DNA from: Blastopirellula sediminis
Lineage (GTDB): Bacteria > Planctomycetota > Planctomycetia > Pirellulales > Pirellulaceae
NCBI RefSeq assembly: GCF_020966755.1
Contig: NZ_JAJKFT010000002.1
Location: 124,001 to 188,000 of the forward strand
DNA: 64,000 nt
Reading direction: 5' to 3'
The translations under genes and the position numbers were made by a program. Shown piece by piece: positions 1-64,000 of this stretch. Below the pieces are notes generated by a model. The model had not been told where the DNA came from and made no database searches. It saw only the letters and a list, made by a program, of their open reading frames with translations. Position 1 is the stretch's first letter. Each line of letters opens with the position of its first letter.

Positions 1-1038
1 GCGATTCGCGTTACTCGCGGCGACGGTAGCCAGGTCCTCTCAAGCGGCATCGGCAGCCGTTACGCCAAACATCTGTTCCAAACGGCGCTGCTGTTGGCGG
101 ACGACGCCGAAGATCTGCAAATCGCCGAGTTTGCGCTTCCCGGTAAGACGACCAAGGAAAACGTCTCGGAGTGGTCGCTCGACGAGTCGTCGTACGAATC
201 GGAATGGGCTCAATTGGCGATCCTGCGGACTGATTGGTCGCAGCGTTCTCCCCGCCTGGCGATTGATTACTCCGGCGACGACGTGAAGATTGAGCTCGAG
301 TCGGAAGGGGAGATTCTGGCCGCCGGACTTTGGAAGCCGCGGATCTCGCTCGACGGTCAGGAGCTCGCTTGCAAAGACGAGTGGCAGCAAGTTGGTTGGC
401 TCGCCGATGAAGATGGCGATTACCTCGAACTGGAAGTCGACCTGACCGGCGGTCATCGCCTGCAACGGGCGTTTTTCCTGGCTCGCGAAGATCAATTCCT
501 GATCATCGCCGACGCGGTGATGCTGAAAGACCAGTCTGGCGATATCGCCTACGAACTTCCGCTCCCGCTCGCCGGCGCAGTCGAAACGACCGTCGCGGAC
601 GAAACGTGCGAGATGGAGCTGAAAAAAGGAAAGGGTTGGAGCCGCGTCCTGCCGCTCGCGCTACCAGAATGGCGAATCGACACCAGCCGCGGCCGCTTTG
701 AGCGAGAAGAAGGACAACCGATCCTGCAAATTCGCTCGCAAGCGAAGAACCTCTACGCGCCGCTCTTGTTCGATCTGAAGCGTGGCCGGCGGATGAAGCA
801 TTACACCTGGCGGCAGTTGACCGTCGCCGAGAACCTGGAGATTCAATCGCGGGAAACGGCGGTTGGATATCGGTTCCAGCTGAACGACCAGAACTGGATG
901 CTTTATCGCTCGTTTACCGAAAAGGCGAACCGAACGGTCATGGGGGTCAATCTGACGTCGGAATGCGTCATCGCTCGTTACGACGGCGAGGACGGGATCA
1001 ACCGCATGTTGGAAATTGAGCACGCCGATACGGAGTAG
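1..1038 (+). CDS. Conserved hypothetical protein, 5' end cut by window
   Basis: The reading frame is open from the first base to a TAG stop, giving 345 visible residues, so the true start lies upstream of the window. A TTG at 94 is only an internal alternative start. The visible part is rich in Glu and Asp with alternating strand-like segments and has no membrane segment or recognisable catalytic motif. It may be a secreted or cytosolic beta-rich protein, but I do not recognise the family. It overlaps the longest possible upstream extension of the YggS-like gene; using the chosen start of that gene, 13 bases separate the two. They may be co-transcribed. Function unknown. Confidence 0.7.
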   Translation, partial: AIRVTRGDGSQVLSSGIGSRYAKHLFQTALLLADDAEDLQIAEFALPGKTTKENVSEWSLDESSYESEWAQLAILRTDWSQRSPRLAIDYSGDDVKIELESEGEILAAGLWKPRISLDGQELACKDEWQQVGWLADEDGDYLELEVDLTGGHRLQRAFFLAREDQFLIIADAVMLKDQSGDIAYELPLPLAGAVETTVADETCEMELKKGKGWSRVLPLALPEWRIDTSRGRFEREEGQPILQIRSQAKNLYAPLLFDLKRGRRMKHYTWRQLTVAENLEIQSRETAVGYRFQLNDQNWMLYRSFTEKANRTVMGVNLTSECVIARYDGEDGINRMLEIEHADTE

Positions 1039-1051
1039 TGCGAGACCCGTC

Positions 1052-1750
1052 ATGCAAACGGCTCAGCAAAAGCGCTTGGCGGAAAATCTGGCGGAGGTTC
1101 GGGGACGCATCGCCGACGCCGCCGATCGCGCCGGTCGATCGGAGAGCGACGTTCGCCTGATCGCCGTCACCAAGTACGTCGACGTCGAAACGGTCGAAGC
1201 GCTGCTCGATCTGGACTGCCACGATCTAGGAGAGAGCCGGCCGCAGCAACTTTGGCAGCGGGCCGAGCAGTTCGCCGATCGCGTGGTGCGCTGGCACATG
1301 ATCGGCCATCTGCAAACCAACAAGGCGAAACGGACCGCCGCGGTCACATCGCTGCTCCATTCGGGCGACAGTTTGCGTCTGTTGGAAGCGCTCGACGCCG
1401 CAGCGCCCGAGCGCCCGCTGCAGACCTTGCTCGAAATCAACATCTCTGGCGACGCCGCCAAACATGGGATCGCTCCAGACGAAGCGGCGCAGGTGCTGGA
1501 AGCGGCGGCGAAACTGCCGCATCTCTCGATCCGTGGGCTGATGGGCATGGCGGCGCTCGAGGGAGGCGTCGACGTCGCCCGACGGAATTTCGCGGCGCTC
1601 CGCGAACTACGCGACAAGTTGGCGATCGACGCCCCAGAGAACGTGCGTCTCGACGAACTTTCGATGGGAATGAGCGGCGATTTTGAAGCGGCGATCGAAG
1701 AAGGCGCCACGATGGTTCGCGTCGGATCGTCTCTCTTCGAAGGAATCTAA
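1052..1750 (+). CDS. YggS-family pyridoxal 5'-phosphate homeostasis protein
   Basis: A 232-aa alanine-racemase-like TIM-barrel protein of the YggS/PROSC family, which binds PLP and buffers its level in the cytoplasm without known catalysis. The PLP lysine is K41 in LIAVTKYVD. The family motif HMIGHLQTNK lies near residue 85, and the phosphate-binding end of the barrel reads LSMGMSGDFEAAIEEG, then MVRVGSSLF near the C-terminus. An upstream in-frame start at 1016 would add 12 unlike residues and overlap the previous gene, so the ATG at 1052 is preferred. Only 3 bases separate its stop from the DUF167 gene, implying one transcript. The yggS-yggU neighbourhood is seen in many bacteria. Confidence 0.92.
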   Translation: MQTAQQKRLAENLAEVRGRIADAADRAGRSESDVRLIAVTKYVDVETVEALLDLDCHDLGESRPQQLWQRAEQFADRVVRWHMIGHLQTNKAKRTAAVTSLLHSGDSLRLLEALDAAAPERPLQTLLEINISGDAAKHGIAPDEAAQVLEAAAKLPHLSIRGLMGMAALEGGVDVARRNFAALRELRDKLAIDAPENVRLDELSMGMSGDFEAAIEEGATMVRVGSSLFEGI

Positions 1751-1753
1751 ACG

Positions 1754-2056
1754 GTGATCGACTTGCAGCCGCATGCCAGCGGCGTCATCTTGCCGGTTCG
1801 TGCGCTCCCTGGCGCCAAAAAGAATGAACTGCGGGGAGAGCAGGAGGGGGCGCTGAAGGTTTCGGTCACCGCCGCTCCGGAAGATGGAAAAGCGAACAAG
1901 GCGATCGTCGAACTGCTCGCCAAAAAGCTGAAGCTACGCAAGTCGCAGCTCGAAATTATCTCTGGGCAAACGAGCCGGCAAAAGAAGGTGCTGGTCGCCG
2001 ACGTTGAGCTAACCGACCTGCAAGAGAAGATCGCCGCCGTGCTGGAAAGCGGTTAA
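1754..2056 (+). CDS. DUF167 (YggU-family) protein
   Basis: A 100-aa protein starting at GTG. It matches the small alpha/beta DUF167 family in length and pattern: a basic strand VRALPGAKKNEL, then VSVTAAPEDGKANKAIVELL, where the APxxGKAN core is the family hallmark, and a C-terminal QLEIISGQTSRQKKVLV segment. The molecular role of this family is not established. It follows the YggS-like gene by 3 bases, so translation is probably coupled. A strong hairpin lies immediately after the stop, ending the transcript. Confidence 0.88.
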   Translation: MIDLQPHASGVILPVRALPGAKKNELRGEQEGALKVSVTAAPEDGKANKAIVELLAKKLKLRKSQLEIISGQTSRQKKVLVADVELTDLQEKIAAVLESG

Positions 2057-2062
2057 CGAGAA

Positions 2063-2089
2063 AAGGGGAGCCGAAATTCGGCTCCCCTT
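2063..2089. terminator. Bidirectional intrinsic terminator
   Basis: A perfect 13-bp inverted repeat (AAGGGGAGCCGAA with its complement) separated by one base, so the real loop is a few bases, followed by T-rich sequence. It lies between the converging DUF167 gene and the leftward gene ending at 2121 and can serve both. Confidence 0.8.
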
Positions 2090-2120
2090 CGTCATTCTGT
2101 CGATTTGACGTTGGCGGCGA

Positions 2121-2783
2121 CTACTGGGCCAACGCGTCGTCGATCGATTTCTTCAGTTCGGCGACGATGTCGACCTGGAATTCTTCATCCGGGATGCCAT
2201 GTTCGTCGCAGATCTTCTTGGTTTCGGCAACGAACTCTTTCAGCTCATCGTCGGAGACGTTCGATTTGATTTCCCAGTTTCCTTCCGGGCCCCGTTCGGC
2301 GATCTTTTCCATGGCCGGATCGAGGTTGTCCATGGTGATCGTCTTGTCAAACAAACCATGGGCGGCGCGGTCGAGCTGCTTCTTGGCGTCCGCCTTTTCT
2401 TCTTCCGACAGCCCCGAGTTCTTCAGGTAGGTCGATTCGACGACGATCACCGGAATCGCCGAGATGACCGGCGATTCGCCGATGTTCTCGAAGATCTTGC
2501 CGAGCTGTTCGTCGCTGATTTCGCCCGACTTGTAGCCCGACGCGATCCGGTCGATCTGCTCCTTCATGCCGATCTTCTGGTCTTCCGGCAGTTCCGACTC
2601 GTCGATGGCCTGCGTGACGACGCTGGCGAACAGCCCAACCCCGAGCGACTTGATGTTCGACATGATGTAGTAGCCAACGCCGCAGGCGATGACGACCATC
2701 AGAATGATGGCCACCAAGCAGCCGAGCAATACTTTCGGTACGGCGCTACCGCCGCTTTTTTGAGGTGCGTTTCCTGTCGCCAT
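2121..2783 (-). CDS. Membrane-anchored hypothetical protein
   Basis: A 220-aa protein with a short polar N-terminus, one strong membrane helix at about residues 18-40 (KVLLGCLVAIILMVVIACGV), then an acidic, helical soluble domain with repeated charged stretches such as ELPEDQKIGMKEQ and LSEEEKADAKKQL. These resemble degenerate EF-hand-free helical hairpins, but no known domain is recognised. It is probably a single-pass protein with its main domain outside the cytoplasm. It converges on the DUF167 gene and shares its terminator. Function unknown. Confidence 0.75.
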   Translation of the reverse strand: MATGNAPQKSGGSAVPKVLLGCLVAIILMVVIACGVGYYIMSNIKSLGVGLFASVVTQAIDESELPEDQKIGMKEQIDRIASGYKSGEISDEQLGKIFENIGESPVISAIPVIVVESTYLKNSGLSEEEKADAKKQLDRAAHGLFDKTITMDNLDPAMEKIAERGPEGNWEIKSNVSDDELKEFVAETKKICDEHGIPDEEFQVDIVAELKKSIDDALAQ

Positions 2784-2888
2784 GTTGCTTCTCCCTGAAG
2801 TCTTTGTTTTGTGGGGGGGCGGATTGGACTATCGATCAGTTCGTCAGAAGGGACGAAATCTTTCCGACAATTCTCAAATCATAGCACT

Positions 2889-3854
2889 TTATTGGGGAGC
2901 GGTTGAAGCGGACCGAGGTGCGATTTTTCCGAATTTGTCATATTGGGCCGCGATCTCCGTTTGGGAGAGGACGTCTTTATGGATGTAGATGCCGTATCGC
3001 GCGGTCACGCTTTCGCCTTTCTTCAGGGTCTGCGGCCGCTCGTGCGAAAAGCACGCGCCCATCCATCCATCATCACGCACATGAAACGGTGCGGTCGGGT
3101 CGGCGTTGTCGGCGGCGCTCATCAACGTGATGCCGGCCAACTCATCGCGCGCTGCTGCGCCACTATAGTCGACCCAGTTTGCGCGTTTTCGGAACGCTTC
3201 TTTTTCGTCGCGTTCGCCGGCTGAGTTGAGGATGCGTCCGCCGCCATCTTTCACGCCGATCGTCTTCGCCATTCGTACGCCGACCAGACCGAACGGCGTG
3301 TCGCCGAGCGTCACTTCGGGCTGCTGAGCGGTCAGCACGCTTTTCAAATCAAGGAGCCACTCGTTCTCTTCAAGCGGATAGAAGGTCATCGTGCGGGTTT
3401 CAGTCAGCAGCGTAGCGCCGTTGGATGAGTCGATCCAGTTGGCGACGATTTCGATCGTCGCGTGATCGTCTCCATCTTCATATCTGTTGATTTTCATGCA
3501 TTGGATCCGTCCTTTACCGGCGTCTCCCCAAAAGTCGACGCCGCTCACGTCATGATGCGAGATCCAGATCGAGTTGTGGTGGCTGTGGCCGTTAGGATCG
3601 TGCGGATGTCCCATCCGGGTCAACCGATTGCCTGCCGGGCTGATCACCGGATAGAGAAACGGACGATGCAGATCGCGGCCGAAGTGGAAGCGGGTGATCT
3701 CACGACCCGCAACCTGGACCGACGCTTGATCGTACGGAAGGGGAATGATCTGCACGCGCGGGATCGGTTTCGGACGTAGCGGCGGCTCTTCAGCGCGGAG
3801 CGAAGTGATCAAACAGGTCGACGACACGAGTAGAGCGAGCAGAAGGCGCGACAT
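2889..3854 (-). CDS. Exported PmoA/DUF6807-family protein
   Basis: A 321-aa protein with a cleavable signal peptide (about residues 1-21, ending near LRAEE). The body resembles the DUF6807 'methane oxygenase PmoA' family common in planctomycetes: RPFLYPVISPAGNRLTRM near residue 65, then a His-rich HPHDPNGHSHHNSIWISHHD block, and a DDGWMGACFSHE segment late in the protein. The family name is historical and no methane oxidation is implied; a role in sugar or polysaccharide metabolism is the usual guess. The gene is monocistronic, with 104 bp to the neighbour on one side. Confidence 0.8.
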   Translation of the reverse strand: MSRLLLALLVSSTCLITSLRAEEPPLRPKPIPRVQIIPLPYDQASVQVAGREITRFHFGRDLHRPFLYPVISPAGNRLTRMGHPHDPNGHSHHNSIWISHHDVSGVDFWGDAGKGRIQCMKINRYEDGDDHATIEIVANWIDSSNGATLLTETRTMTFYPLEENEWLLDLKSVLTAQQPEVTLGDTPFGLVGVRMAKTIGVKDGGGRILNSAGERDEKEAFRKRANWVDYSGAAARDELAGITLMSAADNADPTAPFHVRDDGWMGACFSHERPQTLKKGESVTARYGIYIHKDVLSQTEIAAQYDKFGKIAPRSASTAPQ

Positions 3855-3934
3855 GGCAGGAACTCGGCGGGCTTGAGGAAGGGAGAAGAGGCGCTTCCAG
3901 AATACCCGTGCCCGCGGCGAATCGCAAATTTACG

Positions 3935-3964
3935 AAAAAACGCCGCTTGGAGATCCAAGCGGCG
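3935..3964 (-). terminator. Intrinsic terminator of greA
   Basis: An inverted repeat with left arm CGCCGCTTGGA at 3941-3951 and right arm 3954-3964. On the minus strand it is followed by a T6 tract (A6 at 3935-3940 on the plus strand). It sits 30 bases past the greA stop. Confidence 0.85.
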
Positions 3965-3994
3965 CTCGTGGTTCGAACTCTAGCGCGAAAGGCG

Positions 3995-4486
3995 TTAGTC
4001 GAAGTTGTATTCGATCTTCAGGATCTTCAATTCGTACGCGCCCTTGGGAGCTTGAATCTCGACGACATCGCCCACTTTGTGACCAAGCAGGCTTTGGGCC
4101 ATCGGGCTGTCGATGAGGATCTTGTTGTTCATGAAGTCCTCTTCGCCGTTGCCGACCAAGGTGTAGGTCTCTTCTTCATCGAGATCGAGATCTTCGACCG
4201 TGATCGTGGCGAAAAAGCCGACGGTCGTTTGATCAATCGACGCAGGATCGATGATGTAGGCGCGGGAGAGTTTCGACTTGATCGCGTTGATCTTCGCTTG
4301 GATCATTCCTTGCGATTCGCGAGCGCCGTGATACTCGGCGTTTTCTTTGAGGTCGCCTTCTTCACGCGCGGCGGCGACTTTTTCGGTGATGCGAGGCATC
4401 TCGACCGTTTCGAGATGTTCGAGATCCGCCTTGAGCTTTTCAAAGCCTTTTCTCGACATCGGATTGCGATCTGCCATGCTCGACAT
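3995..4486 (-). CDS. greA: Transcription elongation factor GreA
   Basis: A 163-aa GreA. This factor rescues backtracked RNA polymerase by stimulating transcript cleavage. The N-terminal antiparallel coiled coil spans roughly residues 10-80 and carries the acidic tip EEGDLKENAEYHGARE, which reaches the polymerase active site. The C-terminal FKBP-like domain includes LVGNGEEDF, ILIDSPMAQSLLGHKVGD and the terminal ILKIEYNFD. A longer frame to 4552 adds 22 residues unlike GreA. The ATG at 4486 has a GGGAG sequence about 7 bases upstream and is chosen; an ATG at 4477 is also possible. The gene ends at its own terminator. Confidence 0.95.
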   Translation of the reverse strand: MSSMADRNPMSRKGFEKLKADLEHLETVEMPRITEKVAAAREEGDLKENAEYHGARESQGMIQAKINAIKSKLSRAYIIDPASIDQTTVGFFATITVEDLDLDEEETYTLVGNGEEDFMNNKILIDSPMAQSLLGHKVGDVVEIQAPKGAYELKILKIEYNFD

Positions 4487-4648
4487 TGGAACTCTCCCGC
4501 AGCTGAAAAAAAAATGCGACCCTCCAGGAAGGATGGTCGCCGATCGATTCAAGTTTTCCCCATTATCGGTAGTCCAGCGTGAAGTGTAAAGAGAGCTTCA
4601 CGATATCGCTGGGAAGCCCAGTTTAGGGCATTCGCTACCGAAAGGGCC

Positions 4649-5365
4649 CTATTCTCCAGGCTTAAGGTAGAGCATGGCTCCACAAGAGGAGCAGTAGACG
4701 ATCCGCCCCATGAGCAAGTCTTGATACGCCTGGGGTCGCATCGAGACGTAACACTGACCGCATTCTTCGCCGTCGACCATCGCCAGGGCGTCTTCGCCAC
4801 GGGCCTTGGTCAAACGTTGGTAGTCGGCGCGAACGTCAGCCGGCAGCTTCTTCTCGACTTCGGCGAGTTCGGCTTGAGCGACTGCGACTTCACCTTCCAG
4901 CACTTCCCGTTCGGCGTCGGCGGCGTCCTGAACTTTCTTCAGTTCCGCTTCGGCGGCAGCGATGTTCAGCTTTTCGCTTTCGGCTTGCGTGTTGAGCTGG
5001 TCGATCTTCTCGAGCGCTTCCAAGATCTCATCCGCCAAGACGCTGTTGGCCATCTCGGCCGCCGCAATCTGATCTTTGAGAATCTGGTACTCTTCGTTCG
5101 TCTTGGCCGCGTTCAACTTCCCTTGCGTGTTGACGATCTTCGCTTCGCTTTCTTTCAGCTGCAGCTGTTTGCGATCGGCCGTCATTTTGGTCTTTTGAGT
5201 CGCGTCTTTGGTCGCCGCCAAATTGGCTTCGATCGCCGCCAGCTTTTGGCGGGACATCGAGACTCTCGCCGGTCCCCGCGCGAGTCGCGTACGGAGTTCC
5301 GAGAGTTGCTGGTGAATGCGATGGAGTCGCGCCAGCGTTTCGCCAAACTCTTTACCTGCCGTCAT
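4649..5365 (-). CDS. Coiled-coil C4-type zinc-ribbon protein
   Basis: A 238-aa protein. Residues about 1-185 are a long heptad-rich coiled-coil hairpin rich in Ala, Glu, Lys and Gln. The C-terminus carries a treble-clef zinc ribbon, C202-GQ-C205 and C225-SS-C228. This matches the COG1579 family (chlamydial CdsZ-like), proposed to bind nucleic acid or to act in secretion or translation-associated processes; no enzymatic activity is known. It stands alone between greA and rpoD on the same strand, about 150 bp downstream of the rpoD stop and after that gene's terminator. Confidence 0.88.
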   Translation of the reverse strand: MTAGKEFGETLARLHRIHQQLSELRTRLARGPARVSMSRQKLAAIEANLAATKDATQKTKMTADRKQLQLKESEAKIVNTQGKLNAAKTNEEYQILKDQIAAAEMANSVLADEILEALEKIDQLNTQAESEKLNIAAAEAELKKVQDAADAEREVLEGEVAVAQAELAEVEKKLPADVRADYQRLTKARGEDALAMVDGEECGQCYVSMRPQAYQDLLMGRIVYCSSCGAMLYLKPGE

Positions 5366-5445
5366 CGACGGAAACCTCTCTCGGGAAATGAAATCACTTC
5401 ACTAATGTTAACATTCCCCCCGAAGTCCGAATACCAGAGCGCATG

Positions 5446-5473
5446 AAAAAGGCCGCCCGGCGAACCAGGCGGC
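5446..5473 (-). terminator. Intrinsic terminator after rpoD
   Basis: GCCGCC at 5452-5457 pairs with GGCGGC at 5468-5473. On the minus strand the hairpin is followed by a T5 run (A5 at 5446-5450). It lies 43 bases past the rpoD stop. Confidence 0.75.
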
Positions 5474-5515
5474 AATTCGTAGTTTTCGGTTTCCAGCGGG
5501 GGGAGACTCCGCGAA

Positions 5516-7189
<1,674 letters not shown>

Positions 7190-7197
7190 GTGAAAAG

Positions 7198-7204
7198 CCT
7201 CCTT
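7198..7204 (-). promoter_or_regulatory. Strong ribosome binding site fixing the rpoD start
   Basis: On the minus strand this reads AAGGAGG, eight bases ahead of the GTG at 7189. The competing upstream ATG (7219) and TTG (7261) have no comparable site. Confidence 0.8.
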
Positions 7205-7280
7205 GCCTTTCAAGTTCATCAGGTTGTAAGCCGTCGAAAGAGCGTGCGGGCGCCGATTCAACAGCAGTGCGTCGACAGTT

Positions 7281-9119
7281 CTACCCGTCCGTGGGAGAAA
7301 CGATTCCCTGTCGACTTCGTTGACGTTCGATCATTTGTTGCAGGAGATCCATTTCGTCCTGCCCATGCATCGTTTTGTCATCGAGAGCGGCAACGTTGTT
7401 GCGATGCTCTCGTTCTTCAAAGCGGCGTTGGTAATCCGCGATGAATGATTTCAGCAGCGTTTCGGGATCGGTGATATTCTTCGCCGCCGCTTGCTCGTCG
7501 AGTTCCACCAACAAGCCTTTGAGCGACTCTGATTCGATTCCGGAAAGCAATTGATTGAATTCCACCGGCGAGCCGTCCTGGCACGCAGTGATAAATGTCT
7601 GGTAAAGCCGGCGAGCCGGTTCGCTGCTCATCTCGTCGACGCCCACTTCATCGGCCGCCAACAAGGTGAGATCAGGCTGACAGGCCAACACTTCGAGCAA
7701 GTTCCGGTCGTACGGATCCAATTCCGCGGCCCGAACTTTCACATCTTCGTCGGACGGCGCGGCCGAGCGATCCGGCGCGGCGTTGGTCGCACGACGAAGC
7801 GACGAAAGTCGCTTACGCAGCTCTTGCTCATCGACTTCAAATTTGCGAGCCAAACGGCTCAAAAACTGATGTTCTCGCAAGCGAACTTCCGAGCCGGCGC
7901 CATCCTGCAGTCGTGGGGCTCGCGCCATCGTCGACAGCAGGCTTTCCAGCGCTTCGTTCGCCTTGTGCAGATCGCGGCGAACGTCGACTCCGGCGGTCGT
8001 GATCCGCAATTTGTGCTCCAGCGCGTCGACCGCCGTGTCCAAGGCGGCGTGAAACGCGTCAACGCCGCGCTGCTGGACGAAGTCGCACGGATCCAACTGA
8101 TCGGGAAGCGTAACGATTCGCAGGTCCGCTTGTTCTGATACGAAAAGTTCGAGGATATCGTTCGTGCGGCGCTGTCCCGCTTCGTCCCCGTCGAGCAGCA
8201 GATAGATGCGATCGGCGTAGCGACGGAGGAGATGAATGTGACGTTGGCCGAGGGCCGTACCAAGGACCGCGATGACGTTGCGAACGCCCGCTTGCTGCAA
8301 GGCGATCACGTCGGTGTAGCCTTCGACGACGATGGCCGAACGAGATTCGACGATCGCGTCTCGCGCCAGATCGAGGGCGTAAAGGTTATCGCTCTTCGAG
8401 AAGAGCTTCGTTTCGGGGGAATTGACGTACTTGGCCGCTTTCGGATCGTTGTTGCCCGGCAGAATGCGTCCGCCAAAGCCGATCGTTCGTCCCTGCACGT
8501 CATGAATCGGGAAGATCACGCGTCCCTTGAAGCGATCGTACGGCTTGCCGGAGGTGCTGCTGCGGCCGATCAGGCCCGTTTTTTCGAGCACGGCGGCGGA
8601 GAACTCGGTCGAGCGCGCCTGGTCGACCAGCCATTGCCATTGATCGGGGGCGTAACCCAAATGGAAGCGATTCACCGAATCTTGCGAAATGCCGCGATCG
8701 TGGAAATAACGTCGCGCGGCGTCCGCATCGGGAGAATGTGCGAGATATTTTTGGAACAGTCGTTCCGCCCACGCGGTCGCGGCGAACAACGTTCGCTTGT
8801 CGTTGGGAGATCCCGGCTGAACCGGCGCCGCTTTGCTGAGCGAAATGTTGGCGCGATCGGCCAGCAGTTCGAGCGCTTCGCGGAAATCGATCCCTTCGCG
8901 ACGCATGACGAAGCTAAAGACGTCTCCGCCGATGCCGCAGACCCAACAGCGCCAAGATTGGCGTTCTGGGTTGACCTGCAAACTTGGGCGAGAGTCATTG
9001 TGCCACGGGCAGAGGGCGACGTAGATGCGACCCTGGCGCGTCAGCGGCAGGTAACCGCCCAGCACATCCGCAATATCGGATGCCTGGCGTACTTGCTCGC
9101 GTGAGTCGTCCAGTGTCAC
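7281..9119 (-). CDS. dnaG: DNA primase
   Basis: A 612-aa DnaG, which makes RNA primers at the replication fork. The N-terminal zinc-binding domain has the CHCC set C37, H40, C58 and C61. The RNA-polymerase domain includes FGGRILPG and [15 protein letters not shown]. The TOPRIM part shows [15 protein letters not shown], the glycine-rich [10 protein letters not shown] and the metal-binding [12 protein letters not shown]. The C-terminal third is helical and divergent, as expected for a helicase-interaction domain. The start is GTG with an AAAGGG sequence upstream. It is followed by rpoD on the same strand. Length and motif order are normal. Confidence 0.96.
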
Positions 9120-9403
9120 GGTGAATTCCCTTTCGGTGGTCCGAGGAAAAAAGTCCTCAGAGTTCGGCTGCGATTGTGGTTCGTCTTCGAGTCAGCTCCT
9201 TGCTGGCTCAAAAGCGACGTAAGTCGGTCGCCGTCTTCGCCTTCCATGGCGAGTGGGAGCAATTTATGCTTTTTGGCGATTCCGAGTCAAGTTCATCAAA
9301 GCGGCTGCCGACAGGTTTTTTGCCGGAGATTGCCGATTGCTCTTAAGTCTATTGTCCAGCACAATTTGGAAAGAACAAGACCTACGCGGAAACCACGGAA
9401 CGG

Positions 9404-10114
9404 ATGATGGCGCCAAAGTTTTTTCCCCCCGCCGATTCGGCTGATGAGCAAGGACTCGTCATGATCGGCGGCGATTTATCGGCCGAGCGGCTGCTAGACG
9501 CGTACGCTCACGGGATTTTCCCCTGGCCGATGTGGGACGATTGGCTGCCGATGACCTGGTTTTCGCTCGATCCGCGGGCAATTATCGAGCTGAACGGACT
9601 GCATGTCTCGCATCGCTTGGCCCGAACCATGCGGAGCGGACAGTTTACCGCGACCTGCGATCGCGCCTTCCCGGAAGTGATGCGGGGCTGCTCGCGCCGC
9701 CGCAAAAGTGGAGATGGGACCTGGATTACCCCCCACATGTTCAAAGCTTTCTGCAATCTGTACGAAGAGGGGCACGCACATAGCGTCGAAGTGTGGCAAG
9801 GGGAAGAATTGGCCGGTGGGATCTATGGCGTCGGCATCGGCGGAGCGTTCGCCGGCGAATCGATGTTCCACAAAGTCACCGACGCGTCAAAGGTCGCGCT
9901 GGCGACGCTGGTCGCCCATCTCAATCTACGCGGCTATCAACTGTTCGACATTCAGCAGTGGACCCCGCATACCGGACGGATGGGAGCGAAAGAGATTCCC
10001 CGTCGCGTCTATCTGAAGCGACTCGCCGAAGCGATCCGCCAACCGGTGACGTTTGGGGAAGAGTTGGAATGCGCGGTGACCGACGTTCCGCAGATCCTGG
10101 CGAATCTGGAATAA
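9404..10114 (+). CDS. aat: Leucyl/phenylalanyl-tRNA--protein transferase
   Basis: A 236-aa Aat, which attaches Leu or Phe from aminoacyl-tRNA to proteins with N-terminal Arg or Lys, marking them for ClpS/ClpAP degradation. Recognisable segments are GLVMIGGDLSAERLLDAY, HGIFPWP, the WFSLDPRAII strand, TWITPHMFKAFCNLYEEG, HSVEVWQGEELAGGIYGV, GGAFAGESMFH and the closing FDIQQWTPHTGRMGAKEIPR. The start is the first of two adjacent ATGs, with no strong Shine-Dalgarno. It faces cinA, and the whole gap is filled by a palindromic repeat element. Confidence 0.95.
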   Translation: MMAPKFFPPADSADEQGLVMIGGDLSAERLLDAYAHGIFPWPMWDDWLPMTWFSLDPRAIIELNGLHVSHRLARTMRSGQFTATCDRAFPEVMRGCSRRRKSGDGTWITPHMFKAFCNLYEEGHAHSVEVWQGEELAGGIYGVGIGGAFAGESMFHKVTDASKVALATLVAHLNLRGYQLFDIQQWTPHTGRMGAKEIPRRVYLKRLAEAIRQPVTFGEELECAVTDVPQILANLE

Positions 10115-10117
10115 TCA

Positions 10118-10271
10118 AACACTAGCCCGCAGCGCAAGCGAGGGAATGCGGCGTCCATGTAATGAGGAATGTCGAAGCTCGAGTGACGAAGTTTCTTCCA
10201 TTCGACACTCTGGTTTCGACATTCGTCAGTTAGCCGAACGCATTCCCTCGCTTGCGCTGCGGGCTAGTGTT
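10118..10271. repeat. Palindromic repeat element, family A, copy 1
   Basis: A 154-bp element with perfect 33-bp terminal inverted repeats at 10118-10150 and 10239-10271. The arm reads AACACTAGCCCGCAGCGCAA and continues into GCGAGGGAATGCG. The core has a second imperfect inverted repeat built on GAATGTCGAA / TTCGACATTC. It occupies the whole space between the converging aat and cinA genes and could terminate both. Related copies lie at 30709-30854, 54731-54871 and 59088-59225, with a half copy at 20819. Confidence 0.9.
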
Positions 10272-10276
10272 GCGGC

Positions 10277-11482
10277 TTATGACATCATCCGTCGGCGAAG
10301 CAGATCGAGAACTTGTTTCGCTGCTCGCGGGCGATGGATCTCGGGATGTCCCAGCGTTTGCGACGATTCGCTGACCACACCCTTCGCGTCAGCGACGGCG
10401 AAGCTATAGGCGCCGCTCTCGTCGATTGGGCCGATTGCTAAACCGTAGTCGGTACCGAACTCTTCCCGTACTTTGCTGGCCGCCTGTTCGACAACGGCCG
10501 TCTCACCAACGGACGCTTCACCGGCGTAGACGCTAAGCGCTTGCAAACTCGGCGTGATTCGTCCTCCGGCGAAAGAGGCATTAGCGGCCGGCGATTCGGT
10601 GAGCGACAAAGCGATCAACCCGGCGGTCGCCGATTCGCAGCAAGCGACCGTCTGACCGGCGGCTGTTAACATGCGGCCGACGGCGTCTTGCAGTTCGTCG
10701 CCGGTTTCTCCGAAGACGAGCGGCCCCAGAATCGTACGGATCTCATCAAGCGTCGGCTGCGCCTGGGCCAGGCACTCGACGTCATCTTTGCCATTGGTAG
10801 TGACGCGCAGCGTAATAGTCGCTTGGTGAACGGTGATGCCGACCTGCGGCTCGCGGCCGCGGCGGATCATATCGGGCAGCATCTCTTCCAGTCGACTTTC
10901 GCCGACGCCGAAGCACTTCAGCTCATAGTGACGAATCAAATTGGCCGGCGCCGCCGACGTTCCGCCGATCGCCCCTTTCACCGTCTGCGTCCACATCTCT
11001 TTCAGTTCGATCGGCACCCCGGGAAGGGCGAAGAGGCGAACGGTGCGGCCGTTGCGTTCTAAGGTGAGGTCAATACCGGGAGCGGTGCCGTTCGGGTTCG
11101 GCACGACCTGGCAGCCAGCCGGGAACATCGCCTGAACGCGGTTTCGCTCTGGCATGGTGACGCCGCGTGATGCAAATCGCCGCTCGATATGGGCCAGGCT
11201 TTCGGGGTCCAACTCCAGCGGGCGATCAAAGGCGAGCGAGAAGGCTTCGCGGGTCAGGTCGTCGGCCGTCGGACCCAAACCGCCGCTGACGACGACAATG
11301 TCGGCCCGGTCGGCGGCGATCTTCAGGCAGTCGACCAGCGAATCGAGTTCGTCGGCGGCGGTGGTATGAAAACCGACGGCGATGCCGAGATTGCCTAGCT
11401 CCTGGCTAAGCCACTGCGAGTTAGTATCGAGACGTTGACCGCTGGTAAGTTCGTCGCCGATCGCCACGATTTCTGCGCGCAT
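10277..11482 (-). CDS. cinA: CinA-family protein with degenerate C-terminal (PncC-like) domain
   Basis: A 401-aa protein. The N-terminal MoCF/MoeA-like domain is well conserved (EIVAIGDELTSGQRLDTNSQ, VVSGGLGPTADDLTREA, FALPGVPIELKEMW); in CinA enzymes this part hydrolyses ADP-ribose. The C-terminal domain matches the NMN-deamidase PncC in outline only. The ESCTGG motif is ESATAG (residues 283-288), the lysine of the usual YSNEAK segment is replaced (PSLQAL), and the conserved GIAGPxGG...KPVG loop is absent, reduced to GPIDESGAY. NMN deamidation is therefore doubtful. The ATG at 11482 is chosen because the longer frame adds 63 non-homologous residues. Confidence 0.85.
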   Translation of the reverse strand: MRAEIVAIGDELTSGQRLDTNSQWLSQELGNLGIAVGFHTTAADELDSLVDCLKIAADRADIVVVSGGLGPTADDLTREAFSLAFDRPLELDPESLAHIERRFASRGVTMPERNRVQAMFPAGCQVVPNPNGTAPGIDLTLERNGRTVRLFALPGVPIELKEMWTQTVKGAIGGTSAAPANLIRHYELKCFGVGESRLEEMLPDMIRRGREPQVGITVHQATITLRVTTNGKDDVECLAQAQPTLDEIRTILGPLVFGETGDELQDAVGRMLTAAGQTVACCESATAGLIALSLTESPAANASFAGGRITPSLQALSVYAGEASVGETAVVEQAASKVREEFGTDYGLAIGPIDESGAYSFAVADAKGVVSESSQTLGHPEIHRPRAAKQVLDLLRRRMMS

Positions 11483-11642
11483 GCTGGGGAAGGTCCAAAA
11501 GGGCTGGTGGTGTGTGGGGTAGAACAAGTTTCGGTCAGCGGCCCAGTTCTGACAAGTCGCCGTCAAGCGGATCGCGCTAGCTTTCGTGCGCGAAGCGGCG
11601 GAGAGAGAAGGGGCGCAATCGCGCCAATAGAGGATTCGTCCA

Positions 11643-11674
11643 AGGTTGGGCGGCTGCCCCGAACCGCCCAACCT
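11643..11674. repeat. Hairpin-forming inverted repeat
   Basis: AGGTTGGGCGG pairs perfectly with CCGCCCAACCT across a 10-base loop. It lies in the 284-bp gap between cinA and the leftward lipoprotein gene. A smaller hairpin (GCCTGAA/TTCAGGC, 11731-11747) follows nearer that gene's stop. Either may end the lipoprotein transcript, though there is no clear T tract. Confidence 0.5.
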
Positions 11675-11766
11675 AAGAGCGAAACCGCGACTCGCTTTCG
11701 TGAAATCCGCATCCAGCGGATCCCGGCGTCGCCTGAATCTTTCAGGCCCCAGGCGAAAACAAATCG

Positions 11767-12231
11767 CTATTTTTTCTTATCGCTGGTCAAAGCGAAGTGA
11801 GCCTCGTCGGTCCCATAGTCGGGGACGTCGAAGGTCAGCTCTTTACCTCTCCAGTAGCGTGCGGGGAGGTATTCCTTGACGAGAACCAACTCGGGGTTGG
11901 CCTCGTCTCGGACTTCTCCGCAAATCGAAACCGAATGAGTACCGATGACGGCGCCTTGCTTGCCATGCGGAGTCGCCAATTGATAGTTGCCGTTTTCGTC
12001 GGTAATGCAGTACGAAATCGGCCCGACGATCGCGCTCTTGCCGTCCCCTTGCGGAGAGAAGATGACTCGCGCGGTCGCCAGCGGCTGGCCGTCGAGCGTC
12101 ACTTGTCCCGAGACCGGCACGCACGCGAACGGATCTCGGCCGCAGCCGGCCAGGCTCGCCGCCAATAACACCAGGCTGCAAACGCCCGCCTTGGAGTAGG
12201 ACGACGTGGTGGGGTATTTCAACGCTGGCAT
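11767..12231 (-). CDS. Lipoprotein with carboxypeptidase-regulatory-like fold
   Basis: A 154-aa predicted lipoprotein. The signal peptide ends in the lipobox LAG-C30. The rest is one beta-sandwich of the transthyretin/carboxypeptidase-regulatory type: VSGQVTLDGQPLATARVIF, DENGNYQLATPHGKQGA, then a closing FALTSDKK. Such proteins are common partners of DUF1559 pilin-like proteins in planctomycetes; the function is unknown. The ATG at 12231 overlaps the TAA of the upstream DUF1559 gene (TAATG) and has AGGAG 7 bases upstream, so translation is coupled. A second such pair is at 25445-26866. Confidence 0.82.
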   Translation of the reverse strand: MPALKYPTTSSYSKAGVCSLVLLAASLAGCGRDPFACVPVSGQVTLDGQPLATARVIFSPQGDGKSAIVGPISYCITDENGNYQLATPHGKQGAVIGTHSVSICGEVRDEANPELVLVKEYLPARYWRGKELTFDVPDYGTDEAHFALTSDKKK

Positions 12232-13211
12232 TACCATTCTCCTACCACTTCGCCATCGGCTCGTCGCGCCAAAGCGGCGACCGTTTCCCAACTGGTGTTC
12301 TCGCTGAGGAAATGAACCGAACCGTCGACCAGGGTTACGTTGACGCCGCCGACATGTTGACTGCTCGCGACATCTTGCACTAGCGATTTGCCGGTCGGCA
12401 AATTGATCGGACGTGTCGTCGCGGTCGTCGCCGAACTCGCAAAGGAGCAGTGGTTGTGTTGGAACGATCCGCCGGTGGCGATCTTCGGTGCGCCGATCCA
12501 GATCGCGCCGCCAGACGGACTGCTGCTGGTCAGCGACGACTTGCGAACGCCGTCTCGCTCCGACAGGTAGATCGTGTTCGACGTACCGTCGGTAAAGTCG
12601 CGGAAGCGGAAGCTGGTGTGCAGCGCCGAAGCGCCGTTGCCATAGGAACCGCCAGTGGGACGAGCCAGACCGGTGCCGTGGTTGGCGACGTAGTTCGACT
12701 TCGCCATTCGCTGGTCGTCCGGAAGACCGCCGCGCGGCAAATAGAATCCGTCGTAGTAATAAGGATTCAGCGACGGGCTCGGATCAGACGGGCACTCGTA
12801 AGCCGAGATCGAAACTTGCGCGTTAGGCGCCGACCAAACTGGAATCGATTCCAGCGCGTCGTGCAGTCCGTTCTGTTCCATGAAAGGAAGAATGAACGTT
12901 CCCCAGCCGTAACCGTTGGCCCATTTGCTGAAGGGAAACCACGACGAAGTTGCGCCAGTGGTGGCGGACGAATCGGGATGCAACAAGCCCGGCGGGAAGA
13001 CTTGATGGGTATCGTGATAGTTGTGCAGGGCCAGACCCATCTGCTTCATGTTGTTGGTGCAGCTCATACGACGAGCCGCTTCGCGGGCCTGTTGGACGGC
13101 CGGCAAAAGGAGCGCAATAAGTACGCCGATAATCGCAATCACGACTAATAGTTCGACCAGCGTAAAGCCGAAGCGTTTGCGCCGGGGAGTCGCTAGGACC
13201 TGAATCGCCAT
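12231..13211 (-). CDS. DUF1559 pilin-like (type II secretion pseudopilin fold) protein
   Basis: A 326-aa protein with a class III prepilin leader: basic residues, then the prepilin peptidase site G15|F16 with Glu at mature position 5 (GFTLVELL), then a hydrophobic helix and [15 protein letters not shown]. The body is the DUF1559/SBP_bac_10 domain with [29 protein letters not shown] and the C-terminal [12 protein letters not shown] 'H-X9-DG' motif. Planctomycetes encode many of these; their role (surface fibre or substrate-binding pseudopilin) is not settled. The ATG at 13211 has GGAG 8 bases upstream; the longer frame to 13364 is rejected. It is translationally coupled to the downstream lipoprotein. 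Confidence 0.93.
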
Positions 13212-13391
13212 AGAAGATTCTCCAGTAACGGTAAGGATAAAAGTTCTCGGCGGGGCTTGAGCCAAAGGTAAAAAAGGGGATGGCATGTTTGGGGGCTCAA
13301 GTGCACGTAAAACGTTTTGGAATTGCTGAAATGATCCTAAATTTTGGTGACATTGGAACCGCAAACTGCGAATTATGCGGACTGCCGAACG

Positions 13392-14615
13392 TTAACTGCG
13401 CGGTTCCACGAACTCGCTCATAATCGTGCTTCCGTACAAGGGATACTCAACCCGTAAACGCCAACATTGGTAGTCGCTAAGATCGAATCCGGAGTGGTCG
13501 GCGACGTGGCGGACCATCTCCGGGTAGTCGGGGAATTCTTTAATCGCCGGCGGCGGACCTTGGCCGAGACATTCGAAGTCCATTCGGCAGGGCAACGTCC
13601 GCTCGATGCCTGGCGGCGCAGCGCGATCGCTGGCTGAACTGCCGACCATGGCCGACGCCTGGGCGATCCAGTCGTCGGCGAAGCCCGGCTCAATGAATTC
13701 ATCCGCAATGTAAACCTTCACCGGCAGGTCGATATGGAGCCGCGTTGCGAATTGACCTTCGCGACCTGCCGGATGCGGAATGTTGTAGTAGCGCGTTCCA
13801 AAGTAGTGCGACGATTCGCCGGTAGCGCCGATCGCGCCGTTCAGCAGGTTGCCGTAGATCCAACCAGATTCGCCGTGGATCATTTCGCACTGTGCGTCGC
13901 GCGAAGTGCAGAAGTCAGAGAGACGGTACCCGTCGATCTCTTCATTGCCGTAAACGTTCGTTCGCTCGATGTTCGAGTGGTAACTGACCCCATCTTCCAA
14001 TTGTCGAAAGACGCGCGATTGATAGATGTTGATCCGCTCCGTTTCTCGCAGCAAACGCAGATTGGAGACGCCGCCGATGCAGATCGCTTCGACCTTATCG
14101 GGATCGCTGGCCAGGCGTCGCACAAACGAACTGCGCAATAGCAGTCCCGCTTGTACGCCCAGCATGTGGCTCATTCCGCGAAAGACGTTGCGGCGGTGCT
14201 GCAACTCTTTGGCGTGCCATTGCTCTCCTTTGCCGGCGGCGGAGACCATGGTGTTAAAACAGACGCGATCGCCGGCATGCCGCGCGACGAGCGATTCAAA
14301 CTGCTCATGCGCGGCCAACAGCGGCGTAGTAAGGTCGGAGCTAACGCCTAGCGACTGGGCGCCTTGCACAAAGCGTTCGATCGAAACTCGGGAGGGAACG
14401 TTGGCGGCGTTTTCCAGCGGATCGGTCGACTCGGCTACTTTCACCAACTGCCAGGCGAGCGTCCGATCAAGACCGAGCATCCGTTCCAAGTCGCCGGACT
14501 TCTTGATTCCGCCCAATGCTCGCATCACCCCCGCCAACGGTTGCTGCAACCGCTCCAGAATCTGGGCCGATTCGGAGAGGAAGTCGGGCGACTTTTTGGG
14601 GCTGGCGGCTTTCAC
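13392..14615 (-). CDS. Conserved hypothetical protein, 407 aa
   Basis: A soluble 407-aa protein without signal peptide or membrane helix. Residues about 10-80 are helical and include DLERMLGLDRTLAWQLVKVAES, which looks like a helix-turn-helix or sigma-like helical bundle, but I cannot assign it. The central and C-terminal parts are mixed alpha/beta (GVSNLRLLRETERINIYQS, SGWIYGNLLNGAIGATGESSH, LRVEYPLYGSTIMSEFVEP). Base use is like its neighbours. It stands alone, 180 bp downstream of the DUF1559 start on the same strand. It may be a regulator, but this is a guess. Confidence 0.6.
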   Translation of the reverse strand: MKAASPKKSPDFLSESAQILERLQQPLAGVMRALGGIKKSGDLERMLGLDRTLAWQLVKVAESTDPLENAANVPSRVSIERFVQGAQSLGVSSDLTTPLLAAHEQFESLVARHAGDRVCFNTMVSAAGKGEQWHAKELQHRRNVFRGMSHMLGVQAGLLLRSSFVRRLASDPDKVEAICIGGVSNLRLLRETERINIYQSRVFRQLEDGVSYHSNIERTNVYGNEEIDGYRLSDFCTSRDAQCEMIHGESGWIYGNLLNGAIGATGESSHYFGTRYYNIPHPAGREGQFATRLHIDLPVKVYIADEFIEPGFADDWIAQASAMVGSSASDRAAPPGIERTLPCRMDFECLGQGPPPAIKEFPDYPEMVRHVADHSGFDLSDYQCWRLRVEYPLYGSTIMSEFVEPRS

Positions 14616-14675
14616 GACGTTGACTTTGGAAGCTAGACGTTCATCGGATGAAGGATTGGCGATACTCGGTTCGTA

Positions 14676-16103
14676 CTACGGCGTCGGCGATTTCTCTTGG
14701 TCGTATTGCTTGCGGATTGACAGCAGTTCAGGAACGAACTTCTTGTCTTCGGGACGCAGGAAATAGGGGTCCGCCATCTTTCCAGCGGGATCAATCAGCG
14801 CAAATCGAGGGAAGCCTTTCAGTTGATAGTCAGCGAAGAATTGCCGCGACTTCGCATCGTTGACCCGTAACAAGACGCCTCCCAATCCACGCTCTTTGAC
14901 GAATTCGCGCCATGTCTCGTGCGCGTCGTCGTAGTCGCAGTTCATCGAAACGATGACGATTCCCGAGTCGGCCAGTTCTTCTTCCGCTTTGTGGAGGTAC
15001 GGAAACTGCTTGATGCAGGGTCCGCACGCCATGTTCCAAAAGTCGAGCAGGACGAATTTGCCGCGCAGATCCGTGAGCGAAACCAGCTTGCCGTTAACGT
15101 CTTCAAACGCAAACTCCGCCGCCGGTTGGCCGACCGCGATCGTAGCGTATGACGCTTCGAGCTCCTCGAATTCCTTCACGATGCGCTCCCAGTTGGCGCG
15201 ATCGCGCTCGCCGCTCACAAATCGCTCCAGCGGCAGCAGACGTGGTCGCCAAGGAGTGCGAAACCAGCGCCGCATGTTCATCTCGTGGTCGAGGAGGAAG
15301 ACGACGAACTTGCTCTGCATCCACGCGTCGCTACCCCACGTTACGCGCGCCGTTTCCAGATGGTCGGCGTCGGCGAAGAGTCCCGCCTCGGCGAACGCGG
15401 CCGTTAGCGCGAGATATTGGTACTGCCATTCGATTTGACCGGCGAAGGCGCCGCTTCGCGGTGGATTGGCGTAGATCGCTTGCAGCTGTTGCAAATAGGG
15501 GGCTCCACCTTCCGCTTCGAGCGCTTTCAGTCGGTTGTAGGCTAGGCCGCGCTGAGCGATTTCGAGGATCAATTGGCGAAACGCCTCAGGAGTCGCTTCC
15601 TCGTCGGCGCCCACTTTCAGATCTTCTTGCAGATGGGCGAGGAACGACGCGGCACGCTCCGAATCGCCGCTTTGATTTTTGAGGATAAGTTCCATCCGCA
15701 GGAGCGGCATCTGCTTCAACACGATGGAGTTCTCGAGGGCAAGGTCGCCGGTATGCTCCACTTTTCCGCTGGCGACTTCTACGGCCAGCTTCGCCGCCGG
15801 CTCCAGATAGATCGGCAGCGTCGCAATTCGCTTGCGACCATCGAAAAAGACGAGCTCCTGCACCATCGGCTGCGGAATCGTCGCTTGCAACTCAAAGCTT
15901 CCCGCGGCGCCGGCGTCGCTTTGGGCGAACGGCATCGGGACCGACATGGTCGGCGAACAGAGCAGGACATGCGTGAACGGCTTGGAAAGGCTGCCGGAAA
16001 TATGAACCGGCTCTGGTTCCGCGGCGAAGCCAGTCGCTTCCATCGTGAGGAGCCCGTAAAGAAAGGCGAACCACAGGGACGTACGGAACAGAAGGGTCGG
16101 CAT
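14676..16103 (-). CDS. TlpA-like thioredoxin-domain exported protein
   Basis: A 475-aa protein with a signal peptide (about residues 1-28, ending near FAAEPEP). The first 330 residues are a beta-sandwich DUF4369-like region followed by helices. The last 140 residues are a thioredoxin fold of the TlpA/ResA type: VGQPAAEFAFEDVNGKLVSL, FVLLDFWNMACGPCIKQFP with the redox motif CGPC, then YQLKGFPRFALIDPAGK containing the cis-proline. It likely reduces disulfides in the periplasm, relevant in a lineage with Cys-rich surface proteins and many c-type cytochromes. The start at 16103 is chosen because the upstream 35 codons precede the signal peptide and lack similarity. Confidence 0.82.
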   Translation of the reverse strand: MPTLLFRTSLWFAFLYGLLTMEATGFAAEPEPVHISGSLSKPFTHVLLCSPTMSVPMPFAQSDAGAAGSFELQATIPQPMVQELVFFDGRKRIATLPIYLEPAAKLAVEVASGKVEHTGDLALENSIVLKQMPLLRMELILKNQSGDSERAASFLAHLQEDLKVGADEEATPEAFRQLILEIAQRGLAYNRLKALEAEGGAPYLQQLQAIYANPPRSGAFAGQIEWQYQYLALTAAFAEAGLFADADHLETARVTWGSDAWMQSKFVVFLLDHEMNMRRWFRTPWRPRLLPLERFVSGERDRANWERIVKEFEELEASYATIAVGQPAAEFAFEDVNGKLVSLTDLRGKFVLLDFWNMACGPCIKQFPYLHKAEEELADSGIVIVSMNCDYDDAHETWREFVKERGLGGVLLRVNDAKSRQFFADYQLKGFPRFALIDPAGKMADPYFLRPEDKKFVPELLSIRKQYDQEKSPTP

Positions 16104-16631
16104 AGCCAGGACTCGAGTTTTCAGGAAGAGAGCGGCGATCGACCCTGGAGGGAATCGAGCCGTGGGAAGCTCAAAAGCGTATCCAGCTCCGCAGAGCGTT
16201 GGGCTCAATATCTGTTTTTAAAAACAACTTGTAAATACGCGATTCAAGAAATTGTTCCCCTTTTTTCTGAGAGATCGGGCGGTACGGCTAGAGGGAAGAC
16301 GCTTCTCCTCAAAGGTCCGATAGCTGCGCGATTTACGGCATCGAACAGCTCTCGGACGTCGGTGCGGCTCACCGCCGTGGGAATGTGTTGAAGCGAGATC
16401 GGCCGCTTGTGGATCCCAAAGAGGAGGTAAAGTCGCGTGTGATCTCCCAGGCTTGCCTGCTTCGCCGTCACTCCCAACCGGCAAAGCTTCGCGAGGCGGT
16501 AGGATGCTCCGTCCTTCTGGGGAAAGAGAACGTTTGGGCGCTAATTTCGTTTTCTACGCTCTGGTCGGCTGCCGAAGTTAACCCCAAGCGACCATGACGA
16601 ACCGACCTGACTCTCTCCGCAAGCGACCGGC
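16104..16631. other. 528-bp gene-poor spacer between divergent genes
   Basis: This stretch lies between divergently transcribed genes and should contain both promoters. It is AT-richer near 16210-16260. Short frames on the minus strand (for example 16244-16477, about 77 codons) have no good start or ribosome site and I do not call them. No RNA gene or repeat was recognised. Confidence 0.5.
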
Positions 16632-17462
16632 ATGAAGTCACTGATTGAGGAAATCCAAGCTGGCGGCGATGCGCGACGCGCGTTCGATGCGGCGGTCGCA
16701 CGCGTGAAGGACGACCTGCCGTCTCTCTTAAACAGCTTGCAGCATGGGGAGTCGCTCGATCTGATCGACACCCTGCGGACGCTTCAGCCTGATCCGATGA
16801 CCGAAGGTTTGACGGCGCCGATGCGAGCTTGCCGGCAAGGTTGTTCGGCCTGTTGTTTCACGGTTGCGATCGACGTCACGCCGGTCGAAGCGATCGCCGC
16901 CGCCGAGTACATCCAGCAGTGCCTCTCAACGGCCCAGGTCGACGCGATCCGCGACCGTCTTAAAAAGCTCTCGATGCGCCGCGCGATGATGACTCGCGAG
17001 GAGACGCAAACCAAACGCCTCGGTTGCGGGCTGCTCGGGATGGACGGCGCTTGCATGGTCTACCCGGCGCGACCCTTGGTCTGCGCCGGCGTTCATTCGT
17101 TCAATCAAGAGGCGTGCGAATCGGCCGCCGAGTTGGTCGCTCTGGAGCAAGCCGACGGCAAGGTGCCGATCGATCGGGCGGCGAAGGCGTCGACGATGGG
17201 AGTCTCCGGCGCTTTGCAGCGAGCCCTGGTCGAGCGCGGGCTCGACGGCAATCTGTACGAACTCAATTCCGCCGTGTTGTGTGCGCTGAATGCGCCCAAC
17301 GCCTGGCAGCGCTACCTGGGGAAGGAAGACCTGTTCGCCTCGGCGCATTGCACCGAGGCGCACTCGTGGCCTCGTTTGGCTCGAACCGACGCAGCCCATA
17401 GCAGCGTCGTGAAGAAGCCGAATTTCTTGAAACGATCGCGTCAGCGATCAGCGCGACGTTAG
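16632..17462 (+). CDS. YkgJ-family cysteine-cluster protein
   Basis: A 276-aa protein of the YkgJ/CxxCxxCC family, thought to bind zinc or an iron-sulfur cluster. The N-terminal cluster is C-RQG-C-SA-CC near residue 68-75. The second half of the site is CGLLGMDGACMVYPARPLVC near residues 131-150, with the family's YPxRPxxC pattern. It is longer than the usual 100-200 residues because of a helical C-terminal extension ending in a basic tail. The role in this family is unproven. It converges on the sugar-isomerase gene, with a family B repeat between them. Confidence 0.85.
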   Translation: MKSLIEEIQAGGDARRAFDAAVARVKDDLPSLLNSLQHGESLDLIDTLRTLQPDPMTEGLTAPMRACRQGCSACCFTVAIDVTPVEAIAAAEYIQQCLSTAQVDAIRDRLKKLSMRRAMMTREETQTKRLGCGLLGMDGACMVYPARPLVCAGVHSFNQEACESAAELVALEQADGKVPIDRAAKASTMGVSGALQRALVERGLDGNLYELNSAVLCALNAPNAWQRYLGKEDLFASAHCTEAHSWPRLARTDAAHSSVVKKPNFLKRSRQRSARR

Positions 17463-17529
17463 TCGAAATGTTACTCCTTGGTGCCATGCTCTTGCGGCGT
17501 CTTCGCCGGATGAGCATGTCTTCAGTGAC

Positions 17530-17651
17530 GTAGGGTGGGTGGAGCAAGCGCGAAAAGCGAGCGATTTACTCGTTCAACATTGCTCGCTTGCGCAACCCAC
17601 CTTTCGCTTGCAATCGTATTGTTGGGTTTCGCTGCGCTGCACCCAACCTAC
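17530..17651. repeat. Intergenic repeat element, family B, copy 1
   Basis: A 122-bp element bounded by GTAGGGTGGGTGG and CCCAACCTAC. It contains inner inverted segments GAGCAAGCGCGAAAAGCGAGC / TGCTCGCTTGCGC and GTTGGGTTTCGC / GCACCCAAC. Its reverse complement matches 50754-50874 along nearly the whole length. Both copies lie between convergent genes. Confidence 0.85.
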
Positions 17652-17671
17652 GACTGACTGACGTTCAATAG

Positions 17672-18595
17672 CTAAACGTCGCACAGCTGCACCGCCGCTT
17701 CCAGCGATGCGACCATGTCTTTGTTCTTCGGAATGAATTCCTGACCGACGAAACCTTGGTAGCCGGTCGCGACGATCGCCTTCATGATCGCCGGGTAGTT
17801 CAGCTCTTGCTCGTCGTCCAGTTCGTTGCGCCCCGGCACGCCGGCGGTGTGGTAGTGGCCGACGTAATCTTTGAACTGGTTGATCCGGACGATCACATCC
17901 CCTTCCATGATCTGCGTGTGGTAGATGTCGAACAGGATCTTCAGTCGCGGCGAACCAATCGCGTCGCAGATGTCGACCGCCCATTCGATCTTGTCGCATT
18001 GATAGCCGGGGTGCCCCTTCATCTCGACGTCAACGCGGGTGTTGAGCGGTTCGATGCAAACGTTGACCCCCCGCTTCTCAGCCAGGCCCATGATCGTCTT
18101 CAGCCCGGCGATCATGTTCTTCTTCCCTTCTTCGTCGGTCAGTTCGCCTCGCATGCCGCTGAAGGTAATGACCGCGGGGAAGTTGGCGTCGGCCGTCGCG
18201 TTGATGTTCTTGGTCAGGATCTCGCGGCACATCTCATGATTGGCCGGATCGTTCCAACCTTTGACGAAGCCGTGCGAACTGGTGATCGCGCAGACGAGTC
18301 CATGTTTCTGCAGCACCGGGAAGTCTTTCGGCTGAACCAACTCGACCGACTTCAGGCCCAGCCGCTTGGCGTGCCCGCACAGTTCGTCCAGCGACATCGG
18401 CTTGTAGCACCACGGTACGACCGACTGGTTGATCCGGCCGTTTTTGACGCCGACCGTCTGCTGCGCGTCTTCGGCCTGGGCGCGACCGCCCAGCGAACTG
18501 GCGGCGACTCCTGTTACGGCGCCGGCCACGCCGGCGGCCAGTAGTGATCGGCGGGAATAACGTGCTCGCGACTCGTCACTGGAGGGGGAGTTCAT
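17672..18595 (-). CDS. Tat-exported sugar phosphate isomerase/epimerase (hydroxypyruvate-isomerase-like)
   Basis: A 307-aa protein. The N-terminus carries a twin-arginine signal (SRRSLLAAG, Arg 15-16) followed by a hydrophobic Ala/Gly stretch ending at about AQAEDA. The rest is an AP-endonuclease-2/xylose-isomerase-like TIM barrel. Putative metal ligands are the Glu of CIEPLNTR, the Asp of ILFDIYHTQ, the His of DYVGHYHTAG and the Glu of GFVGQEFIP, a set typical of hydroxypyruvate isomerase-like enzymes. The substrate is unknown. The ATG at 18595 is chosen because the longer frame would place 49 residues before the Tat motif; no Shine-Dalgarno is seen. It is divergent from murB, with 185 bp between starts. 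Confidence 0.85.
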   Translation of the reverse strand: MNSPSSDESRARYSRRSLLAAGVAGAVTGVAASSLGGRAQAEDAQQTVGVKNGRINQSVVPWCYKPMSLDELCGHAKRLGLKSVELVQPKDFPVLQKHGLVCAITSSHGFVKGWNDPANHEMCREILTKNINATADANFPAVITFSGMRGELTDEEGKKNMIAGLKTIMGLAEKRGVNVCIEPLNTRVDVEMKGHPGYQCDKIEWAVDICDAIGSPRLKILFDIYHTQIMEGDVIVRINQFKDYVGHYHTAGVPGRNELDDEQELNYPAIMKAIVATGYQGFVGQEFIPKNKDMVASLEAAVQLCDV

Positions 18596-18780
18596 AGGAG
18601 ATGTCCGATGGCTGGGTGGTGGGGTTGCGTACGTTTCTAGCCTAAACCGTTGGCACGTAAGGTGCAATTCCTGCGTCTCGAGGGGGCTTAGCGACATTGT
18701 CAACGCCGCCGGAGCCCGGTTTAATGAACCGACGGATATCACTACAGACGGAGCGATTGCAAGCTAAGGAACGACCTCTC

Positions 18781-19659
18781 ATGGATTTTTGCGAAGGATT
18801 TGAGCATTTTGTGCGGACGCAGGAACCGTTGGCCTCGTACGCGTGGCTGCGGATCGGCGGCACGGCGGAGTTTTTCGCCGAACCGAACAACACGGCGGAA
18901 CTGGCCGCGCTGCTCAAACGTTGCCGTGAGCAGGAAAAGCCGGTCCGGTTGCTCGGCGGCGGCTCGAATCTGCTGATCCGCGACGAAGGGATCGCCGGGG
19001 TCGTCGTTCGGCTGAGCCATCCCTCCTTCTCGAACATCGAAGTTGACGGCACGAGCGTCAAATGCGGCGGCGGAGCTCGCCTGGCCAATGTCGTCTCGAC
19101 CACCGTCGGTCTCGGCCTGGCCGGGCTCGAATCGCTGGTCGGCATCCCCGGCACCATGGGTGGCGCCTTGCGGGGAAACGCTGGCAACAATGGCGAAGAC
19201 GTCGGCCGCTGGGTTTCGAACGTCGACGTGATGTCGGCGGACGGCGAAGTCCGTAAATGGGGCGCCGGCGAACTCCGGTTCTCGTACCGCGAAAGCAATC
19301 TCGACGAATTCGCGATCCTCGGCGGCGAGCTGAAGCTCGAAAAAGGGGACGCCGCCGAGTTGACCCGCCGCATGCAAAAGCAGTGGATCGTCAAACGGGC
19401 CGCCGAGCCGCTGCCGGAACAAAACATCGCGATCCTCTTCCGCAATCCGGCCGATGTGAGTGCTGCTAGCTTGATCGAGCAAGCAGGCCTTCGCGACGCT
19501 TCGGTCGGCGCCGTGAAGCTATCGGAACGGAACGCCAACTTTGTCGTCGCCGGTCCCGGAGCCAAGGCTGCGGACGTGCTGCAACTGATGGAATTGGTCC
19601 GCAGCCGCGTCCATGAAGTCTTCGGCATCGAGCTGAATAACGGGCTCACCATCTGGTAG
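18781..19659 (+). CDS. murB: MurB-like flavoprotein lacking catalytic residues
   Basis: A 292-aa homologue of UDP-N-acetylenolpyruvoylglucosamine reductase (type II). The FAD-binding half is conserved: RIGGTAEFF, LLGGGSNLLIRDEG and GIPGTMGGALRGNAG, plus RFSYRES. The catalytic part is not. The proton-donor serine of the family's G-S-x-F motif is Ile218 (AILFRNP), and the C-terminal catalytic glutamate of the IELxxE segment is Gly288 (IELNNGL). From known MurB mechanism it should not reduce enolpyruvyl-UDP-GlcNAc efficiently. The ATG at 18781 follows an AAGGA site; the longer frame from 18697 is rejected. An FtsQ-like gene follows on the same strand, recalling dcw cluster order. Confidence 0.85.
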   Translation: MDFCEGFEHFVRTQEPLASYAWLRIGGTAEFFAEPNNTAELAALLKRCREQEKPVRLLGGGSNLLIRDEGIAGVVVRLSHPSFSNIEVDGTSVKCGGGARLANVVSTTVGLGLAGLESLVGIPGTMGGALRGNAGNNGEDVGRWVSNVDVMSADGEVRKWGAGELRFSYRESNLDEFAILGGELKLEKGDAAELTRRMQKQWIVKRAAEPLPEQNIAILFRNPADVSAASLIEQAGLRDASVGAVKLSERNANFVVAGPGAKAADVLQLMELVRSRVHEVFGIELNNGLTIW

Positions 19660-19878
19660 AGTCCTGTTGCGGTTTTTAAGACGATTACGATGACTCTTTC
19701 GCTTCCCGCCGGGCGGATCTAAGGGAAACGCTGGCTCCGTTAGATTCTCGTCTGGAAGCTCTAATGTTCGAGAGACCCCGCGGCCGATCTCAATGAGGAA
19801 GGTCTATCGTTCGCTCTGGTAGCGACCGACGAGACCGGATGGGCCAGCGGCATCTTTTCGAGCAGGGAGCAACCAGGG

Positions 19879-20775
19879 GTGAGTCGTCCAACGCGCAACG
19901 CCGCGCCAACGCGTTTTGGTCTTGCCGATCCGCTTGGGCGCCAGCTTTGGATCTGCGCCTTGATGGTGGTCCTGTTCATCGGCGGCGCCTACGCTTTGTC
20001 GCGCTCGATCGCTTCGAACGAAGCGGAGGATCTCTACGTCGTCACCAAAGAGCGAATCTCCTTCACCGCTCCGCCGGAGTGGATCGCCGAAGGAGTGCTG
20101 CAACAAGTCGCCGACGTTCTCTTCGCCGACAAAAAGTCGTTCGACGTCCGTGATCGCGATTTGACCAAGAACATCACTGCGGCGATCGAAGCGGCCGAGA
20201 ACCCGTGGGTCAAGTCGGTCGACCGCGTCGTGAAGTATTACCCGACCAAGGTCTTGGTCGACATCCAATACCGTCGCCCGGTCGCGATGGTCGAAGTCAA
20301 AATGAAGATCGAAGACGCCGATTGGGGTTTGATCCCGGTCGACGCCGACGGAGTCATCTTGCCCGGCCGTGGCAACGACTATCTCGAAACGAATCGCAAA
20401 CACTTCCCCCGCATCAACCTGGGCGGCGTCGCTCCCGAAGGAACAAAGAAGCCAGGGCACGAGTGGGGCGACACGCGCATCGCCGAAGCGGCTCGTATTG
20501 CCGATTCGCTCGGCGGCGTCTGGACCCGCTTGGGCTTCCACCGGATCGTCGCCTCGGCGAGCGAAGAAGGACGCAACGTCTACGAACTCCACACCGCTGA
20601 AGGCGCTCATCTGATCTGGGGGAGCGCTCCTGGCGCCGAACGCCCGCATGAAAACAGCGCGGCCCAAAAAGTCGGCATGCTGCTCGCCCTGCAGCAAACC
20701 CAAATCGCCGCCGGCGAAATCGACCTGCGAACCCCAGCCGAGCTAACGTCGAACACCGCCCCCGCCGCCCGTTAA
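19879..20775 (+). CDS. FtsQ-like POTRA-containing membrane protein
   Basis: A 298-aa protein. It has a basic cytoplasmic N-terminus, one membrane helix at about residues 23-45 (WICALMVVLFIGGAYALS), then a periplasmic region. The segment AAIEAAENPWVKSVDRVVKY followed by YPTKVLVDIQYRRPVAMVEV resembles the FtsQ/DivIB POTRA-to-beta-domain motif (NPWVxxAxVxRxxPxTLxIxVxErxPvA), and IPVDADGVILP matches the FtsQ 'D-x-G' strand. FtsQ recruits FtsB/FtsL in FtsZ-based divisomes. It follows the degenerate MurB gene by 219 bp. The start is GTG with GGGAG upstream. The FtsQ assignment rests on local motifs and gene order. Confidence 0.65.
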   Translation: MSRPTRNAAPTRFGLADPLGRQLWICALMVVLFIGGAYALSRSIASNEAEDLYVVTKERISFTAPPEWIAEGVLQQVADVLFADKKSFDVRDRDLTKNITAAIEAAENPWVKSVDRVVKYYPTKVLVDIQYRRPVAMVEVKMKIEDADWGLIPVDADGVILPGRGNDYLETNRKHFPRINLGGVAPEGTKKPGHEWGDTRIAEAARIADSLGGVWTRLGFHRIVASASEEGRNVYELHTAEGAHLIWGSAPGAERPHENSAAQKVGMLLALQQTQIAAGEIDLRTPAELTSNTAPAAR

Positions 20776-21796
20776 TTCGCGGCCGAGCCAAGTCTCCGCA
20801 GCGTCCGCTCCTCCATTAGTAGCCCGAAGCGCCAGCGAGGGAAATGCGTCCGCAAGTCCACAATCAGGACTGGACCGCGAGCGAACTTTTTTCTTGAGCC
20901 CCAACGGGGCGGCACTAAAGCAGCCCGGGGTGGAATCGCCGCAGGCGATGTAGCCCTGGGTTACCTGACGGTAAAGATCGCTGGCGTTGGACTGGACGTT
21001 TCTCGGTTTTAGTTCGCCCCGTTGGGGCTTTCGATCGAACCGCGCGAGCCAACCTAGGGCTGCGTCGCCGTGGGCGACTTACCCTAGGCTACTTTAGCTC
21101 GCCCCGTTGGGGCGGAAGACGCAGAGACTGGACTGGACCGCCGCGCATTTTTTTCGCGCCGAAAGTGGACTCGACCGACAAACGTCCCCGTTTGCCCACT
21201 CAGGTCTCAGCCCATCTTGCCCAGCCTTCTCATCATGTGGACCGCAACCCCCATTTTTTTCATCCGCACTGGACTGGACCGCACGCAATTTCATTTCACA
21301 CGTCCGAGATTCCCCAACGAACCGATCCCAATCGCATCCATCGCGCCCGATGAGTGGACTGGACCGCGATCATTTTTTTTCGTTGCTGGATCGCAACCCA
21401 CGTTTGGCAATCTAGGTCGTCGTCCCATCGACCGTGCGCTGGCCCCGACTCTTCTCCCAACCAAATTCCCAAAGAACAAACTGCGGCCTCGCCACCTTGT
21501 GGAAACGCCGCAGGACAGAATCATCCGCACCCCGAAATCGACCACGAATGCGTGCGCTTTGTCAACAGACAAAGTTAGCGTTGGGATTTCACAAGCTGGC
21601 CGGGTGGCACTGTCGTCAGCGACAGTGTTTTTACGAATAGGAAAGCGTCATCTGAACAACTTGATCTTTGAACAAATCGTCCAAGTACGCTATTAGATTA
21701 GACAGCCAAGTAAGAGAACTGTCGCTGACGACAGTGCCACCGGACCGCCGATTAATCGAATGCTGATGGACTTCCTTATAGATTGGAACTGAAGCA
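20776..21796. other. Repeat-rich 1-kb spacer without genes
   Basis: No convincing gene is present. It holds a family A half arm (20819-20848) and three copies of the self-complementary GCCCCGTTGGGGC (20898-20910 as its complement, 21016-21028 and 21101-21113). A loose series of GGACTGGACCGC motifs, often followed by a T-run, occurs at about 20867, 21127, 21270 and 21354, with shorter versions at 20991 and 21237. A family C inverted pair closes it (21602-21627 and 21718-21743). The region looks like accumulated repeat debris and may also carry the promoter of the gene at 21797. Confidence 0.7.
21602..21743. repeat. Palindromic repeat element, family C, copy 1
   Basis: The arms are 21602-21627 (GGGTGGCACTGTCGTCAGCG then ACAGTG) and 21718-21743, near-perfect inverted copies. 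Each arm is itself a hairpin (ACTGTCG/CGACAGT). The design matches the 56149-56301 element, which shares the GGTGGCACTG outer sequence but has a different inner stem. Confidence 0.8.
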
Positions 21797-22903
21797 ATGA
21801 TGTTTCATCGATCTAGTCGTTTTCGAATCCTGATTCCGGCAGTCTTGCTGCTTACGTTTTTGGCGCTGGCATGCGAGACCCTCGCGGATGAAGACGCCGC
21901 AAAGACTCCGCTTAAGAAGACGCAGCTTATCCTGCTGGAACACTACACTCTCGCGTATGACAGGAACGACTATCAGCAGCAGCGGAACGTCATGCAGCAA
22001 ATTTATGACGTTACCGTCAACAACAAATCCGATCTGAGACTGCTAACGGCAGCCGAGGCTCGCATGATACTTGACGATCATGAAGCGGCGCTCGCCATGC
22101 CGGTAGAGTCTCTGCAAAAAGCACGGCAAATGCAAGTCGAATGTCGCCTTGGGAATGCGGCAACGCTTCAAAAAGACTACCCGCGTGCGATTGTCCATCT
22201 AGATAAGGCGCTGGAGCTTTCCGAGGTCTACGGCGCCGACTCGTATGAGCAGCTTAGGATAAAGGTGCAAATCGCAGCGGCGAGCGAATACACTGGCGGC
22301 GACATCAACCGGGGAATCGCGATTGCAACGGACGTGCGTACTGAACTTGAGCGACGCAATATGGCCGATTGTCATCTCTATAGCGACACGTTGGCCTACC
22401 TGTACATCTTGCAACTTGCCGCTGGTAAGGAGCCGGAAGGAATCGAGACCGGCGAAACGCTCATCCAGCTGTTGCAGAAACAGCAAGAGGAGCGAACGCT
22501 TCGATTCGTTCAGGTGACGGGCATGATCGCGAGATTTCTCAATATCGCCAAGCGACACGACGAGGCGTATCGTTATGCGGCGCTTGGTCTGAAAACTTGC
22601 CCAGAGCTGGTTGGCGAAGACATGAAATACGGGCTGCTTCTCCTGCAAGAGTGTGCAAAGGCATTGGCAAACTTGAACGACTACGAGCAAGTGCCCGTGC
22701 TCTACGAAAAGATCCTGTCGACCATTGCGGCAACGCCCGGATACCCGGACCACTTGAAACTCGAGTTTCTCAAAGAATATGCCGCCATCTTGGAAACGAT
22801 GGGCGAGCAGCAGAGAAACGTGGAGATCAAACGCGAAATCGAAAAGATAAAATATCCGCCGATGCCTCCGAAGAGTCTATATAGCGATTGGTCGATGAAA
22901 TGA
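21797..22903 (+). CDS. Exported TPR-like hypothetical protein
   Basis: A 368-aa protein with a signal peptide (about residues 1-30, ending near CETLADED). The mature part is almost wholly helical, with spaced patterns reminiscent of tetratricopeptide repeats, such as AIVHLDKALELSEVYG, RIAKRHDEAYRYAALGL-like stretches and LLLQECAKALANLNDYEQV. No catalytic motif is visible. Its base composition is somewhat less G+C rich than the housekeeping genes and codon use is more relaxed, so it may be accessory. A family C repeat ends 53 bases upstream of the ATG. Function unknown. Confidence 0.7.
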   Translation: MMFHRSSRFRILIPAVLLLTFLALACETLADEDAAKTPLKKTQLILLEHYTLAYDRNDYQQQRNVMQQIYDVTVNNKSDLRLLTAAEARMILDDHEAALAMPVESLQKARQMQVECRLGNAATLQKDYPRAIVHLDKALELSEVYGADSYEQLRIKVQIAAASEYTGGDINRGIAIATDVRTELERRNMADCHLYSDTLAYLYILQLAAGKEPEGIETGETLIQLLQKQQEERTLRFVQVTGMIARFLNIAKRHDEAYRYAALGLKTCPELVGEDMKYGLLLLQECAKALANLNDYEQVPVLYEKILSTIAATPGYPDHLKLEFLKEYAAILETMGEQQRNVEIKREIEKIKYPPMPPKSLYSDWSMK

Positions 22904-22938
22904 GTACCGCCCGACGCAACTTGGTTCTCTTAAAGTGC

Positions 22939-23009
22939 CGTAGGCTGGGTCACGCCCCAGCGGATTTGATTGCCGAGCGTCCTATTGCTGGGTCTTGACC
23001 CAGCCTACG
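22939..23009. repeat. Inverted repeat, family D, between convergent genes
   Basis: CGTAGGCTGGGTCACGCCCC at 22939 and onward pairs with GCTGGGTCTTGACCCAGCCT ending at 23009. A related half sequence, TCAAATTGTTGGGGC plus ACCCAGC, occurs at 23115-23139 and again at 24687-24711. The inverted repeat could terminate both facing transcripts. Confidence 0.65.
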
Positions 23010-23160
23010 AAACTGCTTTTTGGCCGAAGACTGATGTGCAATGCGGCGCTGCACTGGCGAAAGAGTGCGCCAGTGGCGCCCGTAGAGCAGAAGGTCGGCA
23101 GCGCCACCCGAGCGTCAAATTGTTGGGGCTGGACCCAGCGAACGAAACTGCGAAATTCGC

Positions 23161-24549
23161 CTAATCCGTCGTTTGCTTCTCGACGCCCCATCGCTCGATT
23201 TTTCTCGACAAATCGTTGCGCGACTCAAGATGAGGGGTCACGTCGCGGAGATCGCGTACAACATACGCCAGGTCAGGCCAGCCGATGTTTTGTCGACGAC
23301 AGTATTCGCTGTAGCGGCCCAAGTCCCCGCACGCACTTTGGGCAATTCGTGCGTTGCCGCCGACGAGCATCGAGGAGAGGATATCCATGCCTTCTGTGCA
23401 GACGTGCTTGGAGTATTCACTGTCGGTTTCCATGCCCCTGCGCAAGCCGGCGCAATAGGAAAACCCTAGTTTTTCATCCTGCGGAATGAAGTCGCGATAA
23501 AAGCGGAAGACTTCTCTCCGCAGTTCCTCGCTACTGGGATCAAGTAGATTCGACGCGAAGCAAAGCCCGAGCCAACGTAGACGCTCGGGACCATGCGGGC
23601 CTACCAACTCGCGAAGTTTATCGATCGCCTCAATTCTTCGTCCCGGCGACATCGGCGGATACGAGAACATGAGTAGATGCCGCAATTCGGGTTCGCGGCT
23701 AAAGTATCCGGCGCCTTGCGGAGGATGGGCGATGACGTCCGAGATGCGACGTAAATGACATTCATGGCGAAACTGCTCCATCTCGTCACTGGGAGCTTCC
23801 GCAGCCAAGATGTGATCGGCAACTTCGTAAGCGATGCACGGGGACTGCGTATTTTGCAACAAAAGTCGACATTCCTCGACGAACGTTCCTGGAGGAACAT
23901 GTTTCGAGATCGCATCGTGGATCAGGCAACGCTCGTGCAGCGCCAAACGTTCACTTTCCGCAAGTAGTCTCAAACACCACGCGGCGAATTGACCATCCGC
24001 GTCGCCACAGCCGTTTAAAATGCTCGCAGCGGCAGTCGATGGTTCGGCCGTAGCAAGAATCTCGGAGATCCGCTTTAAACGCGTCACTTCCGCTTCGGTG
24101 GCCAATCCGATCCGTCCCCCTTTCCACGCAGAGCCTTCCTTCGGCGCGTCTGTCAGTCTCGCCTCAAAAAAGAGACGGTCCCCGCGAGTCGGGTTGCCTG
24201 GCGTTCCTTGCCGCTGAAATTGAATTGGCGCGTACCAGACCGGTTGAATGACAAGCGGATTCTCTTGCGGCGCAGGGCCAAAAAGGGTGCGCTCCACCTC
24301 CAGGCGAAGGTGAACCTCGATCTTGGAGAATGCGTTCGCGACGGGATCCTCTTGGTTGCCCGTGTATTCAACGCTTAGCAGTTTACCAACGACTAAGAAG
24401 GTGTCTTCGCGTAGCCGTTCCGTCAGGTTGCCGTATTGCAGATCAAGAAAGGTCCGTATCGGCTGATCGCTCGCGGATTGCGCTCGACAATTCGATGCGG
24501 CAATCAGAACTAGCGAATAACTAAGAAGTAGGAAGAGACGCGATGTCAT
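23161..24549 (-). CDS. Exported hypothetical protein, 462 aa
   Basis: A 462-aa protein with an N-terminal signal peptide (MTSRLFLLLSYSLVLIAAS, cleavage near CRAQS). The first 150 residues are beta-rich (FLVVGKLLSVEYTG, VEVHLRLEVERTLFGPAP-like), resembling a domain of exported proteins that handle 'fees' of unknown ligands. The remainder is helical and Leu/Arg rich with scattered Cys, suggesting a HEAT-like solenoid. No family is recognised. It lies alone between repeat-bearing spacers and has a lower G+C feel than the core genes. Function unknown. Confidence 0.65.
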   Translation of the reverse strand: MTSRLFLLLSYSLVLIAASNCRAQSASDQPIRTFLDLQYGNLTERLREDTFLVVGKLLSVEYTGNQEDPVANAFSKIEVHLRLEVERTLFGPAPQENPLVIQPVWYAPIQFQRQGTPGNPTRGDRLFFEARLTDAPKEGSAWKGGRIGLATEAEVTRLKRISEILATAEPSTAAASILNGCGDADGQFAAWCLRLLAESERLALHERCLIHDAISKHVPPGTFVEECRLLLQNTQSPCIAYEVADHILAAEAPSDEMEQFRHECHLRRISDVIAHPPQGAGYFSREPELRHLLMFSYPPMSPGRRIEAIDKLRELVGPHGPERLRWLGLCFASNLLDPSSEELRREVFRFYRDFIPQDEKLGFSYCAGLRRGMETDSEYSKHVCTEGMDILSSMLVGGNARIAQSACGDLGRYSEYCRRQNIGWPDLAYVVRDLRDVTPHLESRNDLSRKIERWGVEKQTTD

Positions 24550-24853
24550 AGAAATCTACATTGGAACGAAGCGGCGTTCTTTCGTTGTTTGTTCACAATC
24601 GTTCCGTCTGGAACGCCAAATTGATTTCCCACTACAGCAAAATCGAAATGTCGGTTGATAGTCAAGCGCTTTTGACTTGCAAACCTTCAAATTGTTGGGG
24701 CGAAACCCAGCCTGCGAAACATATTTGGCGAAAAAGAGCTGATCCGCATTTCGCAACCGATCTAACCATGACGTAGAGTTAACGCCGCTCGGACCCCTTC
24801 TCGTTTGATCACCGAATTCTCCCGCTTCCGGAAAGACTTGCAGCGACGCAACC
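24550..24853. other. 304-bp spacer between divergent genes
   Basis: It contains a family D half copy (about 24687-24720, TTGTTGGGGC...ACCCAGCCTGCG) and otherwise no gene or hairpin that I can support. The promoters of both flanking genes should lie here. Confidence 0.45.
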
Positions 24854-25066
24854 ATGATTCAAATCGCCGTTATCGTTCTCTCGATTCTGTTGATCGTCAT
24901 CGGAATCAAAGGATTCACGCCGTCCGGATTGCAGTTCTCCCAGAACACCGTTCTCAAAGGGCGGAGCGGAATGATCGTGGGTGCGATTTGCATTGCCGCG
25001 GGAATTGGGCTCATTCCGATGTTGCTGTTGTTCTTCGTGATGTTCTCGTCGTGGCTGGGGAACTAG
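24854..25066 (+). CDS. Small two-helix membrane protein
   Basis: A 70-aa protein with two predicted membrane helices: residues about 2-19 (QIAVIVLSILLIVIGIKG) and 38-65 (GMIVGAICIAAGIGL then IPMLLLFFVMFSS). A polar loop with TPSGLQFSQNTVLKGRSG joins them. It has the look of a real small membrane protein, with no charged residues in the helices and an ATG start, but no family is known to me. A hairpin with A/T-rich arms (25124-25145) follows 57 bases after the stop and may be its terminator. Confidence 0.55.
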   Translation: MIQIAVIVLSILLIVIGIKGFTPSGLQFSQNTVLKGRSGMIVGAICIAAGIGLIPMLLLFFVMFSSWLGN

Positions 25067-25444
25067 AGCTGCAGCATTGCATCGTCACCACTTCGGTTGA
25101 GTCGAGCTGCAGCGGTAGCGGTTGGAAAAAATCCACATTTTTTCCTATTCAATTCCCGTTGAGCCTATTTTCTGGGTAATTACCCGTTAGCTCACCGCCT
25201 AAGGCCTTTAAAAACCAGAACCGACCGGTTCGCATCGGCAATGATGATTGAAAGCGATCTTGAGAAATGTTTCGATTGTGTTTTCCATTAAATGGCCCTT
25301 AGTGGCATGTAATGCGTTATAAACTCACTATTGAGGGGGAGGATGTCGGTTGACCTGCTTTGTGTGCAACGTTAGCCTGTTAGTAAATCTGATGCGAAAA
25401 TATTGGATTTCTCATCTTCTTTTCTCTTCTTATGGATTGAAACT
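25067..25444. other. 378-bp spacer with terminator-like hairpin and leader of the pilin-like gene
   Basis: The inverted repeat GGAAAAAA / TTTTTTCC (25124-25131 and 25138-25145) probably terminates the small membrane-protein transcript. The rest (25150-25444) is AT-rich for this genome and should hold the promoter and leader of the DUF1559 gene. No further structure was recognised. Confidence 0.5.
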
Positions 25445-26362
25445 ATGACGCATCGAATGAACATTCGCAGAGGATTTACCCTCGTCGAGTTGCTGGTGGT
25501 CATCGCGATTATCGGCGTTCTGATCGCCTTGTTGCTGCCGGCCGTCCAGCAGGCCCGGGAAGCGGCGCGACGCATGAGTTGCAGCAACAACCTGAAGCAG
25601 ATTGGTCTCGCGCTGCACAACTATCACGACACCTATCTCGCCTTCCCGGCCGGCTATCTCTACCGCGGCGGCAATGGGAAGTGCAATTACGGATGGGCCG
25701 TCGCAATTCTTCCGTTCGTTGAACAGGGGAACTTCTACGAACAACTTGATCCGGGCAATACTCCGCTCTACACCCGCTATTCGAGCAGCTCGACGGCGGC
25801 CGACAAAGCGCTGTTGCAGACGCGACTCGAGGCGTACATCTGTCCTTCCGACGCCGCCCCCAAGCTTGCCGCAAGCCAGAAGTTCAGCAGCACCGATCGC
25901 TTTGACGTCGCCGTCTCGAACTACGTCGGCTGTGCCGGCTGGAGCAACACTCCCAACTACCCGATCCGTGACCTCGACGCCGGCGGTTTGCTGTGGGGGA
26001 ACAGTTTCCTGAACATGGCGGACATTACCGATGGAACCAGCAACACCCTGTTTGTTGCGGAACGAGAGTACCCGAAGGGGCACGCGGCGACTTGGCTGGG
26101 TGCTGGCAGGAACGATAGCTACGGAAATGAGTCGACGCTGCGTACGCTTTTCCGCGCCGCGTTTACGATGAACTTCGACTACGCCGCCGCTGGTCAGCCG
26201 CAGAATGCCGGGAAGGGGTGGTCAAGTTTGCATCCCGGGGGCGTTCAGGCGCTGACCGCGGACGCTTCGGTCCACTTCATTCCCGAAACGACCAACAAGA
26301 ACAACGTCTTGCAGCCGCTTAGCCTCCGCGGCGACGGCAAAGCGTTCGACTCGCCCTTCTAA
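25445..26362 (+). CDS. DUF1559 pilin-like protein
   Basis: A 305-aa protein with a prepilin leader cut at G10|F11 and Glu at mature position 5 ([12 protein letters not shown]), a hydrophobic N-terminal helix, and [15 protein letters not shown]. The DUF1559 body has [29 protein letters not shown] and the C-terminal [12 protein letters not shown], where the usual DG of the H-X9-DG motif is DA. The ATG at 25445 is chosen over an upstream frame start because it places the leader correctly. It pairs with the lipoprotein gene 102 bp downstream, mirroring the pair at 11767-13211. Confidence 0.93.
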
Positions 26363-26464
26363 GGCGGTTTGAATCGCTGATTCTCTAGCTGCGTTTCGCA
26401 ACCAAGCGACAACATGAGCTTCGCATGTTGTCGCTCTCGCATCCGATTTCGTAAGGATCCATCT

Positions 26465-26866
26465 ATGCGTCCGCTTGTTCGCGTCGCTTTAGCTACAACG
26501 TTCCTTCCCGTCTTGCTTGGTTTGGTCGGCTGCTCGGGCGACTCCATGGCTCCGGTCAGCGGCGTCGTCACCTTGAATGGAAAGCCGGTGCCCGGTCTTG
26601 AAGTCAACTTTGAACCGACCGGGGATCCGGCGGATCGAGCGACGGCCACGGGCTACACCCAGCAGGACGGCAGCTACTCGCTCGCCTACCCGGGATTCAA
26701 AACAGGGGCGCCTCTGGGCGACTATATCGTGCGTATTAATGGTGGTGAGTCGCTGGACGACGGTACCACATTGCGGGTTCCGACCAAATACAACAAAGAG
26801 TCGAGCCTGAAAGAAACGGTCGCTTCCGGCGCGAACAAGTTCGATTTCGAACTTACGAGCAAGTAG
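26465..26866 (+). CDS. Lipoprotein with carboxypeptidase-regulatory-like fold
   Basis: A 133-aa lipoprotein with lipobox LVG-C23. The mature domain is a transthyretin-like beta-sandwich: PVSGVVTLNGKPVPGLEVNF, YTQQDGSYSLAYPGFKTGA, GDYIVRINGG and a final NKFDFELTSK. AAGGA lies about 8 bases before the ATG at 26465. It is the partner of the DUF1559 gene just upstream and a paralogue of the lipoprotein at 11767-12231. Function unknown; a cell-surface role is likely. Confidence 0.85.
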   Translation: MRPLVRVALATTFLPVLLGLVGCSGDSMAPVSGVVTLNGKPVPGLEVNFEPTGDPADRATATGYTQQDGSYSLAYPGFKTGAPLGDYIVRINGGESLDDGTTLRVPTKYNKESSLKETVASGANKFDFELTSK

Positions 26867-26876
26867 AAGAAAGCGC

Positions 26877-26916
26877 CGTAGCCGCAGGCTGGGTCAAGAC
26901 TCAACCTACGGCTACG
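26877..26916. terminator. Hairpin between convergent genes
   Basis: CGTAGCCG at 26877-26884 pairs with CGGCTACG at 26909-26916, and inner GGCTGGGT/ACTCAACC-like pairing extends it. It resembles family D repeats and lies between the lipoprotein gene and the leftward isomerase gene. Confidence 0.55.
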
Positions 26917-26941
26917 AAGTTACAAAGCTACCAGGGAATCT

Positions 26942-27805
26942 TTACTTCGTCGCCAGGGCGGTCCACAGTTTTTGATTTTCGCGCATCGAGCCAACAATAT
27001 CGGCCGGGACGTTGCCTTCTTCCAGCAGCGTCCAGCCGGTGAACTGGGCGCCGCGGAGCAGCTCCAATAGTTTGGGCCAAGGGTAGGCCTTGCTACGGAG
27101 GTCGTGGATGTGGACGGTGGCGATCTTGTCGGCCACTAGCTGGAAGTTGGCTTCCAGCCCTTCGCCATCCATGTCGGTGGGATTGCAGTTCCAGCAGACG
27201 CGGGCCTGGGGGTGATCGGCGATCTGCATGATCTGATGAATGACCGGCAGCGCGGCGGTATCTTTGCCGTGGACTTCCAGGCGAATCTCTTGGCCGTAGT
27301 TAGCGGCATACTGGGCGACTTCGCGGAGGGAGAGTCCGATCTGCTCGATCGTCTTTTCGACCGGAACGTCCTTCGGCAAGCCGTTCGGGCGGACCTTCAC
27401 GCCGGAGCCGCCGCAGTCGTGCGACAGCTTGATGAAGGCTTTGGTCTCTTCGATGTTCTTTTTGACGACCGCCGGGTCAGGGGAGTGATACTCGCAGGCG
27501 CTCCCCGGTCCAACGAACTCGACCGGCGAATCGGCGAACTGTTTGCGAACCTCCTGTCGCTGCTTGGCGGAGAGGTTGATCTCGACGCCATGCTTGTGCG
27601 TGCTCCGCAGTTCGACGCCGGCAAAACCGGTCGCGGCGCAGTTCTTAATGGTCGTCGCGAGATCCCAGTCCTTGCCCCAGTTATACGTGACCAGGCCGAG
27701 CTTCATTTCGGTAGCGGCCGGCGCGGCCAAGACGGCCCGCGACAAGACGAGCGGAGCGAGAGCGGCGGCGGAGGCATGCAGGAAGCGACGGCGAGAGATG
27801 GTCAT
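26942..27805 (-). CDS. Exported sugar phosphate isomerase/epimerase (TIM barrel)
   Basis: A 287-aa protein. Its leader, ISRRRFLHASAAALAPLVLS, contains a twin-arginine type motif (SRRRFLHAS), so Tat export is likely. The body is a xylose-isomerase-like TIM barrel with GLVTYNWGKDWDL, GFAGVELRSTHKHGVE, IRLEVHGKD, CWNCNPTDMDGE and GWTLLEEGNVP. The Glu/His/Asp positions fit a divalent-metal isomerase. The substrate is unknown; planctomycetes carry many such enzymes, some linked to breakdown of modified sugars. It converges on the lipoprotein gene. Confidence 0.82.
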   Translation of the reverse strand: MTISRRRFLHASAAALAPLVLSRAVLAAPAATEMKLGLVTYNWGKDWDLATTIKNCAATGFAGVELRSTHKHGVEINLSAKQRQEVRKQFADSPVEFVGPGSACEYHSPDPAVVKKNIEETKAFIKLSHDCGGSGVKVRPNGLPKDVPVEKTIEQIGLSLREVAQYAANYGQEIRLEVHGKDTAALPVIHQIMQIADHPQARVCWNCNPTDMDGEGLEANFQLVADKIATVHIHDLRSKAYPWPKLLELLRGAQFTGWTLLEEGNVPADIVGSMRENQKLWTALATK

Positions 27806-28008
27806 GGGTCAACTTTCGGAGGAGGGAGAAGGATTTTGAATCGGCGGGGGTAGCGCAGCTCGCGCGCCTTTGGCAGGGTATTTCATCAGCGACTTGAAGT
27901 CAAAAGAATTTGTTGTCAAATCACAACAGCAGGAGAATCGGCCGCAACGGCTCCGGTCCTTGGAGATTCTGTAAAGAAGAAGCTGGCCGATCCGCATGGG
28001 AGGGACTG

Positions 28009-28260
28009 ATGACGACGCCGAATGACGAAGAAGAGCGGAAGAAGAGAGCGGCGTTATTCTTGTTGCAGCAAATGCGGGACGCCTCGGAGCGGGACGCTAA
28101 GCGTGACGATGATTTGAGATCGTCCGGCGAGGACGACTTGAAGTATCCCTATACCGGCCCCGGACTGTCGAGCAATGACCGGTGGGTGGTCTTCTGGCTC
28201 TGGTTGTTGGTGATGATCGGGGTGTTCGTGGCGTCGCAAATCTTCTTAGCGTACCAATAG
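28009..28260 (+). CDS. Small single-pass membrane protein
   Basis: An 83-aa protein with a strongly charged N-terminal half (NDEEERKKRAALFLLQQMRD then ASERDAKRDDDLRSS) and one C-terminal membrane helix at about residues 57-78 (WVVFWLWLLVMIGVFVASQI). The topology suggests a tail-anchored protein with a cytoplasmic helical domain. The ATG at 28009 has GGGAGG closely upstream; the longer frame from 27910 is rejected. The family is not recognised. Confidence 0.65.
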   Translation: MTTPNDEEERKKRAALFLLQQMRDASERDAKRDDDLRSSGEDDLKYPYTGPGLSSNDRWVVFWLWLLVMIGVFVASQIFLAYQ

Positions 28261-28285
28261 AAATGGGGTGGGTCGTTCCCTCCCA

Positions 28286-29698
28286 TTATTCAATCCGCTT
28301 CGCCATCTGACGCACGCCGTTTTGAAACAGTTCGACGGCGTCGCATTTTCCCTCGTCGTCGACTTGAAACGTCAACGTCGCTTCGACCACGGTGTATTTC
28401 CACTCGGTGTCGCTGTGGGGATAGACGCGGAAGGTTGGCTGACCGGAGAGCCCGACCATCAGTTTGTCTCCTTCGACCGAGACGGTGAACACGGCGCCGG
28501 GGGCGAGTTGGAACTTGCCGGCGTAGCGTTGCATGTTCTCGGGCGAGACTTTTACATATTGGGCGAACTCACGCGGTTTTTCGTTCACGCCGGCGAGCAT
28601 TCGCACGATCTGTTCCGCCAACGCGTCGGTCTCGCTGGTGGCGGTATTCGTCAACACGACCACAGCGACGTTCAGTTTGCGGTTGATGTAAATCGACGAA
28701 TGATAGCCGCCGGTTTGGCCGGTGTGCCAGCGTGTTTCGCCGTCGCGGGCGACATGCCAACCGAGTCCCATCGCGAAGTCTTTGGCCTCGATCGGTTGCT
28801 GGTGGATTTTCCAGGCGGTTTCAATCGCTTCTCCTAGTCTTCCCTTCGGCGGATGGAGATACGCCCGCGCGTACTTGAGCATGTCGTTGACGTCGCTCCG
28901 AATCGCGCCGGCGCCGGCCAGGGCGTCGATGTTCCAAGTGTGCCCTGGCGCTCCTCCGTCGACGTGGGGCGGAGCTAGACGGTTTTTAAGCTCCTCCTTG
29001 AGCGCAATCCCCGTGTCGTGCATCCCGAGCGGTTTCGTGATCCGAGCTGCGAGCAACGATTCGTAGGTTTCCTTTTCGTGAGCGGCCAAAACGTTTCCCA
29101 AGAGTCCGGCGCCAAGGTTGGAATAGGCGATCGCTTCGCCGGGGTTCTTGGTCGGCTGATAGCTGCGAAGGAAGTCGGCCAGACGCTGGTCGTCGTAATC
29201 GGCGTACGGATTGTTTCCGTCGGCCGGAGCGAAGTTGCCCGGCAAGCGGGGGAGTCCCGAAGCATGCGTCGCCAAATGGACAAGTTCGATGGGAGATTCG
29301 TCGTCGTACGCCTTTAGCGATACGCCGTCGGGAAGCAAATCCTGCACCGGCGTCGTAAGAGAGACGTCCCCTTTGGCGACGGCATCCGCCAAGAGGAGCC
29401 CGGTGAAGGTCTTGGTGATCGAACCGATTTCGTAGATCGTCTTGCCGTCCGGCTTGCGGGGATCGTCCTGGGATAGTTTTCCGTAGCCGCGGACTAGGGT
29501 TTTGTCGCCATAGAGAACGCCGATCGACATCCCGACGACCGTTTCGCTGTCGATATAGGGCTGGGCGAGTTGGTCGATCTGTTTCGCCAGTTGTTTTGCC
29601 GGTTCGGCGGCGGCGAGCGAACCAGAAGAAACTGCCGCGAAGGCGAGACTGGCGAAGACAATGGCCAGTGGTCGTGAAGTCGCGTTGCCCGGATTCAT
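28286..29698 (-). CDS. Serine hydrolase of the beta-lactamase/class C penicillin-binding fold
   Basis: A 470-aa exported protein with a signal peptide of about 30 residues. The class C catalytic motifs are complete: S93-ITK, Y192-SN and H325-TG (HTGQTGG). This fold includes class C beta-lactamases, D-amino-acid peptidases and esterases; the substrate cannot be told. The C-terminal 110 residues form an extra beta-rich DUF3471-like or lipocalin-like domain (YAGKFQLAPGAVFTVSVEGD, LMVGLSGQPTFRVYP) often found on peptide-hydrolysing members. It converges on the small membrane protein gene. Confidence 0.87.
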   Translation of the reverse strand: MNPGNATSRPLAIVFASLAFAAVSSGSLAAAEPAKQLAKQIDQLAQPYIDSETVVGMSIGVLYGDKTLVRGYGKLSQDDPRKPDGKTIYEIGSITKTFTGLLLADAVAKGDVSLTTPVQDLLPDGVSLKAYDDESPIELVHLATHASGLPRLPGNFAPADGNNPYADYDDQRLADFLRSYQPTKNPGEAIAYSNLGAGLLGNVLAAHEKETYESLLAARITKPLGMHDTGIALKEELKNRLAPPHVDGGAPGHTWNIDALAGAGAIRSDVNDMLKYARAYLHPPKGRLGEAIETAWKIHQQPIEAKDFAMGLGWHVARDGETRWHTGQTGGYHSSIYINRKLNVAVVVLTNTATSETDALAEQIVRMLAGVNEKPREFAQYVKVSPENMQRYAGKFQLAPGAVFTVSVEGDKLMVGLSGQPTFRVYPHSDTEWKYTVVEATLTFQVDDEGKCDAVELFQNGVRQMAKRIE

Positions 29699-29928
29699 AG
29701 CCGCCTACCTATTCTTGTCGTTGCGAGTGCCCTGGTCCCGAACGGCAAGTTAGGGGACGAGCGAGTAGATGTCAAATTCTTTGGCCAAAAACGTGCATGT
29801 CGTCCATCGCGTTTCTGTTCAGATTAAACTTCGCAGACGACTTGGCGTCCATCGGATAGGATGAATAAGTCCGAGATGAAAACGGCGGAACTGGTTTGAG
29901 AGCAACACCGTGTTAGGAGATGTTTCTC

Positions 29929-30285
29929 ATGCAAAACTGGACTCAATACGCGGACGACGAAATCTACGTTATCGACCTGCTGCAAAGGAGGTCCGGCCTG
30001 AGGCATATCGCGCCTCGCCATCGTCACGACCAGCGTGACGGTGAAGCGGTGATGACGACGACCGAACATCCTGGAAGCGTCATCAAGCAGTTTCTTCGCG
30101 GGAAGCTGCCGTTTGACAGCGTGACGACGACCGACGGAACGCCGTTCGTGCTCGACGCGCATCACCACTGGATTACGCTGGAAGAGTACGAGTATTTCCG
30201 GAGTCGGAATTTTTCCAGCGAAGCGCTCGCAGATCAAAACGCGCCGTGGGTGAACGGCATGCCGCCGCTACCGGCGCCGATTTGA
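29929..30285 (+). CDS. Hypothetical protein, 118 aa
   Basis: A 118-aa soluble protein, Asp/His/Thr rich. Notable segments are MQNWTQYADDEIYVIDLLQR, RHRHDQRDGEAVMTTTEHPG, a central LDAHHHWITLEEYEYF, and a Pro-rich C-terminus. AGGAG lies 9 bases before the ATG at 29929, whereas the ATG at 29920 directly abuts that site and is less likely. An opposing frame (29824-30237) is less protein-like. The stop is 8 bases from the convergent RraB-like gene. The family is not recognised. Confidence 0.55.
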   Translation: MQNWTQYADDEIYVIDLLQRRSGLRHIAPRHRHDQRDGEAVMTTTEHPGSVIKQFLRGKLPFDSVTTTDGTPFVLDAHHHWITLEEYEYFRSRNFSSEALADQNAPWVNGMPPLPAPI

Positions 30286-30293
30286 TCAGTCGC

Positions 30294-30659
30294 TCAGATG
30301 GCGACTTCCCACCCGTCGCACTTTCCGCCGTGGGGCTCGACCAGTTGGTCGAGCTCGTTCTGGATGCGGATGACGTTGTCGTACGTCAGCAGCTCGACCA
30401 TTTCGACGTAGACGGTCCACATCGGTCCGAATTCCTCGGGGTCGTCCTCCGCCTCGTCAAAGTCGGGCTCTCCTTCGTCAAAATCGATTTCGCCGGGGTA
30501 GCCGTTTTGGGCGAGGGCGTGCAGCGAAGCTTCGGCTGAGGATTGATTGGGGACGGCAATCGCGAACCGAATTATGAGAGGCTGCGAAAGATCGACTCCC
30601 GCCGCGGCAATCTCGGCGATCGCTTGCCCATCGGCGTCATCAGGGTAGGTCATGGTCAT
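30294..30659 (-). CDS. RraB-like protein (putative RNase E regulator fold)
   Basis: A 121-aa acidic protein whose layout fits the RraB/DUF695-like ferredoxin fold: LIIRFAIAVPNQSSAEASLH (first strand-helix), a very acidic loop (IDFDEGEPDFDEAEDDPEEF), WTVYVEMVELLTYDNVIRIQ (second strand-helix) and the family-like C-terminal GGKCDGWEV. In Escherichia coli RraB binds RNase E and alters its substrate choice; whether this organism uses it that way is unknown. It is encoded alone and faces the 118-aa gene. Assignment is moderate, mainly from the GGxxDGWE end and the overall pattern. Confidence 0.6.
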   Translation of the reverse strand: MTMTYPDDADGQAIAEIAAAGVDLSQPLIIRFAIAVPNQSSAEASLHALAQNGYPGEIDFDEGEPDFDEAEDDPEEFGPMWTVYVEMVELLTYDNVIRIQNELDQLVEPHGGKCDGWEVAI

Positions 30660-30708
30660 TCCGCCTGCGGGGTGAAGAGTGGCGCCCGAATCATGGACCC
30701 GCTCATCG

Positions 30709-30854
30709 TAGCCCGAGGCGCGAGCCGAGGGAATGCGGCGTCCAGGGAATGACGAATGTCGAAACCAGAATGACGAATGGATGTCGGTTCGTCATTCGAG
30801 CTTCGACATTCGGTGGTTGAACGCATTCCCTCGCTTGCGCTGCGGGCTAGTGTT
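30709..30854. repeat. Palindromic repeat element, family A, chimeric copy 2
   Basis: A 146-bp element. The left arm (30709-30737) is of the TAGCCCGAGGCGCGAGCCGA type, while the right arm (30822-30854) is of the CGCTTGCGCTGCGGGCTAGT type seen in copy 1, so the arms pair imperfectly. The core GAATGTCGAAACCAGAATGA / TCATTCGAGCTTCGACATTC is the copy 1 core with its internal halves exchanged. Confidence 0.85.
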
Positions 30855-30863
30855 GGCGTTGCG

Positions 30864-32321
30864 CTATTTCGCTGGGATTTGGTTTAGCGTGTAGTAGGCG
30901 ACTTCGTGCCAGAGGGGTTGTCCGTCGGCGCTGCGGACGCCGGGGGAGTGGAGCTCGTGGACGTGTCCCTTTTGCAGGCCATCGATGTAGAGCCGGACCG
31001 TTTTGTCGTTCACCTTTTCAATCTTGGTGATCTTCGGTTCGGTGTGGTCGACTTCCGGGCTGCCGTAGCTTTCCTGGTAGATGTAGGTGTAGGTGGTCAG
31101 CTTGTACGAGTCGGTCGCAGTCGCCGTCTTGGCGTCGCACGGCTCGGTGAATTCCAATTCGAAGCCATCCGGCTTGGCCCGCATCTCTTTGATTTCAAAC
31201 GGGGTTTTACCGGTCCAGTTGACTCGCTCCAGCGAGAACGGCTTGTTGCCGCGCGAACCCCAACCGCGGTTGGTGCCGCCGACGAACAGGCTGCCTGATT
31301 CGCTCATCAACAGCGGCAACGTGCCGGAAGCGATCCCTTCGAGGAACGGGAAGCAGACGCCTTGGTAGCGGCCGTTCACCTTTTCCATGTAGACCCGCAT
31401 CACGGTGCTGTGCGACTGATCGCCGACCAGCATTTGATTCTCGAACGGACCGAACTTACCGCCGGAGCGATCCAGTTCGACGCCGCTGGCCGATTTCCCC
31501 ATCGTGTCGTACGGGAAGAGAACCGCGGCCGGAACGTATTCGGGAATCTTTTCCGCTTCGATATGGAAGCGGCTGCCGCTTTGCGGCGTTTGCGGTTCGG
31601 GGCCCATGTTAGGAGCGAGCGAGTACCAACGATTGCCGCCGGGGTGCCCGACGAACTTGCCCGGCTCCAGGTGTTTCAGACCGCAGGTGCCGTTCCAGGG
31701 ACCTTGGTTGTCGGTGTAGAAGACGTCGCCGGCGGCGTTGATGCCGATGCCGCCGGGGCTGCGAATGCCGCTCACCGTCGGGATCACTTTGCCATCGGTC
31801 GAGATGCGAAAGCACCAGCCGCGGAAGGGAACCTGGCTGCTGAACGAACCGGTCAAGCACAACGGCGCCCAGATGTAGCCATCTTTGTCGAACTTCGAGC
31901 CGAAGGCGTATTCGTGGTAGTCGCCGTTGATTTCCCACGGCACCGCGACCGTTTCAAACAGGTCGGCCTTGCCGTCCCCATCTTCATCTTTCAGGCGCGA
32001 GATCTCGCAGCGCTGGGTCGCATAGAGCCAACCGTCGCGATAGGCCAGGCCGAGCACTTCGTGCAAGCCGCTGGCGAACCGCTTGAGCTCCGACTCTTTG
32101 GCCGGATCTTTCGAGTAGGGGTTGGTCACCATGTAGATATCTCCGCGGCGGGTGGAGACCGCGAGTTCGCCGTTGGGCATGAACTCGAGACCGCCCGCTT
32201 CTAGGACGATATCTTCGGGGATCTCGAAGGTGGTGATCTTGTAGTAGTCGCTTTGCTCGGCGGCGGTCGCGAGGCCAGCGCCCAAGCAAACGGTCAGCAG
32301 GGTCAGGAAAATGCGTCGCAT
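30864..32321 (-). CDS. Exported beta-propeller (sugar-dehydrogenase-like) protein
   Basis: A 485-aa protein with a signal peptide (about residues 1-20, ending TATAAEQ). Repeated strand units such as [68 protein letters not shown] and [17 protein letters not shown] fit a six-bladed propeller of the PQQ glucose-dehydrogenase/NHL type, with an Asp-rich putative Ca site ([11 protein letters not shown]). The C-terminus is an Ig-like strand domain. It follows the five-haem PA14 gene on the same strand with 30 bp between, so the pair probably forms an operon and an oxidoreductase complex. Confidence 0.78.
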
Positions 32322-32351
32322 AGGATTAGCTCAAAGTTAGATTGCCGGAGA

Positions 32352-35078
32352 TTACCAGACGTACGTTTGGCGGATGGTCGCTGCGCCATCTTTAAAACGA
32401 ACCGGAATCAGCAAGTCCTTTTTATTGGTACGAACGATGACGTCATCGCTGGGGGATAGCTCAATCGTCAGCAGTTTGTTGATGCGGTAACGACCGCCGC
32501 CGAGATCCTCGACGTCGCCGGTCGCCGCGCGGTAATAGAGCGGCTGCTCCGGCTTCCCTTTGAATGTGATCGTGCGGGTAATCGTCGGGAAGGAGTCGGT
32601 TTTGGTCACTTCGTAGAAGTCGTTCACGTCGACGCCGTCGTATTGATAGTGGAACGTCGGGCGGCGAATGTCGTCCAAGCGATATCCCTTGAAGGCGATG
32701 CCCAGCGGCTTCGCGTCTCCTTGCGGCCAGTCGTCCGTTTCGGAGGCGAGGGCGAAGAAGTCAGGCCCGCTGGCGAACTTGTAAACGTTGTCGCCGAGCG
32801 GCGGCTGAAAGCCGGGGCCGCGACCGACCCAATGCTTCGACGCATCCATGAACGCCCCTTGCCAGATCATCGCCAGACGCATTTCGTTGGCGTCGATCGC
32901 CAGGTTGCCATGTTCGGCGTAACCGACGCCGATCGCCCGGGGGCCGGCGCCTTCGATGAAGTTGCGATACATGATCGCGTCGCCGTACGAGACCAGTTCA
33001 ATCGGCTGTCCGCCGAGACCAAACGGTTTGGCGGCGTTACGCCCGTCGCTCAGGAAGACCCAGATCGCTTCCAACTGCTGGTCGGTTTTGCCATCCAGGA
33101 TGTTCTTCATCACCGACTTGCCGTTCGGCCACGCGGTCGGCATACGCGTACCAGGGCGATAGGCCGGAGGATCGGTGACGTAACGATGGAACCAGGCGTG
33201 ATCCAGCCGCTGCGTCATCAGCGTCATGTCGATCCCCTGCACGCCGGAGGCTTTGACGCCGTCGAACGTGTGGCACTTGATGCAGCCGAAGACTTTGTCG
33301 CCGACCATATTACGGCCGATCGCTTTGATGTGGGCCGGGGTGTCGTCGATCGTTACCTCTAGCTCGGGCAGCGAATCGAGGGTCTCGAATGCGGCGGTCA
33401 GCTTGCCGATGTTCTGCCCGCCGAACTTCGGCATGCGAGCCAGCATGTAGGGGCGGTCCTTGGCGCCGTCGTTCATGATGTGGGCGAGCCAAGCTTCTTT
33501 CAGCTTGCCGCCGACGCCGTTCAGGTGCGGCGGAATGCGTCCTTCATCCCCCATTTCCTGCTGCGTCGTCGCAAAGAAATGATTGCGGGGCTCTTCGATC
33601 CCACCGACGTCGTTGCGCGAATGGCACGCGTAGCAGTTCATCTGGGTCATCGTCCGGCTGATCAGCAGCTCCGGCGCCGGGGCGTCGGTCGACAGATCGG
33701 TAAGGGCGGCGCGAATCGCCGACTTCTGCTGCGCGGTCAGATGATAGTCTGCCGACTTCGGCGTGGGGGTTTCGGCCAAACAACCGGCCGTCAGATTCAG
33801 GTCGGCCAACTTCTTCGCCGTGAACATCGCCGCCGGGAGATTCTTTTCGTTCGACTTGTGGCAGCTGGCGCAACCCGCTTTGCCGAACCATTCTTTTCCT
33901 TGGGCGACCAGCGACGGATCGATTTTGAACGCCGGGGCCTCTGGTTTGCTTTCGTCGCTGTTGGGAATCGAGAGTTCGGCGAAGATTTCGCGGCGCGAGA
34001 TCTTCGGGCCGCGGTATTCGACGCGGAGCTCGATTTGTCCGCCGCCGTCGAAATATTCAACGACGATCGGGTGCTTGCCGGCGGTCAGGCGAACTTTGCC
34101 GCTGCGGGTCGACGTCGGGTGAATGCCGTCGTTGATCACTACCTCTTTGCCGTCGATCAGCAACCGGCTGCCGTCGTCGGAGCTAATGAAGAATTCGTAT
34201 TCCCCTTCGCGCTGCGCTTCAAACAGCCCTTCATAGCGGATGGCGAAATTCGTTTTGCGGGCGGCGACCTCCAGCGAGAAGCCGTCAACTTCGCCTGACT
34301 CGACCGGTTTCAGTTTCGAGAAGTCGGGCAGTTCGCGGGCGCTCAGTTCGTAGTAGTCGTACTTCAGGTTCGAGGGAAACGCCGGATCGAGATCGGGGAT
34401 CAGGAACTGGGCGATCGCGGTCGCGTCTTCGCCGTTGAGGTTCAGGCTGGGCATCCGGCCGGAGTGGCGGACTTTGAGCGGGTCTTGCAGAAAGTTAGCG
34501 AGCGATTCGACCGAGTACTTCTTGCTGAGATCGCCCAGCGGCTTGCTGGTGGCGAGCGATTCCCCTTTGCCTGGTTCCGGGTTATGGCAGCCGACGCAGC
34601 CAACTTGCTGGAACAGAACCTTGCCTTGGTTGATCAAAGCGGCGCGGCGGCGGGTTTCGCGGAAGCTGCCGCTGTCGGCCAGGAAGTGAGCGATCGATTC
34701 AAAGGCTTTCGCCTGTTGGTCGGCCGGCAGATCACGCAACAGCTGCGGCATCGTCGTGCCAGGCTTGCCGGCGTGAACGTCGGCCAGATATTCGGCGTAG
34801 TAGCTGGGACGAACGCGATTGCCAACTTGCGAAAGGTCGGGCGCCGCTTTGCTGTCGAGCGAAGCGAGGGTCTTGCCGTCGGCCGCATGGCAAGCGACGC
34901 AGTTCAGCTCGCCGATCAGCAAACGTCCCCCTTCAACATCGCCCTGTAGCGCGTCGCTATGGAAACGTTGATAGCCGGGAATAACCGGGAACGACGCTTG
35001 TTCTGCAAGTAGCGGACTGGCGATTGATGCGCTGGCGAAGCTCAGGACCAACAAGGTGCGGATGGAAGCACAAAGCAT
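32352..35078 (-). CDS. Multihaem cytochrome c protein with PA14 domain
   Basis: A 908-aa exported protein (signal peptide about 1-26). Five c-type haem sites are visible: CVACH (C60-H64), CVGCH, CASCH, CYACH and CIKCH. Between the second and third lies a PA14-like beta domain (YEGLFEAQREGEYEFFISSD, DGSRLLIDGKEVV, LTAGKHPIVVEYFDGGGQIE), which usually binds carbohydrate. The C-terminal third is a beta-rich domain without haem. The likely role is periplasmic electron transfer coupled to sugar or polysaccharide oxidation with the propeller protein encoded next. The ATG at 35078 is chosen because it begins the signal peptide; the longer frame adds 32 non-signal residues. Confidence 0.85.
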   Translation of the reverse strand: MLCASIRTLLVLSFASASIASPLLAEQASFPVIPGYQRFHSDALQGDVEGGRLLIGELNCVACHAADGKTLASLDSKAAPDLSQVGNRVRPSYYAEYLADVHAGKPGTTMPQLLRDLPADQQAKAFESIAHFLADSGSFRETRRRAALINQGKVLFQQVGCVGCHNPEPGKGESLATSKPLGDLSKKYSVESLANFLQDPLKVRHSGRMPSLNLNGEDATAIAQFLIPDLDPAFPSNLKYDYYELSARELPDFSKLKPVESGEVDGFSLEVAARKTNFAIRYEGLFEAQREGEYEFFISSDDGSRLLIDGKEVVINDGIHPTSTRSGKVRLTAGKHPIVVEYFDGGGQIELRVEYRGPKISRREIFAELSIPNSDESKPEAPAFKIDPSLVAQGKEWFGKAGCASCHKSNEKNLPAAMFTAKKLADLNLTAGCLAETPTPKSADYHLTAQQKSAIRAALTDLSTDAPAPELLISRTMTQMNCYACHSRNDVGGIEEPRNHFFATTQQEMGDEGRIPPHLNGVGGKLKEAWLAHIMNDGAKDRPYMLARMPKFGGQNIGKLTAAFETLDSLPELEVTIDDTPAHIKAIGRNMVGDKVFGCIKCHTFDGVKASGVQGIDMTLMTQRLDHAWFHRYVTDPPAYRPGTRMPTAWPNGKSVMKNILDGKTDQQLEAIWVFLSDGRNAAKPFGLGGQPIELVSYGDAIMYRNFIEGAGPRAIGVGYAEHGNLAIDANEMRLAMIWQGAFMDASKHWVGRGPGFQPPLGDNVYKFASGPDFFALASETDDWPQGDAKPLGIAFKGYRLDDIRRPTFHYQYDGVDVNDFYEVTKTDSFPTITRTITFKGKPEQPLYYRAATGDVEDLGGGRYRINKLLTIELSPSDDVIVRTNKKDLLIPVRFKDGAATIRQTYVW

Positions 35079-35199
35079 AGTTGTCACGACTCGTCGCGGA
35101 AGGAGTTGGTGAGATGCAGAAGGGCGGTGGGGTAGGCCGCCGCCTATTTCAGTCGGCATCTGCGCAGTTGTCAACTACATTGAGACGATTGACGAAATT

Positions 35200-37335
35200 C
35201 TATGGGCTTTCTGAGAGTTGCGCACCCAGGTCGCGCTGGAGCTGCGCGACAGAAATCTCCAACTCCTGGAGAATGGACTCGATCTGCGGGTCATCGAGCA
35301 CGAGATCGTCGTCATCCAACGTGGCGAGCAAGCTCGCCGTTTTCCGACTTTCAAAGTACGCGAGCATGCCCCGCAAGCGATGCGCGGTGAAAACGACGTT
35401 CTTTTGATCTCTCGATTCGTACGCTTCTCGAAGATTTTCCATGACGCTGGGCGCTTGTTCGAGAAAGAGCGAAATCAATTTTGCTCGCAAACCTTCGGAA
35501 ATCTGAATCGGGGCCTGATACGGGGCCGGCGCCTGATTGAGGCAAACGCGAAGGTCCTCTGTCGAAAGAGGCTTGGTAAGAAACTTGTTGGCGCCGGCGG
35601 CAAGGGCCGATTTTTCGTAGTCGGCGACGGCATGAGCCGTCACGGCGATAATCCACAGGTCGTCGGCCGAGTGCTGTTGGCGAAGCTCGCGCGCAACGTC
35701 GAGCCCTGACATGTCGGGGAGCTCCAGGTCGAGCAAGACGACGTCGTAGGTCGTTTCGGCGACCGCGGCGAGCGCGGATTCTCCATCACCTACGAACTGC
35801 GCCGAGAGACCGAGTCGAGTGAGAATCTCCTGAACGACCAATTGGTTCGCTTCCAGGTCTTCGACGACCAGGATCTTCAGGTTCGCATCGGGGGTAACAG
35901 CGCCTTCTGCCGGCTCTTCGCTGCTGGCGACGCCGCATTTCTCCAGCGGCAACTCCAGGGCGAATTCGCTGCCGACGCCGACTTCGCTGGAGACGGTGAG
36001 TCGCCCCCCCAACTCCTGGGCGAGACGCTTGGAAATGTGGAGACCAAGACCGACGCCGCGGGTCGAACTGGTCGTCTCCCCCAGTTGCGAAAAGGCTTCG
36101 AAGATCCGTTCGAATTGCTCCGTAGGAATGCCGGGGCCGGAATCGCGAACGGCGAAGCGCGCGGTCAACGAACGTTCGTCTTCAGCCAGGACGGTCGCTT
36201 CGATCTCGACGAAACCGGTTTCGACGAACTTCAGGGCGTTCTGGATCAGATTGACCAGGATCTGTCGCGTTCGCAGCTCATCTCCGAGCACGATCGCGTC
36301 GAGCGCCGAGTCGATCGAGAGAGGGAAGCGGATCTCTTTTTGTTGCGCTTGGAAAGCGAACATTTCGTGCGTACGCCGTAACAGCGACGCGAGGGGGAAC
36401 GGCTTGATCGAGACCGCTTTTCGCGATTCGAGTTCCATTGTGCTGACGTCGAGCAGGTCGTTGAGCAGCGACATCAGCGAGCGGGCCGAGTCGTTGACGA
36501 CGATCGCCTGACGACGATGCCGGTCATCGGGAATCGATTCGCTGAGCGATTCCGAGAGGCCGAGGATCGCGTTCATCGGGGTCCGGATCTCGTGGCTCAT
36601 CTTGGCCAGAAACTTCGTCTTTACCCGATTGGCCTCTTCGGCGTTTTCCTTTTCGGCTTGCAACTGATCGGTCATCAGCGCTTGCGTGTCCAAGCTGCGA
36701 CGGATCTCACCGACCGCGGGGCGGAAGATGAAGAACCCTTCGAGCAACAGTACCAATAGCGTGAGCGCGAGCAGCAACGTTTCGATACGGCGGAGACGAT
36801 TGACGCGGTCAAGCGCTTCGCTTTCGTACTGAAAGACGATTCGATCCATCCCTTCCAGGAACGCTGGCTCGTGCTGAAGGATTTCGTCGACCGCCGTCGC
36901 TACTTTCTCTCGATCTTCGGGAGCGTCGAGAATTGTGCGGGCCGACGATTCGATCTGGCGAAAGTCGGGATTAATCGCCGCGTACATCTGCTGGACGTCG
37001 TCACTGTTCTTGCCGGCGATATTCAGCGCCGGGTCTCGGTCGAGGAGCGCCTGGTGCGACTTTTCCCAAAGGTGAAGGCTTTCTCGCAGGCCTTGGAGCG
37101 CGTCGTCGCGGCCGGCGGAAGGATCGCGCAGGGCGAGTGCGTACTTGGCGATCCGCTGGCTCAGCATGCGCTGACGGCCGGCGATATTGACCAGCGTCGA
37201 ATCCCCTTGTTGCTGATTGATCGACTGCCGAATGAGCGCCTGACCGACGATCGTCAGGACGGCGACGATGCTAAGCGCCGTGATATAGAGCGAAGTCAGA
37301 CGGCGAGTGGATGCGGCGGTAGGGGGTTTGGACAT
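35200..37335 (-). CDS. Hybrid sensor histidine kinase with NarX/PilJ-like sensor
   Basis: A 711-aa membrane kinase. TM1 is at about 14-33 and TM2 at about 187-205, enclosing a periplasmic helical sensor that starts with IAGRQRMLSQRIAKYAL (51-67), a P-box-like motif of the NarX/PilJ type IV-pili-MCP-N family. In NarX the Arg of this motif binds nitrate. The HisKA phospho-His is H248 (MSHEIRTPMNAILG). The HATPase has NLIQNALKF and DSGPGIP...GVGLGL. A receiver domain (VVLLDLELPDMSG) and a C-terminal Hpt with H652 (AHRLRG) complete a phosphorelay. It lies 20 bp after the response-regulator gene. I infer a nitrate or nitrite sensor from the domain and its neighbours. Confidence 0.85.
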   Translation of the reverse strand: MSKPPTAASTRRLTSLYITALSIVAVLTIVGQALIRQSINQQQGDSTLVNIAGRQRMLSQRIAKYALALRDPSAGRDDALQGLRESLHLWEKSHQALLDRDPALNIAGKNSDDVQQMYAAINPDFRQIESSARTILDAPEDREKVATAVDEILQHEPAFLEGMDRIVFQYESEALDRVNRLRRIETLLLALTLLVLLLEGFFIFRPAVGEIRRSLDTQALMTDQLQAEKENAEEANRVKTKFLAKMSHEIRTPMNAILGLSESLSESIPDDRHRRQAIVVNDSARSLMSLLNDLLDVSTMELESRKAVSIKPFPLASLLRRTHEMFAFQAQQKEIRFPLSIDSALDAIVLGDELRTRQILVNLIQNALKFVETGFVEIEATVLAEDERSLTARFAVRDSGPGIPTEQFERIFEAFSQLGETTSSTRGVGLGLHISKRLAQELGGRLTVSSEVGVGSEFALELPLEKCGVASSEEPAEGAVTPDANLKILVVEDLEANQLVVQEILTRLGLSAQFVGDGESALAAVAETTYDVVLLDLELPDMSGLDVARELRQQHSADDLWIIAVTAHAVADYEKSALAAGANKFLTKPLSTEDLRVCLNQAPAPYQAPIQISEGLRAKLISLFLEQAPSVMENLREAYESRDQKNVVFTAHRLRGMLAYFESRKTASLLATLDDDDLVLDDPQIESILQELEISVAQLQRDLGAQLSESP

Positions 37336-37355
37336 GCATTTCCGAGGATTGGCCC

Positions 37356-38789
37356 CTAGGCTGTGGCGAGAAACTGCTCAATCTCGAGGCCGAGGTAGTT
37401 GATCTTTTTTCGCAAGCTAGTGCGGGTAATCCCCAGCAAGCGAGCGGCGTGAGCCTGATTCCCCCCGGTCTGGCGGAGGATCAGCGAGATCAGATGACGT
37501 TCCATCTCAATCACCGCCTCAGAATAGATATCATTCGACTTGCTTGAGATCCGTTCGTCAACAAAATGCTCCCAATTCGTGTCGAGCGCGTCGCCATGAT
37601 TGCGATCGCAACCACTTTCGCGCAGGGCCCGCCGGAGATATTCACTGGCGATCACCGCCCCTTGCGATTCGATCATGGCTCTTCGCAGCACGCTGCGCAG
37701 TTCAGAGACGTTACCTGGCCAACTATATTCCGACAGCAGGCGGAGCGCTTCGTCCGACGTCCGGATCGCGCCCATGTTCGTGATTCGTTCGACCCGACTG
37801 AACTGACTGACGAAATGATCGACCAACAATCGCAAGTCGTCTTCCCGTTCGCGGAGCGGGGGCAACTTGATGATAAAGCCGCTCAACAGGTAGTAGAGGT
37901 CAGGACGTAGTCGCCCTTCGGCGACCAACTCTTCCGCGTCATAGCTGGTGGTGAAAAAGAGGGTCACGTCGCTGTGCAGCGTTTCGTCCCCGCCGAGTCG
38001 CTCAAAACGCTTCTCCGAGAGATAGCGGAGCAACTTGCTTTGCAATGCGTGCGGGATCGCGGCGATTTCTTCGAGCAGGATCGTCCCTTTCGAGCATTGC
38101 TCGAACTTGCCGATTCGCTGCGACGTCAGACCGGGCATCGCGTTCGGCTCATGGCCGAGAAGTTCGCTTTCGAGCCACTGCGCCGTAAAATCGGTGCACG
38201 AGATTTTATGAAAAGGGCGGTCGGCTCGTTGGCCATGTTGATAGATCGCGCGAGCGACTAACTCTTTGCCGGTCCCGTTTTCTCCCTGCAATAATACAGG
38301 AATATCGTGGGCGGCGGCGCGACCGATCGCTTTGTAAACGGCCTGCATCGACGGACAGACGCCAACCAGGCGATCACCGCCGTCGCCGATGTCGTTCTGC
38401 GAAGGGAGCTGAACCGGCATCAACATCAGATGACGGCTTTCGATCGCTTCGAGCGTTTTCTCGGCGATCGTCTCCGGAGCGAATGGCTTGGTAAGAAAGT
38501 CGAACGCGCCGAGCTTCATCGCTTCGATCGCGAGGTCGCTCGACTTGCGCGAAGTGACGAACAGAATCGGCAGACGCGAATCGACCGATTGAATTTTCTT
38601 AATGAGATCGACGCCGGTGCAGTCTGGCAGCATCTGATCTAACAGAACGACGTCGGGACGACGCTTCTCTAGCAGTTGCAAGCCGGTCGCTCCGCAATCG
38701 GCCGAATGGAATTCCATCGCAAAGCTGCTGAGAGCTTCCTGAACGATAAGGGCGACGCTAGGATCATCGTCGATCACCAGCATTCGCAT
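37356..38789 (-). CDS. NtrC-type response regulator with degenerate GAFTGA loop
   Basis: A 477-aa protein. The receiver has phospho-Asp D51 (VVLLDQMLP) and K101. The AAA+ domain has Walker A GENGTGKE (169-176), but the sigma-54-contacting GAFTGA is NAMPGL (216-221), Walker B is ILLEEI in place of LFLDE, and the second Arg-finger position of the DLYYRL segment is Leu (L301). The C-terminal Fis-type HTH is intact (GNQAHAARLLGITRTSLRKK). NtrC-like proteins without GAFTGA (for example Rhodobacter capsulatus NtrC) act with sigma-70. It is probably the partner of the kinase gene 20 bp downstream and may control the divergent nitrate operon. The ATG at 38789 gives a normal receiver N-terminus. Confidence 0.87.
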   Translation of the reverse strand: MRMLVIDDDPSVALIVQEALSSFAMEFHSADCGATGLQLLEKRRPDVVLLDQMLPDCTGVDLIKKIQSVDSRLPILFVTSRKSSDLAIEAMKLGAFDFLTKPFAPETIAEKTLEAIESRHLMLMPVQLPSQNDIGDGGDRLVGVCPSMQAVYKAIGRAAAHDIPVLLQGENGTGKELVARAIYQHGQRADRPFHKISCTDFTAQWLESELLGHEPNAMPGLTSQRIGKFEQCSKGTILLEEIAAIPHALQSKLLRYLSEKRFERLGGDETLHSDVTLFFTTSYDAEELVAEGRLRPDLYYLLSGFIIKLPPLREREDDLRLLVDHFVSQFSRVERITNMGAIRTSDEALRLLSEYSWPGNVSELRSVLRRAMIESQGAVIASEYLRRALRESGCDRNHGDALDTNWEHFVDERISSKSNDIYSEAVIEMERHLISLILRQTGGNQAHAARLLGITRTSLRKKINYLGLEIEQFLATA

Positions 38790-39018
38790 TGGACGTCGCA
38801 CTCGTTCCACTCCACTTATGTTTAGGCCCAAGGGCTCCGTCAGGACGTTCTATTTCAATCCCTTCTATTGCAAGTCGCGTGCCGCGTCTGGTGATTGTTT
38901 CGGAATCACCGCAATCCCCCTGGATTTCGAGATTTGTCGCCAAATCTGGACCGGCTGGGGGCGCGAAATAGACCGGTTTTTGCCCAAGTTTCGGGCAATG
39001 CGTGCGAGAAAATGAAGA

Positions 39019-39050
39019 CGCCCAGGGTTCTCGGAGAAGAACCCTGGGCG
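39019..39050 (-). terminator. Intrinsic terminator after the porin gene
   Basis: A perfect 13-bp stem, CGCCCAGGGTTCT with AGAACCCTGGGCG, around a 6-base loop. It sits 33 bases past the porin stop, and on the minus strand it is followed by a T-rich stretch. Confidence 0.85.
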
Positions 39051-39082
39051 TGGATCAAGTGCGAACTTGGGTGAACGTTTCT

Positions 39083-40675
39083 TTAGAATCGGAGCGAGTA
39101 CTGAGCCCAGAAGAAGCTGGCATCACCCTTGTAGGGGAAGTCCGGGTTCGCTGGGTTCGTGAAGAATGAGCCAGTGAAGAAGTGGCTGTATCCCAGGATC
39201 ACATCCGAGTGAGCCGAGATGTTGTACTGCCACATGAAGTCCAATTCCTGGCCCAGGTACTTCGACCCGGCGACGAACGGATTCGCCGGGTTGTTGCCGA
39301 GCGGCGTCATGACGACGCTGTAGGCGGCGTCTTCGTCGTTCTGGCGGTGGAAGATATGGTACCACATCAGCAATTGGTGCTTCGGATCGGGCTTCGCCGT
39401 CAGCAGGAAGTTGACGTCGGTGATGTTCCGGCGACCGAAGATGTCCATGAAACCGAGGTATTTGTGAGCCAGCGGGAACAAGTGATCGTAGCCGTTGCCG
39501 ATGACCTGGTCGCCTGACGCCCAGTCATAGTAAGCCCACAAGGTCGGCTTCCAGCAGTGGTCGAACTCGTGACCCAGACCCAAGGTGAAGAACCCGGCGT
39601 TGTGGTTGTCGTCCATGAAGTGGCCGAACTGGTAAGCGGCTTCCGCTTCGTACAGCAATTCGCCTTCGCAGCCGAGGTTGCCGTACAGACGCGAACCGAG
39701 CGTTTGGTAGTTGAAATCGCGAACGTCGTTCTCGAAGCCGAGCCAGTAGTACTCTTGCTTGTGCTTTTCGTTCGCTTTGTGGGTCGTGTAGACGCCGTAG
39801 AACGCCTGGTCGTAGTTCGGCGAATCGAAGGTATCGCGAGTCGGATAAATCGGACGGGTAGCGAAGGCGTCGACGTCCCAATCGGTACCTTTGTAGAAGA
39901 CCTTGATACCCTCGAAGGTACGACGGGTGTTGGCCCAGTCGAGCGGCGACACGGTACGTTGGGCGCCGTAGAGCAATTCCTGGCGACCGTAGCGGACCCA
40001 GTATTCTCCTTCGGCGGTGTCCAGGAACTTGATGTCGGCGAAGCAGTTTTGCAGGTTCCAGTAGTTTTCTTCAATCGGACGCGGATTGAAGTCTTCAAAT
40101 TCACTGGTCGCGTGCAGCATTTCGGCGTAAACGCGGGACCAATCGTTGATTTCGTAGTTGCCGTAAACGCGGAGACGTTGCAACAGGAAGTTGTCGTCCC
40201 GGCCGGTTGGGCCAAGGCCACGGAAATTGTTTTCGTTGTGGTAGCGAGCGCGGTATTCGCCGCCGAGATCAAACACGCCGCAATTGCCGACGCAGATCCG
40301 CTTCATGTTCTCGCCCAGGTGCCAGTCGTTGTAGCACGGGTCGCAGAGGTAGTTGAAGTTGTTGTCGAAGTAGACCCCTTTGTAGGCCCCCGCGACCGCC
40401 TTGGCCAACTCCTTCTTTTTCTTCTCATCGCAGACGACCGGCTTGGCCTCAGCGTTGTTCATCGAATCCAGGTTGTCGAACGACACCACCGATTCGTGAG
40501 TCGCGAGCGTTTCGCTCGAGTCGTCGGAGATGACGTACTCCATGTCGGTCGAAGTCAGGTCAGTCGCGGTCAGGTACGACTGGTGCTCTTGGGCGGAAAG
40601 CCCGGTTCCGAGGAGCAGGAGCCCCGCGACGGTCGCGCCTCGCAACGTGAAGGTGGATTTTAAGTCGTGGAACAT
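39083..40675 (-). CDS. Alginate-export-type outer membrane porin
   Basis: A 530-aa outer-membrane protein with a signal peptide (about 1-28, ending GLSAQEH). After a linker with several Cys (CDEKKKKE, LCDPCYNDW) comes a long barrel of alternating strands. It starts CGVFDLGGEYRARYHNENNF, includes DNFLLQRLRVYGNYEIND, YWVRYGRQELLYGAQRTVSP and RRTFEGIKVFYKG, and ends FFWAQYSLRF with the terminal Phe typical of barrels. This pattern fits the Alginate_exp (AlgE-like) porin family, which transports anions. Its position between the nitrate regulators and the nitrate operon suggests an anion (nitrate) porin; that is inference. The ATG at 40675 follows AGGA by 8 bases. Confidence 0.82.
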   Translation of the reverse strand: MFHDLKSTFTLRGATVAGLLLLGTGLSAQEHQSYLTATDLTSTDMEYVISDDSSETLATHESVVSFDNLDSMNNAEAKPVVCDEKKKKELAKAVAGAYKGVYFDNNFNYLCDPCYNDWHLGENMKRICVGNCGVFDLGGEYRARYHNENNFRGLGPTGRDDNFLLQRLRVYGNYEINDWSRVYAEMLHATSEFEDFNPRPIEENYWNLQNCFADIKFLDTAEGEYWVRYGRQELLYGAQRTVSPLDWANTRRTFEGIKVFYKGTDWDVDAFATRPIYPTRDTFDSPNYDQAFYGVYTTHKANEKHKQEYYWLGFENDVRDFNYQTLGSRLYGNLGCEGELLYEAEAAYQFGHFMDDNHNAGFFTLGLGHEFDHCWKPTLWAYYDWASGDQVIGNGYDHLFPLAHKYLGFMDIFGRRNITDVNFLLTAKPDPKHQLLMWYHIFHRQNDEDAAYSVVMTPLGNNPANPFVAGSKYLGQELDFMWQYNISAHSDVILGYSHFFTGSFFTNPANPDFPYKGDASFFWAQYSLRF

Positions 40676-40833
40676 GAAACAGTCCTGCAGTTCGGATCTA
40701 TTCTGGACAGCCAAGCCAACTCGGCCCGCGTATGGCAAGCTTCGGAATGCTCATTCAAGAAAATTGACGGAAATCAAGGCTGCCGTTGAACTTTGCCAAG
40801 GTTCTCATGAGTTTCGAGGGGACTGGTCTCGAC

Positions 40834-40851
40834 GTGATCAGAAGTGATCAG
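40834..40851. promoter_or_regulatory. Tandem GTGATCAG repeat, possible operator
   Basis: Two copies of GTGATCAG are separated by two bases, each containing the palindrome TGATCA. They lie about 160 bases upstream of the porin start in the divergent control region. A binding role is inferred only from the repetition and position. Confidence 0.4.
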
Positions 40852-40944
40852 CGAATGGACAGCTTTCGGCTGGACTAATGCAAATGGCGAGCGCACCCCA
40901 TGCCGGGTATGAACGCAGAGGAGGTTTGGGTTCGCTCGGGACGC

Positions 40945-41000
40945 GGGTAACGCGAAATACGGCGCAAGCGTTCTGTTGATAGAGGGTTACGCACAATACG
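40945..41000 (+). promoter_or_regulatory. Direct-repeat candidate activator site
   Basis: GGGTAACGCGAAATACG (40945-40961) and GGGTTACGCACAATACG (40984-41000) match at 14 of 17 positions and start 39 bases apart. They end just upstream of the -24 element, a layout suited to a dimeric activator or the flanking response regulator. Confidence 0.5.
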
Positions 41001-41017
41001 CTCCCTGCTGTCACTTT

Positions 41018-41035
41018 CCGGCACGCCGCTTGCGA
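41018..41035 (+). promoter_or_regulatory. Sigma-54-type -24/-12 promoter of the nitrate operon
   Basis: The sequence CCGGCACGCCGCTTGCGA fits the sigma-54 consensus (TGGCACG-N4-TTGCA), with GG at 41020-41021 and GC at 41032-41033 separated by exactly ten bases. Transcription would start near 41045, about 95 bases before the NrtA ATG. Confidence 0.55.
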
Positions 41036-41138
41036 TAGAGATTCCGGCAACGTAATCGATCCTATTTTGCGTCCATTAGCGCACGAGTTGCTTGTGGACG
41101 AACCCTTCGGCGTTGTTTCTAACCCGGGAACGTATTCC

Positions 41139-42632
<1,494 letters not shown>

Positions 42633-42694
42633 GTCCCGCTGCTGGTCCGAAGCGAAGCGTTCCGCGTCCATCCGCATCACCCAAAGAATTTGCG

Positions 42695-44250
<1,556 letters not shown>

Positions 44251-44254
<4 letters not shown>

Positions 44255-45132
44255 TCGCCAACACGAAAATGACGAGCGGCGAGGATGCGCCGGTGATGTT
44301 GGAACTGAAGGACGCGACTGTCGCCTTCGGAATGGGATCGGACGCCTACGTGGTGTTGGATCAGGCCAACCTTCAGGTCAAAGAGAACGAATTCGTCGCG
44401 GTGATCGGTTACTCCGGCAGCGGCAAGTCGACTTTGATTTCGACCCTGGCCGGGTTGATCACTCCGGTCAGCGGGGCGGTTCAGTATCGGGGAAAGCCGA
44501 TGCCGCCGCCGGGACCGGATCGCGGGATCGTCTTCCAGAACTACTCGCTGCTTCCATGGCTGACCGTCGTCGGCAACATCGACCTGGCGGTCAAGCGGCT
44601 TCGCCGCGATCTGACCCGGAGCGCTCGTCGCGACTACGTGCAAAAGTATATCGACATGGTCAATTTGACCGGGTCGGAAAAGAAGTACCCGAGCGAGCTC
44701 TCCGGCGGGATGCGGCAGCGACTTTCGCTGGCCCGCACGTTGTCGATGCAGCCCGAAGTGCTGCTGCTGGACGAACCGCTGAGCGCCCTCGACGCGCTGA
44801 CGCGGTCGGTTTTGCAGGACGAGATCATCCGTCTTTGGGAAGAGGATCGCCGCACCGTGGTGATGGTGACCAACGACGTCGACGAGGCGGTCTTGATGGC
44901 CGACCGGATCGTCCCGCTTACTCCGGGACCTGGCGCCAAGCTGGGACGCGAGTTTGAAGTGACGCTGTCGCGACCGCGCGATCGGACGACGCTTAACTTC
45001 GATCCCGAATTCAAACATTTGCGCAACGAAGCGACCCGCTACATGTTGCAGCTGAGCGCCGATTCGAAGACGCGGCGCGAAACGCGTCGCTTTACGCTTC
45101 CAGACCTTGAGCCCGCCAACCTGAGCGGTTAA
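44251..45132 (+). CDS. Nitrate ABC transporter ATP-binding protein with Asn H-loop
   Basis: A 293-aa ABC ATPase of the NrtD/SsuB type. Walker A is GYSGSGKST (53-61), the Q-loop is [11 protein letters not shown], the signature is LSGGMRQR (150-157) and Walker B is VLLLDEP (170-176) followed by a D-loop LSALDAL. The switch histidine normally in VTHDVDEA is Asn (VTNDVDEA, N208), so its own nucleotide site may be weak. It probably pairs with the second ATPase, which has the His. Translation is coupled to the permease gene through the ATGA overlap. A C-terminal tail of about 45 residues is unusual but short. Confidence 0.93.
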
Positions 45133-45153
45133 TCCAACAGGAAGGGAATCAAC

Positions 45154-46041
45154 ATGACCAGCGGCGGTGAACAACGTTACGTCGAACTTTATCGGCTCTC
45201 GAAGGCGTATCCCAACCAGTTTGGCGATCCGGTCACGGTAGTCGATGGGTTCAACCTGATCATGCGGCGCGGCGAAGTCGTCAGCTTGATCGGCCACTCC
45301 GGTTGCGGCAAGTCGACCGTGTTGACGATGGTGGCGGGCCTCAATTCCATCACTGAAGGCAGCGTCGTCCTGTCGGGGCGCGAAGTTTATGGCGCCGGTC
45401 CTGACCGCGCGGTCGTCTTCCAGGCGCCTTGCTTGCTGCCCTGGATGACGGCGATTCAAAACGTCCGTCTCGGCGTCGACCGGGTCTTCTCGCACGGGAC
45501 GCGCAAACAACGCAACGAGATTTGCGAGTATTACCTCGACGCGGTCGGCCTGGCCGATTCGATGCACAAATATCCGCGCGAGTTGTCAGGCGGCATGCAG
45601 CAGCGGGTCGGCATCGCGCGAGCGATCGCCCTGAAACCAAAGATGCTGCTGCTCGACGAACCGTTCGGCCGTCTCGACTCGTTGACGCGGATGGAACTTC
45701 AGGACGTCATTCTGAAGATCCTCGATCGCGAAAAGATCTCGACGATGCTGGTTACCCACGACGTCGACGAAGCGATCTACATGGCCGATCGGATCTGCAT
45801 GATGACGACCGGGCCGCGGGCTCGCGTCGGGCAAGTGCTGGAGCTGCCGTTCGCGCGACCGCGCGTTCGTGAAGAAGTGCTGGAAGATCCGCTCTACTAC
45901 GATTTGCGCGGTTGTTTGGTTTCGTTCCTCGAAGAGCAGGACAAACGAAAGCATCGCCCAGCCCCGGCGCCGAAAAGCGAAGCGGCGACCGAAGCCGAAA
46001 CGGAACCAGCGAGCGGCGCGTTAGCTGCCGCCGAAGCGTAA
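45154..46041 (+). CDS. nrtD: Nitrate ABC transporter ATP-binding protein
   Basis: A 295-aa ABC ATPase with all motifs: Walker [11 protein letters not shown]-loop [14 protein letters not shown], signature LSGGMQQR, Walker [13 protein letters not shown] and H-loop VTHDVDEA. It is similar to the preceding ATPase and is probably the active half of a heterodimer energising the nitrate permease. The C-terminus is an Ala/Glu/Pro-rich tail ([20 protein letters not shown]) likely disordered. A good AGGAAGGG site lies just before the ATG. The next gene starts 18 bp downstream. Confidence 0.93.
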
Positions 46042-46059
46042 CGATCCAAGGAAAGACCG

Positions 46060-46884
46060 ATGCAAGTGGAAGCGATGAGCATGTTGCAAGCGATCCGCGT
46101 CACGGCGGTGGACGGCGCCGATCCGGTTGGTTGGACCGTCGACGCAGTAGGAGATTGGTCCGCGCGCAGCGATCGAGACGTCGCCGCTGAGTTCGCGTAC
46201 GAACGGAGCGTGCGGGTCGAACAGCACGGCGATCAGGTTTACCTGGCGATTCCGTGTGCGACCAGCGAAGCGCTGCGCGGAGTGGTCGAGATGACGTTCC
46301 AATTGCCGCCAGAGGCGATCGCCGCATTCGAAATCTGGAAGCGAAATGATCGGGAAGAGCTCAAACTCGAACAAGGAATCTATCGCAGTCTCGACTACAT
46401 CGAGCGAATCACGCCCTTCGTTCGTTTCCCGCGCCGCTCCGGCTTGCCGGGGGACGTTTGGGAAAACCGCCTGGCCGGTTGCGTGAACAACCTGGGGGCG
46501 TCGCCGAACTTTATGCGTTCGGCGGGGGCGCGTTCGGCAGGCCTCGACTTCGGTCTCTGTTTGCCGTTTATGAAGACCGAACATGAACTAGCGAGCGTGC
46601 TGCTGGTGATGGGGTCGTATCAACTTCCGCTCGTGTCCGAGGTCGAGATCTGGTTGCTCGATCAGGAGGGGACCGGGCTGGAAAGAAAACATCGGATCGC
46701 AATGGAAGGCGCCGCTGAGACGCCGACCAAGATGCGACTGGGAGAAGGCGCGGCCGGTTATGCGGCGGCGGCCCGTATCCCGAAGCTGTTCAAAAGTGAA
46801 GACGACGCTTCGCCGGCCTGGCAGGTCGCCTTCCCGCAATTTGTCGGCAACCGCTTGTCGTCGGTCGTATCCGTTTCGCTGTAA
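46060..46884 (+). CDS. GAF-domain-like protein in the nitrate operon
   Basis: A 274-aa soluble protein. Residues about 120-195 have the core of a GAF domain: GLPGDVWENRLAGCVNNLGA, SPNFMRSAGARSAGLDFGL then CLPFMKTEHELASVLLVMGS. The N-terminal 100 residues and the C-terminal segment (RLGEGAAGYAAAARIPKLFK, SSVVSVSL) look like further GAF-like or related sensory folds. No output domain (HTH, kinase, ANTAR) is visible. It sits between the transporter ATPases and the reductase genes with an AAGGAAAG site, so it is made with them; a sensor or regulator of uptake or reductase activity is inferred, not shown. Confidence 0.68.
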   Translation: MQVEAMSMLQAIRVTAVDGADPVGWTVDAVGDWSARSDRDVAAEFAYERSVRVEQHGDQVYLAIPCATSEALRGVVEMTFQLPPEAIAAFEIWKRNDREELKLEQGIYRSLDYIERITPFVRFPRRSGLPGDVWENRLAGCVNNLGASPNFMRSAGARSAGLDFGLCLPFMKTEHELASVLLVMGSYQLPLVSEVEIWLLDQEGTGLERKHRIAMEGAAETPTKMRLGEGAAGYAAAARIPKLFKSEDDASPAWQVAFPQFVGNRLSSVVSVSL

Positions 46885-46895
46885 GGGAAATTGCA

Positions 46896-48506
46896 GTGGC
46901 GAGCGTCGTTCAACCCAAGAGCCCCGTGCTCACCGAAGGATTCGACCTGGTTCAGTTTCTGCTCGAGGAGCAGCAAGATCTGACGGCGGTCGAACGGTTT
47001 TCGCAGCGTCACGCCGACATCTCGTCGCCGCTGATGGCGCCGATGTATCGCGAACTCTTGCCGGCCGAAGCGCCTCGGCCCGGCGAGCAATATGCGTTTG
47101 AAGTCGATCTGGACGCTTGCTCCGGCTGCAAAGCGTGCGTCGTCGCGTGTCACAATCGAAACGGCCTGGAGCCGGAAGAGACGTGGCGGAGCGTCGGACT
47201 GCTGCAAGGGGAAGGGGAGTGCGCCACTGTTCAACATGTGACGACCGCGTGTCATCACTGCGCGGATCCGGGCTGCTTGCGCGGCTGCCCGGTACGCGCT
47301 TATGAAAAAGATCCGGTCACCGGAATCGTGGTCCATTTGGACGATCAATGCATCGGCTGCAAGTATTGCACGATGATGTGCCCCTACGACGTGCCGCAAT
47401 ATAGCGAAGCGAAAGGGATCGTCCGCAAGTGCGACATGTGCCGGCAACGGCTGGATGTCGGCGAAGCCCCCGCTTGCGTGCAGGCATGTCCGAATCAAGC
47501 GATCCGGATCACGCTGGTTCGCCAGGACGAAGCTCGCACCGCCGGCGCGAATGGGGAATTCCTCGACGGCGCCGCTCATCCTTCGACCACCAATCCGACC
47601 ACCCAATTCGTCGGTTCGACGCGCAAGATCAAACTCGCCTCCGGCGATCAATTCTCGATTCGGCAAAACCATGGGCATCTGCCGCTGGTCGCGCTGCTGG
47701 TCTTTACGCAGTTGTCGGTCGGCGCGGCGCTGGCCGGCTGTTTGTGGGAAGCGCATCGACTCGCGCTGTTCCTGATTGCGACCGGGTTCTGTGCAATTGG
47801 ACTGGCCGCATCCGGCGCCCACTTGGGACGACCGTTCTATGGCTACCGCGTCTTCCTGGGGCTGAGAACTTCGTGGCTCAGCCGCGAAGCGATCATCTTC
47901 GGCAAGTACTTCCCGGCGATTGCACTTGCCACGGCGTCGTTCTGGTTCCAGATGTACACCCCGATCGGTTTGCTGCTGGGCTGGGCCGGCGTTGCGGTCG
48001 GTCTGCTGGGGGTCTTTTGCAGCATCATGATTTATGTCGCGACCCGTCGTCCGGTCTGGGGACCGATCTGGACCGGCGAGCGGTTTGGGGGAACCGTGGT
48101 GTTGCTTGGCGCTGCGGCGGCCATGGCTGCCGACAGCGGCGAGCGACTGCTGGTGGTTCCGATCGCAATCGCGGTGATTGCGCTGACGGCGACGCGGGCT
48201 CTCTTGGAATACCGTTTCGCCGCCAAGGCCGACGACGACTTCGCCAATCCCTTTACTCGCACCAAGTATCTGCAGAGTCATTCGTTGCTGGCGCTGGTGC
48301 GAGCGCGAAACGTGCTGTGGGGACTTGGGGGCGTTCTCTTTCCGATCGCTTGGATGCTCGAAAATCACCAGGTTCCCTCGATCATCATCGCGGCGACCGG
48401 CTTCTTGTTGCTGACGGGGGCCGAACTGCTCGATCGCTTCGTCTATTTCGCATCAGAATCGACGCCCAGCATGCCTGGGGTCGCCCGTTCGGGAGAACAC
48501 GGATGA
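46896..48506 (+). CDS. Fused DmsB-type ferredoxin and DmsC-type membrane anchor
   Basis: A 536-aa protein. Residues about 60-235 are a DmsB-like ferredoxin with 16 Cys in four sets ([45 protein letters not shown]...CVQACP), enough for four [4Fe-4S] clusters. Residues about 265-530 have about eight membrane helices of the DmsC/NrfD-like anchor ([38 protein letters not shown]). This fusion would pass electrons from quinol to the NasA-type reductase encoded next, with the stop overlapping its start by 4 bases. It starts at GTG with an AAGGGA site. Such subunits are normally separate. Confidence 0.9.
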
Positions 48507-50746
48507 GCATCACGACCGATAACAAGCTGATCGCCAAGTCGGGCCCACTGAAATTGGTGGGAGACATGATCTTGGCCCGCGACGGTCATTTGACTCGCGA
48601 GCTGCTGCTGGAACCGGCCAAGTTCGGGCTCGGCAAAACGCGCGAAGCGGAATCGCCCGACGCGACCACCACCGCGGTCTGCGGATTCTGCTCGACCGGG
48701 TGCGGACTCGAAATCCATTTGAAAGAAGGTCGCGCCGTCACGTTGACCCCGGCGACTGATTGGCCGGTCAACCTGGGAATGGCCTGTCCCAAGGGTTGGG
48801 AAGCGCTAACGGTCCTCAACTCGCCTGACCGCGCGACGCGCCCGCTGAAGAAGAATGCGAACGGAAAACTGGAGCCAACCAGCTGGGACGACGCCCTCAA
48901 GACGTTCTGCGATCAGCTGAAGGGAGTGCAGTCGCGGCATGGCAATGACTCCGTCGCGTTTTTGAGCACCGGGCAGATCGCCACCGAAGAGATGGCGTTT
49001 CTTGGCTCGCTTGCCAAGTTTGGAATGGGGATGTTGCACGGCGACGGGAATACCCGCCAGTGCATGGCGACCGCCGCGACCGCTTACAAAGAGTCATTCG
49101 GCTTCGATGCGCCGCCGTTCTCCTACGCCGACTTCGAAGAGTCCGATACGCTCGTCTTCATCGGTTCGAACCTTTGCATCGCGCATCCGATCCTGTGGGA
49201 ACGGGTGCTCCGTAATCCGCACAAGCCGGAAATCATCGTCATCGACCCACGGTTGACCGAAACGGCCCAAGCGGCGACGACCCACCTGCAGATCCAGCCG
49301 AAGTCGGACCTGACGCTCCTTTACACGGTCGCCAACCTGCTGATCCAGAACGATTGGATCGATCGCGACTTTATCGCGCAGCATACGAATCACTTCGACG
49401 AGTTCGCGCAGCATGTCGCCGCCTACACGCTGGAGCGAGCGGTCGAGCGAACCGGTCTGCCGGAGCAAACGATCATCGACTTCGCCGAGAAGATCCATCG
49501 CGGCGAGCGAGTCTCGTTCTGGTGGACGATGGGAGTCAATCAGAGCCACGAAGGGGTGCGCACCGCGCAGGCGATGATCAACTTGGCGCTGATGACCGGC
49601 AACATCGGACGACCAGGAACGGGCGCCAATTCGGTCACCGGGCAGTGCAACGCGATGGGCTCGCGACTCTTCAGCAACACGACCAATCTGCTCGGTGGGC
49701 ACAGCTTCACCAATCCAGCCGATCGGCAAAAGGTGGCCGACATCCTGGAGATCCCGGTCGAACGGATCCCGACCGAAAACAGCTGGGCCTACGATCAAAT
49801 CATCGAAGGGATCAAAGAAGACAAAGTCAAAGGGCTGTGGGTAATCGCCACCAACCCGGCTCACTCTTGGATTCACCAGAACGGCCTGCACGAGATTCTG
49901 CAGAAGCTGGAGTTTCTGGTGGTTCAGGACATGTACACGACGACCGAGACCGCGCAGTTGGCCGACCTGGTTCTGCCGGCGGCCGGTTGGGGAGAAAAAG
50001 AAGGCTCGTTCATTAACTCGGAGCGACGGTTTGGCCTGCACAAGAAGGTCTCGCCGGCGCCGGGGGAAGCGCTCGCCGACTTCCAGATCTTCCGCGCGAT
50101 CGCCGGCTATTGGGGCTGCGGCGACATGTTCAGCAAGTGGACGGCGCCGGAGCGGGTCTTCGAGACGATGCAGCAGCTCTCGCAAGGCCAGCCGTGCGAC
50201 ATTAGCGGCATCGGCGGCTATCAGGACCTCGACGATCGTCGCGGCGTCCAGTGGCCGTTTGCGGCCGGTGAAACCGACATCGCGTCGGAGCGGCGGCTCT
50301 TCGCCGATGGGCAGTTCTTTCACGCCGATCAGAAGGCGAAGTTCCGCTTTGAAGAAACGCGGCTTCCGGGCGAAACGGCCAGCGAAGAGTATCCGTTCAC
50401 GCTACTAACCGGTCGCGGCACCGCCGCCCAATGGCATACGCAGACGCGGACCGCCAAGAGCGGCGTGCTGCGAAAGCTTTATCCCAACATGCTGCAAGTC
50501 GACCTGCACCCGGCCGACGCGAAAGAGTTGGGGATCGCGCCGCATGAAGAGATCTTCGTCGAATCGAAGCGGGGCGTCATCAAGGCGCACGCCAATCTGA
50601 CCGCCGCGGTGCAGCGCGGGCACGTCTTCATGCCGATGCACTGGGAAACGGTCAATCAACTGACCTTCGCCGAGTTCGATCCCTACTCGCGGCAGCCATC
50701 CTACAAAAATGCCGCCGTGCGCTTACGCCGGCGGCAGGATGGTTAG
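48503..50746 (+). CDS. nasA: Assimilatory-type nitrate reductase catalytic subunit (NasA/NarB-like)
   Basis: A 747-aa molybdopterin oxidoreductase. The N-terminal [4Fe-4S] site is C60, C63, C67 and C95 ([20 protein letters not shown]). The Mo-ligand position is Cys187 in NTRQCMATA, as in NarB/NasA/NapA rather than the Ser or SeCys of others. Cofactor-binding strands include [41 protein letters not shown] and the C-terminal [17 protein letters not shown]. It lacks a flavin or Tat signal, so it is probably cytoplasmic. The ATG at 48503 (ATGA overlap with the previous gene) is the correct start; a longer open frame running back to 47429 is a frame artefact. Confidence 0.94.
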
Positions 50747-50753
50747 ACCTGTT

Positions 50754-50874
50754 GTAGGTTGGGTGCAGCGAAATGAAACCCAACAATGCGGACGCAAGTG
50801 GAAGGTGGGTTACGTAAGCGAGTAACGACTCTGCGCGAAACTGCTTTGGATCGCGCTTACTCCACCCACGCTAC
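50754..50874. repeat. Intergenic repeat element, family B, copy 2
   Basis: A 121-bp element bounded by GTAGGTTGGG and CCACCCACGCTAC. It is the reverse-complement counterpart of 17530-17651, sharing GGTTGGGTGCAGCG, GAAACCCAACAAT and AAGGTGGGTT. It fills the space between nasA and the converging disordered-protein gene and may end both transcripts. Confidence 0.85.
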
Positions 50875-50895
50875 AATCTCGGCGTGCGACAAGCG

Positions 50896-52194
50896 TTAGT
50901 TGTTCGCCGCAGGGCGTCGTCCGCCTCCACGTCGACGACGTCCGCCGCCACCACCGCCGCCGCTGCGACGTTCTACGTGCGCCGGCGCCGTCTTGTGGCG
51001 TTCGATGTTCATGTCGACGATCGAGGTCACCGCGTCGAGCCACGACGGGATGTTGCGATGACGACGCAGGTCTTGGTCGTCTTCGTCGTCGTAGACATCA
51101 TCCAGCGACGCGTCTTCGTCGTCCGGGAAGTCGACGTCGGTCAGTTCGCGTTCGCGCTTCGGCGCTGGCGATTCGGAGGAGGACTTGCGAGCTTCGCCTT
51201 CGTCCGCCTTGCGGCTGCGACGGCGACGACGGCGGCGACGCGGGGCGCCGCTCGATTCCGAGCCTTCTTCCCCTTCGGCCGCTTCTTTGTCGCCGGCTTC
51301 TTTCGCGGCCGGTTCCAGTTCGGCGGAGACTTCCAGCGCTTCGGACGAGTCTTCGTCGCTCGCGTCTTCTTCGGCGGTCGTTTCGCCGCGGCTGTCGCGA
51401 CGACGTCCGCGACGGCGACGTCGACGACGGCGCGGAGCGCCCGATTCGTCGGACGCTTCTTCGCGAGCGACCGGAGCTTCGTCGTCTTCTTCGTCGATCG
51501 GCTCCGGTTCGTCCTGGATGTCTTCGATCAGGTCGTAATCGCCGGTGTCGAAGAAGATCTCGTCGCCGGGGATCAAATTGCGAGTCGGTTCCGGAGTCGG
51601 CTCTTCCGATTTCTTCGAGCTCGAATCGATCTGAATGAAGAGGCTGGCGGCCCGCTTTTCGGTTTCGGGCGAATCTTCCTGCTCGCTGAACAAGCTGCGA
51701 GCGGTCGACTCGGCGCGGGTCGGCGGCGCCTTCTTGGTCAGCTCTTCTTCGATCGGGCTCGGCTTCGCCGGCTTAGGGGCCTCCACGACCGGCGGTTTCG
51801 GGGCGGGCGGCGTCGGGGCCGGAGCTTCCGCCGCCGGTTCCGACTTGCCGAACAGGCGTTCGACCGGCAGTCCGAGCGACTGAGCCAGGCCGGCCCAATG
51901 ACGCTTGGTCGGCGGAGCTGCGACGACCGGTTCAGCCGGGGCCGCTTCTTCTTCCGCCGGTTCTTCGGCGACCGGTTCCACAGCCGGCGGAACTTCTTCC
52001 GCCACGGTTTCCGAGATTTCGACCGTTTCCGAAGTTTCGACGACTTCTACGATCTCGGCCGACGGTTCCGAAATTTCCTGCGTTTGTTCTTCCACCGGAG
52101 CTTCGCTCGACGGTTCTTCGTTCAGATTTTCAGCAGGCGCGGCGCCCAGGGCCGCTGCCAGCGACGCCCAGTGGCTCTTTTTGGGTTGAGTCAT
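50896..52194 (-). CDS. Intrinsically disordered Arg-rich protein with paired motifs
   Basis: A 432-aa protein, almost entirely Glu/Ala/Pro/Arg low-complexity. Two short similar motifs, KSHWASLAAALG (7-18 region) and KRHWAGLAQSLG (98-109 region), stand out. Two near-identical basic blocks start SGAPRRRRRRRRGRRR (251-266) and SGAPRRRRRRRRSRK (315-329). A short ordered-looking segment follows near residue 380, RHRNIPSWLDAVTSIVDMNI, and a Gly/Arg tail ends the protein. Arg-Gly and Arg-rich tracts suggest nucleic-acid binding, as in RNase E-like scaffolds, but no catalytic domain exists. It is encoded alone opposite nasA. Confidence 0.75.
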   Translation of the reverse strand: MTQPKKSHWASLAAALGAAPAENLNEEPSSEAPVEEQTQEISEPSAEIVEVVETSETVEISETVAEEVPPAVEPVAEEPAEEEAAPAEPVVAAPPTKRHWAGLAQSLGLPVERLFGKSEPAAEAPAPTPPAPKPPVVEAPKPAKPSPIEEELTKKAPPTRAESTARSLFSEQEDSPETEKRAASLFIQIDSSSKKSEEPTPEPTRNLIPGDEIFFDTGDYDLIEDIQDEPEPIDEEDDEAPVAREEASDESGAPRRRRRRRRGRRRDSRGETTAEEDASDEDSSEALEVSAELEPAAKEAGDKEAAEGEEGSESSGAPRRRRRRRRSRKADEGEARKSSSESPAPKRERELTDVDFPDDEDASLDDVYDDEDDQDLRRHRNIPSWLDAVTSIVDMNIERHKTAPAHVERRSGGGGGGGRRRRGGGRRPAANN

Positions 52195-52502
52195 AAACCT
52201 AATAACGACAGTAAGTTAGTTTCGTGTGCAGCTCGACGCGGTCGAACTTGGCGACTGCGGAGCAGGCCGAATCTCTACGGTGAAGTTCGGCGTTTCACCC
52301 GGTCTGCATGCAACTTTGTCTAGTAAACGCGCAAGTATATCGGCGCCATCATGATTTGTGAAGTCATGATACTGGGCAGAGTTACGTCCAACGGAACAAA
52401 CCGAACCCACATCGAGAGACTTGAAAATGGAGCGAGCCGCCGCAGATCTAGACGCGTTCTAGACCGGCGGCGGCTCGACTCCTCCCCTCGAAATGACTCG
52501 TT
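52195..52502. terminator. 308-bp spacer with a long terminator hairpin
   Basis: A long stem at 52434-52476 has GAGCCGCCG pairing with CGGCGGCTC, continued by TCTAGA/TCTAGA around a CGCGT loop. It lies just after the barrel-protein stop and on that strand is followed by a T-rich run. The rest of the spacer holds the promoter of the disordered-protein gene; no other feature was seen. Confidence 0.65.
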
Positions 52503-53732
52503 TTACTGGCGACGGAGGATGAAGTCGCCGTTGTTGGCCACGTTAAACAGCGGCCGATAGTAGCTCGTGCTGCCGCACTTCGACCCGCTGAACGGGTACC
52601 AGACCAGGTTGATCCCAATATTCCAGGCTTCTTCCTCGTTGCGAGTCCGGTCGTCCTGGGCGTCGGGCAGCAGGAAGGTGAAGCCCGAATCCAAGGCCAG
52701 GCACTGGGTCAGCGGCAAGTGAGCGTCGGCGCCCAAGATCCCTTGGCTGTCGCCGGTCCAACCGCCGAACAGCCGGAACGATTTGCCGCAATTATCCAGG
52801 CGATGCCGCCAGAAGAAGGTGTACAAGTTGGTGGCGCCGACCGTTTCGTCGACGTCGATATTGACGTCGGCCGTGCCCGGAACGGTAATCGTGGTGCTGC
52901 CGGAACCTTCCTTGTCGCTGGCCGAGAACTGGAAGCCGATCTCGTTGCAGCCCGGGAAAACCCAGCTCAGCTGACCGCGGACCTGGCTCACTTCGACGTC
53001 ATAGTACCACTGATCTTTGAGGTGATCGAAGACGACGCCGCCTTGCCAACCCCAGTCGACGCGGCGGAACAAACCGACCGTGAAGAAGGTCTGATCGCGG
53101 GTCGATTCGGTAAAGCTGGCGCCATACAGGTTGGCGTTCGAGCCGGACATGCCGATCTGGAAGCCAAGGCCCGACTTCGGGAGAAAGCCGATCGGCATCC
53201 CCCAGTTGAACCCATAGTTATAGCCGAAGCTGCCGTCCATGCCGCGGTTCAGGCCATTCTTGAAGCCTTGAACGCCGGCGTTGACCGAAAAGTCGTCCCA
53301 GTTCAGCTTAAAGCAGAGCGGGATGCAGGTCATGCAGCAGGTGTCGCACTGACCGCAGCCGCCGCAGGTTGGGCCGCAATCGCCGGTTCCGCAGCTGTCG
53401 CAGCCGCCGCCGTGCACGTGGCCAGGGTGCATTCCTTCTTCGACGATCATGCCTCCTTCGTCCATGTATTGGACGCCGGGCTCGACCATCTCCACGCTCG
53501 GCTGAGCGTCTAGCACCGAGTAGTCGACCTGTTCGACTTCGGTGTTGGTTTCGATCTGAGTCGCGATGCGACTCGCTTTGGCGGCACGTTGCCGAGCTTG
53601 ATAGATGCGGTCCTGCGAGGTGGGAAAGAGTCGACCAACTCGCGGCTCTTGGGTCTGAGCGTAACCGGCGGTAGTGAGCATGCTGGCCATCACAAGGACA
53701 GCAGCTAGCGCCATGCGGGTAGAAAACAACAT
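52503..53732 (-). CDS. Cys-rich exported protein with DUF6666-like beta-barrel
   Basis: A 409-aa exported protein with a signal peptide (about 1-26, ending AGYAQTQ). Residues about 110-145 are Cys/Gly-rich (CDSCGTGDCGPTCGGCGQCD then TCCMTC), a possible disulfide or metal-binding module. The C-terminal 260 residues alternate like an outer-membrane beta-barrel (FSVNAGVQGFKNGLNRGMDG, FQIGMSGSNANLYGASF, WGWQGGVVFDHLKDQWYYDV) and match the DUF6666 family of planctomycetes. It is probably a cell-surface or wall protein. The ATG at 53732 follows AAGGA by 8 bases. It is divergent from another Cys-rich exported protein. Confidence 0.78.
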   Translation of the reverse strand: MLFSTRMALAAVLVMASMLTTAGYAQTQEPRVGRLFPTSQDRIYQARQRAAKASRIATQIETNTEVEQVDYSVLDAQPSVEMVEPGVQYMDEGGMIVEEGMHPGHVHGGGCDSCGTGDCGPTCGGCGQCDTCCMTCIPLCFKLNWDDFSVNAGVQGFKNGLNRGMDGSFGYNYGFNWGMPIGFLPKSGLGFQIGMSGSNANLYGASFTESTRDQTFFTVGLFRRVDWGWQGGVVFDHLKDQWYYDVEVSQVRGQLSWVFPGCNEIGFQFSASDKEGSGSTTITVPGTADVNIDVDETVGATNLYTFFWRHRLDNCGKSFRLFGGWTGDSQGILGADAHLPLTQCLALDSGFTFLLPDAQDDRTRNEEEAWNIGINLVWYPFSGSKCGSTSYYRPLFNVANNGDFILRRQ

Positions 53733-54041
53733 TACTAGATTTCCTTCATTCCGGGGGGGGACGGATGGAGCGGTGAAATCTTCCGCTTCCACCGATGTAA
53801 TCGTCACGACCGTTAAGCGACCTGAAGGAAAAGTCGGGATAATCGAAAAAGTTTTTCCAGATTGACGCGTGTGGAAATGGGTTAAATGGCGGGCTGTGGT
53901 TGAGATTGGCGGTTGTTCGGAAAGTTCTGCTTTTTTGCATCGTGCGGGTTCGATTAACTATTCCGGCGATCGAATATCTCGCCTGGATCGTTCATGAACG
54001 CCTGACCCAGGGCGGACGCATCAGTGAAGGAAGAAAGAACA
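53733..54041. promoter_or_regulatory. 309-bp divergent promoter region of two Cys-rich exported proteins
   Basis: This separates the leftward barrel gene from the rightward Cys-rich gene. It is AT-richer than its surroundings and should hold both promoters. No clear sigma-54 or box motif was recognised; an AAGGAAG ribosome site lies at its right end. Confidence 0.4.
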
Positions 54042-54662
54042 ATGGTCAAAAACTTGGTTTGCGGAGCGATTGTCGCCTGCCTGCTAGCGGTTAACGTGGC
54101 GTCGGCTCAGAGCTGCGGATGCTCCGCTCCTGAACCTTCGTGCGGTTGCTCTTCGTGCCAGCACCACACGTGTTGCGACCCTTGTTGTTGCAACCCGCTT
54201 GGAACCGCGCTGAAGAATCTCGGCTGCGGAATCAAGACGGGGCTGTGTCATATCAAGGGTGGCGTCGAGCGGCTGCTCTGCCCGATTCGTTACAACGGTT
54301 GCTGCCATAGCTGCGGCGGTTGTGGAAGCAGCGTCGGCTGCGGCGATTGCGTTTCGTGCGGCGCCGGGGTTCCGCCGGTCAGCCACTACGGTTCGCCGAT
54401 GATCGAAGACGCTCCGGTCTGGAACGGCAAGGGCGCCCCGACTCCTCCGACCCCGCACGTTGACGAACCGACCTCGGTCGTGCCGGAACCGGCTCGTTTC
54501 CAACCGCCGGGAAGCTGGAAGTCGGCTCAGGTTGGCGACGTCAAACCGGCCGGCAAGCAAAACTTGTACTACAGCAAAGTCATTGCTGAGAAGAGCGGCG
54601 TGTCGCGGGTCAGCCACACGACGAAATCGGGCGTCTACTTTGCGGCGCCCAAATCGAAGTAA
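54042..54662 (+). CDS. Small Cys-rich exported protein
   Basis: A 206-aa protein with a signal peptide (about 1-23, ending ASAQS). The mature N-terminal 100 residues are packed with Cys in CxC and CxxC patterns (CGCSAPEPSCGCSSCQHHTC then CDPCCCNPLG; CCHSCGGCGSSVGCGDC). A Pro/Thr-rich linker and a basic C-terminus follow. Planctomycete walls are known to be proteinaceous and Cys-rich, so a disulfide-linked surface protein is a reasonable inference. The ATG at 54042 has an AAGGAAG site; the GTG at 54024 is rejected. It ends at a strong terminator. Confidence 0.78.
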   Translation: MVKNLVCGAIVACLLAVNVASAQSCGCSAPEPSCGCSSCQHHTCCDPCCCNPLGTALKNLGCGIKTGLCHIKGGVERLLCPIRYNGCCHSCGGCGSSVGCGDCVSCGAGVPPVSHYGSPMIEDAPVWNGKGAPTPPTPHVDEPTSVVPEPARFQPPGSWKSAQVGDVKPAGKQNLYYSKVIAEKSGVSRVSHTTKSGVYFAAPKSK

Positions 54663-54693
54663 TTCCCGTGCTTCGAGAGCTTACCCCACATGC

Positions 54694-54723
54694 AAAACGC
54701 CTCGCATTGCGAGGCGTTTTTTT
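54694..54723 (+). terminator. Intrinsic terminator after the Cys-rich gene
   Basis: AAAACGCCTCGC pairs perfectly with GCGAGGCGTTTT around an ATT loop and is followed by a further T-run at 54721. It is a textbook bidirectional terminator, 31 bases past the stop. Confidence 0.92.
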
Positions 54724-54730
54724 ATGCGCA

Positions 54731-54871
54731 AATACTAGCCCGAGGCGCGAGCCGAGGGAAAGCGTTCGATCATTTTCGCAGAGATCATGTGCGCATCACG
54801 GCCGCAACTGGAGCGGCGTCTCTTTAATGCATCCAAGTCCACTCCCTCGGCTCGCGCCTCGGGCTAGTATT
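54731..54871. repeat. Palindromic repeat element, family A, copy 3
   Basis: A 141-bp element with perfect 29-bp terminal inverted repeats (54731-54759 and 54843-54871), arm AATACTAGCCCGAGGCGCGA then GCCGAGGGA. The core differs from copies 1 and 2 but shares a GCAACTGGA-like block with copy 4. It lies between convergent genes, directly after the terminator. Confidence 0.9.
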
Positions 54872-54902
54872 GGATTGGGCGTCAGAGCGCAGAATGTTGC
54901 TG

Positions 54903-56045
54903 CTACGCGTTCAGCGCTTGATCCAGATCATCGCGCAGATCTTCAAACGCTTCCAGGCCGACCGAGATGCGGATCAGTTCGTCTTTGATGCCGTGGGCCA
55001 GTCGCGCTTCGCGATCGTAGCTCGCGTGCGACATCGAGGCCGGTTGTTCGATCAGCGATTCGACGGCGCCCAAACTGACCGCGAGTTGGAACAAGTGGGT
55101 CGATTCGGCGACGCGCTTCGCTTTGGCGTAGTCACCTTTGACTTCAAAGCTGAGCATCGCCCCGAAGCCCCCCTCCATCTGCCGCGCGGCGATCGCATGG
55201 CCGGGATGGGTATTCAGGCCTGGATAAAGGACCCGAGCGATGCGCGAATCGGCGTCGAGAAATTCGGCGATCTTCTGCGCGGTGCGGCATTGTTCGAGGA
55301 CCCGCAGTTCCAAGGTCTTCAAGCCGCGACTGACCAGGAACGACTCGAACGGCCCCATCACGGCGCCGGTGGCGTTTTGGACGAAGTACAGCCGATCGTA
55401 TAGCATCTTATCTTTGACGATCAGCGCTCCGCCGAGGACGTCGCTGTGCCCGCCGAAGTACTTGGTGGCCGAGTGCATGACGATATCGGCGCCCAGTTCG
55501 AGCGGACGGGTCAAAACCGGCGTCGCAAAGGTGCTGTCGACGCCGAGGAGCAAATGATGCCGCTTGGCGATCTCGGCACAAGCGGCGATGTCGGTGATCG
55601 ACATCTGCGGATTGCCGGGGCTTTCGATCCAGAGCATCTTCGTCTGCGGGGTGATCGCCGCTTCCAAGGCGCCCAGATCGCTCGAGTTGGCCAGCGTCGT
55701 GGTGATTCCCGAGCGATTGCAGATCTTGTGGAGGAGCCGATAGGCGCCGCCGTAGATGTCCGATCCGGCGACGACATGATCGCCGGCTTCGAGCAACATC
55801 ATCGCGCCGTGAATCGCCGCCATCCCGGAAGCGTAGGCGAGGGCGCCGGTTCCGCTTTCCAGCGCGGCGAGCGTCGTCTCCAGGTTCTTCCGGGTCGGAT
55901 TGCCGCTCCGCGAATAGTCGAACTCTCCCCATTCTCCAGCGCCAGGCTGCACGTAGGTGCTGGCGACATGAATCGGCGGCACGACCGCTCCGGTCTGCGG
56001 GTCACGGGCATTGCCGACATGAATCGCCTTGGTACGGAACTGCAT
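54903..56045 (-). CDS. PLP-dependent trans-sulfuration enzyme (cystathionine gamma-synthase/lyase family)
   Basis: A 380-aa Cys/Met-metabolism PLP enzyme. Conserved features are VVPPIHVASTY, the YSRSGNPTRKNLE substrate and cofactor loop, ASGMAAIHGA, DIYGGAYRL, WIESPGNPQM, the Schiff-base lysine in HSATKYFGGHSD, and SLGAVESLIEQPASMSH near the end. It could be cystathionine gamma-synthase, gamma-lyase or beta-lyase; sequence alone does not decide. It begins at ATG 56045. A related paralogue is encoded just upstream on the same strand, separated by a family C repeat. Confidence 0.9.
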   Translation of the reverse strand: MQFRTKAIHVGNARDPQTGAVVPPIHVASTYVQPGAGEWGEFDYSRSGNPTRKNLETTLAALESGTGALAYASGMAAIHGAMMLLEAGDHVVAGSDIYGGAYRLLHKICNRSGITTTLANSSDLGALEAAITPQTKMLWIESPGNPQMSITDIAACAEIAKRHHLLLGVDSTFATPVLTRPLELGADIVMHSATKYFGGHSDVLGGALIVKDKMLYDRLYFVQNATGAVMGPFESFLVSRGLKTLELRVLEQCRTAQKIAEFLDADSRIARVLYPGLNTHPGHAIAARQMEGGFGAMLSFEVKGDYAKAKRVAESTHLFQLAVSLGAVESLIEQPASMSHASYDREARLAHGIKDELIRISVGLEAFEDLRDDLDQALNA

Positions 56046-56148
56046 CGGTCTCTACTTTCTGCTTAGTGGATCGCGAGGAAGAGAAGAATGGAACGCGGAT
56101 GACACGGATGGGCCGCGGTAGGAAACATGGTGAAGATAGAAAGACATT

Positions 56149-56301
56149 GGGTGGCACTGCTGGCTTGTCCAGCAGTGGGTAAGCAGCGAGTGGTTTCCAA
56201 CGAAGGTCGTGTCGTTAAGCACCGCCGTTCGATAACACTAACTGATCCCTAATTACTCACTTGGAGGCCGAACACTGCTGGACAAGCCAGCAGTGCCACC
56301 C
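56149..56301. repeat. Palindromic repeat element, family C, copy 2
   Basis: Perfect 29-bp inverted arms at 56149-56177 and 56273-56301, GGGTGGCACTGCTGGCTTGT continuing to CCAGCAGTG. Each arm is itself a hairpin (CACTGCTGG/CCAGCAGTG). It fills much of the 346-bp gap between the two PLP enzyme genes and would separate their transcripts. Confidence 0.88.
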
Positions 56302-56391
56302 CAGGGAACTCACGCTATTCTTATTCTCTCTTAACCGCGTCTCTGGCCGTGTACTTCCGCGGCCTCCGTGTTCTATCTCTTCGTTCTTCTC

Positions 56392-57600
56392 TTAGATCGA
56401 GTCGAGGGCTTGTTTCAGGTCGGCGATCAGGTCTTCGGCGTCTTCGATGCCGCACGACATCCGGATCATGTTGTCGTAGATGCCGAACTTGGCCCGTTCT
56501 TCCGGCTTCAGCTGGAAGTAGCTCATCACCAGCGGCTGCTCGATCAGCGATTCGACGCCGCCGAGGCTCGGACCGATGCGGGGGATCTTCACCGCGTCGA
56601 TCACGTCGGCCGTCTTGCGCCAGTCGGCGTCTTTGATCAGGAAGGTGATCAAACCGCCGAAGCCGCTCATCGTCTTCTTGGCGACGTCATAATACTTGTG
56701 CGACGGCAGGCCAGGGTAGTAAACCTTTTCGACCTTCGGGTGCGATTCGAGGAATTCGGCGATCGCCTGGCCGTTCTTGTTATGGCGTTCCATCCGTAGG
56801 CTGAAGGTCTTCAAGCCGCGCAGGAGCAAGTAAATGTTGTGAGGCGAGTTGATCCCGCCCATGATGCCGCGCAGTTTGCGGACCGATTCCATCTGCGCCT
56901 TCGAGCCGATAATCACGCCGGCCAACAGGTCGTTGTGCCCGGCCAGGTACTTGGTCGCCGAGTGCAAAACGTAGTCGACGCCGTAATCAAGCGGACGCAC
57001 GTTGTACGGAGTCGCCAGCGTCGCGTCGATCAGCGTTTCGACCCCATGCTTTTTGCCGATCGCGGCGAACTTCTCGAGATCGACGACGCTCAGGTGCGGG
57101 TTGGTCGGCGATTCGCTGACCAGCAGCTTGGTGCTCGGGTTGATCGCCGCTTCCATCGCTTCGTAGTCGCACGCTTTCACCTGACGAGTGACGACGCCGA
57201 ATCGGGACATGTGCTTCGAGCAGAACTCGCGGCTGCGATGGTAACACTCGTCGAAGAAGATCACTTCGTCGCCGGCGTTGAGCTTCGCCATCAGCAGACC
57301 GACGATCGCCGCCATGCCGCTGGCGTACAGAACCGCGTCTTCGCCCCCTTCGAGCGCCGCCAGCTTCTTCTCAGCCACCTTTTCGCCAGGATTGCCGTAG
57401 CGGCCGTACTCTTCGCGCTCTTGGTCTTCTTCGATGTAGCGAATGACCGAAGCGGTGTCGGTGAAGGTGTAGGTCGATGCGCAGAAGATCGGGTCGGTGA
57501 TCGCGCTTTCCGGCTTTTGACGCGCTTCGCCGGCCTGGACGGAGGCGGTCGAGAAACCAAGGTCAGTGACGTCGAGCGGAACGCGGTTGGGGTCGTTCAT
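56392..57600 (-). CDS. PLP-dependent trans-sulfuration enzyme, second paralogue
   Basis: A 402-aa enzyme of the same family, with YGRYGNPGEKVAEKKLAALE, ASGMAAIVGLLMAKLNAGDE, FFDECYHRSREF, SESPTNPHLSVVDLEK, the PLP lysine in HSATKYLAGHNDLLAG, and GPSLGGVESLIEQPLVMSYF. The pattern is nearer to plant-type cystathionine gamma-synthases than the downstream paralogue, so it may make cystathionine from an activated homoserine while the other degrades it; this is inference. ATG at 57600. Confidence 0.9.
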   Translation of the reverse strand: MNDPNRVPLDVTDLGFSTASVQAGEARQKPESAITDPIFCASTYTFTDTASVIRYIEEDQEREEYGRYGNPGEKVAEKKLAALEGGEDAVLYASGMAAIVGLLMAKLNAGDEVIFFDECYHRSREFCSKHMSRFGVVTRQVKACDYEAMEAAINPSTKLLVSESPTNPHLSVVDLEKFAAIGKKHGVETLIDATLATPYNVRPLDYGVDYVLHSATKYLAGHNDLLAGVIIGSKAQMESVRKLRGIMGGINSPHNIYLLLRGLKTFSLRMERHNKNGQAIAEFLESHPKVEKVYYPGLPSHKYYDVAKKTMSGFGGLITFLIKDADWRKTADVIDAVKIPRIGPSLGGVESLIEQPLVMSYFQLKPEERAKFGIYDNMIRMSCGIEDAEDLIADLKQALDSI

Positions 57601-57917
57601 AATGGCGGCTTAAAAATGGGCCGCCAGAGTCGCCAGACGGGGGAACCCGTGGGGCGCGAAGAAGGCGGCTTTTGACAAAATACATCGGCCGCAGCAGAAA
57701 CGACTGTTTCTTTTGCTCGCCATTAGCGAGAACTTCTCGCTGACGAGGGCACTTTAGCAGTAAAGCTGCAAGCGGCCACAAATCCCTGGAAGACATCACT
57801 TTACTTGCCGCCGCCCTTGGCGGCAAGCGGGTCCATTTCCAGGTTTTTCGTGGACGTTTCCCTAACTCCGCGTCTAAAATGGGTTTCGCTGTCCCCTCCT
57901 ATTCTTCCGGCGCCTGC
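57601..57917. other. 317-bp divergent spacer
   Basis: It separates the leftward PLP enzyme from the rightward HEAT-like gene and should hold both promoters. I looked for a SAM-type riboswitch on the minus strand because of the sulfur-metabolism genes but could not see the conserved core. No repeat family member was recognised. Confidence 0.4.
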
Positions 57918-59072
57918 ATGATGACCTACCTCCGACACTTGGCTCTCGCCATCGCTTTGGCTCTTCCGGCGGCGTCGATCGTGCTGGCCGAAGAAGCGAA
58001 AACGGTGGAAGAGCTGATCGTCGATCTCGGTTCGGACGACTTTCAGACCCGCAAGCGAGCGGCGGAAGTGCTGTTGGAACGGGGAATGGCGGCTCATCCC
58101 GCTTTGGTGACCGCTTCGGTTTCTCCCGATCCGACCGTCAAAATGCAGGCGGTCAATCTGCTGGACGAAATCGTCGCCAAAGATCGTCGCGAGCGGATCG
58201 CCGCATTTCGCGCTGCGGAAAAAGACGTATCTCTTCCTTGCTGGGAGCAGTTTCGCGAAGTAACCGGGGATGATGCGGTCGCTCGGCGGATTTTCGCTCG
58301 CATGGCCGAAAGCGAATGGGAACTGTTCGATCTGGCGAGCAACCATCCGGAAGAGATCGACTACGCGGTCTATCGCCGGGCTCTCGAGATGCGGATGCGG
58401 CTTTACAACACGCAATCTCCCCCCAGTATGGCCAGCGTCGCGTCGCTGCTCCTTTTGACCGGCAGCAACGAGTTTGACGTGACGGGGCCTGCTTTTGCGG
58501 AACTACAGTATTCTCTCTCGTCGCGGCCGATCACCCAGGCGCTCAACAATCCGGAAGAAGCGGATGTGGTCCGCAAGCTGTTTAACCACTGGATCACCCA
58601 CAGCGTCGATAGTCCCTATTTGTCGATGCAGCATCGCTTCTCGGTTTTGCTGCTCGCGATTCGAGAAGATTTGCAGGCCGGCGTGCTGTTGGCCCGGGCG
58701 ATCGTTGAAGATCCAAGCCCCTCCTCAATCCAAGCGATTCAGAACAATCTTCACATGGCCTACTCGATCCTGGCGATCGCCAAGCTCGGCTCGACCGAGG
58801 ATATCCCGTTTCTCGAAAAGCTGTTCGAAAACGATAGCGACATCGTCCCGGTCAATCAGCGAGAACCATTCGAGAGCCAGGTCCGCGACATCGCCTTGGC
58901 CGCCGCGATCCACCTCAGCGGCCGCAACCCCCGCGAATTCGGCTTCGACCGGATCACGGCCGACGCCAACTATCTGTTCAGCTATCGCACGGTCGGCTTC
59001 GCCAGCGACGTCGAACGCTCGGCCGCTTTTGAGAAGTGGCACAAGGTCTCGCCGGCTCTCTCCGGCGGTTAG
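57918..59072 (+). CDS. Exported HEAT-like repeat protein
   Basis: A 384-aa protein with a signal peptide (MMTYLRHLALAIALALPAAS, cleavage near VLAEEA). The N-terminal region has HEAT/PBS-like helical repeats (LGSDDFQTRKRAAEVLLERG, VSPDPTVKMQAVNLLDEIV). The rest is helical without catalytic motifs; near the C-terminus SGRNPREFGFDRI precedes a Phe-rich end. It is probably a periplasmic scaffold. The ATG at 57918 is preferred because the longer frame adds 13 residues before the signal. Function unknown. Confidence 0.75.
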   Translation: MMTYLRHLALAIALALPAASIVLAEEAKTVEELIVDLGSDDFQTRKRAAEVLLERGMAAHPALVTASVSPDPTVKMQAVNLLDEIVAKDRRERIAAFRAAEKDVSLPCWEQFREVTGDDAVARRIFARMAESEWELFDLASNHPEEIDYAVYRRALEMRMRLYNTQSPPSMASVASLLLLTGSNEFDVTGPAFAELQYSLSSRPITQALNNPEEADVVRKLFNHWITHSVDSPYLSMQHRFSVLLLAIREDLQAGVLLARAIVEDPSPSSIQAIQNNLHMAYSILAIAKLGSTEDIPFLEKLFENDSDIVPVNQREPFESQVRDIALAAAIHLSGRNPREFGFDRITADANYLFSYRTVGFASDVERSAAFEKWHKVSPALSGG

Positions 59073-59087
59073 GCGATCGCCAGTCTC

Positions 59088-59225
59088 ACACCAACCCGAG
59101 GCGCGAGCCGAGGGAATGCGTGTGGATTCATCCAAATAGTCGCCTGGGCCTTTGCGGCTGGAACTGGAAGGGGATCCGCGATCCGATTCTGACTCCATTC
59201 CCTCGGCTCGTGCCTCGGATTAGTG
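59088..59225. repeat. Palindromic repeat element, family A, copy 4
   Basis: A 138-bp element with imperfect arms at 59088-59118 (ACACCAACCCGAGGCGCGAG and on) and 59196-59225 (ending CCTCGGATTAGTGT). Several mismatches indicate decay. The core GCGGCTGGAACTGGA block is shared with copy 3. It lies between two rightward genes. Confidence 0.8.
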
Positions 59226-59430
59226 TCGGAGAGGTTACGCCGACCGCTAGTACCACTTCCGGCCGGTTAACCTACATCCCCTCGGACTCCCAAGCTTACC
59301 CCAATTCAAAAGTCAGCTTGACCGATATAACCGACGCTGCCATTATTCCGCATCGCTCGCATGCGTTATCAGCGCCTGGTCGCCGATAACGAGTACAACG
59401 GATTTGCGTGCGCGGCTGGAGAAGGATCGG

Positions 59431-60042
59431 ATGACGAAACACGGATTGTACTTGGCGATTGCGGCTTTGGTTGTCGCCGCAGTTGGCTGTCGCTCTCCTT
59501 ATGCCCAAGATCGTTTGGCCGCCGCCGGCGGTTTGACCGGCGCTGTGGCTGGCGCCGCCATCGGCAGCGCGACCGGCAACGCTGGAGCAGGCGCACTGAT
59601 TGGCGCCGGCGTGGGCGCGGTCGCCGGTAGCGCGACTGGCGCGGCGATCGACGAATCGGAAGCTCGCAATCAGGCGATCATTCAGGAACGACTCGGACGC
59701 CAACTCGCCGGCGCGACCACCTTCCAGGACGTCGTCGCGATGTCCCAAGCCGGACTGGGTGACCAGGTCATTATCGCCCACATTAATAAGCATGGCGTTG
59801 CGACCCCGCCGACGCCTCAGGACTTGATTGGTCTGAAGAACTCCGGCGTCAGCGACGCGGTCCTCGCGACGCTGCAAAATCCCCCTCCGATCATCCAGCC
59901 GGTCCGTTATGTCGATCGTCGCCCCGTTGTGGTCGAAGAGGTCGTCTACGATCCGTGGTGCTATGGCCCTCCGTACCGCTACCGCCACCATCACCACCAC
60001 CATCCGCCGGGCGTATCGTGGTCGATTGGGGTGCATCACTAG
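59431..60042 (+). CDS. Glycine-zipper lipoprotein
   Basis: A 203-aa lipoprotein (lipobox AVG-C20). Residues about 35-75 form a glycine zipper (AAGGLTGAVAGAAIGSATGN, AGAGALIGAGVGAVAGSATG), as in proteins that insert into or associate with the outer membrane. A helical SHOCT-like or 'DVV-MSQAGLGDQVIIAHI' segment follows, and the C-terminus is His/Tyr/Pro-rich (YRYRHHHHHHPPG), possibly metal binding. An AGAAGGATCGG site precedes the ATG at 59431. The next gene begins 88 bases downstream and may be co-transcribed. Confidence 0.82.
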   Translation: MTKHGLYLAIAALVVAAVGCRSPYAQDRLAAAGGLTGAVAGAAIGSATGNAGAGALIGAGVGAVAGSATGAAIDESEARNQAIIQERLGRQLAGATTFQDVVAMSQAGLGDQVIIAHINKHGVATPPTPQDLIGLKNSGVSDAVLATLQNPPPIIQPVRYVDRRPVVVEEVVYDPWCYGPPYRYRHHHHHHPPGVSWSIGVHH

Positions 60043-60130
60043 AAAGCGGCGGGATTTGAGCGACAGGGCCCTGGCGTTTAGGATGGGAGGACCGTCCCAC
60101 CTACCCGCCCCACCTGATTGGTTCTGACGT

Positions 60131-63100
60131 ATGCCCCGACTACGCCTGTTGCTGCTCACGCTCGCCCTCCAGACTTCGCTCGCCGCGGCGTGCTTTGCGG
60201 TGGAAGAAGCGGCCGGAATCTCGGTTCCGGAAGGGTTCCGTGCGACGTTGTTCGCCGATGACGATCTGGCGCACGACATCTACTCGATGACGCTCGACGC
60301 TGAAGGACGCGTCGTTGTGGCCGGGGCCGGCTATGTGAAGACGCTGCATGATGACGACGGCGACGGCGTGGCTGATCGGGCGACCTTGTTCTCTGACGTT
60401 CCCCGCAGCGGCGCCCATGGCATGGCGTTCCGCGGGACTGATTTGTATTGCACCGGCGACCTCGGCCTCTTGAAGTTGAGCGACGCCGATGGGGACGGCA
60501 AAGCGGATGGCGAGCCGGAAGTCCTCGCCCAAGGTCGTCATCCCGAACATGGCGTCAACGGCGTTGTTTTTGGGGCCGACGGTTGGATCTATGTGATCTG
60601 CGGCAACGACGCGAACATTTTCGAGCGTCACGTCACGTCGCCTCACTCGCCGGTCGAACATCCCAAGACCGGCACGATCTTCCGCGTCGATCCGAAGACG
60701 AACATGTCGGAAGTGGTCGCCCACGGCTTCCGCAATCCGTACGACTTCGCCTTTGACGCCGCGGGCCGCATGTTCACCGTTGACGCGGACGGCGAACGAG
60801 ATCAGCACCTGCCGTGGTACGCGCCAAATCGGCTCTTCGACATCGGCGTCGCCCAGCATCATGGTTGGGTGCTGCATGGTTGGCAGCGGAGCTGGAATCG
60901 CCCGCAGTCGTTCTTCGACAGCCGCGCTCGCGCGGTCGAAGTGGGCCGCGGTTCGCCGACCGGGGTCGAGACCTATCGTCACTACGCGTTTCCCGAAAAG
61001 TACAACCACGGCGTCTTCAGCCAATGCTGGACCCTCGGCCGCGTCTACTTCTTTCCGCTGCAGGAAAACGGCGGAGGTTACGAAGCGACGCAAGAAACCT
61101 TCCTGGCGACGACCGGCGCCGCGGGTCTTGCTCCGGTCGATATGGTCATCGGCAAAAGCGGCGAAATGTACGTCGCGATCGGCGGTCGCGGTACCCGCGG
61201 CAGCGTCTTTAAAATCGAATACGTCGCCGAACAGGCCAAACGCCAACTGCCGACCGAGCCGCTTGATCAGGTCCTGACCGCGCCGCAGCCGCAAATGGCC
61301 TGGTCGTACGCCGAGTGGGCGCCCAAGGCGAAAGCGCTGGGACGCGAAGCGTTTGTCGCCGCTGCGCTTGACGAACACCGCGCAACCGCCCAGCGCGTTC
61401 GCGCGATCGAAGTGATCACCGAATTCCTCGGCGGACTGCAGGATGGCGCCGAAGTCGACAAGCTGCTGGGCGCCAAAGACGACGCCGTCGCCGCGCGAGC
61501 GATTTGGAGCGTCGCATGCCGCCGTGACGAGGTTTGCCCGCCGAAGTTCTACCGTTTGACCTATCACCAGTCGCCGCGCGTGCGCCGCGCCGCCTGGGAA
61601 GCGATCGCATCGGCTGCAAAGTTTGACGCTGCGGTCGAGCGCTGCAATTGGGACTCGCTGCAAGATCCAGATCGCAACGTCCGCAGCGCGGCGCTCTATG
61701 CGGCGGAACGCGTGCTTGAAAAACAGCCGGCAGCCAAGATCAACGTCGAACCGTCGATCGCTGCGATCTGGACGAAGGCCTCCGTCGGGAACGCTACCTC
61801 CGACGAGATCGTCGCCGTGATTCATCAAGCGGTCGATCGGCTCGAAACGGCGAAGACCGAGCACGAACAAGAGGACGCCATCCGCGTGGTGCAGATCGCG
61901 CTGGGGGACATCACCGCCGAACAGGTCGACCCGGACGTCTACGCCGGCTATTCGCCAGGACGTCCGCGGACGGCGCCGCTGACGATGTGGGACCAGCTGG
62001 CCAGCAAGCTCGATCCGATCTTCCCGGTCGGTAAGCCAACCGTCGATACCGAAATTGCCCGTACGCTGGCGATGATCGAACAACCGGCGCCCAACTTCGT
62101 CGCCGAGGTCGGGCAGTTCTGGACCGAGGATTCGACCGTCGAAGAAGATTTGCACTACCTCTTCTGCTTGTCGCGGATCCCTGGCGAGCGTTCGCCGGAA
62201 GTCGTCGCCGCCGAAGCGAAAGCGTGGCTCGCGCTGCACGAAAAGATCGCCGACCAGCGCATGACGATCAGCCAGAACTGGTCGCTCCGCGTCGGCGAAG
62301 CTTTTTCGGCCGAACTGCAGCAAACGCCGCAACTGGCCGCGGCGATGCTCGCCAGCGACAACTTTGGCATGCTCGAACATTCCCTCTTCGCATCGTACTT
62401 TACGCCGGAGCAGCAAACGGCCGCGGCGACCAAGATCGTCGACGAGAACGACATCGAAGACATCACCGAAAGCTGGCCCGACGCGATGATGCCGCTGGTC
62501 GACAAGCTGCCGGAAGCAGAGCGGCTGGAAGTATTGCGTATTCGCTGGGACGACTTCAACATGCGGCATGCGGTGTTGGCTCGCTTGGGCGCGGCCCGCA
62601 AGGAAGAGGATCGTCCGCGGTTCATCGAGTCGCTGTTGTCGGCCAGCCCGCAGTCGGTTCTGCTCGCCGCCCAGATCCTGGCCGAGATGCCGAAGGAGAA
62701 CGTCTCGGAAGACGAACTGCTCGCCGCGATGAAGGGGCTTCGCTCGGCTTGCATGCCGGGACAACCGCCGGAACAAAGTGCGGCGATCGCCAAGCTGCTC
62801 GCCTATTGGACCAACGACGCGTCGACCAACCCGAACGATCCGATGGGGAACCTGGCCGAAGCGTATCAAGGTTGGTTCGATTGGTTCGCCGCCAAGTATC
62901 CGGCGCGGAATAAAGAGCTGTTCGCCTACGCCGCCGACGAAGCGAGCTGGAAAACCCGCCTGGCCGACGTCGATTGGGCTTCCGGCAGCGCCCAGCGCGG
63001 GGAAGCGATCTTCGCCGCGCGCGGCTGCAAACAGTGCCATGCGTCGACCGGCCGACTAGGTCCGGGCCTCGACAACATCACCGGCCGATTCCGCCAATTC

Positions 63101-63391
63101 GACTTGTTCATGGCGATCGTCGACCCGAATCGGGACGTTTCTCCCTTGTTCCATACGACGCAGTTCATGACCCGCTCCGGCAAGAGCTTTATCGGAACGG
63201 TCGTCTACGAATCGCCGGCCGGCACGCTGATTCAGACCGGTCCTGGCGTCACCGAACGGATCCTGGAAGACGAAATCGTCGTTCGCCGCCCCAGCCGCCA
63301 ATCGATGATGCCGGTCGGTTTGCTGAACGGGGTCGACGACCAGGGGTTGGCCGATTTGTACGCCTATCTACAATCATTGCGTACCAAGTAA
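60131..63391 (+). CDS. PVC-type propeller/HEAT/cytochrome c protein (putative membrane-bound dehydrogenase)
   Basis: A 1086-aa exported protein (signal peptide about 1-22). Residues about 30-370 are a sugar-dehydrogenase-like beta-propeller (PEGFRATLFADDDLAHDIYS, HGVNGVVFGADGWIYVICGN, HGFRNPYDFAFDAAGRMFTV). HEAT repeats fill about 380-900. The C-terminus has one cytochrome c motif, CKQCH, with a distal Met probably in the FMTRSGKSFIG region, and ends in a short helix. This architecture is characteristic of planctomycetes and Verrucomicrobia and is assumed to oxidise a sugar or alcohol, though no substrate is proven. It is followed 20 bp later by a PQQ-like membrane protein, suggesting an operon. 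Confidence 0.88.
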   Translation: MPRLRLLLLTLALQTSLAAACFAVEEAAGISVPEGFRATLFADDDLAHDIYSMTLDAEGRVVVAGAGYVKTLHDDDGDGVADRATLFSDVPRSGAHGMAFRGTDLYCTGDLGLLKLSDADGDGKADGEPEVLAQGRHPEHGVNGVVFGADGWIYVICGNDANIFERHVTSPHSPVEHPKTGTIFRVDPKTNMSEVVAHGFRNPYDFAFDAAGRMFTVDADGERDQHLPWYAPNRLFDIGVAQHHGWVLHGWQRSWNRPQSFFDSRARAVEVGRGSPTGVETYRHYAFPEKYNHGVFSQCWTLGRVYFFPLQENGGGYEATQETFLATTGAAGLAPVDMVIGKSGEMYVAIGGRGTRGSVFKIEYVAEQAKRQLPTEPLDQVLTAPQPQMAWSYAEWAPKAKALGREAFVAAALDEHRATAQRVRAIEVITEFLGGLQDGAEVDKLLGAKDDAVAARAIWSVACRRDEVCPPKFYRLTYHQSPRVRRAAWEAIASAAKFDAAVERCNWDSLQDPDRNVRSAALYAAERVLEKQPAAKINVEPSIAAIWTKASVGNATSDEIVAVIHQAVDRLETAKTEHEQEDAIRVVQIALGDITAEQVDPDVYAGYSPGRPRTAPLTMWDQLASKLDPIFPVGKPTVDTEIARTLAMIEQPAPNFVAEVGQFWTEDSTVEEDLHYLFCLSRIPGERSPEVVAAEAKAWLALHEKIADQRMTISQNWSLRVGEAFSAELQQTPQLAAAMLASDNFGMLEHSLFASYFTPEQQTAAATKIVDENDIEDITESWPDAMMPLVDKLPEAERLEVLRIRWDDFNMRHAVLARLGAARKEEDRPRFIESLLSASPQSVLLAAQILAEMPKENVSEDELLAAMKGLRSACMPGQPPEQSAAIAKLLAYWTNDASTNPNDPMGNLAEAYQGWFDWFAAKYPARNKELFAYAADEASWKTRLADVDWASGSAQRGEAIFAARGCKQCHASTGRLGPGLDNITGRFRQFDLFMAIVDPNRDVSPLFHTTQFMTRSGKSFIGTVVYESPAGTLIQTGPGVTERILEDEIVVRRPSRQSMMPVGLLNGVDDQGLADLYAYLQSLRTK

Positions 63392-63411
63392 GAAAATATC
63401 GGGAGCTGCTG

Positions 63412-64000
63412 ATGACCGAACCGGTCGACACAAGTCAAGGAAGCGAAGATTCGACCACCCCGGATCGGGCGCCACGGATGATTCCGCCGCTACGAACCTG
63501 GCTGCTGTGCGGCTTGTTCCTGCTGCTCGCCATTTTCGGCCAGTCGGTCACGGAACTGGGAGACGGTCCGCTCGCCGGCCTGCGCGGCGCCGCGCCGATT
63601 GTGTTTGACGGCGCGGTCGGCAACGTGATGACCTTGATCGGCGCCTTTTTCTTCGTCGCCACGCCGATGATCTGGTTCGCCCTTTTCAGCGGTTACGACA
63701 TCTACGTCCGCATCGCGCCGATTATCTTCTCGCTCACCGTGGTCGGCATCTTCTTCATCTTCTTCAAGATCCAGCATGTCGACGGCGAGATGAAGCCGAA
63801 GTTCGCCTATCGCTTTGCGCCAGTCGCCGACCAAAGGCTGGGCGAGCTGGAAGGGGATGGCGGCGGCGAAGGGCTCAGCACGAAGACGACCGAGCATGAC
63901 TTTCCGCAGTTCCTGGGCCCCGATCGCAACCTGGTCGTGGCCGGTCCGAATCTGAGCGATTGGAACGCCAATCCGCCGCAGGAAGTTTGGCGACGTCCGA
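63412..64000 (+). CDS. Membrane protein with PQQ-like propeller start, cut by window end
   Basis: An open frame from the ATG at 63412 runs off the window, with 196 residues visible. After a polar N-terminus come four hydrophobic segments, including TWLLCGLFLLLAIFGQSV, GNVMTLIGAFFFVATPMIWF and APIIFSLTVVGIFFIFFKI. The visible end, HDFPQFLGPDRNLVVAGPNL then SDWNANPPQEVWRRP, is the usual start of a PQQ-binding-like (pyrrolo-quinoline/BamB-type) beta-propeller. The rest lies beyond the window. It starts 20 bp after the dehydrogenase-like gene and is probably in its operon. Confidence 0.78.
   Translation, partial: MTEPVDTSQGSEDSTTPDRAPRMIPPLRTWLLCGLFLLLAIFGQSVTELGDGPLAGLRGAAPIVFDGAVGNVMTLIGAFFFVATPMIWFALFSGYDIYVRIAPIIFSLTVVGIFFIFFKIQHVDGEMKPKFAYRFAPVADQRLGELEGDGGGEGLSTKTTEHDFPQFLGPDRNLVVAGPNLSDWNANPPQEVWRRP

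Follow-up and report, generated by a model that had tools for sequence, protein, structure and literature searches.

The MurB-like protein encoded in the window, by which we mean the whole 64,000-nucleotide stretch of Blastopirellula sediminis DNA analysed here, keeps the FAD-binding motifs of its family but carries replacements at both the catalytic Ser/Cys and the catalytic Glu. The first-pass annotation had described such an active-site loss for this one protein, and that much held, though its scope proved wider, with the loss being repeated, found across the class Planctomycetia, and tied to the absence of MurA. We consider it rather probable that this MurB was retired from UDP-MurNAc synthesis after MurA was lost, and that it has been kept for another FAD-dependent role, possibly together with FtsQ.

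The gene (18781..19659, plus strand) encodes a 292-residue protein that is the only MurB of its genome, and whose family membership is assigned from profiles, an AF2 model, and fold matches in the PDB. It passes the curated NCBI cut-offs for murB (NF010480, 260.9 bits against 259; TIGR00179, 176.9 against 144.5), matches PF02873 and PF01565 over its full length, and can be aligned near full length with solved MurBs. Because Met1 is conserved among the homologs, the ATG at 18781 was preferred over an upstream TTG as the start. The AF2 model (mean pLDDT of 94.4) displays a complete MurB fold, with a TM of 0.95 to PDB 4pyt and 0.91 to Staphylococcus aureus 1hsk. Here, all three flavin motifs are intact, just as had been claimed earlier: RIGG in the FAD-binding module (residues 24-27; 18850..18861, plus strand; G26 and G27 in ~99% of Pirellulaceae copies), and the FAD-binding loops LLGGGSN (residues 57-63; 18949..18969, plus strand; G59 0.99, S62 0.88, and N63 0.90 of Pirellulaceae copies) and GIPGTMGG (residues 121-128; 19141..19164, plus strand; G121 0.97, P123 0.98, G124 1.00, and G127 0.95). 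From these kept motifs, we infer that the protein would bind FAD. Moreover, by alignment, two tryptophans are absent from the canonical MurBs compared, these being Trp202 (19384..19386, plus strand), which is near-invariant in Planctomycetia copies, and the C-terminal residue Trp292 (19654..19656, plus strand), which is invariant in Planctomycetia MurB. In the larger MurA-less set described below, Trp292 is present in 156 of 157 copies, the one exception being a copy ended by a contig edge. We also noted long open reading frames antisense to murB at window positions 18642-19652 (for instance, one of 336 residues on the minus strand), most likely an effect of codon composition.

In the active site, Ile218 (19432..19434, plus strand) occupies the column of the proton-donating Ser/Cys, and Gly288 (19642..19644, plus strand) that of the catalytic Glu. 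The same placement is obtained by alignment with the S. aureus 1hsk, 4pyt, Thermus, and Brucella MurBs. In an alignment-free count, without a single disagreement, residue 218 lies two positions before the invariant Phe220 and the C-terminal Trp comes four positions after residue 288, and anchoring on these two residues rules out an alignment artefact at either site. The first-pass annotation had named the serine of a G-S-x-F motif, which is the right column, but the ancestral residue here is Cys, as the MurA-containing relatives read GCIFKNP and belong to type IIb, which uses Cys. Arg170 of FSYR (19288..19290, plus strand), the third residue of the active site, aligns with the Arg of the S. 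aureus YRNS and is kept, as it is in 94/103 Pirellulaceae copies. Three congeneric genomes, at 88-92% identity, carry the same Ile218 and Gly288, which rules out a single-species oddity and, with the variability ranks of the two columns given below, a sequencing error. It had been allowed earlier that a Ser and a Glu might be supplied from other positions, and for this the sequence offers no support: there is no Ser, Cys, or Thr between residues 212 and 224, no acidic residue lies beyond Glu284 (which has a counterpart in canonical S. aureus MurB as well), and the predicted fold is canonical, as judged by the match to 4pyt. Going by these residues, the window MurB has probably lost UDP-MurNAc formation. 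In E. coli MurB, Ser229 is the general acid (Benson 1997, as cited in PMC3689657), and in the Pseudomonas aeruginosa enzyme, NADPH and the enolpyruvyl substrate are both held in place by Glu335 and the backbone of Ser239 (PMC3689657). Survival of NADPH oxidation in the window MurB is therefore not assumed, and a simply retained NADPH half-reaction is not favoured, since the residues lost also hold NADP.

The genome (7.05 Mb, 99.96% complete) belongs to the same genus as Blastopirellula marina DSM 3645 (88% identity; L032). That another MurB might make its peptidoglycan, one of two options raised beforehand, is excluded by a genome search that returned the one MurB only. MurA was not found, and the only EPSP-synthase homolog was rejected as a candidate, as it scores as AroA (428 bits against 59 for murA). 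With MurA absent, the MurB substrate has no known source in the cell. The genome also holds no transpeptidase domain and no FtsW/RodA, MurC, MurD, and MurF are missing, and the Mur-ligase superfamily is represented by FolC and a MurE-like protein only. The latter (L159:1800-3386, contig C2 of the same genome, outside the window) is degenerate, in that it keeps the P-loop, with SAIS in place of DNPR and RGAPN in place of the KGHE-type residues; judged from these motifs, its decay appears to be of the same kind as that of the MurB active site. Related Pirellulaceae show MurE motif loss of the same kind to varying degree (locus L155 keeps DNPR). A single protein, seen as a fragment, matches PF00953 (MraY or WecA).

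To place these observations in the class, we surveyed 159 Planctomycetia genomes that were at least 90% complete, and found MurB in all 159 and MurA above its curated cut-off in 46. Among MurBs sampled from MurA-containing lineages, 36/36 keep Ser/Cys/Thr218, Glu288, and Arg170 (28 of these from one family), as against 6/85 from genomes in which the absence of MurA was shown directly (Fisher p = 7e-25, with relatedness ignored). Both 218 and 288 are lost in 39 of these 85, only 218 in 21, and only 288 in 19. The triad is intact in 7/157 of a larger MurA-less set, where for many Pirellulaceae genomes the absence of MurA was assigned from their family instead of being tested directly. With the three active-site columns left out of the tree, the minimum number of changes is at least 10 for the intact state, at least 30 for column 218, at least 29 for column 288, and at least 5 for MurA. 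Well-supported branches provide three independent pairs, none against the trend (sign test p = 0.25), and so the link between MurA and the active site rests on direction and breadth, not on a formal test.

Genomes with two MurB copies serve as internal controls. In G158, the MurB beside a MurA-like gene has intact Cys/Glu/Arg, while the orphan MurB has Tyr/Gln/Gly. Likewise, G115 and G141 each hold a murA-like/murB pair with Ser/Glu (L165:4350-6597 and L166:5302-7408, respectively) and an orphan MurB with Met/Asn. Read from the residues, all three genomes agree and fit the view that cells making UDP-MurNAc would use the intact copy. The G115 pair is neighboured by flippase-like, glycosyltransferase-like, O-antigen ligase-like, and nucleotide-sugar dehydrogenase-like genes. 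This apparent exopolysaccharide cluster suggests that a bacterium lacking peptidoglycan genes may have MurNAc in an exopolysaccharide, and such a pair might explain the MurNAc detected in such strains. Separately, other divergent MurB-like second copies (L142, L139, and L140, from G106, G045, and G126, respectively) have Ser/Thr at the catalytic column and ~30% identity to the window protein.

The variability of alignment columns follows the same division. From MurA-containing to MurA-less lineages, mean column entropy goes from 0.32 to 0.59 bits in the FAD shell and from 0.13 to 1.90 bits in the catalytic shell, both shells having been picked by motif. A site-blind ranking of 288 columns by gained variability in MurA-less lineages places 218 first and 288 fifth, and there the FAD columns and the C-terminal Trp stay fixed. 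The dN/dS of murB is 0.05-0.085 between congeners and 0.01-0.13 in other Pirellulaceae pairs, values that are approximate because some dS are high, and the frames are open. At 0.05-0.085, murB is not a decaying pseudogene, and we rejected a neutral pseudogene on this ground and on that of the open frames. Three lines speak instead for a function that the MurB-like protein still has: purifying selection on it, its retention throughout the class, and the preserved FAD shell. The new redox or regulatory role proposed in the first-pass annotation is a candidate that would be compatible with this evidence.

Directly downstream of murB lies the proposed partner, a membrane protein of predicted FtsQ fold (19879..20775, plus strand), as judged by AF2, Foldseek, and synteny. 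Its model (pLDDT of 86.5) has the N-terminal membrane helix (residues 18-49), POTRA, and beta domain of the FtsQ fold. In a Foldseek search against the PDB, the eight best matches were all FtsQ (E of 2e-9 to 2e-6), with a TM of only 0.41-0.48 by target length. Sequence profiles are marginal for this FtsQ-like family (POTRA_1 in 6/32 homologs), and the putative FtsQ identity comes from comparing predicted folds, being weak by sequence alone. Where an FtsQ homolog was found, it is 3' of murB on the same strand in 82/82 loci, among them loci of families f1, f11, f13, and f16 and of Lacipirellula-like genomes, and the adjacency occurs in most MurA-less lineages. The homolog went undetected in some murB loci, often ones with a short flank, though L284 and L285 have long flanks and no match. 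As this adjacency is inherited from the ancestral dcw order, co-retention of murB and ftsQ hints at a joint role without proving one. In one genome without MurA (G256), a possible MurC remnant adjoins murB (L269:6506-8044; weak Mur ligase match, 24 bits).

According to the reading we prefer, loss of MurA from the lineage would have removed the enolpyruvyl-UDP-GlcNAc substrate, and the proton-donating Cys/Ser218, Glu288, and the remainder of the substrate pocket would then have come under relaxed selection, allowing repeated independent changes. The FAD module, the fold, and the surface with its lineage-specific C-terminal Trp would have stayed under strong purifying selection because, as we propose, the protein does something else. 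This new job would most likely be cytosolic and FAD-bound, with MurB regulating or partnering the FtsQ-like membrane protein encoded next to it during envelope growth or peptidoglycan-independent budding; the MurB-FtsQ partnership itself is conjecture. Counting against this explanation, the ftsQ-murB adjacency is possibly mere dcw synteny, and both genes are dispensable in Planctopirus limnophila (PMC10632474), though that species keeps the full Mur pathway. The MurNAc reported in Rhodopirellula baltica (Jeske et al., 2015, PMC4432640) is also hard to square with MurA loss in the Pirellulaceae. More tentatively, and with appreciably less confidence, Planctomycetia MurB could have gained a second, non-enzymatic job before peptidoglycan was lost, probably acting alongside FtsQ when the envelope grows or in FtsZ-independent budding, which would account for why murB outlived the pathway in every lineage of the class.

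Alternatively, MurB may have turned into an oxidoreductase of another kind, dependent on NADPH or flavin, in which FAD cycling was kept and the pocket rebuilt, differently per family, for another acceptor. The retained FAD shell and Arg170 speak for this, as do replacement residues that are fairly uniform inside some families (Asn288 in the Rhodopirellula-like clade, Arg218/Glu288/His170 in f13, and Cys218/Gln288 in f11). However, the pocket varies radically from family to family, and even inside families, which would be odd for one shared new substrate, and the NADPH-positioning residues are among those lost (PMC3689657). We regard this alternative as rather unlikely. It is quite improbable that UDP-MurNAc is still made, with water or another group as the proton donor and an unrecognised enzyme replacing MurA, for a real peptidoglycan wall. 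Although MurNAc (R. baltica included) and lysozyme-sensitive sacculi have been reported in Planctomycetes (Jeske et al., PMC4432640), and the residues are intact in a few MurA-less genomes, the genome also lacks MurC, MurD, MurF, transpeptidases, and FtsW/RodA. Moreover, both catalytic residues, one of them at the column of the E. coli general acid, are freely replaced, yet MurB is intact wherever MurA is present (36/36). Scarcely credible, finally, is a neutral relic heading for loss after the peptidoglycan pathway vanished: such a relic would suit a decaying active site and a pathway otherwise gone, but not the dN/dS and open frames given above, MurB in 159/159 genomes, conserved Trp202 and Trp292, and a canonical predicted fold, and frequent pseudogenes were not seen.

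Taken with the preferred reading, these results touch two long-running questions, namely peptidoglycan synthesis in Planctomycetes and division without FtsZ. At the level of residues, the evidence suggests that the known route to UDP-MurNAc has been abandoned in most MurA-less lineages, and automatic "MurB" annotation in these orders should not count as evidence of peptidoglycan synthesis. The murB-ftsQ pair is a specific, testable candidate for a role beyond the wall, and, if MurB did gain its second job before peptidoglycan was lost, bacteria that have no peptidoglycan genes would possess in it a conserved protein of division or the envelope that binds FAD.

Retention of orphan murB is already published. 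Henriques et al. (2025, PMC12283558) describe the loss of murA, C, D, F, G, J, and ftsW from Pirellulales, Isosphaerales, and Gemmatales, with murB conserved throughout the PVC superphylum, and Rivas-Marin et al. (2023, PMC10632474) describe murB as very conserved in Planctomycetia and non-essential in P. limnophila. The orphan murB genes of these two studies are the same genes as those treated here. As far as their accessible text goes, both score presence and essentiality with no mention of catalytic residues, and what is added here is the connection of active-site loss to missing MurA. We found no report of repeated MurB active-site loss in a literature coverage that was partial, and an earlier mention is possible. 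Among known systems, the closest are the type II MurBs, with the window protein sharing the fold of S. aureus 1hsk (type IIa, Ser; TM of 0.91 by query length) and Thermus caldophilus 2gqt (type IIb, Cys; TM of 0.82 by query length). Its FAD motifs and Arg170 are like those of type II MurB, as are the type IIb Cys and Glu of its MurA-containing planctomycete relatives. In contrast, the window protein has Cys/Ser218 and Glu288 replaced, an unconserved pocket, no accompanying MurA, and a conserved terminal Trp. In plants, PAP11 is a Mur-pathway enzyme that serves structurally in a second role, as a MurE-like subunit of the plastid RNA polymerase in organelles that are mostly without peptidoglycan (PMC12681378). 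PAP11 differs from the window protein in being MurE rather than MurB, eukaryotic, and partnered with RNA polymerase, and it is matched at 240 bits by the MurE-like protein of the window's genome.
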